Below are positions 1 through 45,757 of a stretch of 45,757 bases of DNA, piece after piece. Every line of letters begins with the position of its first letter. Positions within the stretch are counted from its first letter, which is position 1. The stretch covers positions 1 to 45,757 of the forward strand of contig JANXYQ010000080.1 in the NCBI GenBank assembly GCA_025355995.1, read 5' to 3'. The position numbers were made by a program, and so were the translations under genes. The notes beneath the pieces are model-generated. The model worked only from the letters and a program-made list of their open reading frames with translations, searched no databases and had not been told where the DNA came from. Source of the stretch: Spirochaetaceae bacterium. GTDB taxonomy: Bacteria > Spirochaetota > Spirochaetia > Treponematales > Rectinemataceae.

Positions 1-1055
1 GCCTCCTCGGCGCGAGCGAGCGCCGCCTCGCGCACCGCAGCCATCTCGGGGGCGCGGGCGGCGAGGCCGGCCGCGGCCGCCTCGCGCTCGGCCAAGGCCG
101 AGCAGCAAGCGCCTAGCTCCGCCTCGAGGGCCTCGCGCGCCGCGACCGCCGCCGTCGCGGGGGAAGCCCGCCGCGCCGCGGCGATACGCTCCGCGCGCTC
201 GGCGGCCTCCCCGGACCGGGCCTCGAGCGCCTCGAGGGCCTTGCGCGCGGCCCGCTCCCGGCCCGCGCGGAGCTCCGCCTCCTTGGCGCGGCCGAGGGCG
301 ATCTCGGCCGCGGAGAGCCTGCGAATCGCCTCGGCGCGCCCGGCCTCGAGGCCCCGCGCCTCCGCCTCGAGATCGCGCAACGCGTCGGCGGAAGCCTCCG
401 CCTCGGCCGCGCCGCCCAGCCGCGCGAGGGCCTCGTCGACGCGCCGCACGGCCGCGAGGGCATCCCTCGCCCCGTCCCTCGCGAGCGCGGCGACCGCGTC
501 GTGAGCGCGCACGGGGAAGAGCTTCTCCAGCACCTCGACGCGATCGCTCGATTTCATCTCGAGGAAGCGTTGGAACTCGCCCTGCGGGAGGAGGATGATC
601 TTCGAGAACTCGTCCTCGGTGAGGCCGATCCTCTCGCGGATCGCGGCGTCGACTTCGGTCAGCGAATTCGCGAGGAGCTTCCACTCCTTCCCCTCGCGCC
701 TATAGAAAGCCGCCTCGGGGCCGACCTCGGAATATTCGCTCTTGCCTCGCTTCGCCAGACGGCGGTAGGGAGGGCTACGGACGGCGCGGTATTCAGCGCC
801 CCCGAGGAAGAACTCGAACTCGACGATGGGCCGGTCGCCCGGCCGGGCGTAGTGCGACCAGAGCTGGCGCTCGAGCCCGCCCCTCGCTCCCGGGGCCTTC
901 CCGTATAGGGCGTAGGTCATCGCGTCGAAGAGGCTCGTCTTGCCCGAGCCCGTCTTCCCGCAGACGAGGAATACCTGGCCGAGCGAGGCGAAGTCCACCT
1001 CCGCCCTCTCGCGGTAGGGGCCGAAATTCTCGAGGAGGAGTCTAGAGGGCCTCAA
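1..1055 (-). CDS. sbcC: Exonuclease subunit SbcC (Rad50-like ATPase), N-terminal part, cut by the window edge
   Basis: ATPase subunit of the SbcCD DNA-end and hairpin nuclease; only about 351 N-terminal residues lie in the window. The protein begins MRPSRLLLENFGPYRE, the typical SbcC opening, and has a Walker A motif GKTGSGKT at about residues 33-40 and a Q-loop region (LLPQGEFQRFLEMKSSDR) near residue 150. Beyond about residue 190 it becomes an Ala/Glu/Arg-rich coiled-coil arm, which continues past position 1. The start is a TTG at 1055, chosen because no ATG fits and because the family's usual N-terminus begins exactly there. It overlaps the end of sbcD by 14 bp, so the two are probably translationally coupled. 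The signature motif, Walker B and zinc hook would lie outside the window. Confidence 0.93.
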   Translation of the reverse strand, partial: MRPSRLLLENFGPYRERAEVDFASLGQVFLVCGKTGSGKTSLFDAMTYALYGKAPGARGGLERQLWSHYARPGDRPIVEFEFFLGGAEYRAVRSPPYRRLAKRGKSEYSEVGPEAAFYRREGKEWKLLANSLTEVDAAIRERIGLTEDEFSKIILLPQGEFQRFLEMKSSDRVEVLEKLFPVRAHDAVAALARDGARDALAAVRRVDEALARLGGAAEAEASADALRDLEAEARGLEAGRAEAIRRLSAAEIALGRAKEAELRAGRERAARKALEALEARSGEAAERAERIAAARRASPATAAVAAREALEAELGACCSALAEREAAAAGLAARAPEMAAVREAALARAEE

Positions 1056-2289
1056 GCTCGGCCTCCCGGGCGAGGGTCGCGAAGAGGAGCGCGGTCTCCT
1101 CGTCGGGAGGGGCGCCCCTCATCTCGGCGTGGAAAAGGGCGAAGTCCTCGATGACCGACCTCGGTCCCCGGTCGCCGAAGGCCAGGCCGGCGGCCGCCTC
1201 GCCGTCGGAGGGCGCGGAGAGCTCGAAGGCGGCCTGCCGCACCGAGAGGAGGTTAGGGAAATTCGCGCGAAGGGGATCGGCCGGGTTGAGAACGGCCTCG
1301 ACATCCGTGAGCCTCGCCTCGACGTAATCGTCGCGATACCCCGGATAGGCTCCCGGCGCGGCGAGGACGGAAAAGGGCCCCTCGACACGGCGCATGGCGT
1401 GCAGCGGGACGAGGGGAAGGAGCCTCGCCTCGATGCCGCCGGGGGAGAGCTCGGCGAGGACGAAGCCCTTGGCGTCGGCCGCTTCCGAGAAGCCGTACGC
1501 GAGGGGCGATCCGGCGTAGCGGCCCGTCGCGCCGACGGATTGGAAGCGGTGCAGGTGGCCCAGGGCGACGTAGTCGAAGGCGGCGAAGGGCGCGGCGTCC
1601 ACCTGCTCGGCCAAGCCGACGAAGGCGCGCTCCGATTCCGAGGAGGCGCCGCCCGCGGCGAAGCAATGGGCCAGGAGCACGTTGTACGCGGGCCGGCTCC
1701 CCTCGCCCGAGCGATGGAGCCGCGGGACTATGCGGCGCATCGCCTCGGCGAACAGCTCGGCCTGGCCCCGGAGAAAGCCCGAGTCGCCCCCGGACCCGGG
1801 AGGGGGCTCGGCGGCGGCGAAGTCCAGCTCGCCCTGCGGCCCGGTCGAGGCGCTTTCCTCCCGCGGGCCGGCGAGCGATCCCGCCCCGAGGAAGGGCAGG
1901 GGCCAGATCGCAGCGCGCTCGCCGCCGCGCTCGACGATGACCGGATCGACGCAGAGCCGGCAGTCGGTCCTGATGTGCACTCCGGCCCTGCTCATGATCT
2001 GGTTGCCGAAGGAGAGCCTGGCGGCCGAGTCGTGGTTACCCGGTATGGCGACTATAACGAGGCCGGGATCAGCTCCTACCGCGCGGCTCAGGAAGGAGTC
2101 GAGGAGCCGCACGGCCTCGGGCGGGGGTATGCTCCGATCGTAGAGGTCCCCGGCGAGGAGGAGGGCGGCCGGCCTGTGCTCGGCCAGGAGCCCGAGCAGG
2201 CTCTCGAGCATGGCCTCCTGGTCGGGAGAGAGATCGCGCTCATGGAGGGTCTTGCCGAGGTGGAGGTCGGCCGCGTGGAGGATGCGCAT
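1042..2289 (-). CDS. sbcD: Exonuclease subunit SbcD (Mre11-like nuclease)
   Basis: Manganese-dependent nuclease subunit that with SbcC cleaves DNA hairpins and blocked ends during repair and replication. At 415 aa it has normal length. Metallophosphoesterase motifs are in order: DLHLGK with D8 and H10, GDLYDR with D48, GNHD at 84-87, a later LLAHCF histidine, and GHLH in the middle of the protein. An acidic stretch at about residues 140-175 is an insertion between the phosphoesterase motifs. The gene lies 10 bp after a small membrane-protein gene and overlaps sbcC, so the order in transcription is MATE, MATE, small membrane protein, sbcD, sbcC. Confidence 0.95.
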   Translation of the reverse strand: MRILHAADLHLGKTLHERDLSPDQEAMLESLLGLLAEHRPAALLLAGDLYDRSIPPPEAVRLLDSFLSRAVGADPGLVIVAIPGNHDSAARLSFGNQIMSRAGVHIRTDCRLCVDPVIVERGGERAAIWPLPFLGAGSLAGPREESASTGPQGELDFAAAEPPPGSGGDSGFLRGQAELFAEAMRRIVPRLHRSGEGSRPAYNVLLAHCFAAGGASSESERAFVGLAEQVDAAPFAAFDYVALGHLHRFQSVGATGRYAGSPLAYGFSEAADAKGFVLAELSPGGIEARLLPLVPLHAMRRVEGPFSVLAAPGAYPGYRDDYVEARLTDVEAVLNPADPLRANFPNLLSVRQAAFELSAPSDGEAAAGLAFGDRGPRSVIEDFALFHAEMRGAPPDEETALLFATLAREAELEAL

Positions 2290-2299
2290 GCGCTTGGGC

Positions 2300-2626
2300 T
2301 TACCTTACCAGGTGCACTTCGTCCGAGTTCTCGACGATGCAACAGCCGTCCCGGAAGTCGATAACGCGCACCTTGGCGCCCCTGGCGAAGGCCTGCGCGG
2401 GGTCCATCGCGCGGACCCGGAGGGGAAGGGGCTTCGAGCCGCGCTTCCGGAACTCGGCCCTGCCCTCCATGCCCGGCGCGATCGGCTCGGTGACGGTAGT
2501 CTCCTCGAGCAGGAGGCTTTCCGGCGCGGGCGAGGGGACGGCGTCCAGAGGCCGGAAGCGGCGTAGGACGAGGAAGGCCGCGAGTCCCGAGGCGAGGGCG
2601 ATAATTATGATGTATACCATGAGCAT
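2300..2626 (-). CDS. Small membrane-anchored protein with NfeD-like C-terminal domain
   Basis: A 108-aa protein. Residues 3-22 form one hydrophobic helix (VYIIIIALASGLAAFLVL) followed by a basic turn, so the N-terminus is membrane anchored. After a Pro/Glu-rich linker the C-terminal 60 residues have the alternating pattern GMEGRAEF...RVRAMDPAQ.FARGAKVRVIDFRDGCCIVE, which resembles the OB-fold at the end of NfeD-type proteins (turn, then G.KV.V....G..L.V). That resemblance is by eye and the function is unknown. It sits 18 bp after the first MATE gene and 10 bp before sbcD, so it is probably co-transcribed with both. NfeD proteins usually accompany stomatins, and none is present here. Confidence 0.7.
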   Translation of the reverse strand: MLMVYIIIIALASGLAAFLVLRRFRPLDAVPSPAPESLLLEETTVTEPIAPGMEGRAEFRKRGSKPLPLRVRAMDPAQAFARGAKVRVIDFRDGCCIVENSDEVHLVR

Positions 2627-2644
2627 TGCTCTTGCCCAAGTATA

Positions 2645-4000
2645 CTACGCCCCGGTCTCCAGCGCCACACGCTTCTTGACCTCGGCGAACATGCGCCGGC
2701 CGTACAGGGCCCCGACTATCCCGGTGAGGGCGTCGGAGAGCGGTCCGGCCCACAGCACCCCGTCGAAGCCGAGGATCGGCGGGAGGACGATCATCCCCGC
2801 GATGAAGGTTAGGCAGCGCATGATCATCGCGGTGGCCGCGGGCATGGAGCGGCCCGTCGATTGGAAATAGGAGACGGGGCCAAGCTCGAGGGGAATCAGG
2901 ATGAAGGCGCAGGCGAAGATGCGCAGCGCCCGGGCGCCGATGCCCTCGAGGGCGGGATCGCCGGAGAAGAGATGGACGAAAAAGGCGGGCGCCGTGACCA
3001 TGGCCAGCTCGGAGACGGCCGCGAGGACGAGCGTCCAGGCGAAGGTGAGCACGCTGATCCGCGCGATCCGGCGCCACTTGTCGGCCCCGAAGTTGTAGCC
3101 CCAGAGCGGCTGCGCCCCGGTGATGATGCCGAAGAGCGGGAAGCCGAGGAACTGGGCGACGGTGACTATTATCCCGACGACGGCGAGGCCCAGCTCGCCC
3201 CCGTAGGGCTTGACCGCCACGTTGGCGACTATGAAGGTCGCGCAGGTCAGGAGCTGGAATAGGAAGAGGGGCATGCCCACGCGGATCACGTGGAGGAGGC
3301 ACCTGGTTTCGGGGAGAAGGTAGCGCAGGCGGATCTTGAGCGCGCTCTTCTTCTGCTGCACGTAGGCGAGCGTCAGGGCAAGCGAGAAGGTCTGGGAGAT
3401 GGCGACCGCGAGCCCGGCTCCGCCCACCCCGAGGCCCAGCGCGAATATGAAGATCGGCGCCAGGATGGCGTTTACGAGCGTTCCGGCGAATTGGACCATG
3501 AAGCTGGACTTGGGCCGGCCCTCGGCCGCCAGGGCCGATCCCGCGGCCATCGCCGCGGCCTGGCCCGGAGAGCTCAGGAGTATCCAGCCCGTATAAGATT
3601 TGGCCTCGGCCATAATGGCGCCGGTCGCCCCGAAGGCCCGGAGTACGCTCTCGCAGGCCAGCCATATCGCGACCGAGGTCAATCCGGCGAGGATGAAGGC
3701 GGCGCCCGTCGACCGGGAGAGGTACTCCTCGGCCTTGGCCTTGTCGCCCTGACCGATCATCACGGAGGCGAGGGTTCTCGCCCCGGTCTGGAAGAGCACG
3801 CCGATGGCCAGGCTCCCGATCATGATCGGCCAGGCGGCGGTCACGGCGGCCATGCCGTTCACCCCCGTGCCCTGGCCGATGAAGATCCTGTCGACGACAT
3901 TATAGAGGGAGGAGACGAGGAGCCCGCCTATCGCCGGGAGGCTGAATTCCGCGAGAAGGCGGCCTACGGGCCGCGTGCCCATCGCTTCGGTGCTATCCAT
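2645..4000 (-). CDS. MATE family efflux transporter (downstream copy)
   Basis: Multidrug and toxic-compound extrusion transporter of the inner membrane, exchanging cationic drugs or metabolites for Na+ or H+. It is 451 aa, a normal MATE length, with about 12 hydrophobic segments in two homologous halves. The opening (GRPVGRLLAEF-type, SLPAI, then YNVVDRIFIGQGTG) is the classic MatE start and the motif P-L-[FW]-G-[IY]-x-x-G-x-Q-P-L-W-G-Y-N lies mid-protein. It is clearly paralogous to the neighbour at 4102-5493: the first about 40 residues are nearly identical and the mid-protein motif is shared. The two were probably made by tandem duplication, with this copy second in transcription order. 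The substrate cannot be told from the sequence. Confidence 0.93.
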   Translation of the reverse strand: MDSTEAMGTRPVGRLLAEFSLPAIGGLLVSSLYNVVDRIFIGQGTGVNGMAAVTAAWPIMIGSLAIGVLFQTGARTLASVMIGQGDKAKAEEYLSRSTGAAFILAGLTSVAIWLACESVLRAFGATGAIMAEAKSYTGWILLSSPGQAAAMAAGSALAAEGRPKSSFMVQFAGTLVNAILAPIFIFALGLGVGGAGLAVAISQTFSLALTLAYVQQKKSALKIRLRYLLPETRCLLHVIRVGMPLFLFQLLTCATFIVANVAVKPYGGELGLAVVGIIVTVAQFLGFPLFGIITGAQPLWGYNFGADKWRRIARISVLTFAWTLVLAAVSELAMVTAPAFFVHLFSGDPALEGIGARALRIFACAFILIPLELGPVSYFQSTGRSMPAATAMIMRCLTFIAGMIVLPPILGFDGVLWAGPLSDALTGIVGALYGRRMFAEVKKRVALETGA

Positions 4001-4101
4001 GGATGCCTAAGTATAGCGCCGGCCGATTGCCTAAACTATCCCGAGACGGGCGACCGTATATGAACAAACGATGAAATCGACTCGGGTTTTCCCACGCCCT
4101 C

Positions 4102-5493
4102 CTATGCGCTGGCAAGCTCGGCCGCCCTCTCCGGGATCGAGCCCAGCGATTCCTTGAGGGACTCGCGGGAAAGCTCGGAGCGGAGCCTCAAGGAATAGCC
4201 GAGGCCGATCGCGCCGGTCGCGAGGTCGGAGAGCGGGCCGGAGAGGAGCACCCCCGTAAGGCCCAGGAACGAGGGAAGGACGAGCATGCCCGCCATCATC
4301 ACGAGGTTGCGGGAGACCATGAGGATTCCCGCGGGCAGCGGCCTCCCGGTCGACTGGAAGTAGCTCGCCGGCACCGTCTCCAGCGGGAAGAGAATGAAGG
4401 CCGCGAGGAAGACCGCCAAGCCCTTGGAGCCCAGGGCGATGAAGGAGGGGTCGGTCGAGAAGAGCCGGATGAAGAAGCCGGGGGCGGCGACCATGGCCAG
4501 CTCGGAGAGAGCCGCGAGGGCGAAGGTCCACGCGAAGACCAGCATGCTGATCCTGCGCATCCTGGCCCACTTCCTCGCGCCGTAATTGTATCCCCAGAGC
4601 GCCTGGGCTCCGTTGGTGATCCCGAAGAGGGGGAAGCCGAGGACGTTCGCCACGGTGTTCACGATGCCGATGACGGCCAGGCCGACCTCTCCCCCGAAGG
4701 GCCGGATCGCGACATTCGCGACCACCATGGTCGCGCAGCCGAGGAGCTGGACGAGGAAGATGGGGAGGCCGATTTTCGCGACCTCGCCGAGCGCCCGGCC
4801 GACAGGGAGGAAGCAGGCGGGGCGAAGCCTGAGTAGGCTTTTCTTGCCGAAGACGAGGGCCAGCGTTATGGCCAAGGAGGTTATTTCGGATATGGCTACC
4901 GCCAGGCCGGCGCCGGCGACGCCCTGCTTGAGGCCGAAGATGAAGAGCGGCGCGAGGGCGGCGTTGACCGCGGTTCCGATGAGCATGACGGCGAGGGAGG
5001 AGCGCGGCCTTCCCTGAGCCTGGAGGGAGGAGGCGGCGGCCATCTGGGCAGCCTGGAAGGGAGCTCCGATCAGCACCCAGCCGAGATAGGCCTTCGCCTC
5101 GCTCAGGATTCCGCTCGTGGCCCCGAAGAGCCGGAGCAGGGGATCGGCGGCGAGGAAGCAGGCGAGGGAGGAGAGCGCCGCGAGGATGAAGGCCGCGCCG
5201 GCGGCGCGGGAAATGTACTCCTCGGCCTTGTCGCGCTCGCCCCTGCCCATGGAGACGGCGGCGAGGCTCCTCGCTCCGGTCGAGTAGAGCAGGCCTATGG
5301 CCATGCCGACTATCATGACGGGGAAGGCGGCCGTGACGGCGGCTATGCCGCCGACCCCCGCCCCGTGCCCGATGAAAATCCTGTCGACCAGGCTGTAGAG
5401 GGCGGAGACGAACATGCCGGCCATTGCGGGAAGGCTGAATTCCGCGAGGAGGCGCCCGACGGGCCGTTGGCCCATCGCTTCTGCTTTATCCAT
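4102..5493 (-). CDS. MATE family efflux transporter (upstream copy)
   Basis: Second MATE transporter, 463 aa, with about 12 membrane segments. It starts MDKAEAMGQRPVGRLLAEF, almost the same as its neighbour, and has YSLVDRIFIGHGAG and GITNGAQALWGYNYGARKW as MatE signatures. It is first in the minus-strand run, separated by 101 bp from the next copy. The divergent region to the aldo/keto reductase holds a possible promoter. Two adjacent, diverged copies suggest subfunctionalised export or a heterodimer-like division of labour, but that is inference because MATE proteins normally act as monomers. Confidence 0.93.
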   Translation of the reverse strand: MDKAEAMGQRPVGRLLAEFSLPAMAGMFVSALYSLVDRIFIGHGAGVGGIAAVTAAFPVMIVGMAIGLLYSTGARSLAAVSMGRGERDKAEEYISRAAGAAFILAALSSLACFLAADPLLRLFGATSGILSEAKAYLGWVLIGAPFQAAQMAAASSLQAQGRPRSSLAVMLIGTAVNAALAPLFIFGLKQGVAGAGLAVAISEITSLAITLALVFGKKSLLRLRPACFLPVGRALGEVAKIGLPIFLVQLLGCATMVVANVAIRPFGGEVGLAVIGIVNTVANVLGFPLFGITNGAQALWGYNYGARKWARMRRISMLVFAWTFALAALSELAMVAAPGFFIRLFSTDPSFIALGSKGLAVFLAAFILFPLETVPASYFQSTGRPLPAGILMVSRNLVMMAGMLVLPSFLGLTGVLLSGPLSDLATGAIGLGYSLRLRSELSRESLKESLGSIPERAAELASA

Positions 5494-5635
5494 TATCGAG
5501 CTCCGTACGGCGACGGATCCATCCGGGAGGGACTACCGGGCGTTCGCCGAGATCGGCGGCCCGCGATCGTCCTTGGGCGTCTCGCCCGGCGGCCACGATG
5601 GCCGCTTTCCGGACCGAAGCATCGGCTACTTGCGA

Positions 5636-5665
5636 AAAGTAACTAATTCGCCTCGGCCGAGTCAA
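5636..5665 (-). promoter_or_regulatory. Possible promoter for the MATE-MATE-sbcDC run
   Basis: Read on the minus strand: TTGACT, 18 bp, TACTTT, in the divergent gap of about 200 bp upstream of the first MATE gene. The -35 is good and the -10 is mediocre. It would give a leader of about 135 nt. The rest of the gap (5494-5635) shows no gene and no clear structure. Confidence 0.33.
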
Positions 5666-5693
5666 GTCGAGCGGGTTTTAGTATTATATGAGG

Positions 5694-6677
5694 ATGGAAT
5701 ACAGAAGGCTTGGAAGCGCGGGACTGAAGGTCTCCGCATTGTCCCTAGGTTCTTGGGTCACCTACGGTCCGCAGGTGAACGTAGACTCGGCCGCGGCGAT
5801 GATAAAAGCGGCCTACGACAGGGGCGTCAACTTCTTAGACAACGCCGAGGCCTACGCTGCCGGCAAGTCCGAGGAGATCATGGGCGCCGCCCTGCGCAAG
5901 CTGGGGCTCAGGCGCGAGAGCTACATCGTCTCGAGCAAATTCTTCTGGGGCTTGAACGACGGGCCGAACCAGAAGAACACCCTCAACCGCAAGTACCTGA
6001 TGCAGGCCGTCGACGGCTCCCTCAAGCGATTCGGGCTCGATTTCATCGACCTCGCATTCTGCCATAGGCCCGACCCCGAGACGCCGATCGAGGAAGTGGT
6101 CTGGGCGATGAGCGACGTGATCGCCTCGGGCAAGGCGCTGTATTGGGGCACCTCGATGTGGAGCGCCGAGCAGATCCGCGAGGCCTGGGAGATAGCCGAC
6201 AGGCGGAACCTCCGCAAGCCCCAGATGGAACAGCCCCAGTACAACCTCCTCGACCGCGACAAGGTCGAGAAGGAGTACGCGCGGCTCTACGAGGGCATCG
6301 GCCTCGGCCTCACGACGTGGAGCCCCCTCGCCTCCGGAGTCCTCTCCGCGAAGTACGCGAAGGGCGTGCCCGCCGGCTCCCGGCTCTCGCTGCCCGGCTA
6401 CGAGCGGCTCAAGGGCATGGTCCTCAAGCCCGAATCGGTGAAGGCGGCCAGCGACGTCGCCGCCCTCGCCGCCGAGATCGGCGCTACCGCCTCCCAGCTC
6501 GCGATAGCCTGGTGCGCCCGCGACGAGCGGGTGAGCACGGTCATCACCGGGGCCAGCCGGCCCGAGCAGCTCGAGGAGAACCTCAAGTCCCTCGATTTCC
6601 TACCCAAGCTCAGTCCCGAATTCCTCGCCCGCGTCGACGAGGCGGTCAAGCCCGCGATGGGCATCGTCGCTGATTAG
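5694..6677 (+). CDS. Aldo/keto reductase (Kv-beta/YghZ-like)
   Basis: NAD(P)H-dependent aldo/keto reductase, 327 aa, a single TIM barrel. The catalytic tetrad is visible: D49 and Y54 in FLDNAEAY, K82 in VSSKFFW, and H124 in CHRPDPETP. The MEYRRLG..GLKVS opening, the HRPDP motif, and the cofactor-binding tail [18 protein letters not shown] are typical of the AKR branch related to potassium-channel beta subunits. The start at ATG 5694 is preferred over ATG 5688 because family members begin M-[EQ]-Y-R-x-L-G; the earlier start would add only MR. No Shine-Dalgarno is present, and a TATTAT sits 6 nt before ATG 5694. The substrate is unknown. The next gene follows after 40 bp but has its own promoter-like sequence. 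Confidence 0.93.
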
Positions 6678-6681
6678 CTCC

Positions 6682-6711
6682 TTGCCTCTCCCCATGCCCC
6701 GGGCGTAGGCT
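6682..6711 (+). promoter_or_regulatory. Candidate promoter for the DUF4838 gene, near-leaderless
   Basis: TTGCCT, 18 bp, TAGGCT, ending 6 nt before the ATG at 6718. The start codon has no Shine-Dalgarno, so a transcript beginning at or next to the ATG is plausible. The same arrangement recurs at several other genes in the window. Confidence 0.45.
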
Positions 6712-6717
6712 CGGGGT

Positions 6718-8802
6718 ATGGAACTCGATTTTTCCCGAGAGTGGCACATCATCGGCCCGCGCGGAGGGAGCGATGGCGGCGATCCGGCCGGCTTCGCAGC
6801 GCGGGAACTCTCCGAGATCCTGGGCAGGATGATAGGCCGCGGCTCGGCCGGCGGTCCCAAGAACGGCGACGGGAGCGAGGCCGAGCGCATCATCGTCCTG
6901 GACTCGGGCACCGACCGGGCCTCCCGCGGCTTCTCCTGGCGAGCCGCGAGCGACCGCGTCGAGATTTTCGGGGCTAACGGCGGAGCCCTCCTTCGCGGCG
7001 TCTACGACTTCCTGGCCTGCCTCGGGGCGCGTTGGGTGGAACCGGGCGAAAAGGGCGAGCGCCTCCCCCGCGGCGAAATCCTTCGGCTTTCCGAGTCGTC
7101 CCGCTCCTCCGAGGGCGAGGGCCTTCCGTCCACCCTGATACTCGGCCACGGCGTCCTCCTGGAGGGATGGGAGGACCGCCTCGCCTGGGCGGCCCGCGCG
7201 GGCTACTCGTCGGTCTTCGTCCACACCACTCCGGACGCCCTAGCGATGGGAGCCGCGCCGGAGAGCCTCTATGAATCCCTGCGCGCGGCGATCGGGCCCC
7301 TCGCGCGAAAGCTCGGCCTGGAATTGGAGCTGGGGGGACACGGCCTGTCCTCCCTCCTGCCGCGCTCGCTCTTCGAGAAGGAGCCGGGGCTTTTCAGGAT
7401 GAGGGAGGGCCGGCGCGATCCCGACCGCAATCTCTGCCCCTCGAGCGCCGAGGCGCTGGCGATAATCGCGGAAGCCTTCGCCGCCCGTGCGACCGCCCAC
7501 CCGGAAGTGGCGGTCTTCCACGCCTGGCCCGACGACCTACCGGGGGGCGGCTGGTGCTCCTGCCCGGCCTGCTCCGCCCTCTCGCCCGCCGCCCAATCCC
7601 TCAAGGTAGCCCGCGCACTCGCCGGAGCCTTATCGTCGGCGCGCACTAACGCCGCGCTCGCCTTCCTCGCCTATCACGATACGGAGGATACCGGCTCTTG
7701 TCTCGAGGGCGGCGAGAGACTGCCGCCCAACCTCGAGCTTCTCTGGGCTCCTCGCCTCCGCTGCTGGGGCTCTTCATTGAGCGAGGGCGGCGACGCGCTG
7801 AACGCCGCCTCCATCGCAGCCTTCCGCCGGACCGCCCGCGCCTGGCGCGCGGCTGGAGGGGGCAGGGTCTCGGTATTCGAATACTGGGAGGACGCCGTCC
7901 TCTTCAAGGGAGCGGTGCCGCCCCTGGTCTCGGTGATGGAAGGCGACCTCGCGGCGTACCGGGGGCCATCCCCCGAGGAGGGGGCGGACGCGGTGGGCAT
8001 CCTATGCGCCGGGGGCCGCGTTGCCCTCGGCCCCAGGCCCAACCTCGCCCTGCTTCCGGGCCTCGCCTCGAGGATTTCGTCGCGTGAGCTCCTCGCCGAC
8101 TGGGCCGGCGCCGCCTACGGCGCGGCGGCCGAGCCCATGCTCGAATACTGGCGCGAGCTCGAGGCGGCCTGGGCGATAGACCTCGACCTCGAGGAAGGCG
8201 AGACGGCCATCCACGTTCCCGACTCGCGCTCGCGCTACGCCGCGGACCCCCCCGCGGACTGGGGCGATCCCTGGACGGCGGGCGCCCCGCGCCTCGAAGC
8301 CAAGCGCGGCCGCTGCGAGGAGCTCTTCGACCACCTGCGCCGCGCCGAAGCGAGGCTCTCCGCGGCGCGGGCCTCGATAGAGCGATCTGAGGAGTCGGCG
8401 GACTCCCGGGAAGCCGCGGCGGTGCGCGGGGAGGCTTCCGAATACGCCATATCTGGGGCCGTGCTCGAGCTCGATTGCGCCCGGCTCTCGGCCTACCACG
8501 AGCTCGCCGCGGGGAACGCGCGAGCCGCGGCCGACATCGCCAACCTCGCCTTATCCGCATCGGGCGCCGTCCGCAAGGCCTTGAGATGCCTGCCCGACAA
8601 GCGGCAGCGCCGGGAAATCGGCCTGCTGATCACCCTTTATTACGATCTCAGGCTGAGGATGATCAGGCGGGCGAACGCGAGGAGCGGCCTCCGCCGCCTC
8701 ATGGACCTCTGGCTAACCGGCGCGCGGACCGGTCTCGCCGCGCTCGGGATAATGCGCGCATACGTACCCAAGGCTATTGCCCCGAGGCGCCCCAGGCGTT
8801 AG
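6718..8802 (+). CDS. DUF4838-type glycoside-hydrolase-like protein
   Basis: A 694-aa protein without signal peptide, so probably cytoplasmic. The first about 130 residues resemble the alpha-glucuronidase/hexosaminidase-type N-terminal domain (GANGGALLRGVYDFLACLGARWVEPGE). The middle, about residues 210-350, has DUF4838 hallmarks: a W-x-D-D/G motif followed by a cysteine pair (HAWPDDLPGGGWCSCPACS), then LAFLAYHDT and a WAPRLRCWG strand. DUF4838 proteins are thought to be carbohydrate-active, but no substrate can be assigned. The C-terminal 200 residues are helical and Arg/Ala/Glu-rich. The PilZ gene follows after 11 bp, so they are probably co-transcribed. Confidence 0.75.
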   Translation: MELDFSREWHIIGPRGGSDGGDPAGFAARELSEILGRMIGRGSAGGPKNGDGSEAERIIVLDSGTDRASRGFSWRAASDRVEIFGANGGALLRGVYDFLACLGARWVEPGEKGERLPRGEILRLSESSRSSEGEGLPSTLILGHGVLLEGWEDRLAWAARAGYSSVFVHTTPDALAMGAAPESLYESLRAAIGPLARKLGLELELGGHGLSSLLPRSLFEKEPGLFRMREGRRDPDRNLCPSSAEALAIIAEAFAARATAHPEVAVFHAWPDDLPGGGWCSCPACSALSPAAQSLKVARALAGALSSARTNAALAFLAYHDTEDTGSCLEGGERLPPNLELLWAPRLRCWGSSLSEGGDALNAASIAAFRRTARAWRAAGGGRVSVFEYWEDAVLFKGAVPPLVSVMEGDLAAYRGPSPEEGADAVGILCAGGRVALGPRPNLALLPGLASRISSRELLADWAGAAYGAAAEPMLEYWRELEAAWAIDLDLEEGETAIHVPDSRSRYAADPPADWGDPWTAGAPRLEAKRGRCEELFDHLRRAEARLSAARASIERSEESADSREAAAVRGEASEYAISGAVLELDCARLSAYHELAAGNARAAADIANLALSASGAVRKALRCLPDKRQRREIGLLITLYYDLRLRMIRRANARSGLRRLMDLWLTGARTGLAALGIMRAYVPKAIAPRRPRR

Positions 8803-8813
8803 GGTGAAATCAG

Positions 8814-9575
8814 ATGGAAATAAGCGCGCTCGGCAAGAAGATCTTTTTCGTGTATCCGCCCCCGGTTCTGACTGAAGTCGTCGACGAGCTGGCTAGACAG
8901 GAGTACGAGGTCTACTTCTCGAGGGACCACAAAAGGCTGAGGCGAGCGGTATCCGCCTTCCCCGACGCGATCCTCTTCGTCAACCTCGACGACGGGCTCG
9001 ACGAAGCCGGCTGGCGCATCTATGTGCAATCGATACGCTCCGAGGCGCCCGCCGTCGGCATAGGCATCATCACCCTCAACGACAACGCGGAGCTCCGCGA
9101 ATTCTATCTCATGCAACTCCAGGTACAGTGCGGGTTCATCATCCTCAAGATCGGCGCGTCGAAGACCGCGGAGATCCTCGGCAAGACGCTCGAGGCCAAC
9201 GAAGCCAGGGGTCGCCGCAAATTCGTCCGCGCGATCTGCCCGCCCGCCACGGGCCAGTGCGCGGCCGACCACGAAGGGGCTCGGCTGAGGGCGGAGCTCA
9301 CCGACCTAAGCTCGGCCGGCATGGCCTTGCGCATCGATGGCGGCGTCAGCCTCAAGGTGGGCACCGTGCTCCGCGACATGGCGCTGACTATCAAGGGCCA
9401 GCGCGTCCTCGCCTCCGGCGTCGTCGTCGCGAAGCGGGCCGAGGGCGAGGGAACGCCGGTGCACGTCGTCATGTTCGACCCGGGATCGCTCGACGAAGCG
9501 CGGCGCGAGAAACTCAAGAACCTCGTGTTCAGGATCAACCAAGCGACGATGGACGCGATTCTCGAGAAGGCATGA
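8814..9575 (+). CDS. PilZ domain protein with receiver-like N-terminal domain (c-di-GMP receptor)
   Basis: A 253-aa cytoplasmic protein. Residues 1-125 alternate strand and helix like a response-regulator fold (KKIFFVYPP, AILFVNLDD, VGIGIITLND). There is no convincing phosphorylation-site assignment, so it is called receiver-like only. Residues 132-245 are a PilZ domain with both c-di-GMP-binding motifs intact: RxxxR as RKFVR (135-139) and DxSxxG as DLSSAG (164-169). The protein is therefore expected to bind c-di-GMP. It sits 11 bp after the DUF4838 gene, and its stop overlaps the start of the acyltransferase (ATGA), so those two products are made together. A role linking c-di-GMP to the envelope is inference. 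Confidence 0.88.
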   Translation: MEISALGKKIFFVYPPPVLTEVVDELARQEYEVYFSRDHKRLRRAVSAFPDAILFVNLDDGLDEAGWRIYVQSIRSEAPAVGIGIITLNDNAELREFYLMQLQVQCGFIILKIGASKTAEILGKTLEANEARGRRKFVRAICPPATGQCAADHEGARLRAELTDLSSAGMALRIDGGVSLKVGTVLRDMALTIKGQRVLASGVVVAKRAEGEGTPVHVVMFDPGSLDEARREKLKNLVFRINQATMDAILEKA

Positions 9576-10960
9576 GGCGGCACAGGCCGATATCGGAGGC
9601 GAGGCTCAGGCACGCGCTCCCCGAATCCCGGGTCAGCCCCCTGGCCGTCGGCCTCCAGCGCCTGCTGGGCGCAGCCTACGCCCGCTTCGCGCTTCGGCTC
9701 CGCGGCTTAGTTTTCCGCCATCCCGAGCGCCTCGTCGAGGCGTGGAGGGATCATCTCGAGGGGCGGACGCGCCTCGTCCTCGCCTTCCGCCATCCCTACG
9801 GCGACGAGCCCCAGCTCCTCGCTCACGCCTTCGCCTCCATCCTCCCCCGAACCGCGCGCCGGATGGGCACGCCCCTTCCCGGCCGAGCCTGGGCGCGCTT
9901 CGTGCACGGCTACGAGGTGCCTCTCTGGAGCGGGCCCTTCGTACGCTGGCTCCTTCCCCGAGCGGGGGCGGTTCCGGTCTACCACGTGAAATTCGACAAG
10001 CCCAGCGTCGAGCGGATCCTCTCGGTCCTGCGGGACGGACCCCACCCCCTCGCCCTTGCTCCCGAGGGACAGGTCTCCTACCGCGCCGAGACCCTCCCCA
10101 GGCTCGAGCGCGGCGCCCTTCGCCTCGGGTTCTGGTGCGCCGAGGAGCTGGCGGCGGCCGGCCGGCCCGAGCGCGTCGTCGTCCTCCCCGTCTCCGTCCA
10201 TTACCGCTTCGACAAGGGCGGGATCGGCGCGCTCGAGGCCCTCGTCGCGCGCACCGAGGCCGACGTGGGCCGACCGCGCGCGCCTTCGCCCCGGGGCCTC
10301 GCCCTCGAGCGGCGCGGGGCCGCCCTGCTCGAGCGCCTCGAGGCGGTGGACGAGGCCCTCATAGCCGCCGCCGAGCGCTACTACGGCGCGGCCCCGGGAA
10401 AGGGCGCACCGAGGACGCGCGACGAGCGCCTCGGGGCCCTCCTCGAGGAGGCCCTCCGACGCGCCGAGGCCGCCTTCGGGATCCGCCGCGAGGGAGACAG
10501 CATCGCCCGCGTATATCGGATCCGGCAGGAAGGCTGGGATCGGATCTTCCCCGAGTCGGGGTTGGCGCCGAGGGAATCCCTCGAGCGGCGTCTCGCCGAC
10601 CGAAAGGCCGGCGAGGCCTGGTACGTCATGCGTCACATGGAATTCGTGGACCTGTGCTATTACCTCGATTCCGCCTACCCCCGGGGCGGACCGGGCGGCC
10701 CATCCTTCGACCGCCTTGCGGAGGCGGCCTACAGCGCGGCCGATCTCTCGGCGCGCCTCGTCGGGGGAAATATCACGGATCGGCCCTCGGTCCTCGACCG
10801 CCGTGCCCTCGTCTCGATCGCGGCGCCGATCGACCTGAGCGAGCGACTGCCCGCCTACGCGAAGGATAGGAAAGCCGCCATGGACTCCGCTTTCCTGGAA
10901 CTGAGCGAAGGTTATATGCGAAGCATCGAAGAGGCCATGGACGAACGGAGCGGGCTTTAG
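9572..10960 (+). CDS. Phospholipid/glycerol acyltransferase (PlsC-like) with C-terminal extension
   Basis: A 462-aa protein. The N-terminal about 220 residues match the PlsC acyltransferase fold: the catalytic block reads FRHPYGDEP (H74), followed by a strand-helix pattern and PEGQVSYR, the equivalent of the usual (F)PEGTRS. In place of the canonical H-x4-D, the fourth residue after H74 is D78 and the fifth is E79, giving H-x4-E. The C-terminal half is a helical, Arg/Glu/Ala-rich extension not found in ordinary PlsC (about 240 aa). The start ATG at 9572 overlaps the PilZ stop by 4 bp; longer reading upstream runs through the PilZ gene in another frame and is spurious. The 3' end overlaps the convergent GPH gene by 4 bp. 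The acyl acceptor is unknown. Confidence 0.82.
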   Translation: MRRHRPISEARLRHALPESRVSPLAVGLQRLLGAAYARFALRLRGLVFRHPERLVEAWRDHLEGRTRLVLAFRHPYGDEPQLLAHAFASILPRTARRMGTPLPGRAWARFVHGYEVPLWSGPFVRWLLPRAGAVPVYHVKFDKPSVERILSVLRDGPHPLALAPEGQVSYRAETLPRLERGALRLGFWCAEELAAAGRPERVVVLPVSVHYRFDKGGIGALEALVARTEADVGRPRAPSPRGLALERRGAALLERLEAVDEALIAAAERYYGAAPGKGAPRTRDERLGALLEEALRRAEAAFGIRREGDSIARVYRIRQEGWDRIFPESGLAPRESLERRLADRKAGEAWYVMRHMEFVDLCYYLDSAYPRGGPGGPSFDRLAEAAYSAADLSARLVGGNITDRPSVLDRRALVSIAAPIDLSERLPAYAKDRKAAMDSAFLELSEGYMRSIEEAMDERSGL

Positions 10961-12354
10961 GGCGCGAGCCTCGACTCGGCCAAGGCGTCCCGAGCCTTCA
11001 CCTTCGGCAGGATCCTCTCGTCGTAATACTTCCGCGTAATGGGATAGAAGGACATGACGACGATGCCGATCACGACGAGGATGGCGGCGATCGGCCCGAC
11101 CAGGAGCCGTATGCCGAGCTTCGACAGGACGCTCTGCGCGACATTGGGCGCGTAGCCGAAGCCTGCGAGCACCCAGCCGTTCAGCGCCAGGGCGAAGGCC
11201 ACGCCGACCTGGAACATGAAGTTCCACAAGCCGTAGAAGGCTCCCTCCCGCCTTACGCCGTGCTCGGCGTAATCCAGCTCCACGGCGTCCGGGATGATGG
11301 CGTAGGGCATCACGTAATTGGTCGAGAAGCCGACGCCGGCCAAGGCCATGAGGATCCATAGGACGCTCGCCGGCCGGCCTGCCGCGAAAAGGAAGACGCC
11401 CATCACGGCGACGGCGAAGAGGCCCATGCCGATATTGTAGGACCACTTCTTCCCGATGCGCTTCGAGACGAGGGCCCAGATGGGGATGAAGGCCAGGGCC
11501 GCCACGAGGAAGAACATGATCGCCTTCGAGAACTCGCCGGCCGCGAGCGCGTCCTGGCCGCCGTCGTAGACTATGTATTTGTAGTAGTAGAGGAGGGAGG
11601 ACTGCAGGATATTCGTTCCCATCATGTGCAGGGAGTAGGTGACGAGGGCGAGGACGAAGGGCTTGTTCTTGAGCGCCGCCCCGTAGGTCTTGAAGAAGCC
11701 CTCCTGGTCGGAGGCTTCCTCGGCCGCCCTGGCCGGCTCCTTCACCGTGAAGAAGGTGATGAGGGCGGTCAACGTCACTACCGCGCCCATCGCCACGCCC
11801 ACCGCGGTCCAGCCTCCGTCCTGATTCGCGAAGAGGCCCCGGACGGCCCCGACGGCCAGTGCTCCGATGAAGGTGCCCACGACGGCGAAGGACATGCGGA
11901 AGGCGTTCAGGGTAGTGCGCTCGTCGTAATCCTTGGTGAGCTCGGGCGTCAGCGCGCCATAGGGAATGCTGATGACGGAATAGGCGGCCACCATGAGGAC
12001 GTAGATGACCAGCACCCATACGAAAAGCAGGCCCTGGTTCCGGATATGCGGGTTGGTGAACATGAGGGTCATCAGGAAAACGATCGAGATGGCTCCGGCG
12101 AGCATCCAGGGTCGACGCCTTCCCAGGCGGCTGCGCGTGCGGTCGGAGAGCGTGCCGATGGCGGGGTCGATCGCCCCGTCCCAGATTTTCCCGATGAGCA
12201 GGGCGATTCCCGCGAGTCCCGCGCCGAGGAGCAGGTTATCCGTGATGAAGTTCAGGAGATAGAACCCCAGCACCGTGACGAAGAGGTTGCCTCCGACGTC
12301 GCAAACCCCGAATCCAAGCTTCGTCCCAAGGCTCAGTCGCTTTACGTCCGCCAT
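10957..12354 (-). CDS. GPH family sugar/cation symporter (MFS)
   Basis: A 465-aa inner-membrane transporter of the glycoside-pentoside-hexuronide family (MelB/XylP type), with about 12 transmembrane segments. The opening LGFGVCDVGGNLFVTVLGFYLLNFITD and the loop motif WDGAIDPAIGTLSDRTRSRLGRRRPW (DP, then SD-x-T-x-S-R-x-G-R-R-R-P) are diagnostic. The mid-protein loop has YDERTTLNAFRM, equivalent to the family's ER..L...R motif. The gene stands alone with its own promoter (TTGACT, 17 bp, TAGTCT) and an AGGAG site 8 nt before the ATG. It may import the oligosaccharide products of the nearby DUF4838 protein, but that link is speculative. Confidence 0.92.
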   Translation of the reverse strand: MADVKRLSLGTKLGFGVCDVGGNLFVTVLGFYLLNFITDNLLLGAGLAGIALLIGKIWDGAIDPAIGTLSDRTRSRLGRRRPWMLAGAISIVFLMTLMFTNPHIRNQGLLFVWVLVIYVLMVAAYSVISIPYGALTPELTKDYDERTTLNAFRMSFAVVGTFIGALAVGAVRGLFANQDGGWTAVGVAMGAVVTLTALITFFTVKEPARAAEEASDQEGFFKTYGAALKNKPFVLALVTYSLHMMGTNILQSSLLYYYKYIVYDGGQDALAAGEFSKAIMFFLVAALAFIPIWALVSKRIGKKWSYNIGMGLFAVAVMGVFLFAAGRPASVLWILMALAGVGFSTNYVMPYAIIPDAVELDYAEHGVRREGAFYGLWNFMFQVGVAFALALNGWVLAGFGYAPNVAQSVLSKLGIRLLVGPIAAILVVIGIVVMSFYPITRKYYDERILPKVKARDALAESRLAP

Positions 12355-12381
12355 CGCATCGGCTCCTATAGGTAGGCGTAC

Positions 12382-12410
12382 AGACTAGTCTCGGGGGCTC
12401 GGGCAGTCAA
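12382..12410 (-). promoter_or_regulatory. Promoter of the GPH symporter gene
   Basis: Minus strand: TTGACT at 12405-12410, exactly 17 bp, TAGTCT at 12382-12387. It is 27 bp before the ATG at 12354, giving a leader of about 20 nt that carries AGGAG. This is one of the best promoter matches in the window. Confidence 0.65.
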
Positions 12411-12445
12411 TGCGCAACCGATAGCCCGCGGCGCGGTCTATCCTA

Positions 12446-12465
12446 GCGCGGCCGGAGAGCCGCGC
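12446..12465 (+). other. GC-rich hairpin next to the hemolysin III ribosome-binding site
   Basis: A perfect 7-bp inverted repeat (GCGCGGC / GCCGCGC) with a 6-nt loop ends 1 nt before the AGGAG ribosome-binding site (12467-12471) of the following gene. It could influence translation initiation or simply be chance in a GC-rich region. Confidence 0.35.
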
Positions 12466-12476
12466 CAGGAGCCGCG

Positions 12477-13130
12477 ATGTCGACGATAGCACCCCCAGCA
12501 GCAGCCTTCGGACGGGACCAGACGATCGGCGAGGAAATCGCCAACTCCATCTCCCACGGCATCGGGGCCCTGGCCTCGCTGGCGGCCCTTCCCTTCCTGG
12601 TCGGCGCCGCGCTTCGCGGCGGCCACGCCGCGTGGCCCTATCTAGTATTCGCCCTCTCCCTCGTCGTCCTCTTCTCGTCCTCGACGATTTACCACGCCTC
12701 GGCCAACGCCAGCATCAAGCATCGGTTGAGGGTACTCGACCACTCGGCCATCTATATCCTCATCGCCGGCACCTATAGCGCCTACTCGATAAGCGTCCTC
12801 GGCGGAGCGAAAGGGTGGATACTATTCGCGGTCGAGTGGGGGATCACGGCGGCGGGCATCGCCCTGAGCGCCGCCCGCATCGACCGATTCAAGGCGGCGG
12901 GAGCCCTCGTCTATCTCGCGATGGGATGGTCCATCGCCCCCGTAATCGCCGACGTGCGCGCCGCGATGCCCGCGGCCGCCTTCGCCCTGCTCGCCGCGGG
13001 CGGGTTCGCCTACACCTTCGGGATCGTCTTCTACGCGATCAAGAAAGTTCCCTATTTCCACGCCGTGTGGCATATCTTCGTGCTGGCCGGGGCGGCCTGT
13101 CACGTCGCGTCCCTGCTCCTAGCCGCCTAA
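12477..13130 (+). CDS. Hemolysin III family membrane protein (PAQR/YqfA-like)
   Basis: A 217-aa protein with seven hydrophobic segments. The PAQR/HlyIII metal-binding pattern is present: EEIANSISHGIGALASL near the N-terminus, SSTIYHA around residue 75, DHSAIYILIAGTY around residue 90, and HAVWHIFVLAGAACH near the C-terminus. These conserved Ser/His/Asp residues form the zinc site in adiponectin receptors. Bacterial members are linked to membrane lipid homeostasis, and haemolytic activity is not assured. The start ATG at 12477 follows AGGAG at 5 nt spacing. The 3' end overlaps the convergent DUF445 gene by 12 bp. Confidence 0.93.
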   Translation: MSTIAPPAAAFGRDQTIGEEIANSISHGIGALASLAALPFLVGAALRGGHAAWPYLVFALSLVVLFSSSTIYHASANASIKHRLRVLDHSAIYILIAGTYSAYSISVLGGAKGWILFAVEWGITAAGIALSAARIDRFKAAGALVYLAMGWSIAPVIADVRAAMPAAAFALLAAGGFAYTFGIVFYAIKKVPYFHAVWHIFVLAGAACHVASLLLAA

Positions 13131-14405
13131 CGCGGCCTTGATCGTCGTGATCGCGAGGCCCACGAAGCCGCCGACCACCGCGCCGTTCACGCGGATGTAC
13201 TGAAGGTCGTTCCAGACCGATTGCTCGATCTTGTCCACGAAGACCCTCTCGTCGGTCGATCGCAAGAGGCCGTCGAGGTACTCGGTGATGCCCTCGACGA
13301 CTCGGCCGCGCTCGAGCACCCCCCCGATCACCGAGGCGATGATCGCGTTGAGCCGGGCGCGGAGCTCGGCGTCGCCCGAGAGCCGCGAGGAGAGCGCGTC
13401 CTCGGCGCGCGCGAGGGTGGGGATGAGCCGACCCTCGGCCCCGGACAGGTCCTCCCCGGCCCGGGAGAGGGCCTGGGCGGCGAAGAGGGCGAAGCCGGCG
13501 CGGAAGCCCTCCCCGGCCAGCGCCTCGCGGAAGGCCTTCGAGAGGCGTTCCCTGGCGAGGCCCTCGCCGGGAGCGCTGAGCGACGCCGCGTAGGCGGAGA
13601 CGGAGGACAGCACGAAGCGCCTGAGCTCGTTCGACTCGTCGGCCTTGAGCTCGGCGAGCTCGGCCTGCATGCCCGCGAGGAAGCGCTCGATGGTACCGGA
13701 GCCGATGAAGAGCCCCTGCCAGCCGGCGCTGCGCTTGACTATCGGAGTGAGGATCGAGACGAGCCGTACGCGGTTCCGGCCGATCTCGGCCCTCGCGTAC
13801 TCCGCGACCGCCTCGACCGCCCTCTCGTCCACGCGCTCCTTCCTCGCCCAGGCGAGCAGCGCGGACAGCTCCGCGGGCGCGTCGATTCGGTCGGCGGCGA
13901 AATCGAGGGCGTCGTCCACGAAGCGGCGGAGGGCCGCCGACTTGGCCTCGTCCCCGCCGCCGTAGGCCGTCAGGAACTCGGTCGCCCGCAGCCGCAGGAA
14001 GGAATGGAGCTCCTCGCGCGGCCCGCCCGCCGACAGCGCCTCTGCCGCCTTGCCCGCGAAGTCCACCTTGCCCAGCTCCTGCGTGATCGCCGCCGGGCTC
14101 ACGAAGCCCGTGAGGAATCGGGGTATGGCGTCGGCGATGGAATCCTTGTTCTTCGCGAGGATATTCGTGTGGGGAAGCGCTATCCCGAGGGGGTCCTTGA
14201 AGAGGGCGGAGACGGCGAACCAATCGGCGAATGCGCCCGCAAGGGAGGCCTCGAAGAAGGCCTCCAGAAGGCCCTTGAGCGTGAGCCCGCCGAAAAGCGC
14301 GATCGAGGCGAGCGGCAGCCAGGGCTGCAGCTCCACGATCAGGAAGCCCCCGATCGCCACGGCGAGCGACGCGCTCCCGAGCCGATTGCGCTTTTTCCCG
14401 TCCAT
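13119..14405 (-). CDS. DUF445 family membrane protein
   Basis: A 428-aa protein. One or two hydrophobic helices lie at about residues 10-42 (AVAIGGFLIVELQPWLPLASIALFGGL), followed by the DUF445 hallmark EAFFEASLAGAFADWFAVSALFKDPLGIALPHTNILAKNKDSIA at about 48-95. A long helical, Ala/Glu/Arg-rich periplasmic or cytoplasmic body comes next, and a C-terminal membrane helix (GAVVGGFVGLAITTIKAAL) ends the protein. In Bacillus and E. coli (YjiN-like) relatives the function is not established. An AGGAGG lies 9 nt before the ATG and a promoter further upstream, so it is a single-gene unit. Confidence 0.9.
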   Translation of the reverse strand: MDGKKRNRLGSASLAVAIGGFLIVELQPWLPLASIALFGGLTLKGLLEAFFEASLAGAFADWFAVSALFKDPLGIALPHTNILAKNKDSIADAIPRFLTGFVSPAAITQELGKVDFAGKAAEALSAGGPREELHSFLRLRATEFLTAYGGGDEAKSAALRRFVDDALDFAADRIDAPAELSALLAWARKERVDERAVEAVAEYARAEIGRNRVRLVSILTPIVKRSAGWQGLFIGSGTIERFLAGMQAELAELKADESNELRRFVLSSVSAYAASLSAPGEGLARERLSKAFREALAGEGFRAGFALFAAQALSRAGEDLSGAEGRLIPTLARAEDALSSRLSGDAELRARLNAIIASVIGGVLERGRVVEGITEYLDGLLRSTDERVFVDKIEQSVWNDLQYIRVNGAVVGGFVGLAITTIKAALGG

Positions 14406-14443
14406 TCCCGAACCTCCTGGCCGATATGCGGGCCGCGTTGCGA

Positions 14444-14472
14444 AAGATAACTCCGGCCCCAGCTAATGACAA
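14444..14472 (-). promoter_or_regulatory. Promoter of the DUF445 gene
   Basis: Minus strand: TTGTCA at 14467-14472, 17 bp, TATCTT at 14444-14449. It leaves a leader of about 32 nt with AGGAGG. It overlaps a weaker plus-strand promoter candidate for the small membrane protein, as expected in a tight divergent gap. Confidence 0.5.
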
Positions 14473-14494
14473 TACCGGGGAAAAGCGTAATATT
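14466..14494 (+). promoter_or_regulatory. Weak candidate promoter for the small membrane protein
   Basis: ATGACA, 17 bp, AATATT (or TATTAT with 19 bp). An A/T-rich stretch in a GC-rich region, 20 bp before the ATG at 14515, with AGGAG between. The -10 match is ambiguous. Confidence 0.3.
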
Positions 14495-14514
14495 ATAAGT
14501 AGGAGCGCGTCGCC

Positions 14515-14901
14515 ATGGAAACCGCCATGGGCGACCCGGACACGCTCTCGAGGCTCGAGCTCGTTAGCCTCTACATCAATGGGTATTACACCCTCGAGGC
14601 CGATCAGAGATCGCGGTTCGAGGCCGCCTTCAGGAAAAGGAAACTCCCCCTCCCATGCATGCCTGCCCGCGCCCAGCTGCCGAGACGCCATGGCGAGATA
14701 GATCGGAAATGCTTCCTGTCCTACGCGTTGCTCCTATATACCGGTACGGCGATATTCTATTCGTGGATCTATCTCGCGGAGCGGCTCGTCAAGCTGGACT
14801 TCGCGGTCAACGCGAGGCACAAGCTCATACAATCGGGGATCGCCCTGTTCTACGTAATCGCGGAGATACTCCTTTACGAGTATTTCTCCTCGCTAGATTG
14901 A
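14515..14901 (+). CDS. Small two-helix membrane protein, function unknown
   Basis: A 128-aa protein that I do not recognise. The first about 60 residues are soluble (SRLELVSLYINGYYTLEADQ...FEAAFRKRKLP, which reads like a short helical hairpin). Two hydrophobic helices follow, about residues 66-88 (CFLSYALLLYTGTAIFYSWIYL) and 104-122 (QSGIALFYVIAEILLYEYF). AGGAG lies about 9 nt before the ATG at 14515; an alternative ATG is 9 bp further in. The GAF-GGDEF gene starts 62 bp downstream and may share its transcript. Confidence 0.7.
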   Translation: METAMGDPDTLSRLELVSLYINGYYTLEADQRSRFEAAFRKRKLPLPCMPARAQLPRRHGEIDRKCFLSYALLLYTGTAIFYSWIYLAERLVKLDFAVNARHKLIQSGIALFYVIAEILLYEYFSSLD

Positions 14902-14918
14902 GCGCCCGCGCCGCGCAC

Positions 14919-14947
14919 TTGCCTCCGGGCCCCATACAAGGCATAGT
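14919..14947 (+). promoter_or_regulatory. Weak candidate promoter for the GAF-GGDEF gene
   Basis: TTGCCT, 17 bp, CATAGT, ending 16 nt before the ATG at 14964. The -35 and spacing are good but the -10 is poor. Confidence 0.3.
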
Positions 14948-14963
14948 CGAGGCCGGAGACGAA

Positions 14964-16022
14964 ATGCCCGAAAAAACCAGCGAACCGGACATGGACGACC
15001 TCATCCGCCTCTCGGTGTTCTCGGCCATCGGCACGAGCATCGTCGCGGAGCGGAGCATACGCGGGGTCCTCGACCGGGTGATGGAGCACGTAGGCTCCTT
15101 CTTCGGCCCGCTCAACTGGTCCCTGCTTCTCGTCGACTCCGCCAAGGGCGAGCTCGTGTTCGCCCGCGTCGTCGGCCGCTCGGCCGAGGCCCTGACGGGC
15201 CAGCGCGTGGCCATCGGCCAGGGCGTGGCCGGCTGGGTGGCCCAGCGCGGGGTGAGCGCCATCATCGAGAACCCGTCCGAAGACTCCCGCTGGTCGGACC
15301 GCCTCGATCACATGACCGGCTTCGAGACCGAGTCCATCATCGCGGTTCCCCTGCGCTCCGGGGACAAGGTCTTCGGCGTCATCGAGCTGCTCAACCGCCT
15401 CGACGGCGCGCGCTTCTCGGCCTACGACATGCGCGTGCTCTCCACCATCGCCGACTTCGCGGCCATCGCCGTGGAGAAGGCCTACTACCTGGCGGAGGCG
15501 CGCCGCGTCTCCGAGCGCGACCCCCTGACGGGCGCCCTCAACCGCCGCGGCCTGGACCGGGCGATCGACAGGGAGACCGCGAGGAGGGCGCGCTACGGCG
15601 GGGATCTCTCCGTGGTCCTGGCCGACATCGACAGCTTCAAGGCCGTCAACGACAATTTCGGCCATGCGACGGGCGACGAGGTGCTCAGGGCCGTAGCCCG
15701 GGCCTTGGGCGGCGCGATGCGTGGCGCCGACTGCCTGGCGCGCTACGGCGGGGACGAATTCCTGGTGCTCATGCCCGCTACGGGTCCCGAGGAGGCCGAG
15801 ATCGCGAGGGCGAGGATCGAGGAGGTCCTGAAAAAGGCCGGCGAGGCCCACGTGCCGCCCTTCTCGGTCTCCCTCGGCGTCCACAGCTCGGGCGACGACG
15901 ACTTCGGCGAGCTCTTCCGCGAGTCCGACAAGGATCTCTACCGCAGGAAGGTCGGCCCCCTGGCCATGGGCGAGAACCTCCTGGCGGCGATCGACGACGA
16001 GGGGAACGGCGATGCACGTTGA
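14964..16022 (+). CDS. GAF-GGDEF diguanylate cyclase
   Basis: A 352-aa cytoplasmic diguanylate cyclase making c-di-GMP from two GTP. Residues about 15-175 form a GAF sensor domain (VGRSAEALTGQRVAIGQGVAGWVAQRG, then ESIIAVPLRSGDKVFGVIELLNR). Residues about 185-340 form the GGDEF domain, starting SERDPLTGALNRRGLD. The active site YGGDEF is intact (GGDEF at 262-266) and an RxxD product-inhibition site (RGAD) lies five residues before it. The enzyme should therefore be active and feedback-inhibited. The start ATG at 14964 follows a GGAG at suitable spacing; in-frame codons upstream overlap the previous gene and are ignored. Its last 11 bp overlap the next gene. Confidence 0.93.
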   Translation: MPEKTSEPDMDDLIRLSVFSAIGTSIVAERSIRGVLDRVMEHVGSFFGPLNWSLLLVDSAKGELVFARVVGRSAEALTGQRVAIGQGVAGWVAQRGVSAIIENPSEDSRWSDRLDHMTGFETESIIAVPLRSGDKVFGVIELLNRLDGARFSAYDMRVLSTIADFAAIAVEKAYYLAEARRVSERDPLTGALNRRGLDRAIDRETARRARYGGDLSVVLADIDSFKAVNDNFGHATGDEVLRAVARALGGAMRGADCLARYGGDEFLVLMPATGPEEAEIARARIEEVLKKAGEAHVPPFSVSLGVHSSGDDDFGELFRESDKDLYRRKVGPLAMGENLLAAIDDEGNGDAR

Positions 16023-16398
16023 TATTTTCACATTGTGCGATTTCGCACAGGAGAGCGGAGGCAAGCTCACCATAGTCGGAGCCTTCGACACGGTCTTCGC
16101 CAGGCAGTTCCCGGCCGTGCACCCCTTCATGTGCCTGGCCGTGCGCCTGCGTTTCTATATCCACGAGGAGGGGACCCACCCGATCAAGATCGATTTCGCC
16201 GGTCCCGACGGCTCCGAGGTCCTGCGCCCCATCGAGGGCGAGCTGACGGTGGGCGATTTCTCGGGCTCGTCGCGGGTCGTCCATAGCGTCTTCAATTTCG
16301 TAAGCACGCCGATATCCCGCGAGGGCACGATCGGCATCACGCTCTCCGTGGACGGACGCGAGGCCCTGACCTCGCCCCTCTACGTCCGGAAGACCTAG
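16012..16398 (+). CDS. DUF6941-like small protein
   Basis: A 128-aa protein, predicted all-beta. It opens MHVDIFTLCDFAQESGGKLTIVGAFDTVFARQFPA, the pattern I associate with DUF6941 proteins, which are short beta-sandwich proteins of unknown function. Alternating strands continue to the end (LRFYIHEEGTHPIKIDFAGPDG, GTIGITLSVDG). The start ATG lies inside the last codons of the GGDEF gene (11-bp overlap), so the two are translationally coupled. This makes it a possible partner or effector of c-di-GMP signalling, though that is inference from position only. Confidence 0.72.
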   Translation: MHVDIFTLCDFAQESGGKLTIVGAFDTVFARQFPAVHPFMCLAVRLRFYIHEEGTHPIKIDFAGPDGSEVLRPIEGELTVGDFSGSSRVVHSVFNFVSTPISREGTIGITLSVDGREALTSPLYVRKT

Positions 16399-16410
16399 CG
16401 CCTTCGGCGC
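16398..16410. other. Short hairpin between convergent genes
   Basis: Perfect 5-bp inverted repeat GCGCC / GGCGC with a TTC loop, in the 28-bp gap between the DUF6941-like stop and the convergent GGDEF stop. There is no T-tract, so it is at best a weak bidirectional terminator. Confidence 0.3.
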
Positions 16411-16426
16411 GGCCGATAGGAACGAA

Positions 16427-17515
16427 TCATACGCCCGCGAGCACGACGCGGTTGCGGCCTGCGCCCTTGCCCTCGAGCATCGCGCGCTCGGCCTCGGCGG
16501 CGGCCTCGGCGAGGCCTCGCCCGCCGATGGCCGCAATGCCCACCGTCACGGTGACCCGCAGGGGTGCCTCGGGAGGGCCGAAGGCCCTGGCCTCCACGCC
16601 CGACCTGATCCGCTCGCCCGAAACCGCGGCGTACTCGTCCGCGAGGCCGCGATAAACCACGGCGAAGGACTCGCCCTCCCAACGGCCGCACAGGTCGGCG
16701 CCGCGCACGATCGACGTCAGCGCCTTGGCCACGGATCCGAGGAGACGGTCCCCCTCCTCTCGCCCGCGCTCCCCGACCACCGACGCGAATCGATCGATGT
16801 CGACTATGGCCACGTGAGAGAGTCCGTGGTTCGAGAGCGGGTCCTCGAAGGATTCGCCCAGGCCCCTGCGGCTCAGCAGCCCCGTCAGGGGATCGTTGCG
16901 CGATCCGTCGGCGGTCCCGGCGCCGGGTCCCGCCGGGGCGCCCGCCGGCCTGGAAAGCCGCAGGGCTATCGCGCCGAAGGCCCCGACGAGAGCCAGGCAG
17001 GCGCCGGCCAGGACGGCCTCGACCCTTAGCGCGAGGCGGCCCCGCCGGAGCGACCGCGCCCTCTCCCCGCTCGAGACCGACACCCAGCCGATAGTCTTCC
17101 CGCTCCCGTCCTTCGCCGCGAAGACCGCGCCGAGGGCCGAGAGGAAGGGTCTCGCGGCATTCGCCGCGTCCGCACCCGCTTCTCCTGGCAAGGGGGCGGG
17201 AGGATCGCCGACGCCGAAGGAGATGACCGCGTCCTCGGCCAGGTAGCCGGCGAGCGAGCGCCGGATGGACGTTGCGTCGTCCGCCCGCTCCCCGCCCTTG
17301 AAGAGGTACCCGCCGCGCGAGCTCCAATCGCCCCGCCGGCTGAGCTCGAGGCGCTGAGCGACCGCCTCGGCCTCGGCGAGGCTCAGCGCGCGCGCGTCGG
17401 CCGCGAGTCGCCTCGCGACCGCTCCGGCCTCGTAGACCGATAAGCCAAAGGAAAAGGCCGCTAGGGCGAGGGCGGCGGCGACTCGGAGACGCAACGGACC
17501 GGCGCGCGAATTCAT
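16427..17515 (-). CDS. GGDEF-domain membrane protein with degenerate active site
   Basis: A 362-aa protein. A first hydrophobic helix lies at about residues 8-30 and a second at about 180-205 (VEAVLAGACLALVGAFGAIAL), enclosing an extracytoplasmic sensor region of about 150 residues. The C-terminal GGDEF domain begins NDPLTGLLSRRGL. The active-site motif reads EGESF (280-284) instead of GGDEF, losing the first glycine and the metal-binding glutamate. The RxxD inhibitory site (RGAD, 271-274) is kept at the right distance. The domain is probably inactive as a cyclase but could still bind c-di-GMP. The convergent neighbour is the DUF6941-like gene, and MtfA lies 51 bp away on the same strand. Confidence 0.85.
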   Translation of the reverse strand: MNSRAGPLRLRVAAALALAAFSFGLSVYEAGAVARRLAADARALSLAEAEAVAQRLELSRRGDWSSRGGYLFKGGERADDATSIRRSLAGYLAEDAVISFGVGDPPAPLPGEAGADAANAARPFLSALGAVFAAKDGSGKTIGWVSVSSGERARSLRRGRLALRVEAVLAGACLALVGAFGAIALRLSRPAGAPAGPGAGTADGSRNDPLTGLLSRRGLGESFEDPLSNHGLSHVAIVDIDRFASVVGERGREEGDRLLGSVAKALTSIVRGADLCGRWEGESFAVVYRGLADEYAAVSGERIRSGVEARAFGPPEAPLRVTVTVGIAAIGGRGLAEAAAEAERAMLEGKGAGRNRVVLAGV

Positions 17516-17523
17516 CCTAGAGA

Positions 17524-17552
17524 AGACTAGTTCGGCGAATCCCTTCGCGCAA
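17524..17552 (-). promoter_or_regulatory. Promoter of the degenerate GGDEF gene, near-leaderless
   Basis: Minus strand: TTGCGC at 17547-17552, 17 bp, TAGTCT at 17524-17529, only 8 nt before the ATG at 17515. There is no Shine-Dalgarno. The predicted start of transcription falls within about 2 nt of the ATG. Confidence 0.55.
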
Positions 17553-17566
17553 GGCGAGGGGACGCC

Positions 17567-18388
17567 TCAATCCCCTATCGGGTCCCGCCGGAAGAACAGA
17601 GCGAGCTGCCGGTACACCTCGGGATACTCCGAGCGGAGTAGGGCCGGCCTCTCGTAGAAATACTCGGTCGCCACGGCGAAGAATTCATCCGGCGATTCCG
17701 CGGCGTAAGAGTCTATGCGTGGTCCCCGCTTCGCGCGGCGCCCCCGCCCCCGGCGGGACGCGGGCGGGTCCAAGGAGGCGCGCAGGGACTCGTAGGCGGC
17801 GGAGAAAGCCTCGCGCCAGGCGCCATTGTCCATTCCCCCGTGCAAGGGCGGGCAGCCGTCGTAGACTCCGTCCCTGCCACCGTCGAGCTTGTGCGCCATC
17901 TCGTGGATCACCACGTTGTAGCCGTCGCCCCAGCCCGAAGCCTCTATATCGACGCGGGAGAGGGCGACCGGCCCCAGGTCGAAGGCCTCGCCCGAGAACT
18001 CGTCCTCGTACTCGTGGACTACGCCCGCGTCATCCACGTCCCGCTTGGTCACGTCGTATTCCCTAGGCGTCACGATGATCGTGGACCAGCCGGAATACCA
18101 GTCCAGGTCGAGGCCGAGGAGGGGCAGGCAGGCTTGGGCCGCAATGGAAACCTTGAGCTCGTCGTCGAGCTCGACACCGCCTACGGGATCGAAGCGCTTC
18201 TCGACCAGGAAGAGGGTGGAGAGCTCGCGCAGCCTGGAGCGATCGGTCGGTTCGGAGCCCGAGCCCGCCCCCAGCCAGCGGAAGATCTTGTGCTCCTTGA
18301 TCGCCCAGTCCCAAAGCTCGTCGTCGATGGGAAAGCGCTCGAGGGCGCGCTTGCGGCGCGCAGCGCGGAAGGGCGAGAAGAAACCCAT
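17567..18388 (-). CDS. mtfA: MtfA-like zinc metallopeptidase (M90 family)
   Basis: A 273-aa cytoplasmic protein of the MtfA family. In E. coli, MtfA binds the Mlc repressor and has aminopeptidase activity. The zinc site is clear: HEMAH at 162-166 followed by K-L-D, with the downstream glutamate in DEFFAVATEYFYERP. The preceding block GWSTIIVTPREYDV and the YxEFSGEA-like DEFSGEAFDLGPVALS also fit the family. The start is ATG 18388 (MGFFSPFR): a TTG at 18424 would add 12 residues, but that TTG belongs to a -35 element (TTGATC, 17 bp, TATCCT) ending 7 nt before the ATG. The gene has no Shine-Dalgarno. Confidence 0.88.
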   Translation of the reverse strand: MGFFSPFRAARRKRALERFPIDDELWDWAIKEHKIFRWLGAGSGSEPTDRSRLRELSTLFLVEKRFDPVGGVELDDELKVSIAAQACLPLLGLDLDWYSGWSTIIVTPREYDVTKRDVDDAGVVHEYEDEFSGEAFDLGPVALSRVDIEASGWGDGYNVVIHEMAHKLDGGRDGVYDGCPPLHGGMDNGAWREAFSAAYESLRASLDPPASRRGRGRRAKRGPRIDSYAAESPDEFFAVATEYFYERPALLRSEYPEVYRQLALFFRRDPIGD

Positions 18389-18395
18389 GCCGACC

Positions 18396-18424
18396 AGGAT
18401 AGCCTTCGAGGGGTGACAGATCAA
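18396..18424 (-). promoter_or_regulatory. Promoter of mtfA, near-leaderless
   Basis: Minus strand: TTGATC at 18419-18424, 17 bp, TATCCT at 18396-18401, 7 nt before the ATG. It decides the start codon, because the in-frame upstream TTG is the -35 box itself. Confidence 0.5.
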
Positions 18425-18462
18425 CCGCCGGCTGGTGTTTCATCATCAACGCTGCGAGACCT

Positions 18463-18490
18463 TTGTTTTTTACCGAACTTGCGGTATTTT
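18463..18490 (+). promoter_or_regulatory. Candidate promoter for the surface-repeat protein gene
   Basis: TTGTTT, 16 bp, TATTTT in an unusually A/T-rich patch. It leaves a leader of about 50 nt with AGGGGAGAG before the ATG at 18550. The gap 18425-18549 holds no other feature. Confidence 0.45.
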
Positions 18491-18549
18491 AACAGGGCGT
18501 GCGCTCCTTTACGGAGGCACGACACTTATCTCGCCTTAAGGGGAGAGCC

Positions 18550-19839
18550 ATGAAACGATTTATCCTTATCTTCGCCGCCGCGGCGCTGCTTAGCCAGGCC
18601 GCCACCGTCTTCGCCCAGGATTCCGGCGAACCATCCGAGCAATCAGTCCTAGAGGCCGCTCGAGCCAAGTACTTGCAGGACAAGGGCGCCGATGCCGAGG
18701 CGCCGCAACCCGCGCAGGCGCCAGAGGCCGACACGCAGTCTCAAGAACAGCCGCCCGCAAGCGCCGAAGAGCCGGCTGTAGTTCCCTTCGCCCCCATCCT
18801 CATATCCTTCGTCCCGGGGATTTCCTTTCCCTTCGGCTACTACGACGCGGCGCTCGCCGCAGGCTGGATATCCAACATGACCCGGGATATTTCGGGGGCC
18901 GAGGGAGCGGGCGTCTTCAATATCGCGAGGGACGTCCGTGGCTTCCAGGGGGCGGGCGTCTTCAATCTCACGAGGAAGGTCCTCGGGTTCCAGAGCGCCG
19001 GCGTCTTCAATATCGTGGACAGCGATTTTACGGGCTTCCAGGGCGCAGGCGTCTCCAACATCGTGAACGGGGCTTTCTCCGGATTCCAAGGCGCCGGGGT
19101 CTTCAACCTGGGCGGAAAGGTCAGGGCGCCCTTCCAGGGCGCCGGCGTCTTCAACATCGTCGAGGAAATCTACGGCTTCCAAGGGGCCGGCGTCTTCAAC
19201 ATCGCGGGCAAAGTGGTCGGCGGCCAGGCGGCGGGAATCTTCAATTCGGCCGACAGCGTCGTCGGCGTGCAGATCGGCCTCGTCAACGTCGCGGGGCACA
19301 TCGATGGGGTGCAGCTAGGCCTCGTCAATATCGCCGGCAACGGGGTCGATTCGATCGGCGCCACCTATGAGCCCGAGACCGGCTACGCCTACGCGCACTG
19401 GCAGGCCGGCACCCGGGCGCTTTACACCGTCGCCGGGCTCGGCGCTCCCTCGGGCGATTGGTTCCGCGATTATTCCGGCTTCGTGGCAAGCCTCGGCCTG
19501 GGCTCGCGCACGAGGGCCTTCGGCTTCAACGTCGACTTCGACGTATCCGCGGTGCAGGCCATAGGAGCCCTTCCATACGATACCTTCGACGCCTCGGGCG
19601 ACTGGAGCGATTGGGAAGGCTGGGCCATGATGAAGGCCTACCCCTCGATCCGACTCATGGCGGGCCTTCCCCTGGGAAGGCACCTTCAAGCAGTCGGCGG
19701 GATCAAGGCGGATATCGACGTGGACGCTCTCGGCGGCAGGGTTCCCGAGGCGCTCAAGGCGGGCTCGTCCTGGAGGGGCTCCCTCTTCGACCTGGGGTTC
19801 ACAGCCTATTACAAGTGGTTCTTCGGGGTGAAGATCTAG
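18550..19839 (+). CDS. Secreted surface-repeat protein (LA_2272-type repeats)
   Basis: A 429-aa exported protein. Residues 1-22 are a Sec signal peptide (MKRFILIFAAAALLSQAATVFA, with cleavage before QD). A Gln/Glu/Ala/Pro-rich linker follows. Then about ten tandem units, roughly residues 117-265, have the core G-[FVL]-Q-G-A-G-V-F-N-[IL], shifting at the end to VQIGLVNVAG. The same repeat type is annotated in Leptospira surface proteins (LA_2272 family) and in other spirochaetes. The C-terminal about 165 residues look like outer-membrane beta strands ending in aromatic ..YYKWFFGVKI, so it may be anchored in the outer membrane. The start is ATG 18550 after GGGGAGAG; an upstream ATG would disrupt the signal peptide. 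The FecR gene follows after 85 bp. Confidence 0.85.
   Translation: MKRFILIFAAAALLSQAATVFAQDSGEPSEQSVLEAARAKYLQDKGADAEAPQPAQAPEADTQSQEQPPASAEEPAVVPFAPILISFVPGISFPFGYYDAALAAGWISNMTRDISGAEGAGVFNIARDVRGFQGAGVFNLTRKVLGFQSAGVFNIVDSDFTGFQGAGVSNIVNGAFSGFQGAGVFNLGGKVRAPFQGAGVFNIVEEIYGFQGAGVFNIAGKVVGGQAAGIFNSADSVVGVQIGLVNVAGHIDGVQLGLVNIAGNGVDSIGATYEPETGYAYAHWQAGTRALYTVAGLGAPSGDWFRDYSGFVASLGLGSRTRAFGFNVDFDVSAVQAIGALPYDTFDASGDWSDWEGWAMMKAYPSIRLMAGLPLGRHLQAVGGIKADIDVDALGGRVPEALKAGSSWRGSLFDLGFTAYYKWFFGVKI
18898..19341 (+). repeat. About ten tandem coding repeats (GAGVFN units)
   Basis: Within the surface-repeat gene, a unit encoding GFQGAGVFNI and variants recurs about ten times with 17-20 residues per unit. 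The DNA of the cores is similar (ggcgcnggngtcttcaa) while the linkers vary. The last two units drift to VQIGLVNV and VQLGLVNI, which points to old, diverged duplications and not recent expansion. Confidence 0.85.
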
Positions 19840-19884
19840 AAAACCGCTCGCAAGGTTCGCTCGGGCGCGCTATATTTAGCGGGT

Positions 19885-19907
19885 GCGGGTCCCCGGCGGG
19901 GACCCGC
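19885..19907 (+). promoter_or_regulatory. Strong hairpin in the leader of the FecR gene
   Basis: Perfect 10-bp inverted repeat (GCGGGTCCCC / GGGGACCCGC) with a 3-nt GGC loop, ending 4 nt before the AAGGAG ribosome-binding site of the gene at 19925. It has no T-tract, so it is not an intrinsic terminator. It may stabilise the mRNA 5' end or control initiation. A TATATT at 19871-19876 just upstream could be a -10, without a convincing -35. Confidence 0.5.
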
Positions 19908-19924
19908 CCAAGGAGCGCATTATA

Positions 19925-21052
19925 ATGAAACGCGTCCTCATCGGCGTCCTGCTCGCTGTTTCGGCCATCGCGGCCTCGGCCCTTGCCTCTCCCAAGGTCG
20001 GGGCGATAGACTACGCGGAGGGCGCGATCTCCATCGGCCGCGGCGGGAAGACCATCTCCGCGCCGAACATCGGCGACCCGGTGCTTTCCGGCGACCTGAT
20101 ACGCACCCAGGGCGATGGCATGCTCGTCATCGCAATGGACAAGAACACCGGCATGGGCGGCAAGATCACCGTCAAGCCCAGATCGAGCCTCTATATAAAC
20201 CTCGACGCGGTCAAGGGCGAGCCCAGGACGCAGATACAGATCCTGACCGGTGCGATCGGCTCCAAGGTCAGCAAGGTGACGGGCAGCCCTACGGTCACCG
20301 TGACCTCGAGCAGCGCGGTGATGGCGGTACGCGGCACAGAGTTCGAAGTAGTGGTCTCCATCAACGCCAACGACGCCGGCGCCGATTCCCAGCAGCCGAC
20401 CCTGATCACCTGCACCGAGAGCAAGGTAGCCGTGAACGACGGCTCCGGCGAGGTCGAGGTACCCGCCGGCAAGGTGCTCGAGAAGCGACCCGGCGAGAAG
20501 CCCCGATTCGTCCCCGTCGCGGTCTCCTCGGTGAAGGGATACAGCCAGAAATGGATAGCCGACGAGATCTCGGCCTTCAGGGCCGACGCTCCCCGCGCCC
20601 TCGCCGACTACGCGAAGCGATATACCGATCTATCCGCCAAGTTCGCCGCCGCCTACGACGCCTTCCAGAAGTCGCCGACCCCCAAGAAGTGGGCCGACGA
20701 GGACAGGACCGGGGCTAAGATCAATCTCCTCGACCCCGCCGTCCTGCGCGAGAAAAAGGAGATCGCCGGCTACCTGCTCAACATCAAAAAGGTCCTCTTC
20801 ATCTTCGAGAGGGTCTATTACCGGGTGGACGAGATCTCGGACGCGATCGCGGGGACGGCCTACGAGAAGCGCGAGGTCAAGCCCGGCCAGACTGCAGGCG
20901 ACTTCATATCGGCGGTGAAGGCGGAGCGCGACAAGCTAGCCGCCGAGGTCGCTCGATACCACTACATCGAGGGCCTCTTCCAGCAGCGTAGCCCCGACGG
21001 GGATGCCTTCTCGAGCGACGACGATTTCTTCGCCTCTTCCGACGGTTTCTAG
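19925..21052 (+). CDS. FecR-domain exported protein
   Basis: A 375-aa exported protein. A signal peptide lies at residues 1-20 (MKRVLIGVLLAVSAIAASALA). The FecR-type domain is at about residues 25-165: GDPVLSGDLIRTQGDGMLVIAMD, GKITVKPRSSLYINLD, TQIQILTGAIGSKV, SPTVTVTSSSAVMAVRGTEFEVVV. The rest is helical with an acidic, Ser/Asp/Phe-rich tail (SSDDDFFASSDGF). No FecI-type sigma factor or TonB receptor is nearby, so this is a stand-alone periplasmic FecR protein, common in spirochaetes and of unknown role. The start at 19925 follows AAGGAG. Confidence 0.87.
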   Translation: MKRVLIGVLLAVSAIAASALASPKVGAIDYAEGAISIGRGGKTISAPNIGDPVLSGDLIRTQGDGMLVIAMDKNTGMGGKITVKPRSSLYINLDAVKGEPRTQIQILTGAIGSKVSKVTGSPTVTVTSSSAVMAVRGTEFEVVVSINANDAGADSQQPTLITCTESKVAVNDGSGEVEVPAGKVLEKRPGEKPRFVPVAVSSVKGYSQKWIADEISAFRADAPRALADYAKRYTDLSAKFAAAYDAFQKSPTPKKWADEDRTGAKINLLDPAVLREKKEIAGYLLNIKKVLFIFERVYYRVDEISDAIAGTAYEKREVKPGQTAGDFISAVKAERDKLAAEVARYHYIEGLFQQRSPDGDAFSSDDDFFASSDGF

Positions 21053-21067
21053 CGTCGCGAGTCGCGC

Positions 21068-21096
21068 TTGCCCGATGGGCCCGTAGGCGCTAGTCT
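21068..21096 (+). promoter_or_regulatory. Candidate promoter of the Cache-PAS-GGDEF gene
   Basis: TTGCCC at 21068-21073, 17 bp, TAGTCT at 21091-21096, 30 bp before the ATG at 21127. The leader carries GGTGGAGG as ribosome-binding site. Confidence 0.5.
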
Positions 21097-21126
21097 TCAT
21101 GTAAAGATAGCTTCGGTGGAGGCTCG

Positions 21127-22932
21127 ATGCCCGGTACCAGCGCCTTCCATAGGCCGAGTCGACGCCTTATTGCCGCCGTCACGGGGATCAGCCTTGCGAT
21201 CGGCGCCGTGCTGTGGCTCGACCTCGACGATTCGCGCCGCCAAGCCGTGGAGAACGCCCGGGCGGTCTCCGACAATATCAGCCGCCTCCTCTCCGAGCGC
21301 CTGGACGGCTCGGTAAGGGAGGTCGACTTCGTCCTACGGGACCTCGTCGACAGGATCGCGTCCCTGCCCTCGATCGCCGGCGCGCAGCGAGCCGCCGAGC
21401 TCGGCCGCCTCGTCGCGGCCAAGCGGGCCACCCTCCCTCAAGCCTCCTCGCTCGCGGTCCTGGACCCCTGGGGAAGGCCCATGGCAAACGATCCCCCCGG
21501 CGACGAGGCCGAGCGCTCGTACATCGGGGCCTTCGCGGCGGACGGGTCCCTCGACACGTCGACGCAGGCGGTGTTCGGCGGCGCCTACGCCGCCCCCGGC
21601 AACGCGCAAGGCGCGGCGCTCATCAGGGCGCGGGCGATCCGCGACCCGGGCGGCCGGCTGGTCGCCGTCGTCGCGGCGAGGATCGACGTCTCGATAGTCC
21701 AGCGAGAGCTCGCCGACCTCGAGCTGGGCGAGCACAGGATCATCGCGGTGACGGACCCGACCCTCAGGCTCATCGCGCGCAGGCCCCCGATGCCCGATGC
21801 CATCGGCGTCGAGGTCGTCGACGCCGCCATGCGCAGCCTATTGCGCTCGCTTAGGGAAGCGGGACGGGGCTCGGGCGCCATGCGCTCGGAGACGGGGCCG
21901 TATTTCTACTACGCGCGCGTGGGCGAGTTCCCCTTCTTCATCGCCATAGGCGAGGCGAGGGCCGACATCATGGCGGAATGGGAGAAGCGCCTCGCCGTCT
22001 ACGGGATAGCGGTGGCCGTCATCGTATCCCTCATGTTCCTCCTCGCGCGGCTCGTGGACAAGAATTTCGCGAGGAGCGCAGAGCTGGCCGCGCGGCTCGT
22101 CGCGATGGAGTCCGCCTCCGACATGATCGTCATAGCGGACCTGGAGGGCAACGCCGAATACGTGAACCCCTCCTTCGAGCGCACGACGGGGCTGCTCAAG
22201 GGCGAGGCCATCGGCACGCGGCGGGCCATCTTCGGCCTCGAGGAGGCCGACGCGGACGCTGCCCTCGCCGCGGCGGCCTCCGGCCAAAGCTGGCGCGGCG
22301 AGATCGCCGCCGCGCGCGCCGACGGCGAGGGGCTCATCGAGGAGGTGACCATCGCGCCCGTTCCCGGCCCCGGGGGCGAGCCCGTGCGCATCGTCGCCGT
22401 CCTCAGGGACATCACGGAGAGGCGCAAGCTCCAGGAACGCCTCGAGCGCCTCGCGCACTACGACTCTCTCACGGCCCTGCCCAACCGCGCGCTATTCTTC
22501 GACAGGCTCGACAGCGCAGTGGCCAGGGCCCGCCGCGAGGAGCGGCGCTTCGCCCTCCTCTTCATCGACCTGGACGGCTTCAAGGCGGTCAACGACCATT
22601 ACGGCCACGACGCCGGGGACTACCTCCTTTTCGAGATCGCGAGGAGGCTCAGGGCGGCGATCCGCGACTCCGATACTGCGGGGCGCATGGGCGGCGACGA
22701 ATTCACCGTCCTGCTCGACAACATCGCGAAACCCGAGGACGCAGAGGCGGTGGCCGACAAGATCCGGTCCTCGCTCTCGGAGCCCATCGATATCCCCGCC
22801 GGCACCCGCGTGAGCGTCGGCGCGAGCGTCGGCATCGCCGTTTTCCCCGACGACGGCAACGACGGAGAGACCGTCCTCAAGGCCGCGGATTCGGCCATGT
22901 ACACCATCAAGCTGGCGAGCGGAGGCCACTGA
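21127..22932 (+). CDS. Membrane sensor diguanylate cyclase (Cache-PAS-GGDEF)
   Basis: A 601-aa inner-membrane sensor. A membrane helix at about residues 13-33 and a second at about 292-312 (YGIAVAVIVSLMFLLARL) flank a periplasmic Cache-like region (SLAVLDPWGRPMANDPPGDEAERSYIGAF, RAIRDPGGRLVAVVAARID). A PAS domain with PAC-type end follows at about 325-435 (SASDMIVIADLEGNAEYVNPSFERTTGL; VRIVAVLRDITERRKLQE). The GGDEF domain begins HYDSLTALPNRALF and has an intact GGDEF at 522-526. An RxxD site (RDSD) lies five residues earlier, so it should be active and product-inhibited. It is one of three GGDEF proteins within 8 kb. Confidence 0.93.
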   Translation: MPGTSAFHRPSRRLIAAVTGISLAIGAVLWLDLDDSRRQAVENARAVSDNISRLLSERLDGSVREVDFVLRDLVDRIASLPSIAGAQRAAELGRLVAAKRATLPQASSLAVLDPWGRPMANDPPGDEAERSYIGAFAADGSLDTSTQAVFGGAYAAPGNAQGAALIRARAIRDPGGRLVAVVAARIDVSIVQRELADLELGEHRIIAVTDPTLRLIARRPPMPDAIGVEVVDAAMRSLLRSLREAGRGSGAMRSETGPYFYYARVGEFPFFIAIGEARADIMAEWEKRLAVYGIAVAVIVSLMFLLARLVDKNFARSAELAARLVAMESASDMIVIADLEGNAEYVNPSFERTTGLLKGEAIGTRRAIFGLEEADADAALAAAASGQSWRGEIAAARADGEGLIEEVTIAPVPGPGGEPVRIVAVLRDITERRKLQERLERLAHYDSLTALPNRALFFDRLDSAVARARREERRFALLFIDLDGFKAVNDHYGHDAGDYLLFEIARRLRAAIRDSDTAGRMGGDEFTVLLDNIAKPEDAEAVADKIRSSLSEPIDIPAGTRVSVGASVGIAVFPDDGNDGETVLKAADSAMYTIKLASGGH

Positions 22933-22968
22933 CCTCAGGCGAGGGGGCCCGCCCGCGAGGCCCTGTCG

Positions 22969-22997
22969 TTGACAAGCCGTCCGGGCTGACCTAGTAT
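22969..22997 (+). promoter_or_regulatory. Near-consensus promoter of the lipoprotein-SBP pair
   Basis: TTGACA at 22969-22974 (perfect), exactly 17 bp, TAGTAT at 22992-22997, 16 nt before the ATG at 23014. The predicted leader is about 10 nt and has no clear Shine-Dalgarno. Confidence 0.7.
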
Positions 22998-23013
22998 CGA
23001 TTTAAGAAAAACG

Positions 23014-24357
23014 ATGAAATATCCGCGCTCTTCCCTCATCGCCCTTTCCGCAACCCTGATCCTCGCGGCTTCCTGCGCTTCCTCCTCGGCTCCGGCGGCT
23101 CCTCCTGCGCCCGCCCCGGCTCCAGCGGAGCGCTCGGCCCTGGGCGAGGCCGAAATAGTGGCGGCCGGCGCCCTCCTCTTTTCCGAGGGCCGGATAGGCG
23201 ACGCGGCGAGGGCTTGGTCCGCGATAGCCGACCCCGCGGCACGGTCGCTCTACGTCTCCTTCGCAAGCGCCTATTCGGCCTTCGAAGCCTCCGTCGCCGT
23301 CGCCGAGAGGACGCTGGCCGAATCGGGGCCGGAGGCGGCCGTCGCGGCCGTCGCCGCCTGCGGGACCCCACCCGACCCTCCGGCGGGCGCCAGCGACGCC
23401 GGCGATCCCCTCGGCGCGGCGGCCCGCCTCGCTCGGGTCGGTTCCGAGGCGGCTATCGCCCTCGTGGCGAGGGCCACCGAGGCGGAGCGTGCGGCCGACG
23501 CGGACTTCGATTACGCGCGTGCCGGTAGGGGAAAAGACCCCGCGACGACCGCGGGCAAGGCGCAGGGCGGCTTCGAGGAGGCTGGCCGCCTCTATCGCGA
23601 CGCGCAGGTCTGGATACCGGACGCCGACGCCGACGCCCGCAGGGCCGACGCGAAGGCCGGAGCCGCCGAGCAGACCCGCAGGCGCCTGATCAAGGACTCC
23701 CTCCTATCCTTCCCCGACCGCATGGGCGAGGTGTTCGCCCGAGCCCCGTCGGAGCCCAACCGGCTCAGCGACCAGCAGCTGCTCGCCTACAACGCGGAGA
23801 CGGCCGCCATCATCTCCGGCGGGATCGCGGACTTCGACAAGTTCGTGGCCGAATACCCCGGTATCCTCGACCCCGCCACCGTCGAGAGGCTCAGGGACTC
23901 CGCGAGCGGCCTGTCGGTGCGCTTCGCGCGCATCGAGGCGACGATTAAGGCCGTCAAGGACAGGGGCAAGCCGCTCATTCCCCTCATCATCGGGATTTTC
24001 AACCCCCAGCCGGGCGATCCGATGAGGAGCCGGCCTGCGGCCTTCTCGGGCTCCTTGGCGGGAGGCTCCGATTGGTGGTGGGGCATCGCCGACATACCCA
24101 AGGGCCTCGCCCAGGACCTCGTCGTAACCATGAGCGATTCCCGCCCGGTTCGGGTCTACGCCGCGGGTTCGGGAGCCCGTCGCCCGGCCTCGGACCTCGT
24201 GAACCCCCTCTTCAAGATCGGCAATTCCTGGCCCGTGCTCAACGCTGGCGCCCGACTGGACGACGGAGTGTTCCATATCGAGGTCGGTCCCTTCCAGGGC
24301 GAGAGATACTCTGGCGAGGCGGTAGTCTACAAGTCCTTCATGACGAGGACCCGTTGA
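23014..24357 (+). CDS. Lipoprotein of unknown function
   Basis: A 447-aa lipoprotein. The signal peptide ends in the lipobox LAASC with Cys21, followed by a Pro/Ala-rich tether. The central part is helical and Ala/Asp/Arg-rich (TPR-like, not clear enough to call). The C-terminal about 120 residues, from IIGIFNPQPGDPMRSRPAAFSGSLAGG on, look beta-rich (GSDWWWGIADIPKG, DLVVTMSDSRPVRVYA, FHIEVGPFQGERYSGEAVVYKSF). I do not recognise the family. Its stop overlaps the TTG start of the next gene, a solute-binding lipoprotein, so the two are coupled. Confidence 0.8.
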   Translation: MKYPRSSLIALSATLILAASCASSSAPAAPPAPAPAPAERSALGEAEIVAAGALLFSEGRIGDAARAWSAIADPAARSLYVSFASAYSAFEASVAVAERTLAESGPEAAVAAVAACGTPPDPPAGASDAGDPLGAAARLARVGSEAAIALVARATEAERAADADFDYARAGRGKDPATTAGKAQGGFEEAGRLYRDAQVWIPDADADARRADAKAGAAEQTRRRLIKDSLLSFPDRMGEVFARAPSEPNRLSDQQLLAYNAETAAIISGGIADFDKFVAEYPGILDPATVERLRDSASGLSVRFARIEATIKAVKDRGKPLIPLIIGIFNPQPGDPMRSRPAAFSGSLAGGSDWWWGIADIPKGLAQDLVVTMSDSRPVRVYAAGSGARRPASDLVNPLFKIGNSWPVLNAGARLDDGVFHIEVGPFQGERYSGEAVVYKSFMTRTR

Positions 24358-25901
24358 GGCCCCCTGGCGAGATCCCCCTGCGGGCGCTCGCGCCGGCGCT
24401 GGCGCTCGCCCTGGCGTTCGCGGCCTGCCGCGCGCCCTCGCCCGACCGCATCGTCGTCGCGGCGAGCGACATCCCCTCCCGGCTCGACCCGGTGAGCGCG
24501 TCCAGCCCGGCCGAGGAGAACGCCTGCGAGCTCGTCTTCGACGGCATGGTGGACATCGCGGCCAACGACTCCGGGACGGCGACTCCGGTCCTCGGCCTCG
24601 CCCGGTCCATCGACCAGGACCAGACGGACAGGGCCTTGTATCGCATAACCTTGCGGAACGCGGCCTGGCACGACGGCCGGCCCCTCGATTCGGAGGACGT
24701 CGCGGCGTCCTTCGCGGCCTACGCCGACCCCGCGAACCGCTCGCCTCGCCGCGAGTACCTGCTCGCCCTCGTCGCCTCGGTAGAGTCCGATGGCCCGCTC
24801 GGGGTCCTCGTGCGCTTCCGCGAGCCGATCGCCGAATTCCGCGCCTGGTACGTCCTGGCCTTCAAGATCGTGCCGCGCGGATACAAGGGCAAGCCGCCGG
24901 TGGGCACGGGCCCCTTCCGCCTCCGCTCGATGCGCGACGGCGAGATCGTCTTCGCCGCCAACAAGGCCTGCTATCGCGGGGCCCCCGCCTCCGAGCTCTT
25001 CGTCCTGCGCCGCGTTGGCGCGGCGGACGAGCGGATACGGGAGCTCCTCCAGGGCAGGGTGGACGTCATCGCCGACACGAGCCCGCTGGACAGGGGCCGG
25101 CTCGAGAAGGCGGGCGACGTGATGGTGCAGTCGTACATGCCCCACGCATTCTACGCGGCGGCGATCAACACGCGGCGAGAGGCCCTAGCGCGGGTCGACG
25201 CCCGCTCGGCCCTAGTCCGCTCGGTGAGCCGATCCTCCCTCGTGCCCGGGCTCACCGACCGCTCCTCGGGAGTGGAGCTCAACTACGGGCCTTTCCCCGA
25301 CGGCCTGCTCGCCAAGGCCCTGCCTGAGTACTTCCACCAAGGCTTCCCCGACAGGCAGGCATTCGATCCCGCCCGCGCGACCCGGATCGCCGCGTCCTCG
25401 GGCCTCGCCGCCCGCAGCGCCCTGCAAAAGCTCAGGCTCGCGGCCCCGGCTTCCTGGAGCGAGTTCGGGACCCGCCTCGCCGCCGCCCTGGCCGGCCAGC
25501 TCGCCCGCTCCGGCATAGGCGCGGAAGCCGCGATACTCCCCGACGAGGCCTACCGCGCGGCCATCGCGAGCCGGGACTACGATATCGCCCTCGTCTATCA
25601 CGAGGGTTACGACAACCTGTTCTCGGGCATATTCGAGCTCTACAGGAGCGACTCGCCCAAGAACGAGACCGGGATATCCTCCCCTCCGCTCGACCTTCTC
25701 CTCGCCAGCCGGGAGAGCGCGATAGAGGCGACCGCGTGGCTATCCGATACCCTCGCCCTCCACGACCTCGTGTCGGAGCTCGCGCCCTACATCCCCCTCT
25801 TCACGGTCGAGAAGGACATCTTCTACCGCGGCGTGAAGGGAATCCTCATCGCTTCCGACAACCCTTTCTTGACCGCCGAGCGCTGGTCGCGAAGCCATTA
25901 G
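24354..25901 (+). CDS. Family 5 extracellular solute-binding lipoprotein (oligopeptide/nickel type)
   Basis: A 515-aa lipoprotein of the SBP_bac_5 family, which delivers peptides, nickel or similar ligands to ABC importers. The N-terminus has a hydrophobic stretch ending FAAC (lipobox, Cys25). Family motifs follow: CELVFDGMVD, the LYRITLRNAAWHDGRPLDSEDVAASF block, and PVGTGPFRLRS. The start is a TTG at 24354 that overlaps the previous stop (TTGA); upstream codons in this frame run through the lipoprotein gene and are spurious. No permease or ATPase genes are adjacent, so it is an orphan receptor. The pairing with the upstream lipoprotein is unusual. Confidence 0.88.
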   Translation: MRPPGEIPLRALAPALALALAFAACRAPSPDRIVVAASDIPSRLDPVSASSPAEENACELVFDGMVDIAANDSGTATPVLGLARSIDQDQTDRALYRITLRNAAWHDGRPLDSEDVAASFAAYADPANRSPRREYLLALVASVESDGPLGVLVRFREPIAEFRAWYVLAFKIVPRGYKGKPPVGTGPFRLRSMRDGEIVFAANKACYRGAPASELFVLRRVGAADERIRELLQGRVDVIADTSPLDRGRLEKAGDVMVQSYMPHAFYAAAINTRREALARVDARSALVRSVSRSSLVPGLTDRSSGVELNYGPFPDGLLAKALPEYFHQGFPDRQAFDPARATRIAASSGLAARSALQKLRLAAPASWSEFGTRLAAALAGQLARSGIGAEAAILPDEAYRAAIASRDYDIALVYHEGYDNLFSGIFELYRSDSPKNETGISSPPLDLLLASRESAIEATAWLSDTLALHDLVSELAPYIPLFTVEKDIFYRGVKGILIASDNPFLTAERWSRSH

Positions 25902-25943
25902 CGAAAGTCGGGCGCCTTAGCCGACGGCTCGCGGCTGGCGCCC

Positions 25944-25972
25944 TTTACGCGCGATCAACGGCCGGCTATCAT
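25944..25972 (+). promoter_or_regulatory. Candidate promoter of pyrH, leaderless
   Basis: TTTACG at 25944-25949, 17 bp, TATCAT at 25967-25972, ending 6 nt before the ATG at 25979. There is no Shine-Dalgarno; transcription would begin at about the ATG. Confidence 0.5.
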
Positions 25973-25978
25973 CCACCC

Positions 25979-26680
25979 ATGACCACGGTAGTGTCCCTCG
26001 GCGGATCGATAGTCGCGCCGGAAGGCCCCGATCCTGCCTTCCTCTCCTCATTCGTCGCCCTGGTTCGCGAGCACCTCGCGGTGGATTCCGAGCGCAGGCT
26101 CATCCTCGTCGTGGGGGGCGGAGGCCCCGCGCGAGCCTGGCAACGGGCCTATCGCGACGCGCGCGACTCAGGCGGAGCGCCCGAGGACCACGACGCCCAG
26201 GATTGGATCGGCGTCATGGCGACGCGCCTCAACGCCCAGCTCGTGAAGGCTTTGCTCGGCCCCTTGAGCCCCCAGGACGTCACCACCGACCCGACCTCCC
26301 TGTCCATCTTCATGGGCCGAGTCCTCGTGGCCGCCGGCTGGAAGCCGGGCTTCTCCACGGACTACGACGCGGTCCTCCTCGCCGAGCGCTTCGGCGCGAC
26401 CCGCGTGCTCAACCTGTCCAACATCGCCAAGGTCTACACCGCGGATCCGAAGCTCGATCCCTCCGCGCGGCCCATCGACGCCATCTCCTGGGCGGGCTTC
26501 CGCGCCATCGTGGGCGACGAGTGGAGCCCCGGCAAGAACTCTCCCTTCGACCCGGTGGCGACGCGCAAGGCCGCGGAGCTTGGCCTTTCCGTGATCTGCG
26601 CCGGCGGACGCGACCTCGAGAACATCAGGCGCATACTCGAGGGCGAGAGCTTCGTGGGGACTACGATAGGACCGGAATAG
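25979..26680 (+). CDS. pyrH: UMP kinase, archaeal/spirochaetal type
   Basis: A 233-aa amino-acid-kinase-fold enzyme phosphorylating UMP to UDP. Motifs: VVSLGGSIVAP (nucleotide-phosphate loop), LILVVGGGGPAR, FSTDYDAVLLAERFGATRVLNLSNIAKVYTADPK and SPFDPVATRKAAELGLSVICAGG. The second and third are typical of UMP kinases of the group found in archaea and spirochaetes (TIGR02076), which is one of the clues to the host. The start at ATG 25979 gives the expected N-terminus. It is the last gene of the plus-strand block and is followed by a terminator at 26794. Confidence 0.9.
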   Translation: MTTVVSLGGSIVAPEGPDPAFLSSFVALVREHLAVDSERRLILVVGGGGPARAWQRAYRDARDSGGAPEDHDAQDWIGVMATRLNAQLVKALLGPLSPQDVTTDPTSLSIFMGRVLVAAGWKPGFSTDYDAVLLAERFGATRVLNLSNIAKVYTADPKLDPSARPIDAISWAGFRAIVGDEWSPGKNSPFDPVATRKAAELGLSVICAGGRDLENIRRILEGESFVGTTIGPE

Positions 26681-26763
26681 CGGAAGGGGGGGATGCGGCA
26701 GCGTTCCCACCGCCCGCGCAAAAACTATCGCCAAGCAAAAGCAAGGACTGGGTCCCGCTTCGC

Positions 26764-26790
26764 GAAAAAAAAAGGACCTCACTTGTCCTC
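26764..26790 (-). terminator. Candidate intrinsic terminator of the long minus-strand run
   Basis: Minus strand: stem AGGAC / GTCCT (5 bp) with a 7-nt loop, then eight or nine T (the A-run at 26765-26773). It lies 144 bp past the dinB stop and follows a stronger hairpin (26794-26813). The stem is short but the U-tract is excellent. Confidence 0.55.
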
Positions 26791-26793
26791 GGG

Positions 26794-26818
26794 CCCGTAG
26801 GGGCCCCTGCGGGTTTTT
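26794..26818 (+). terminator. Intrinsic terminator after pyrH
   Basis: A 10-bp inverted repeat (CCCGTAGGGG / CCCCTGCGGG, one G-U pair) followed by TTTTT at 26814-26818. It serves the plus-strand block. With the minus-strand signal next to it, the 253-bp convergent gap 26681-26933 is a double terminator. Another small hairpin (CCCCG / CGGGG, 26827-26843) lies beside it, and I see no gene in this gap. Confidence 0.8.
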
Positions 26819-26933
26819 CCGCTGCCCCCCGTCTTTATCGGGGAGACGCGCTGAAGAATGGAGGACGGCAGGCTCGAGATGGTCCTGATGGGCGAAGGCC
26901 TATTCGAGTCGAGGGCAGGAATTCGAAGTCGGA

Positions 26934-27419
26934 TCAGCGTTCTCGGAAGGCCTTCGCGTTCCGCTCGATCAGCTTAAGGTGAAAGCCCGTATGGTCGGCG
27001 TACATCGCCACGGTGGCCGCGAGGTCCTTGCGGCCGCGCTCCGGGTGGTTCATGGCCAGGACGCTCCAATCCTCGTCCACTATCGATTCCAGGAAATCGG
27101 CTAGGGACTCGCGGACTAACCTCTGGTGGCGGAGCGTTCGCGAGATATCCGCCCTCGAGTAGTCGAGGCGGGACGCCCAGGCTTCCTGATCCCACAGATC
27201 GACTGCGGAGTCGGGCTGGGCGACGGCCTTGCGGATGCGCGCCCAGCCGATAATGTCTGCGTCCAGCATGTGGGCGACCTGCGCGCGGATAGTCCAGGCG
27301 CCCTCCACGGGCGGGACGAAATCATACGCCTCTTTTTCGAGGCCGGCGACGGTGGCCTCCAGCTCGTCCGCGCCGCGGAGGTACCGCTCAATCAGGGCCC
27401 TTTTTTCGTCTCGCGTCAT
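26934..27419 (-). CDS. DinB family protein
   Basis: A 161-aa four-helix-bundle protein of the DinB/YfiT superfamily. The metal-ligand histidines are in place: one in helix 2 (VAHMLDAD, H50) and two in the last helix (YADHTGFHLKLIERN). Members are metal-dependent thiol transferases or stress proteins, and no substrate can be inferred. The start ATG at 27419 overlaps the TPR lipoprotein stop by 4 bp. It is the last gene of the minus-strand run and is followed by a terminator. Confidence 0.88.
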   Translation of the reverse strand: MTRDEKRALIERYLRGADELEATVAGLEKEAYDFVPPVEGAWTIRAQVAHMLDADIIGWARIRKAVAQPDSAVDLWDQEAWASRLDYSRADISRTLRHQRLVRESLADFLESIVDEDWSVLAMNHPERGRKDLAATVAMYADHTGFHLKLIERNAKAFRER

Positions 27420-28363
27420 TTTACCTTCCCCTCCGCTTCGTCGAGCTGAGCCAGCAGCGCCGCATAACGCGCTCCGTCGTCATCTTTCTTCAGCGCGGGG
27501 GCGAGCGCGACGAGGGCTGTCAACGCCTTGCGCACCGAGGCCGCATCGTCCACCGAGAGTGCGGAATCGAAGGACCTGCGCCAATAGTCCCAGGCCTCCG
27601 CGTCCCGGCCGAGCTTGGAGCAGAGGCTCGCGGCAGCCGCCAAGTCCGTCGGCACGGCCCGGGAGTTCTCGGCCCGCCGGTCCGCGTCCAAGGCGCCGAG
27701 CGCGGCGGTCAGGGCCTCGGCGGTCCTTCCCGCTCCCGACAGGGCGGAGGCGAGGGCGTAGCGGTTGGCCCCGAGCTCAATCCAGCGCTTGGCTTTTAAA
27801 TTCATGGCCTGGGCCTTCTCGAGATCGGCTATCGCCTCGCTCCCGCGGCCGAGGGAGGCCTTCGCTATCGCCGCGTCGTGGATGGCGACGGCGAGCGCCT
27901 TGCCGTCCTTCGTCGCGGACGCGAGCGCTATCGCCCTCTCGAAGGCCTCGAGCGCTTTCACCTTCTCTCCCTGGGCGAAGGCGATCTCGCCCAATCCCGA
28001 CTCCGCGACCGCTTGGGCGGCGTTCGAGAGCGCGAAGCGAGCGTAATCGAGGGAAGCCCGGAATTCGCGGGCGGCCGACCCGGGGTCGCCCGACGCGAGG
28101 TAGGCCCTGCCCATCGAGGCGCGCGAGGCCGCCACCCCGGCGAGGTCGTCGACCGCGGAATTCGCCTTGAGCGCTTCCTCGTAATAGGCGAGCGCCGAGG
28201 CGTATTGCGCCTTGGCCATGAAGCCGTCTCCCAGCTTCGCGAGCTCGGCGGCCTTGTTCCGCGCGTCGAAGGTCCCGTCGGGCGGCTTGGGCGCGGAGGA
28301 GCAGGAAGCCAGCGCCGCGGCGGCGAAGGCGAGCGCGAAAAGCATCGAGCGGGGTCGGGTCAT
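27416..28363 (-). CDS. TPR-repeat lipoprotein in the mla operon
   Basis: A 315-aa lipoprotein. The signal peptide ends ALASC (Cys21). From about residue 38 to 290 it is a run of TPR-like helix pairs (ALAYYEEALKAN, GRAYLASGDPGSAAREFRASL, GEKVKALEAFERAIALA, GRGSEAIADLEKAQAM). It overlaps the MlaD gene by 4 bp (ATGA) on one side and dinB on the other. No MlaC or MlaA gene is seen, so this protein may take a periplasmic adaptor role in the lipid transport system, but that is inference from position. Confidence 0.87.
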   Translation of the reverse strand: MTRPRSMLFALAFAAAALASCSSAPKPPDGTFDARNKAAELAKLGDGFMAKAQYASALAYYEEALKANSAVDDLAGVAASRASMGRAYLASGDPGSAAREFRASLDYARFALSNAAQAVAESGLGEIAFAQGEKVKALEAFERAIALASATKDGKALAVAIHDAAIAKASLGRGSEAIADLEKAQAMNLKAKRWIELGANRYALASALSGAGRTAEALTAALGALDADRRAENSRAVPTDLAAAASLCSKLGRDAEAWDYWRRSFDSALSVDDAASVRKALTALVALAPALKKDDDGARYAALLAQLDEAEGKVK

Positions 28364-29436
28364 TGGAAGGAGCCCTCCCTTAGGCTCTGGCTCATGGGGG
28401 CCTGCTCCGACCTCGCCGGTATCCCGCCGCGCAGGATCGGGTTGTTCTTGAGGCCCGTCAGGACGTCCTGGGCCTGCTTGATGGCCGCCCTGCTCTCATC
28501 GATCGTGACGGCGATCGACGGCATCTGGCCGCTCAGCGAGCTCGAGATCTCCTGCACGTTCTTGAGGGTCCTCTGGAGCTCGCCTATGCTCCCGTTGATG
28601 CTGTCGTAGAGGGCGTTCTTGTCGTCGAGCAGGGTCTTCAGGGAGCCCTTGGCGTCGAGGAGCTTGGGAACCAGGCCCGTCGGGTCGCGGATCGCCGCCG
28701 TCGTGGCCTCCAGGTTCTTCGCGATGGCGCCGACCGAATCGACGAGGCCGTTCGCCTTCGACAAGAGCTGCTTGGCCTGGGATGAGACGTCGGCGATCAT
28801 CCCGTCGGCGTGCCCCACGGCGTCGGAGGCGTTGGTCACGATCGAGCCGAGGGGGCCCGAGCTCTGCCCCGCGATGGCGCGGTTGATCTCGGTCAGGGTG
28901 CGGTTGACGGTGACTATCGTCTTGTTCGCGTTCTCTATCAGGGGATTGATGCCCGCGATCAGGCGGGTGATCGTATCGTCCTTCACGGGTATGTCGACCA
29001 GGCCCTGGTCTATGAGGTCCTTGCCTACGTCCGAATCGGCGAGGGGGAGGTCGCTCCCCGGGGCGGCCAGGGTCTCGCCCTTGCCCGGATGGAAGAGCAG
29101 CTGCGTCCCGAGTCCGATCGGCGAGGTCACGAGCTCCAGGACGGAGTTTTCCCTGACCTTCGGGTAGTAGGTGTCGTAGATCACGATCTCGGCGTCGACC
29201 TCGTTCGCGTCGTTGAGCCTCACCTTGGTCACCTTGCCGACCTGGAAGCCGCGCATCATGATGGCCGTGCCGGTCCCGGCTCCCGCCGCCGAGGAGAATT
29301 TCGACGTGAAGCGGATGTCCTTGGAGAACCAGCGCTGGTTGGCCCCTAGGAGGATTACGCCGCCCGCCAGGAAAAGGGCCGCGACGATGACGAAGAGGCC
29401 GACTATCGTGTCGGCGTGCTTGATCCTGAATCTCAT
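28360..29436 (-). CDS. mlaD: MlaD-like MCE-domain protein
   Basis: A 358-aa substrate-binding component of an Mla-type phospholipid ABC transporter. One membrane helix lies at about residues 10-31 (IVGLFVIVAALFLAGGVILLG). The MCE domain is at about 38-115 (FTSKFSSAAGAGTGTAIMMRGFQVGKVTKVRL, VDAEIVIYDTYY, NSVLELVTSPIGLGTQLLFHPG). A long helical, coiled-coil-like region follows to the end, as in other Gram-negative MlaD/MCE proteins that form a periplasmic barrel. The start is ATG 29436, overlapping the ATPase stop by 4 bp; longer reading upstream runs inside the ATPase gene and is spurious. Confidence 0.9.
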   Translation of the reverse strand: MRFRIKHADTIVGLFVIVAALFLAGGVILLGANQRWFSKDIRFTSKFSSAAGAGTGTAIMMRGFQVGKVTKVRLNDANEVDAEIVIYDTYYPKVRENSVLELVTSPIGLGTQLLFHPGKGETLAAPGSDLPLADSDVGKDLIDQGLVDIPVKDDTITRLIAGINPLIENANKTIVTVNRTLTEINRAIAGQSSGPLGSIVTNASDAVGHADGMIADVSSQAKQLLSKANGLVDSVGAIAKNLEATTAAIRDPTGLVPKLLDAKGSLKTLLDDKNALYDSINGSIGELQRTLKNVQEISSSLSGQMPSIAVTIDESRAAIKQAQDVLTGLKNNPILRGGIPARSEQAPMSQSLREGSFQ

Positions 29437-30344
29437 GGCTCGTCCTTCCCCTCGCCTACGTCGTTTATTATGTCGCCCAACGCGGACATCCCGTCGGGCC
29501 CGTCCGCCTTCGGTAAATCCTCCGCGATTCTCGTATCCTCCGCGAAGGCGGAAACCCAAGCGCCCGCGAGCCCGCCGGCCCAGGCGGGCGTCGAGGAGGC
29601 GCGGGCCTTCAGCCTCCCCGTGACCGCGCGCACGCGGGCCTCCGTCCACGCGGCGGCCTCGGCGTAGGCGCCGCGCGCGGCGAGCTCGCCGCCGATGAGG
29701 ACCGCGACGGAGTCGGCGCAGCGCGAGGCGAGCTCGGAGGATGCGCTCGCCACGAGGATGCTGCGGCCCCGCGACTTGAGGGCCTCGATGATCTCGGGCA
29801 CCCGTTCCGCCGACGCCTCGTCCAGGACGGACGTGGGGTCGTCCATGAATAGCAGCTCCGGGTCCAGGACGAGGGCCCGAGCGAGGCCGATGAGCTTGCG
29901 CTCTCCCGACGAGAGCTCGGCCGGCCTCGCCCGCAGGTCTTGGTCGTAGCCGACGAGCTCGGCGGCGCGCCTCACGGCCCTCTCGACCTCGGCCTTGCCC
30001 CATCGCGGTTCGTGGAGCCGGACGGGCAGGGCCAGGTTATCGAACAGGGACTGGTTCGCCCAGAGGGCGGCGTCCTGGAACACGAAGCCCGAGGCCTTCC
30101 TGAAGGCGGCCTCCTCGCGGGCGGAGAGGCGCGCAAGGGACTTGCCCTCGTACAGCGCCTCGCCCTCGTCCGGAATCGAGATGCCCGCGGCCGTCTTGAC
30201 GAGGAAGGACTTTCCCGCGCCCGCGCCGCCCATGACGAACAGCGTCTCCCCCGCGGCGAGGGACAGGTCGACGCCGCGCAGGACCTCGTAGTCGCCGCGC
30301 CGGGCCCTGATGCCGCGAAGCTCGATCTTGGGTACCGTCGCCAT
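29433..30344 (-). CDS. mlaF: MlaF-like ABC transporter ATPase
   Basis: A 303-aa ATPase powering the Mla lipid transporter. Walker A is GGAGAGKS (39-46). The Q-loop region is GFVFQDAALWANQSLFDNLALPVR. The signature motif reads LSSGERKL, where LSGGxxQR is usual, and Walker B reads LLFMDDP, with aspartate where the catalytic glutamate is expected. The typical Mla ATPase is about 270 aa; the extra C-terminal tail (about 35 residues) is Asp/Ala-rich. It overlaps mlaD and lies 4 bp after mlaE. The altered Walker B may slow hydrolysis, and whether it does so in this branch is unknown. Confidence 0.88.
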   Translation of the reverse strand: MATVPKIELRGIRARRGDYEVLRGVDLSLAAGETLFVMGGAGAGKSFLVKTAAGISIPDEGEALYEGKSLARLSAREEAAFRKASGFVFQDAALWANQSLFDNLALPVRLHEPRWGKAEVERAVRRAAELVGYDQDLRARPAELSSGERKLIGLARALVLDPELLFMDDPTSVLDEASAERVPEIIEALKSRGRSILVASASSELASRCADSVAVLIGGELAARGAYAEAAAWTEARVRAVTGRLKARASSTPAWAGGLAGAWVSAFAEDTRIAEDLPKADGPDGMSALGDIINDVGEGKDEP

Positions 30345-30348
30345 CCGC

Positions 30349-31134
30349 CTATCCCAGGTACTGGATCGCCGTCATGACGACGTCCGCGAGGATGCAGAGC
30401 ATGAAGCTCGATCCCACCGCCTTGATGCCCGCGACGGGCACCTCGGTAACCGAGCGCTCCACCGCGAAGCCGCGGTAGAGCGATACTACTGAGATGATGA
30501 CGCCGAACACCAGGCTCTTGACGAAACCGGAGAGGAGGTCCCCCGGCGTGAGGACCGCGAAGAGGCTCCGGAAATACTCGTCGACGCCGATCGGCCGGAG
30601 GAGCTGGACGACGGCGAAGGAGCCCAGGAGACCGAAGACGTTGAAGTAGACGTCGAGCACCACCAGGGAGACCACGACGCCGAGGAAACGCGGCGCCGCG
30701 ATGAAGGAGATCGGGTTGACGCCTACCGCCACGTAAGCCTCGAGCTCGTGCCCGACCGCCATGCCGCCAAGCTCCGTCGCGATGGCTGTGCCGGACCGGG
30801 CTATGACTATGAAGGCCGTCAGCAAGGGCCCGAGCTCCCGGGCGATCACCACGATGAGGATCGTATACATGAGCTTGCCCTGGCCGAACTCCGCGAGCAG
30901 GGAGGAGCCGATGAGGTTGATCGCAGCCCCTATCGCCAGGGCCATCGCCGCCGCGATGCCCAGGGCCTCGATCCCGGTGAAGAGTATCTGGTTCACGAGG
31001 ACGCGGAAGCCGACCTGCCTGCGGCGGAACAGGAGGGCCGACTCCTTGAGCACCTGGGCGAAGAAGCCCAGGCTGTAGAGGAATTCTTCTATGGCGCCGA
31101 GCGTGGCGCGGCCGATCTTACGGAGCATCCCCAT
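30349..31134 (-). CDS. mlaE: MlaE-like ABC permease
   Basis: A 261-aa inner-membrane permease of the MlaE/YrbE family, with about five hydrophobic segments. The family blocks are clear: FAQVLKESALLFRRRQVGFRVLVNQILFTGIEALGI, VIARELGPLLTAFIVIARSGTAIATELGGMAVGHELEAYVAVGVNPISFIAAPRF and SLVFGVIISVVSLYRGF. It is the first of the mlaE-mlaF-mlaD set, 27 bp after the cyclic-nucleotide-binding gene remnant. The set probably moves phospholipid between inner and outer membranes. Confidence 0.93.
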   Translation of the reverse strand: MGMLRKIGRATLGAIEEFLYSLGFFAQVLKESALLFRRRQVGFRVLVNQILFTGIEALGIAAAMALAIGAAINLIGSSLLAEFGQGKLMYTILIVVIARELGPLLTAFIVIARSGTAIATELGGMAVGHELEAYVAVGVNPISFIAAPRFLGVVVSLVVLDVYFNVFGLLGSFAVVQLLRPIGVDEYFRSLFAVLTPGDLLSGFVKSLVFGVIISVVSLYRGFAVERSVTEVPVAGIKAVGSSFMLCILADVVMTAIQYLG

Positions 31135-31161
31135 CAGTATCGGCCGGAAGCGGGGGAATAT

Positions 31162-31602
31162 TCATCGCGCATCGAAGAGCCCGTGGAGGATCTCCCTCGT
31201 GATCGCGTATAGGGGAGGTATGCCCTCGGTCGGGGAGAGCCTCTCCGAGAGGTTGCGCCCCGACTCGAGCGGCAGGTCGCTCACGTAGTAGAGGAAGCGC
31301 CGCCGGGCGTCGCGCCTTAGCACCCCCAGTTCCTCGGCTTCGAGGACGGCCCGGAGGTACCAGATGCCCTCCATCTCGAGCCCCACGCAGCCCCATATCC
31401 TCCTGTAGAATTGCAGCATGGCCCTGTTCTGGAGGAGGGTGCCGCCGACCGTCAGGAGGGGACCGGCGAGCACGCTCCGCCCGGGCAGGGCGGCGCCCAG
31501 GCGGGCTATCGCCTCGGGAGTCTCGCCGGGCAGGGGTTGGAAGGCATCGTTCGACTGCTCTATGAAGGCGGTCGGCGCTATCACGTCGCCGCGCGCCCCC
31601 AT
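31162..31602 (-). CDS. C-terminal piece of the frameshifted CNB/DUF6909-like gene
   Basis: Encodes the continuation of the upstream gene in another frame: GLMGARGDVIAPTAFIEQSNDAFQPLPGE, then GGTLLQNRAMLQFYRRIWGCVGLEMEGIWYLRAV and a C-terminal YVSDLPLESGRNLSERL block. Aligned with its upstream part, the join is at ...INVIGKAG / GLMGARGD. One G is missing from a G-run at 31607-31610 (C-run on the plus strand). The GLEMEGIWY and G-GTLL segments resemble nucleoside phosphorylase/AMP nucleosidase-type folds. The ATG at 31602 is an artificial start; in life this is either part of one long protein (if the break is a sequencing error) or a dead fragment. Confidence 0.7.
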   Translation of the reverse strand: MGARGDVIAPTAFIEQSNDAFQPLPGETPEAIARLGAALPGRSVLAGPLLTVGGTLLQNRAMLQFYRRIWGCVGLEMEGIWYLRAVLEAEELGVLRRDARRRFLYYVSDLPLESGRNLSERLSPTEGIPPLYAITREILHGLFDAR

Positions 31603-33176
31603 GAGGCCCCGGCCTTCCCGATCACGTTGATGCTGCGCACGTTTCGCCCGAAGAGGAGGAGGAGGCTGCGCATGATCTCCTCGGCCTGCTCGCCGAAAGC
31701 GTAGTCGATGTTGATGATGAAGGAGCCCTCGGCGCAGCTCAGGGCCCGACGGTCCTCGCAGAAGCGGTCGGCCGCGATGAGCTGGACCTGGATGCCCGTC
31801 GTCACGGTTTCGGGGAGGCGGACGATGCCGCACTCGGCCTCCGCCTCGTCGAGCTCGCGCCTGGCCTCGGGGTGGGCGGAGAAATAGGGCCTCGAGAGGT
31901 AGTAGACCTCGTCGAAGGCGTCCGCCCAGCCGGGACCCTCGGTCTCCATGATGCCCTCGCTCGAGGCCCAGGCGAGGATATCGTCCTTGCGCCGGGCGAA
32001 GAAGGGGTTGATGCAGTTGGAGACCGAGTGGGTATTTGACGAGACGACGTGGACCTGGAGATCGGCGGGGAAATCGCTCGGCCGCATCCCCGCGAGGCGC
32101 TCGGCGGCCTCGCCCACCTCGCTCGCCCAGACCTCGGACAGCCGGCCGTTGTAGTTGTTGACCTGCTTTCGGACGTCGACGGAATAGGCCTGGCGATGGA
32201 AGACGATATCCCTGACCCTGTCCTCGGCGCTTCCCGGCCAGAGGCGCCGAAGCTCGGCCCTCTCCCGGGCGTCGAAGGGCAGGCGCTCGAGCACCCCTCC
32301 CTGGGCGGCCTCGGATCCGAGCCGGGATATGTCCAGGATCAGGTCCGGGTGGTTCAGGCGGTAGCGTATCTTGCGCGCCTCGACCGCGAAGGCGCAGAGG
32401 CAGGTCACGAAGTCCGCGAGGTCCGAGAGGCCGTCGCGCACGAGCACTATGTCCTTGCCGCTCATCATCTCGTAGACGAAGCGGTGCCGCGCCTCAGTCG
32501 GCACGAAGGGGAAGAGGAGTTCCGGGCTCGCGTAGACGGTCGGAAGGTTGTCGGTGAGGAGGAATACGAAGCTGCGCGTGACGTTCTCGGGCAGCCGCCG
32601 CGTCGCGTAGGCGAGCGCCCCCCAGTCGATGCTCGCCTCGTCGGAAACGAGGGGGTGGAGGGCGGGCTCGAGAGCTTTGTACAGCTCGGCGAGGCGCCGG
32701 ATCTCGATATGGCCGAGGCCGACCGCGCGCGCGAGCTCCGCGTTGAAGCGGTCGAAGGCCTCGAAGAGGCCGAGGCCCTCGCGGAGCTTGGTGCCGAAGG
32801 CCTGGGCGAAGGGCCGGGACTCGGCGAGGAGCCTGAGGAAGCGCGCGCCGGGTATCACTAGGCAGGTGGAAGCCTCGAGGGCGCGCATCGCGAAGAGCCT
32901 GGGCGTGTCGAAGAGGCAGGAGCGCTCGCCGAAATAGGAGCCCGGATCGATGACGTTCAGCCTGAAGGGCGGGCTGCGCCCCTCGTCGACCGACTCGACC
33001 GACCCGTCGAGGAGGACGAATACCTCGTTCGACAGGGCGTCTCCCTGCCTCACGAGGTACTCGCCGGGGGCGAAGCGCCTCAAGGCCGAATCCGCCTCGA
33101 GGGAGTCGATCTCCTGCGCCTTCAGGTAGCGGAAGGGCACGATCGAGGGAAGGTTGTGAAAGGCGTCGACCGTCAT
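31581..33176 (-). CDS. Cyclic-nucleotide-binding domain protein, DUF6909-like (frameshifted N-terminal part)
   Basis: A 531-aa reading frame. Residues about 10-130 form a cNMP-binding (CAP-type) domain: FAPGEYLVRQGDALSNEVFVLLDGSVES, then DPGSYFGERSCLFDTPRLFAMRALEASTCLVIP. The rest is a long region resembling DUF6909 proteins, ending INIDYAFGEQAEEIMRSLLLLFGRNVRSINVIGKAG. It then runs into an out-of-frame tail (ASWGRAAT, stop). The natural continuation lies in the next frame at 31162-31602, so the intact gene would be 31162-33176, about 670 aa. The start is ATG 33176 (MTVDAFHN); the gene begins 10 bp after the thiolase stop. It links the lysine genes to the mla genes. Confidence 0.8.
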   Translation of the reverse strand: MTVDAFHNLPSIVPFRYLKAQEIDSLEADSALRRFAPGEYLVRQGDALSNEVFVLLDGSVESVDEGRSPPFRLNVIDPGSYFGERSCLFDTPRLFAMRALEASTCLVIPGARFLRLLAESRPFAQAFGTKLREGLGLFEAFDRFNAELARAVGLGHIEIRRLAELYKALEPALHPLVSDEASIDWGALAYATRRLPENVTRSFVFLLTDNLPTVYASPELLFPFVPTEARHRFVYEMMSGKDIVLVRDGLSDLADFVTCLCAFAVEARKIRYRLNHPDLILDISRLGSEAAQGGVLERLPFDARERAELRRLWPGSAEDRVRDIVFHRQAYSVDVRKQVNNYNGRLSEVWASEVGEAAERLAGMRPSDFPADLQVHVVSSNTHSVSNCINPFFARRKDDILAWASSEGIMETEGPGWADAFDEVYYLSRPYFSAHPEARRELDEAEAECGIVRLPETVTTGIQVQLIAADRFCEDRRALSCAEGSFIINIDYAFGEQAEEIMRSLLLLFGRNVRSINVIGKAGASWGRAAT

Positions 33177-33186
33177 GCTCCGAAGC

Positions 33187-34374
33187 TTAGCCGCGCTCCA
33201 CGCACATCGCAATACCCATCCCGCCGCCTATGCATAGGGTCGCGAGGCCCTTCTTCGCGTCGCGCCGCGCCATCTCGTGCAGCAGGGTGACGAGGATGCG
33301 GGCGCCCGAGGCCCCGATGGGGTGGCCAAGGGCTATCGCCCCTCCGTTCACGTTCACGCGCGACATGTCGAAGCGCAGCTCCTTGGCCACCGAGAGGGCC
33401 TGGGCGGCGAAGGCCTCGTTGGCCTCGATCAGGTCGAGGTCCTCGAGCCTCCAGCCCGCCTTCTTCAGGGCGAGCCGAACCGCCTCGACCGGGCCGATGC
33501 CCATGATCGAGGGGTCCACCCCCCTCCAGGCGTAGGAGGCGATGCGCGCCAGGGGCCTCAAGCCCTTGGCCTCGAGCGCCTCCTTCCCCGCGACGAGGAG
33601 GGCGGCCGCGCCGTCGTTGATGCCGGAGGCGTTGCCCGCGGTGACCGTGCCGTCGGCCTTGAAGGCTCCCTTGAGCTTCGCGAGCGACTCGGGGCTGACG
33701 CCCGCGCGCGGGAATTCGTCCTTGTCGAAGGCGATCGGGTCGCCCTTGCGCTGCGGTATCATGACGGGAGCGATCTCTTCCGCGAATCGCCCGGAGGCGA
33801 TGGCGACCTCGGCCTTGTTCTGGGAGGCGGCCGCGAAGGCGTCCTGCTCCGGGCGCGTTATGCCATACTTAGCGGCGAGGTTCTCGGCCGTCACCCCCAT
33901 GTGATAGTCGTTGAAGACGTCCCAGAGCCCATCGGCGACCGTCGAGTCCACGAGCTCGCCGTTGCCCATCCTGTACCCGGAGCGCGCGGACTTGAGGAGG
34001 TAGGGGCCTTGGCTCATGCTCTCGGTCCCGCCCGCGACGATCATCGAGGCGTCCTCCGCCTTGATCGCCTGGGCCGCCGAGGCGACCGCGCGTAGGCCCG
34101 AGCCGCAGACCATGTTGACCGTCATGGCTGTCCGCTCGATCGGGATGCCGGCCTTGACGAGGACCTGCCGCGACACGTTCTGCCCGAGGCCCGACTGCAG
34201 CGCGCAGCCGAGGATCACCTCGTCCACGTCGGAAGGCGCGACGCGCGCGCGCTCGAGCAGGGCCGCGACCGCCGTCCGCCCGAGCTCGACGGCCGATACG
34301 CCCGCGAGCCCTCCGTTCATGTTCCCGATCGCCGTCCTGACCGCTCCGGCTATATAGGCTTCTTTCATGATCAT
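33187..34374 (-). CDS. Acetyl-CoA C-acetyltransferase (thiolase)
   Basis: A 395-aa thiolase cleaving acetoacetyl-CoA with CoA into two acetyl-CoA. The nucleophile Cys90 is in [12 protein letters not shown]. The histidine is in [17 protein letters not shown] and the second cysteine is in [12 protein letters not shown]. All are typical of the short-chain biosynthetic/degradative type. It is the last clearly lysine-fermentation gene of the run, 6 bp after atoA. It fits the pathway variant in which both halves of lysine become acetoacetyl-CoA. The ATG two codons downstream (MKEAYIAG) is an equally possible start. Confidence 0.95.
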
Positions 34375-34380
34375 CCCCTT

Positions 34381-35049
34381 TTACTCGAAATCCGCGCAGC
34401 GGCAGGTGCTCATCACCTCGATGTCCGCGTCCGTCCTCTCCATGATCCACTCGGGCGTATAGGGCTTGAACCATTCCAGGAGCCTGAACTTGCCGCCCAT
34501 CACCTCGAAGTAGCCCACGTCGGTGACGACGAGATCGACCTCCTTGGCGGCCGTCAGCGGCAGGCTGCAGCGCCGCTTCAGCTTCGAGGCTCCCGACTTC
34601 TCGAAGTGGGTGGTCGCGGCGATCACCACGCGCGAGCCCGCTACCAGGTCCATGGCGCCGCCCATGCCCGGCACCATCTTGCCGGGAATCTTGTAATTGG
34701 CGAGGTTGCCCTCCTGATCGACCTCGAGGACGCCGAGCGCGGTGTAGTCCACGTGGCCGCCGCGGATTATGCCGAAGCTCGTCGCCGAGTCGAAGAAGCA
34801 GCCGCCCGGCAGGATCGTCACGGGCGAGGCGCCGGCGTTCGTGAGGTCTTTGTCCTCCTCGCCGGGAGCGGGGGCCGGCCCGAGGCCCAGCATGCCGTTC
34901 TCCGACTGGAGGATCACCGTCACTCCCTCGGGGAGGTAGTTGGCCACGAGGGTCGGCAAACCGATGCCCAGGTTCACTACGTCGCCGGTCTTGAAGATGG
35001 CGGCTATGCGCCTCGCGATTATTTCCTTGTTCTCGACGTACTCGATCAT
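34381..35049 (-). CDS. atoA: Acetoacetate/butyrate CoA-transferase, beta subunit
   Basis: A 222-aa beta subunit of a family I CoA-transferase that moves CoA to acetoacetate. The catalytic glutamate is in the SENGMLGLGP motif (E50). Other family blocks are NLGIGLPTLVANYLP, GGHVDYTALGVLEVDQEGNLANYKIPGKMVPGMGGAMDLV and HFEKSGASKLKRRCSLPLT. It overlaps the alpha-subunit gene by 4 bp (ATGA). In the lysine pathway it activates the acetoacetate released by Kce. Confidence 0.95.
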   Translation of the reverse strand: MIEYVENKEIIARRIAAIFKTGDVVNLGIGLPTLVANYLPEGVTVILQSENGMLGLGPAPAPGEEDKDLTNAGASPVTILPGGCFFDSATSFGIIRGGHVDYTALGVLEVDQEGNLANYKIPGKMVPGMGGAMDLVAGSRVVIAATTHFEKSGASKLKRRCSLPLTAAKEVDLVVTDVGYFEVMGGKFRLLEWFKPYTPEWIMERTDADIEVMSTCRCADFE

Positions 35050-35729
35050 ACCCCCCCCTTGGCCATCACCAGGTAGTCGACGAAGATGGAGGGCGTATGG
35101 ACCTGGTCGGGATCGATCTGGCCGATCTCGACGATCTCCTCGACCTCCGCGATCACCAAGGCGCAGGCGCTCGCCATCAGCGGGTTGAAGTTCCGGGCGG
35201 TCTTGGAGTACTGCAGGTTCCCCGCCCTGTCCGCCCTCCTAGCCTTGATCAGGGCGACGTCCCCGGGGAGGGGCAGCTCGAGGAGGAACACTCGGTCCCC
35301 TACCCTTACCTTTTCCTTGCCTTCGGCGACCTCGGTGCCGAGGCCGGTCTGCGTGAGGACCCCGCCCAGGCCCGATCCGGCGGCTCGCACGCGCTCGGCC
35401 AGGGTCCCCTGCGGGACGAGGACTACGTCGGTCTCGCCGGCGTTCATCTGCCTCTGCGTCTCGGGGTTGGTCCCGATATGCGACACGATGACTTTCGCGA
35501 ACTGGCCCCTCGCCACCAGCGGGGCGACGCCGGTCGTCCGCCCGCTCTTGGGGTCCGAGATCGCGGTGTCGTTGCATACTAGGGTGAGGCCCCTCGTCCC
35601 GCGAGCCGCGAGGGCCGCGATGACCGCGTCGGGCGAGCCGCAGCCCAGGAAGCCTCCCACGTGGAGGGTCATGCCCTCCTTGACCATTGCCGCGGCCGCG
35701 TCGGCGGAGATAATCGGCTTCTGTACCAC
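35046..35729 (-). CDS. atoD: Acetoacetate/butyrate CoA-transferase, alpha subunit
   Basis: A 227-aa alpha subunit partner of atoA. Family motifs: VGGFLGCGSPDAVIAAL (glycine-rich CoA-binding loop), HIGTNPETQRQMNAGE, VPQGTLAERVRAAGSGLGGVLTQTGLGTEVAEGK. The last of these is the signature of the SCOT alpha type. It starts 10 bp after the kamE stop and overlaps atoA, consistent with a stoichiometric pair. Confidence 0.95.
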   Translation of the reverse strand: MVQKPIISADAAAAMVKEGMTLHVGGFLGCGSPDAVIAALAARGTRGLTLVCNDTAISDPKSGRTTGVAPLVARGQFAKVIVSHIGTNPETQRQMNAGETDVVLVPQGTLAERVRAAGSGLGGVLTQTGLGTEVAEGKEKVRVGDRVFLLELPLPGDVALIKARRADRAGNLQYSKTARNFNPLMASACALVIAEVEEIVEIGQIDPDQVHTPSIFVDYLVMAKGGV

Positions 35730-35739
35730 TCTGGTCCCC

Positions 35740-36486
35740 CTATCGATCCTTGGCTTTGGATTCTATCTTCTTCGCGACGAAGGCCGCGACGTCGTTGGCG
35801 TAGGAGCCGCGCCCGAAGCCGGCGTCGAAGCCCAGCTCCACCGCGAGCTTGTTGCCGATGCGGGGCCCCCCCGCGACGCAGACGAACCTGCCTCGCTCGC
35901 CCTTGGCCTCGAGGAGTTCTATGAGCTCGGTGAGGTTGCCGATATGCACGTCCTTCTGCGTCACTACCTGGCTCACGAGGAGCGCGTCGGCGCCGACCTT
36001 CTCGGCGTACTCGATGAGCCGCTCGTTCGGGACCTGGGCGCCCAGGTTGTGCGCCTCAATCATCTTGTAACGCTCGAGGCCGTAATGATGATTGTAGCCC
36101 TTCATGTTCATGATAGCGTCGATGCCCACCGTATGTGCGTCGAAGCCGGTGCAGGCCCCGACTATCACGACCTTCCGCCCTAAGACCGCGCGTATGTACT
36201 CGTCGATCTCGTCCATGGACATCGCAGCCTCGGCTTCGCTCGCGGCGTCCGCCTTGGCCGAGTCGAAGTCGATCCCCCTGTCCGTCGAGGCGTAGGCCAC
36301 GTAGAAGGAGAAATCGTCCGAAATGGCCGCGGAATGCACGACCTCGCAGTCGCGGAATCCCCAGCCGAGCACCGAGAGCCTCGCGGCGTCGCGGCCCTTC
36401 GGCCCGTCCGGCACGGGCAGCGTGAACGAGAGCTGGACCTTCCCGTCGTCCAGGGTGTCCCCGTAGGGACGCACGATGTGCGCCAT
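35740..36486 (-). CDS. kamE: Lysine 5,6-aminomutase beta subunit (B12-binding)
   Basis: A 248-aa small subunit of the adenosylcobalamin- and PLP-dependent aminomutase that moves the terminal amino group of beta-lysine or D-lysine. The B12 motif DxHxxG is FDAHTVG (D116, H118, G121). A lysine 11 residues after that histidine (K129) matches the PLP-binding lysine of the Acetoanaerobium enzyme (H133/K144). The start is ATG 36486, set by GGAGG 8 nt upstream; an in-frame TTG at 36501 is less likely. It is 4 bp from the kamD stop. Confidence 0.95.
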   Translation of the reverse strand: MAHIVRPYGDTLDDGKVQLSFTLPVPDGPKGRDAARLSVLGWGFRDCEVVHSAAISDDFSFYVAYASTDRGIDFDSAKADAASEAEAAMSMDEIDEYIRAVLGRKVVIVGACTGFDAHTVGIDAIMNMKGYNHHYGLERYKMIEAHNLGAQVPNERLIEYAEKVGADALLVSQVVTQKDVHIGNLTELIELLEAKGERGRFVCVAGGPRIGNKLAVELGFDAGFGRGSYANDVAAFVAKKIESKAKDR

Positions 36487-36490
36487 AGCG

Positions 36491-38059
36491 TCAGCCTCCA
36501 ATTCCCAAAGCGCGTTCGAGCTCGGCCTCGACCGGATTCCAGTATGCCGGGCCTTTCTTCACGAGGCCATCCAGTCCCTTGCCCCCGTCCTTCGCCCGCT
36601 TGACCTCGGCGAACAGACCTGCCGCTATCGAATCGAGCAGGCCCCGCTTCTCTATATCCTCGAGGAAGGACACCGCTTGGTCCAGCACCTCCGCGGCGCG
36701 GGAGCGGACTATGCCGCCCTCCCTGAACTCTATCTCCTCCGCGAAGCTCGACATCGAATTCATCACGTACTTCGCGCTCTCGAGGCCGATGAAGCGGTCC
36801 ATCATGAAGGGAGTGTGGATCGCCTCGGTCAGCATGCCGAGGAGATGGATTCCCTGCCCCGTCGCCTTGGACGCGAAATTGAACATGCTGTCCATGACGA
36901 GACCCTGGAATACGTCGCCAGACATGAATTTGGTCGGCGGCATGTATTTGAGCGGGTGCTCGGGGAAGATCTCCCGCGCCATCTGGGCCTGCGCGAGCTC
37001 GAAGAGGAAGCCGTCCTTTATCGAGGGGTCCATCTCGTAGGCGTGGCCCAGCCCCATGAGGCGCGCGGGCAATCCCGCCTCGTAGGCGAAGCGCTCGTTC
37101 AGGAACTGGCTCGCGAGCACGGTGTCGGCGTTCTCGAAGGCGTCGCTCGTCGTGAGGTAGTTGTCCTCGCCGGTGTTGATCGTGATGCCGGCGTAGGCGT
37201 TGATCATGCGGCTGAACCGCTGGTCCACGAAGGTCCGGTACATGTTGATGTCGCGGAAGAGTATCCCGTACATCGAGTCGTTGAGCATCATGTCCAAGCG
37301 CTCGAGTGCGCCCATCGCGGCGATCTCCGGCATGCACAGCCCAGACGCGTAGTTGGTCAATCGAATATACCGCTTCTCCCGCTCGGCCACCTCGTCGAGG
37401 GCGGCGCGCATGATGCGGAAATTCTCCTGGGTCGCATAGGTGCCCCCGAAGCCCTCGGTCGTCGCCCCGTAGGGCACGTAGTCGAGGAGGCTCTGCGCGG
37501 TGGTGCGGATCACGGCGACGACGTCAGCGCCTTTCAGCGCCGCGGCCTGGGCCTGCTTCACGTCCTCGTGGATGTTTCCCGTCGCGACTATGAGGTAGAG
37601 GAGGGGGTCGTTGTTCCGCCCGGCGAACTCCCGCAGCTTCTCTTCGCGGCGCCGCTTGTTGCGCGATATGCGCTCGAGGCCGGCCGCCACGAGCTCCTCC
37701 GCCTTCCTCCTCGCCGCCGCGGCGTCCGCGACCGGCCTCGAGGCGAGGTCGAACCCCTCGGCTATCCGCGCGTTCAGCGCCTCGGGAGGGAGAGCGGACC
37801 TCTCGGCGGCGTCGGCGTAGCGAAGCAGAGCGCCGTCGCCGAGCCCTGAATCGGAAGAGCGCAGCGAATCCACGATTTTATTGGGCACTGGCACGCCGTC
37901 GGCGTCAGCCCCGTCCGCCCCCGCGATCCGGAGAGTCGCGCGTTCGACCGTCACCGTCGTGTAGCCCCGCACGAATTCCATGATCGGCGCCACTATCGCC
38001 GACGCGAGCTCCCTTCCCCTAGCTATCTTCTCCTCGGAGAGCCCCAGCTTCTTCCTCAT
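36491..38059 (-). CDS. kamD: Lysine 5,6-aminomutase alpha subunit
   Basis: A 522-aa large subunit with the PLP/B12 TIM barrel. It opens LGLSEEKIARGRELASAIVAPIMEFV and carries the KamD core: LLYLIVATGNIHEDVKQAQAAALKGADVVAVIRTTAQSLLDYVPYGATTEGFGGTYATQENFRIMRAAL. Further on are NSMSSFAEEIEFREGG and QFLNERFAYEAGLPARLMGLGHAYEMDP. The length matches the family (about 515-520). It overlaps kamC by 4 bp (ATGA) and is followed by kamE after 4 bp. With the KamB/KamC accessory genes alongside, this is a complete 5,6-aminomutase locus. Confidence 0.96.
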   Translation of the reverse strand: MRKKLGLSEEKIARGRELASAIVAPIMEFVRGYTTVTVERATLRIAGADGADADGVPVPNKIVDSLRSSDSGLGDGALLRYADAAERSALPPEALNARIAEGFDLASRPVADAAAARRKAEELVAAGLERISRNKRRREEKLREFAGRNNDPLLYLIVATGNIHEDVKQAQAAALKGADVVAVIRTTAQSLLDYVPYGATTEGFGGTYATQENFRIMRAALDEVAEREKRYIRLTNYASGLCMPEIAAMGALERLDMMLNDSMYGILFRDINMYRTFVDQRFSRMINAYAGITINTGEDNYLTTSDAFENADTVLASQFLNERFAYEAGLPARLMGLGHAYEMDPSIKDGFLFELAQAQMAREIFPEHPLKYMPPTKFMSGDVFQGLVMDSMFNFASKATGQGIHLLGMLTEAIHTPFMMDRFIGLESAKYVMNSMSSFAEEIEFREGGIVRSRAAEVLDQAVSFLEDIEKRGLLDSIAAGLFAEVKRAKDGGKGLDGLVKKGPAYWNPVEAELERALGIGG

Positions 38060-39786
38060 CCTCGATCTCCTTCTCTTCCGTCGCGCCTCGCGGAATAGTA
38101 TTCCCTCGCCGTTTTCAGTATTCCCTCGTCCAGGCCCAGGAGCGCCGCGACCTCCAAGGCGTCCGACGACGCCTCCCCTTCAAGCGGCCCTTCCCGGCGC
38201 TTCGCCGTCCCCGACGGCTCCGCCTCGCGAAGGATCTCGTAACGCATCAAGGCGCCTATCTCGCGGATCCGCTCGGCTGGGGACAGGCCAGGCCGGGAAG
38301 CCGCCGCCCGCGCCGCCTCGCGGTCGAGGCCGGCCATCCGGAGCCGGGCGACCGCCTTCGAGGGAGCCGCGCCGCGGAAGTGGGAGGACAGGAGGCAGCG
38401 CGTCCCGACCGCCGCCGCGAAAGCCTCGGCGGTCGCCGCGACCAAGGCCTCCGCCTCGGGCGAGCTCGTCGTACGCCCGAGCTCGTCGAGGACGACGAAG
38501 GCCCCGCCCCCCTCGGCGGCGCGCCAGGCCTTCTCGAGCGCGTCGACCTCGCGCCCGAAGCCCGAGAGGCCGTCGTCCTCCGCGCCGGGCTCGAGGCCGC
38601 CGGGACGAGGCGCGCCCGCGTAGACGATGCGTGCGTAGGCCTCGGTCTCGAATCGCCCTGCCGGCGCGAAAAGGCCCGCCTGCGCGAGGATCTGCAGGCA
38701 GAGCGCCGTCTGGAGCGCGACGGTCTTCCCTCCCATGTTCGAGCCGAAGATAAGCGCCGCCCTCTCGTCGAGCTCGAGGTCGAGAGGCCGGTATCGGAGG
38801 CCACGCCGCCCGCACTCGTCCTCGCAGGGGAGGAAGCGCCCTTCGACGATGGACAGGCGACCCGACCCGAATATAGGCCGCGTAAGCGAGAGCGTCTCGG
38901 CGAGGGAGGCGCGTGCGCGCGCGAGGTCGAAACGGCGCAAGGCCAGCTCGTACCCCGCGATGAGCCGAGCGTCGGACCCGATGGCCTCTGAGAGCCGGCT
39001 CAGCGCCTCTGACTCCGCGATGCGCTCCTCGGCGAGCAGGCCTTCCCTCTCCGCCTCGGCTCGCAGCTCGCCCTCGCCGGGAAGTATCCGGGCGACGCAG
39101 CTCGCGGAGTCATAGTGTTCTACCGAGAATCGGACCTCGCCGTCGCAGGCGAGTAGGGCCCGCGCCTCTTCCGCCGGCAGGACCAAGAAGCCCCTCCCGC
39201 GGAAATCCAGGCCCCTCTCCGCCTCGGCCGCCCGCTCGGAAGCGGCGCGCAGCAGGGCGATCTCGGCGTCCGCGGAGCGGATTCGCGCGCGGATCCCGGC
39301 CAGTCCCGGTTCGTAGGCGTCCGAGACGAAAAAGCTCTCCTCGTCCGAGCCGCCCTTCGAAAGCAGGGCGAAGAGGGCCTCCGACTCGAACGATAGGGAA
39401 AAGCGCTCCCTCGAGCCCTCGTCCAGGAGGCCGAGCACGGCCCTGTAGTTGGAGAGGAATTTTTTGACGAGGAAGACGTCGATATCGCCGAGCGATCGTC
39501 CTCCCTCGGCTCCCCGGATATCGGGCAGGCGAGGAACGCGGCCGAGGCAATGCGTCAGCCGATCCCTCCCGGGGCTGTCGAGGGCCGCGAGGGCCGCGGC
39601 TGCCCATTCGGTCTCGTCGTAGCGGCGCTCGATCTCGGCGCGGTCCGAGAGGACCGTCCTCGCTTCCTTCTCGTCCTTGCCCCTGGGCGTCAGCGGCGCG
39701 AAGAGGGCCCACGCGGCCTCGACTCGGGCGAAGTCCCAGGCGGCCGGATCGCAGGCCGAAGGCCCTCGCACCTCAGGCTCGGCCAT
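38056..39786 (-). CDS. kamC: MutS-like ATPase KamC (5,6-aminomutase accessory)
   Basis: A 576-aa protein with the C-terminal ATPase domain of MutS but no mismatch-recognition domain. Walker A is SNMGGKTVALQT and Walker B FVVLDELGRTTSSPEAEAL. In known lysine clusters kamC sits beside the 5,6-aminomutase genes and is proposed to help reactivate or load its cobalamin; this has not been shown directly. It overlaps kamB by 14 bp and kamD by 4 bp. The first 300 residues are helical, Glu/Ala/Arg-rich and poorly conserved in sequence. Confidence 0.9.
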   Translation of the reverse strand: MAEPEVRGPSACDPAAWDFARVEAAWALFAPLTPRGKDEKEARTVLSDRAEIERRYDETEWAAAALAALDSPGRDRLTHCLGRVPRLPDIRGAEGGRSLGDIDVFLVKKFLSNYRAVLGLLDEGSRERFSLSFESEALFALLSKGGSDEESFFVSDAYEPGLAGIRARIRSADAEIALLRAASERAAEAERGLDFRGRGFLVLPAEEARALLACDGEVRFSVEHYDSASCVARILPGEGELRAEAEREGLLAEERIAESEALSRLSEAIGSDARLIAGYELALRRFDLARARASLAETLSLTRPIFGSGRLSIVEGRFLPCEDECGRRGLRYRPLDLELDERAALIFGSNMGGKTVALQTALCLQILAQAGLFAPAGRFETEAYARIVYAGAPRPGGLEPGAEDDGLSGFGREVDALEKAWRAAEGGGAFVVLDELGRTTSSPEAEALVAATAEAFAAAVGTRCLLSSHFRGAAPSKAVARLRMAGLDREAARAAASRPGLSPAERIREIGALMRYEILREAEPSGTAKRREGPLEGEASSDALEVAALLGLDEGILKTAREYYSARRDGREGDRG

Positions 39787-40684
39787 CGCGGCTCGCCTCG
39801 TAGGGATTGTAGGCGATCAGGGCCTCGACCGCCGGGTCGGCCAGCGCGGCGGAGAAGGCGGCCCTGGGCAGGTCGCGCAGGCGCAGCGAGAATCCGCCGA
39901 AGTCGATTCCGTGCACTACGGCGAGCGAGCGGCTCCGGGAGAAGGCCCGCAGCTCCTCCCATCCGAGGAAGACCTTCGTGAAGTCGTCCACGACGACGGT
40001 CGCGTCCCGGTCGCCCATCCTGGAGAGCGAGCGGCCGCTGAGCGGTCCCGGAGCGTAGCTCGCCGGTCCCGGCAGGCCGGCCGCCGCAGCGGCGGAGCCG
40101 GGTTCGACCCGGGCCGCCTCGCCGAGCGCGGGGAGGCCGGCGAGGAATGCGATGCGGCGCATGGAGCGTATGCCCGGGCCCAGGTCCCCCGGTCCCAGGC
40201 TCATCGCGAAATAGAACCGGGCCCCGGAGAACGACGAAACTTGCGTTATGCGATTCATGGCGCCGTCGACGAGGACGGTCCGGGCCCCGAGCTCCCCGCG
40301 CATGATGCCTATCGCGGCGGCGGCGAGCTCGTTGCGCTCCGGCCCCACGAGCACGGCCGACCCGGGCCGGCGCGCCCGGGCGATGGCGAGGCGTCCCAGG
40401 GCGCCCGAGCCCGGGAGGACGGCCGCGATCTCGGGCTCGCAGCCGGAGGCTCGCAGGTAGCGCTCGGCGCTGAGGAAGAGCTCGCCCGGCATGCAGGGGA
40501 TCGTCGAAGACCTCCCGGCGGCCGAGCTCTCGCCGTCGAGGCCGACGCCAAGGTAGGCGGGCGCCTCGCCGGCCCGTCGCAGGAGGCCCAGGCCGTAGTT
40601 CAGGAAGGCGGTCTTTCCCGAGCCCTTGTCCGGCCCCGTGACGAAGGTCACGCGGCCGGAGAGCTCGGAGGCCTCTATCGTCAT
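39773..40684 (-). CDS. kamB: P-loop protein KamB (5,6-aminomutase accessory)
   Basis: A 303-aa protein with a P-loop near the N-terminus (VTFVTGPDKGSGKTAFLNYGL), followed by GEAPAYLGVGLDGESS. This is the arrangement known for the KamB proteins of lysine-fermentation clusters. Later blocks are VLVDGAMNRITQVSSF and a C-terminal KVFLGWEELRAFSRSRSLAVVHG. Its partner kamC follows with an overlap, and kamA precedes it with a 4-bp overlap. A role in cofactor or aminomutase maintenance is proposed for the family, but not proven. Confidence 0.85.
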   Translation of the reverse strand: MTIEASELSGRVTFVTGPDKGSGKTAFLNYGLGLLRRAGEAPAYLGVGLDGESSAAGRSSTIPCMPGELFLSAERYLRASGCEPEIAAVLPGSGALGRLAIARARRPGSAVLVGPERNELAAAAIGIMRGELGARTVLVDGAMNRITQVSSFSGARFYFAMSLGPGDLGPGIRSMRRIAFLAGLPALGEAARVEPGSAAAAAGLPGPASYAPGPLSGRSLSRMGDRDATVVVDDFTKVFLGWEELRAFSRSRSLAVVHGIDFGGFSLRLRDLPRAAFSAALADPAVEALIAYNPYEASRDGRA

Positions 40685-41952
40685 CTAGCCTTCCTGCGCC
40701 CGCGCGCCAGGTTGGCGGGCTCGATCACCTTCTCCTCGCCCTCGAGGAGGCGGGCCACCCCGCAGCTCGCCTTGAGGCCCGGCTCCTCGTAGCAGAGCCG
40801 GCACTGCCCGCAATCCTCCTCGTAGAAGTGGGGCTCGTCGTAGGCCGTGATCACGCCCTCGTAGTTGCGCAGGATCACGCGCTTCTCGTTCGACGTGATC
40901 AGGTAGCTCGGCATGACCGGGATCTTGCCGCCGCCGCCGGGCGCGTCCACGACGAAGGTCGGGACCGCGAGGCCCGAGGTATGGCCTCGCAGGCTCTCTA
41001 TGATCTCGATTCCCTTGGAGACGGTCGTCCGGAAATGGCCGATCCCCTTGGACAGGTCGCACTGGTAGATGTAGTAGGGCCGGACGCGGACCGCCAGGAG
41101 CTTCTGCACGAGCTTCTTCATCAGCATCGGGCAGTCGTTGACGTCGCGCAGCAGGACCGATTGGTTGCCGAGGGAGATGCCCGCGTCGGCAAGCTTCTTG
41201 CACGCCTCCTTGGCCTCGGCGGTGATCTCCTTCGGATGGTTGAAGTGAGTGTTGACGTAGACCGGATGGTACTTCTTAAGCATGGAGACGAGGGCGTCCG
41301 TGATCCTCATCGGCATCACGACCGGGGTCCTCGTGCCGATGCGGATGATCTCCACGTGGGGGATGGAGCGTATCCTCGAGAGGATGGACTCGAGCTTCTC
41401 GTCGGAGAGCACCAGGGGATCGCCGCCGGAGATGATCACGTCGCGTATCTCGGGCGTGTCGGCGATATAGGCGATGGCCGCGTCGATGGCCGCGTCGCTC
41501 ATGTGCGAGTCCTCGAAACCGACGAGGCGACGCCTCGTGCAGTGCCTGCAGTTCATCGAGCAGATCTTGGTGACCAGGAGCAGCGCGCGGTCGGGATAGC
41601 GATGCGTGAGCCCGGGCACCGGCGAGTCTATGTCCTCGTGGAGGGGATCGTCCTGGTCGGAGGAGTCCTCGAAGGTCTCGGGAAGCCGCGGTACGGCCTG
41701 GAGGCGCACGGGACAGACGGGGTTGCCCAGGTCGATCAGGGAGGCGTAATAGGGGGTTATCGCCATCCTGAAGACCTTCAGGACCTTCGATATCTCGTCC
41801 TTCTCCTTGTCGCCGAGCGTCAAGACCTTGGAGAGGGTCTCGACGTCGCGGATGTCGTTGCGCACCTGCCAGCGCCAATCGTTCCAGTCCTCGGCGGAGA
41901 CGTCCTTATATAGCGGTATGCGCTTGTAGTCGTATGACAGATACTCTTGCAT
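40681..41952 (-). CDS. kamA: L-lysine 2,3-aminomutase (radical SAM)
   Basis: A 423-aa radical-SAM, PLP-dependent enzyme turning L-lysine into beta-lysine, the first pathway step. The 4Fe-4S motif CxxxCxxC is CSMNCRHC (C131, C135, C138). The GGDP motif is in IISGGDPLVLSDEKLE. The PLP lysine lies in DAPGGGGKIPVMPSYL. A cysteine-rich tail CGQCRLCYEEPGLKASCG matches the zinc site of the Clostridium enzyme. The start is ATG 41952 behind GAGGAG; the frame extends upstream through kce in another frame and that part is spurious. Confidence 0.97.
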   Translation of the reverse strand: MQEYLSYDYKRIPLYKDVSAEDWNDWRWQVRNDIRDVETLSKVLTLGDKEKDEISKVLKVFRMAITPYYASLIDLGNPVCPVRLQAVPRLPETFEDSSDQDDPLHEDIDSPVPGLTHRYPDRALLLVTKICSMNCRHCTRRRLVGFEDSHMSDAAIDAAIAYIADTPEIRDVIISGGDPLVLSDEKLESILSRIRSIPHVEIIRIGTRTPVVMPMRITDALVSMLKKYHPVYVNTHFNHPKEITAEAKEACKKLADAGISLGNQSVLLRDVNDCPMLMKKLVQKLLAVRVRPYYIYQCDLSKGIGHFRTTVSKGIEIIESLRGHTSGLAVPTFVVDAPGGGGKIPVMPSYLITSNEKRVILRNYEGVITAYDEPHFYEEDCGQCRLCYEEPGLKASCGVARLLEGEEKVIEPANLARGRRKAR

Positions 41953-41968
41953 GATCTCTCCTCGAATG

Positions 41969-41988
41969 CCGCCCGCGAAGTCGGGCGG
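41969..41988 (-). other. Hairpin between kce and kamA
   Basis: Perfect 7-bp inverted repeat (CCGCCCG / CGGGCGG) with a 6-nt loop in the 44-bp gap between kce and kamA, the largest gap inside the kat-to-thiolase segment. There is no U-tract. It could mark an mRNA processing or stability point upstream of kamA. Confidence 0.4.
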
Positions 41989-41996
41989 TCCTATCC

Positions 41997-42824
41997 TCAT
42001 GGGCGAAGCTTCAGGTAGTCCCGTACGTCGGCGGGGGTCGCAGGCTCGAGGCTGGCTTCCCTCGCGATGCGCGCCGCCCGCTCGACGAGCTCGGCGTTCG
42101 AGGCGGCGAGCCGTCCCTTGGAATAGTAGACGTTGTCCTCGAAGCCCACGCGTATCCATCCGCCGAGGGCGATCGAGCCGAATTGCGAAGGCAGGGACGA
42201 GCGGCCGATCCCCATCACGGTGTACTCGGCCCCCTCGGGCAGCGCGTCCACCATGGCCGCGAGCTCGCGGACGCCGTAGGGCAGGGCGCCGGGAACTCCC
42301 AGCACGAGGCCGTAGTGGTAGGGAGGCTCGACCAGGCCCTCCTTGATGAGAGCCAGGCTCGCGTAGACGTGGCCCAGGTCGAAGCACTCGAAGGTCGGCC
42401 GCACGCGGCGGGCCCGGAACTCGGCCGCGAACTCGCGCATGACCGGTAGAGTGTTGACGATATAGTCGTTGCCGAAATTGACGGTGCCGCAATCGAGGCT
42501 GGCCATCTCGGGCTCGAGCTCCTTGATCGGGCGCAGCCGCTCCTGGGGCGTGTCCCCCACGGCGCCGCCGGTCGTCAGCTCTATCACGATATCCGTCTTC
42601 TTCCTGATCGCCTCGATCGCACGCCTGAAGGTCCCGACGTCCTGCGTCGCCTTCCCGGCGGCGTCCCTGACGTGGAGGTGGAGGATCGCGGCGCCGGCCG
42701 CCCGAGCCTCCTCGGCCGCCGTCGCGATCTCGTCCGACGTGACGGGGAGCGCCGGGTTCTGCGCTTTGGAAGTCTCCGCCCCCGTGCAAGCGCAGGTGAT
42801 GACTACCTTGCGGTCGAGGCTCAT
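41997..42824 (-). CDS. kce: 3-keto-5-aminohexanoate cleavage enzyme (BKACE)
   Basis: A 275-aa zinc-dependent cleavage enzyme: 3-keto-5-aminohexanoate plus acetyl-CoA gives acetoacetate and 3-aminobutyryl-CoA. The zinc-binding pair is H49 and H51 in AAILHLHVRD, and conserved blocks are FGNDYIVNTLPVMREFA and RPTFECFDLGHVYASLALIKEGLVEPPYHYGLVLGVPG. The C-terminal glutamate expected as third ligand falls in the ...WIRVGFEDNVYYSKGRLA segment. The start is ATG 42824 (MSLDRKVVI), overlapping the aminotransferase stop by 4 bp; the longer upstream reading is not used. Confidence 0.96.
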   Translation of the reverse strand: MSLDRKVVITCACTGAETSKAQNPALPVTSDEIATAAEEARAAGAAILHLHVRDAAGKATQDVGTFRRAIEAIRKKTDIVIELTTGGAVGDTPQERLRPIKELEPEMASLDCGTVNFGNDYIVNTLPVMREFAAEFRARRVRPTFECFDLGHVYASLALIKEGLVEPPYHYGLVLGVPGALPYGVRELAAMVDALPEGAEYTVMGIGRSSLPSQFGSIALGGWIRVGFEDNVYYSKGRLAASNAELVERAARIAREASLEPATPADVRDYLKLRP

Positions 42825-44104
42825 GAGGCGCCTCCCGAGCGGGGGAATTTCGCGGCCGTGAGCTCGAGGGACTCCCCGATCGCCCACAGGGCCTTCTCGA
42901 GGTCAGCGTCGGTGTGCCGGTGCGCTATATACCAATGATGGAAGGGCTGCACGAAGAGGCCGCGGCGGATGGTCTGCGTGTAGAAGTACCCGCGGCGGGC
43001 CTTGTAGGTCCTATCGCCCTCTCCAGGAGTCTGGTGGAAGGTGATGTAGGGCATGGGCGGTATCCCCGAGACCTTGCAGGGAACGTCGGAGCCGTCCACG
43101 AGCCGCGTTAGGCGCTCGAGGAAAAGCGCGCCGCGCTTCCAGATCGACTCGGGGACCTTCTCCCGCTCGAGTATGTCGATGCATTTCATCGCCGCGACCA
43201 TCTCGAGGGAATTGGGGAAGAAGGTCGAGGACACGAAGACCTTCTTCTCGACGACGCTCATGAACTCCCGCTTGCCGACGACGGCGCTGATCGCGTAGCC
43301 GTTCGCCATCGCCTTGCCGAAGGTGGCGAGGTCGGGGGTCACTCCGTACCGCTCCTGGGCCCCGCCCATCGCGACGCGGAAGCCGGTGCGGACCTCATCG
43401 AAGATCAGGAGGGCGCCGTGCCTCGCGCATAGTTCGCGCACCGCTTCGAGGTATCCTGGGGGCGGCGCGACGACGGGCTTCGCGTTGGGGTGGCCGACCG
43501 GCGTGATGATCACGCAGGCGACCTCGCCCTTGCGCGCCTCGAGCTTGGCCTCGAGCTCGGCGGCGTCGCCGTACTCGAACTCGTCGGTGAGGGAGCTCGC
43601 CTCGTCGGGCACGCCGCCCCGGACCTCGACGCACCAGTCGTGCCAGCCGTGGTAGCCGCAGCGGAGGATGCGCTTCCGGTCGGTGAAGCCCCGGGCGATG
43701 CGCACGGCGAGGGTGGTCGCGTCGCTGCCGGTCTTGACGAGGATGGCCTGCTCGGCGCAGGGAATGAGCTTGGTCAGCCTGGCCTCGAGCTCGTTCTGGA
43801 CGCCCTGGACGAGGGCGAAGCAGAATCCCCGCCCCATCTGCCTCATGACCGCCTCGTTGATCTCGGCCTCGTCATAGCCGAGGATTATCGGCCCGTAGCC
43901 GCAGAGCATGTCGACGTAATCGTTGCCGTCGACGTCCACTATGTGGCCGCCGTAGCCCCGGTCGATGAAGATCGGATACTCGCCCTGCACGAAATTGTAG
44001 GGCCTGCGGATGCCCATCACGCCGCCCGGGGAGAGTCGCTGGGCCTCCTCGAACATGGAGAGGGACTTGTCGAGCCTGAGCCGCGGATATTCGGCTGCTG
44101 CCAT
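42821..44104 (-). CDS. kat: Class III aminotransferase, probable 3-aminobutyryl-CoA aminotransferase (Kat)
   Basis: A 427-aa PLP fold-type I aminotransferase of the glutamate-1-semialdehyde aminomutase-like class. PLP lysine K264 is in LATFGKAMANGY and D236 in LIFDEVRTGFR. GGxGHTG-like phosphate loop VKTGSDATTLAVRIAR and YHGWHDW complete the site. Position decides the call: it overlaps kce by 4 bp, where kal (ammonia lyase) would be in Clostridium or Fusobacterium. In Cloacamonas a homologous acyl-CoA beta-transaminase converts 3-aminobutyryl-CoA and 2-oxoglutarate to acetoacetyl-CoA and glutamate. I infer the same reaction here. An unrelated beta-amino-acid aminotransferase is the alternative. 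The start is ATG 44104 with AGGA 8 nt before it. Confidence 0.85.
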   Translation of the reverse strand: MAAAEYPRLRLDKSLSMFEEAQRLSPGGVMGIRRPYNFVQGEYPIFIDRGYGGHIVDVDGNDYVDMLCGYGPIILGYDEAEINEAVMRQMGRGFCFALVQGVQNELEARLTKLIPCAEQAILVKTGSDATTLAVRIARGFTDRKRILRCGYHGWHDWCVEVRGGVPDEASSLTDEFEYGDAAELEAKLEARKGEVACVIITPVGHPNAKPVVAPPPGYLEAVRELCARHGALLIFDEVRTGFRVAMGGAQERYGVTPDLATFGKAMANGYAISAVVGKREFMSVVEKKVFVSSTFFPNSLEMVAAMKCIDILEREKVPESIWKRGALFLERLTRLVDGSDVPCKVSGIPPMPYITFHQTPGEGDRTYKARRGYFYTQTIRRGLFVQPFHHWYIAHRHTDADLEKALWAIGESLELTAAKFPRSGGAS

Positions 44105-44335
44105 GGGGTGAGTCCTTTGAAGGAGGGAAGGGGGGTCTCGTCCACCCACCGGGCCTAGGCCCGGCCTCCCTGTACCGGCGCCCGGCCGAGAATGGCCTGC
44201 GCCGCGCCGGGGACGGGGAGCCCCCGGGCGACCGCGATGCGGTCACGTACAACGAATCGAAGCACGGGCCCTCGGGGCCCATGGAGGGACGGGCAGCCCC
44301 CGCTGGTTGAGCGTCATACCAGCTCGCCGTCCCTC
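44105..44335 (-). ncRNA. Candidate structured leader RNA upstream of kat
   Basis: A 231-nt untranslated segment with successive hairpins read on the minus strand. First is an outer 9-bp stem (44327-44335 with 44284-44292) enclosing a 6-bp stem GCTGGT / ACCAGC. Then comes a 9-bp stem with CGA loop (44263-44283) and an 8-bp stem with ATC loop (44228-44246). A 7-bp CCGGCGC / GCGCCGG stem with inner GGCC pairs (44175-44210) and a 16-bp palindrome (44149-44164) follow. Two of the stems contain one G-U pair that would be a C-A mismatch on the plus strand, so the minus-strand RNA is favoured. A possible promoter ends 8 nt before the first stem. No known riboswitch consensus is recognised. Confidence 0.45.
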
Positions 44336-44343
44336 GCCTTATT

Positions 44344-44372
44344 TATATCATGCCTATGCCGGTTCGGTCCAA
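44344..44372 (-). promoter_or_regulatory. Candidate internal promoter after kdd
   Basis: Minus strand: TTGGAC at 44367-44372, 17 bp, GATATA at 44344-44349 (or TATAAA with 19 bp). It starts just after the kdd stop, and its predicted start site, about 44337, is next to the first stem of the structured leader. Confidence 0.45.
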
Positions 44373-44375
44373 CCC

Positions 44376-45416
44376 TTACTTTACGTACTGCTCCTCGAAG
44401 AGCTTGCGAAGCTTGGGGTTCTCCCGGAGCTCCCATAGGGTGATCTCGGCGTGGTCCTTCGTGTAGCCGTTGCCGATGATCATGTTCACGTCCTTCCCGA
44501 TGCCTTCGGCCCCGAGCGCGGCGCGCGTGAAGCTGGTGGCCATGCTGAAGAAATACACCGTACCGTCGTCGCGGACGGGGAGGATAGAGGCCATCTCCGC
44601 GCCTTGGATGTTCACGCAGTTGATGCAGAGGTCGACTTCCCTCCCGCCGTTGGCCGCGAGGGTCGCTTCGAGCACGTCGATCGGCTTGGTCGCGTCGACG
44701 ACGATGACGGCGTGGGCGAGGCCGAGGTCCGTCAGCGTCTTCCTGGACCTCTCGGAATGGATGGCGGCGATGACCCTGCCGGTCGGGCCCACGCGCTTCA
44801 TCGCCTCGTAGCAGCAGAGGATTCCCGACTTGCCGCCCGCGCCGAGCACAAGCACCGACATCCCGGGACGGACGAGCTTGGCGGTCTGGGCGGGCGCGCC
44901 CGCGACGTCGAGGGCGGCGAGCGCGAGGCCCTCGTCCATGTCGGAGGGCAGCTTCGCGTAGATGCCCGTCTCGAAGAGGATGGCCTGGGCCTCGACCTCG
45001 ACCCTGTCGATCTCCGGATGGACCTTGATTATCCGCTTGATATTGAGGGGGGTCAGCGAAAGGGAAACGAGGCTGGCTATCTTGTCCCCGACCTTGAGGT
45101 CCCTGCCGGCGAGCGCGCTCCCGATCCGCGCGACCTTGCCGATGAGCATGCCGCCCGAGCCCGTGACCGGATTCTGCTGCTTGCCCCGCGATGATACTAT
45201 GCCGAGAATCGTCGCCTTGATCTTATCGACGTCGCCCTTGGCCTCGTCCTCTATCTGCGTGAAGCTCGCCGAGTCGATGTTGAGCGCGAGCACATCGACG
45301 AGTATCTCGTTGTCGTAGAGCTTGGACATGTCGTTGTCGAGCTTCTGCGCCGCCTGGGGCATCGCCCCGGCAGGCTCGAGGACGCGATGAGTACCGTACT
45401 TGTTGCCCAGTGCCAT
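44376..45416 (-). CDS. kdd: L-erythro-3,5-diaminohexanoate dehydrogenase
   Basis: A 346-aa NAD(P)-dependent dehydrogenase oxidising 3,5-diaminohexanoate to 3-keto-5-aminohexanoate with ammonia release. It opens MALGNKYGTHRVLEPAGAMPQAAQKLDND, a known Kdd N-terminus, and has the nucleotide-binding loop VLVLGAGGKSG in the middle. GKQQNPVTGSGGMLIG and IGNGYTKDHAEITLWELRE are other typical blocks. GGAGG lies 8 nt before ATG 45416 and a near-consensus promoter precedes it, so kdd is the first gene of the run. A 271-bp gap separates it from kat. Confidence 0.95.
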   Translation of the reverse strand: MALGNKYGTHRVLEPAGAMPQAAQKLDNDMSKLYDNEILVDVLALNIDSASFTQIEDEAKGDVDKIKATILGIVSSRGKQQNPVTGSGGMLIGKVARIGSALAGRDLKVGDKIASLVSLSLTPLNIKRIIKVHPEIDRVEVEAQAILFETGIYAKLPSDMDEGLALAALDVAGAPAQTAKLVRPGMSVLVLGAGGKSGILCCYEAMKRVGPTGRVIAAIHSERSRKTLTDLGLAHAVIVVDATKPIDVLEATLAANGGREVDLCINCVNIQGAEMASILPVRDDGTVYFFSMATSFTRAALGAEGIGKDVNMIIGNGYTKDHAEITLWELRENPKLRKLFEEQYVK

Positions 45417-45445
45417 GAGGAGCCTCCAACCTGTGTGATTGGATT

Positions 45446-45474
45446 CTTATACAGCGAGGCAACTCCGGGGTCAA
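45446..45474 (-). promoter_or_regulatory. Promoter of the lysine-fermentation operon
   Basis: Minus strand: TTGACC at 45469-45474, exactly 17 bp, TATAAG at 45446-45451. It lies 29 bp before the kdd ATG, with GGAGG in the leader. It is the strongest promoter match in this part of the window, back to back with the EamA-type promoter. Confidence 0.72.
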
Positions 45475-45487
45475 GGGAGCCCGGGGC

Positions 45488-45517
45488 TTGCCCTCGCCGC
45501 CCCTCGCCGTATAGGCT
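45488..45517 (+). promoter_or_regulatory. Candidate promoter of the EamA-type gene, near-leaderless
   Basis: TTGCCC at 45488-45493, 18 bp, TAGGCT at 45512-45517 (or TATAGG with 16 bp), ending 9 nt before the ATG at 45527. There is no Shine-Dalgarno. Confidence 0.4.
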
Positions 45518-45526
45518 CTAGTCCCC

Positions 45527-45751
45527 ATGCGAATCTCGAAGACGACGCTCAAGGCCGACGCTCTCCTCCTGCTCACGGCCGCGATCTGGGGCTCCGCCTT
45601 CGTCGCCCAGCGGAGCGGCATGGAGAGCATCGGCCCCTTCGCCTTCAACGCCGTCCGCTTCGCCGTAGGGGCCTTGAGCGTCCTGCCGCTCTTCTTCGTA
45701 ATGCGCCGCCGGGCCCGAGGGGCCGGCCCCGCGGGCCCCGCGGGGCAATAA
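45527..45751 (+). CDS. EamA/DMT-family transporter, N-terminal fragment
   Basis: Encodes 74 residues: a basic start, a first membrane helix (DALLLLTAAIWGSAFVAQRSGME) and a second (FAFNAVRFAVGALSVLPLFFVMRRR). These are the first two helices of a drug/metabolite transporter of the EamA type, where AxxWGSxFV and FxxxRFxxG are conserved. A full protein has about 10 helices and 290 aa. Here the frame stops at TAA 45749 after a run of G and C. In the next frame the window's last codons would read G-N-K-K, a plausible continuation, so a one-base error or mutation in the GC run is likely. The window ends 6 bp later. Confidence 0.75.
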   Translation: MRISKTTLKADALLLLTAAIWGSAFVAQRSGMESIGPFAFNAVRFAVGALSVLPLFFVMRRRARGAGPAGPAGQ

Positions 45752-45757
45752 GAAGAA

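Follow-up and report, generated by a model that had tools for sequence, protein, structure and literature searches.

A putative new structured RNA in the kdd-kat gap of spirochaete lysine-fermentation operons

Locus and parts of the RNA

A 271-nt gap between the lysine-fermentation genes kdd and kat of an uncultured spirochaete raises the question of whether it holds a functional RNA and, if so, what this RNA does for its neighbours. The window, i.e., the whole stretch of DNA analysed (45,757 nt), makes up all of contig C49 in a spirochaete genome of 4.5 Mb. The gene order on the minus strand is kdd, the gap, kat (start at 44104), kce, and the kam genes. The kdd product and both lysine 5,6-aminomutase subunits, alpha and beta, scored above their NCBIfam cut-offs; the matches for kce, KamC, and KamB were below theirs. 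In a variant lysine pathway, a class-III aminotransferase takes the place of the ammonia lyase Kal, and its activity was established as that of a 3-aminobutyryl-CoA aminotransferase (PMC3149608); by analogy, this is the probable function of Kat in the window. With Kat (42821-44104, minus strand) in place of Kal, the operon has the make-up of that variant route, in a spirochaete. Divergent from kdd is a gene for an EamA-type transporter (45527-45757, plus strand), cut at the contig end. The features of the locus are as follows.

44376-45416, minus strand: kdd, L-erythro-3,5-diaminohexanoate dehydrogenase, the upstream gene (NF052381, 267 bits, cut-off 200)
44105-44375: kdd-kat gap, from the kdd stop to the kat start
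44344-44372, minus strand: promoter-like TTGGAC-N17-GATATA (TTGGAC at 44367-44372, GATATA at 44344-44349)
44342-44347, minus strand: alternative TATAAA, 6 nt before P1
44120-44336, minus strand: whole structured RNA in the gap, P1 to P5, about 220 bases
44196-44336, minus strand: core (covariance model R1, 94.9 bits)
44327-44335, minus strand: P1 5' strand GAGGGACGG, pairs with 44284-44292
44318-44323, minus strand: P1b 5' strand GCTGGT, covariation in 4 of 5 counted pairs
44302-44307, minus strand: P1b 3' strand ACCAGC
44293-44301, minus strand: large side of the P1 internal loop, GGGGGCTGC, with CGGGGGC invariant in 23/23 copies
44284-44292, minus strand: P1 3' strand CCGTCCCTC, pairs with 44327-44335
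44263-44283, minus strand: P2 hairpin CATGGGCCC..GGGCCCGTG, varies among genomes (seen by eye, from sequence)
44230-44244, minus strand: P3a hairpin GACCGC-ATC-GCGGTC, variable in sequence (seen by eye)
44207-44227, minus strand: P3 hairpin CCGGGGG-CTCCCCG-TCCCCGG with invariant loop, 100% of cells paired
44165-44171, minus strand: P5 5' strand AGGGAGG
44149-44164, minus strand: P5a hairpin CCGGGCCTAGGCCCGG, a hairpin at the same place in most copies (by eye)
44130-44147, minus strand: P5b hairpin with invariant GG-ACGAGA-CC (GGACGAGACC at 44134-44143)
44120-44126, minus strand: P5 3' strand CCTCCTT, adjoins the kat ribosome-binding site
44113-44118, minus strand: probable kat Shine-Dalgarno sequence AAAGGA, a potential pairing partner for TCCTT in P5
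42821-44104, minus strand: kat, class-III aminotransferase, the downstream gene (PF00202; HemL-like)

The RNA falls into two domains. Its 5' core consists of P1/P1b, whose internal loop holds the invariant GGGGGC, and of P3, whose CUCCCCG loop is likewise invariant. The 3' domain is a three-way junction of P5, P5a, and P5b (invariant loop ACGAGA) that stops near the ribosome-binding site of kat. Stable hairpins had been noted in the letters of the window, and RNA read from the minus strand of the gap indeed has a better fold than its shuffles (z-score -2.26, with 4 of 200 shuffles equally good) and than the plus-strand RNA (z-score -1.18, 27 of 200). The expected outer 9-bp stem is P1, and strand-specific G-U pairing was also borne out: P3 is closed by a G.U pair in 22 of 23 copies and by A.U in the remaining one, which identifies the kdd/kat (minus) strand as the functional, folding strand, and the P2 hairpin contains a U.G pair. 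Taken alone, the fold, stem, G.U pairs, and promoter-like sequence of the window copy are modest evidence. That the element is real and more than foldable GC-rich DNA was confirmed by related genomes.

Conservation, covariation, and distribution

A search with the gap sequence across 59 related genomes placed the best matches at the same site, adjoining kdd. Two genomes of another GTDB family share 29 of 29 identical nt with it, and two more 28 of 28. In the f4 genomes L011, L020, L021, L024, and L026, kdd is 68-78% identical with a longest exact run of 12-27 bases; the 29-nt identity in the RNA core exceeds any exact run in kdd of the f4 genomes compared. Three strings are common to nearly all copies, with CGGGGGC and CTCCCCGT present in 23/23 and GGACGAGACC intact in 21.

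In the 23-copy core alignment, which was fitted to the covariance model, helices P1, P1b, and P3 have 95.2% of cells paired and changes on both sides at 15 of 21 pairs (P1, 8/9; P3, 3/7). No shuffle was equally good, and with partners slid by one to three columns only 43-66% of cells were paired. RNAalifold without imposed structure returned the same helices, with 14 of 22 pairs compensatory. The core helices were paired to 95.2% (10 pairs) in an earlier MAFFT alignment and to 94.7% in nine loci left out of model building. For the 3' domain, 97.7% pairing and both-side changes at 8 of 11 pairs were counted, figures that are overstated because P5 partners were chosen per sequence for their complementarity. 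MAFFT did not align P5 across groups, so this helix was tested on cognate and swapped strands and on excised strands; cognate strands had a mean score of 14.5 versus 10.3 for swapped ones, a fairer but weaker test than the pair count. P5 is GGAGG/CCUCC in the family of the window and, at a similar place in the other family, AUCGG/CCGAU, GGUGG/CCACC, or CCGCG/CGCGG. P5b changed on both sides at 4 of 6 pairs, and its window copy has one U.C mismatch. Five helices (P1, P1b, P3, P5, and P5b) have the support of compensatory changes. The original prediction had been made dependent on conservation and compensatory changes in related genomes, and both were found, in 23 genomes. A conserved covarying structure with conserved unpaired bases is also what is expected of a riboswitch.

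At the site of P3a, relatives have AGACGG/CCGTCT or GACGCC/GGCGTT (by eye). A helix P4 (CTCGCC/GGCGAG) around P3 can be drawn in most f4 copies; the other copies pair differently or are unpaired there, and it is not claimed. Between P3 and P5, L020, L076, and their relatives carry a conserved GACGAGC...AGCCGGAACGTATCGGA, found in the second family only, which resembles a second copy of the GACGAG loop.

Covariance model R1, built from 12 copies of the 5' core, detected one copy in each of 23 genomes, all within the order; a sample of 393 genomes from the phylum yielded no others. By family, the counts are 17/23 genomes in one and 6/30 in the window's own. When 84,980 species were scanned for the P3 pattern, 28 stretches came up. 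Of these, 23 match the model and belong to entries of Spirochaetota or to one labelled simply 'bacterium'. The five non-spirochaete matches are due to chance: L084 is in the reading frame of a phosphatidylserine-synthase-like protein, and L075, L077, L078, and L080 do not match the model. A distant blastn search of a plasmid collection gave no match, and with a single copy per genome the element is not a dispersed or REP-like repeat. It appears to be a new structured RNA restricted to this lineage, as copies were found only in Spirochaetota.

All 23 copies are directly 3' of kdd and on its strand. Thirteen copies are followed by kat, eight by kce, and one by kamA, and behind the remaining one the contig ends; hence in 22 the RNA precedes candidate target genes on the same strand, as a riboswitch would. 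Several related genomes have kdd without the RNA. Genes with the RNA group together on the kdd tree (7 changes versus a shuffled mean of 12.4; 1 of 500 shuffles as low), with L027 scored as lacking it only owing to a contig end. This clustering would fit an element that is old and has been lost repeatedly, although it could also have been gained once in an ancestor of either family.

Two further observations concern these loci. In G015, the kdd-kce gap (L006, 1060-1459, minus strand) has a PD-(D/E)XK nuclease-like gene (PF13366) instead of the RNA. The gene is flanked by inverted CCACAGAGGCACAGAG repeats, similar repeats without a gene are present in the gaps of L007 and L013, and the insert has the appearance of a mobile cassette at the position that the RNA occupies in G003 of the same genus. 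Several genomes of the second family have a second kdd-like gene (L028-L031, 56-59% identical), which forms its own clade and is without the RNA.

Comparison with known RNAs

The window copy and seven relatives matched none of the 4227 families of Rfam 15, either at gathering score or at permissive E-values. The weak hits to NrsZ (10.7 bits), Hrs13, and anti-hemB were judged as chance matches. This, together with the 23 genomes and the covarying helices, upholds the prediction of an unrecognised structured RNA leader. The accessible literature on novel bacterial RNA motifs, with most subscription papers and supplementary tables outside the scope of the search, gave no earlier description.

The RNA resembles translational metabolite riboswitches in its conserved loops within covarying helices, its place before a metabolic gene, and its 3' end by the ribosome-binding site. 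It differs from them in lying inside the operon behind kdd, not at the 5' end, and in matching no Rfam family. The lysine riboswitch (L-box), cobalamin and glycine riboswitches, and the T-box are comparable through their relation to the amino acid or cofactor of the operon, but none of them matched at gathering score or at E-values up to 1-5. The Na+-I (DUF1646) riboswitch precedes lysine 2,3-aminomutase in Dehalobacter (PMC9337991) and thus also represents RNA control of a lysine aminomutase gene; however, it gave no Rfam match here, and its context is osmolytes, not fermentation. The aspC motif, known mostly from environmental DNA, is a three-stem junction before an amino acid aminotransferase gene and has very few highly conserved nucleotides (PMC11109978). 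The kdd-kat RNA shares the three-stem junction directly before an aminotransferase gene, but its three invariant or nearly invariant strings set it apart from the description of aspC.

Possible function and rival explanations

In 12 of 13 kat-adjacent copies, 27-38 nt separate the end of P5b from the kat ATG (the exception, L070, has about 95 nt), and internal lengths of the RNA vary by about 50 nt. In L074 and L101, where kce follows, the 3' hairpin is absent or damaged and the cores still score 117-138 bits. Because spacing to kat is fixed and the 3' hairpin is lost or damaged before kce, the 3' domain probably serves kat and the core probably has a function of its own; in genomes that have lost kat, the core apparently can work in the absence of the 3' junction. 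Eight copies stand before kce without tight spacing, so kat cannot be the sole target. G009 has no kat beside kdd; on the RNA strand of L098, at about 3555, ATGGCGGCC nevertheless occurs 31 nt past the RNA hairpin. This is the usual spacing of the kat start, so it is possibly a remnant of a deleted kat.

The reading somewhat favoured by these sequences is that the RNA regulates kat translation in cis. In the proposed mechanism, the invariant G tract of the P1 internal loop and the C tract of the P3 loop (CTCCCCG) would form a loop-loop pseudoknot joining the core. Such a GGGGGC/CUCCCCG pseudoknot is likely; the strings are complementary, and both sides are invariant, so they cannot show covariation. 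The pseudoknot would create a putative site where a pathway metabolite, a cofactor, or a protein could bind, and the P5 junction, once formed, would alter access of ribosomes to kat. In the family of the window, the P5 3' strand CCUCCUU could pair alternatively with the AAAGGA Shine-Dalgarno sequence. A bolder and only tentative extension is that the RNA represents a new class of riboswitch, the first tied to lysine fermentation, which would sense a pathway intermediate or cofactor through the loop-loop pseudoknot and control kat together with the genes that follow. Conceivable ligands are, for example, beta-lysine, 3,5-diaminohexanoate, and an aminoacyl-CoA.

Partition functions were divided on the switch itself. 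Pairing of the Shine-Dalgarno sequence drops when P5 forms in L003 (0.61 to 0.20) and L097 (0.60 to 0.09), and in other genomes it rises or hardly changes when P5 can form. For the initially suggested, hypothetical riboswitch of amino-acid or B12 use, a switch that hides the Shine-Dalgarno sequence at the ribosome-binding site thus has partial support, in some genomes and not consistently across them. The attenuator proposed as its alternative is unlikely, as the copies have neither a common terminator after the RNA nor a shared leader peptide frame, with distances between the invariant motifs taking all three phases.

Control of kat in cis has to be weighed against rival explanations. Rather improbable is an element of mRNA processing or stability with no sensing function, separating kdd from the rest of the operon and protecting the kdd 3' or kat 5' end. 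Very stable stems, placed directly 3' of kdd whatever follows, kce and kamA included, would suit it, but a mere hairpin does not need the invariant unpaired CGGGGGC, CTCCCCG, and ACGAGA (21-23 of 23 copies) or constant spacing from the kat start.

It is unlikely that the element is an independent small RNA, transcribed from a promoter of its own and housed in the operon by chance, that acts in trans or on a protein. The promoter-like TTGGAC-N17-GATATA had been taken as a transcription start of the RNA; the sequence is present, although a consensus promoter scan did not call it. The window genome, G001, and G004 have TATAAA exactly 6 nt ahead of P1, and in the window genome and G001 it is preceded by TTGGAC, so a start of its own is possible in the window genome and its close relatives. 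As a family-wide trait the promoter failed, since none was found in the other family or in G003 and G009 and the window plus two near relatives have it at most. Retention of the core in L074, which has lost kat and the 3' hairpin, agrees with a small RNA, but the patchy promoter, the missing common terminator, and the finding of no copy away from kdd argue against it.

Quite unlikely too is a protein-binding site, by which an enzyme of the operon or a regulator would control translation of the downstream genes. Strict association with one locus, rigid spacing to kat, and conserved loops suitable for protein binding are consistent with it; most protein-binding leaders, however, are smaller than this RNA with its two-domain architecture. 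Chance folding of GC-rich intergenic DNA or a repeat, for which the modest fold z-score of the window's own copy could speak, is refuted by the single copy in its genome, by 29 identical nt across families versus runs of 12-27 in kdd, and by covariation in both the core and the 3' domain.

The kdd-kat RNA appears to represent a so far undescribed family, firmly supported by comparison of genomes and tied to one clearly defined metabolic context. It is a good orphan for ligand discovery, as lysine fermentation offers few candidate ligands, and a ligand sensed by no known RNA would make it a new class. It also offers a handle on the control of amino-acid fermentation in anaerobic, mostly uncultured spirochaetes.
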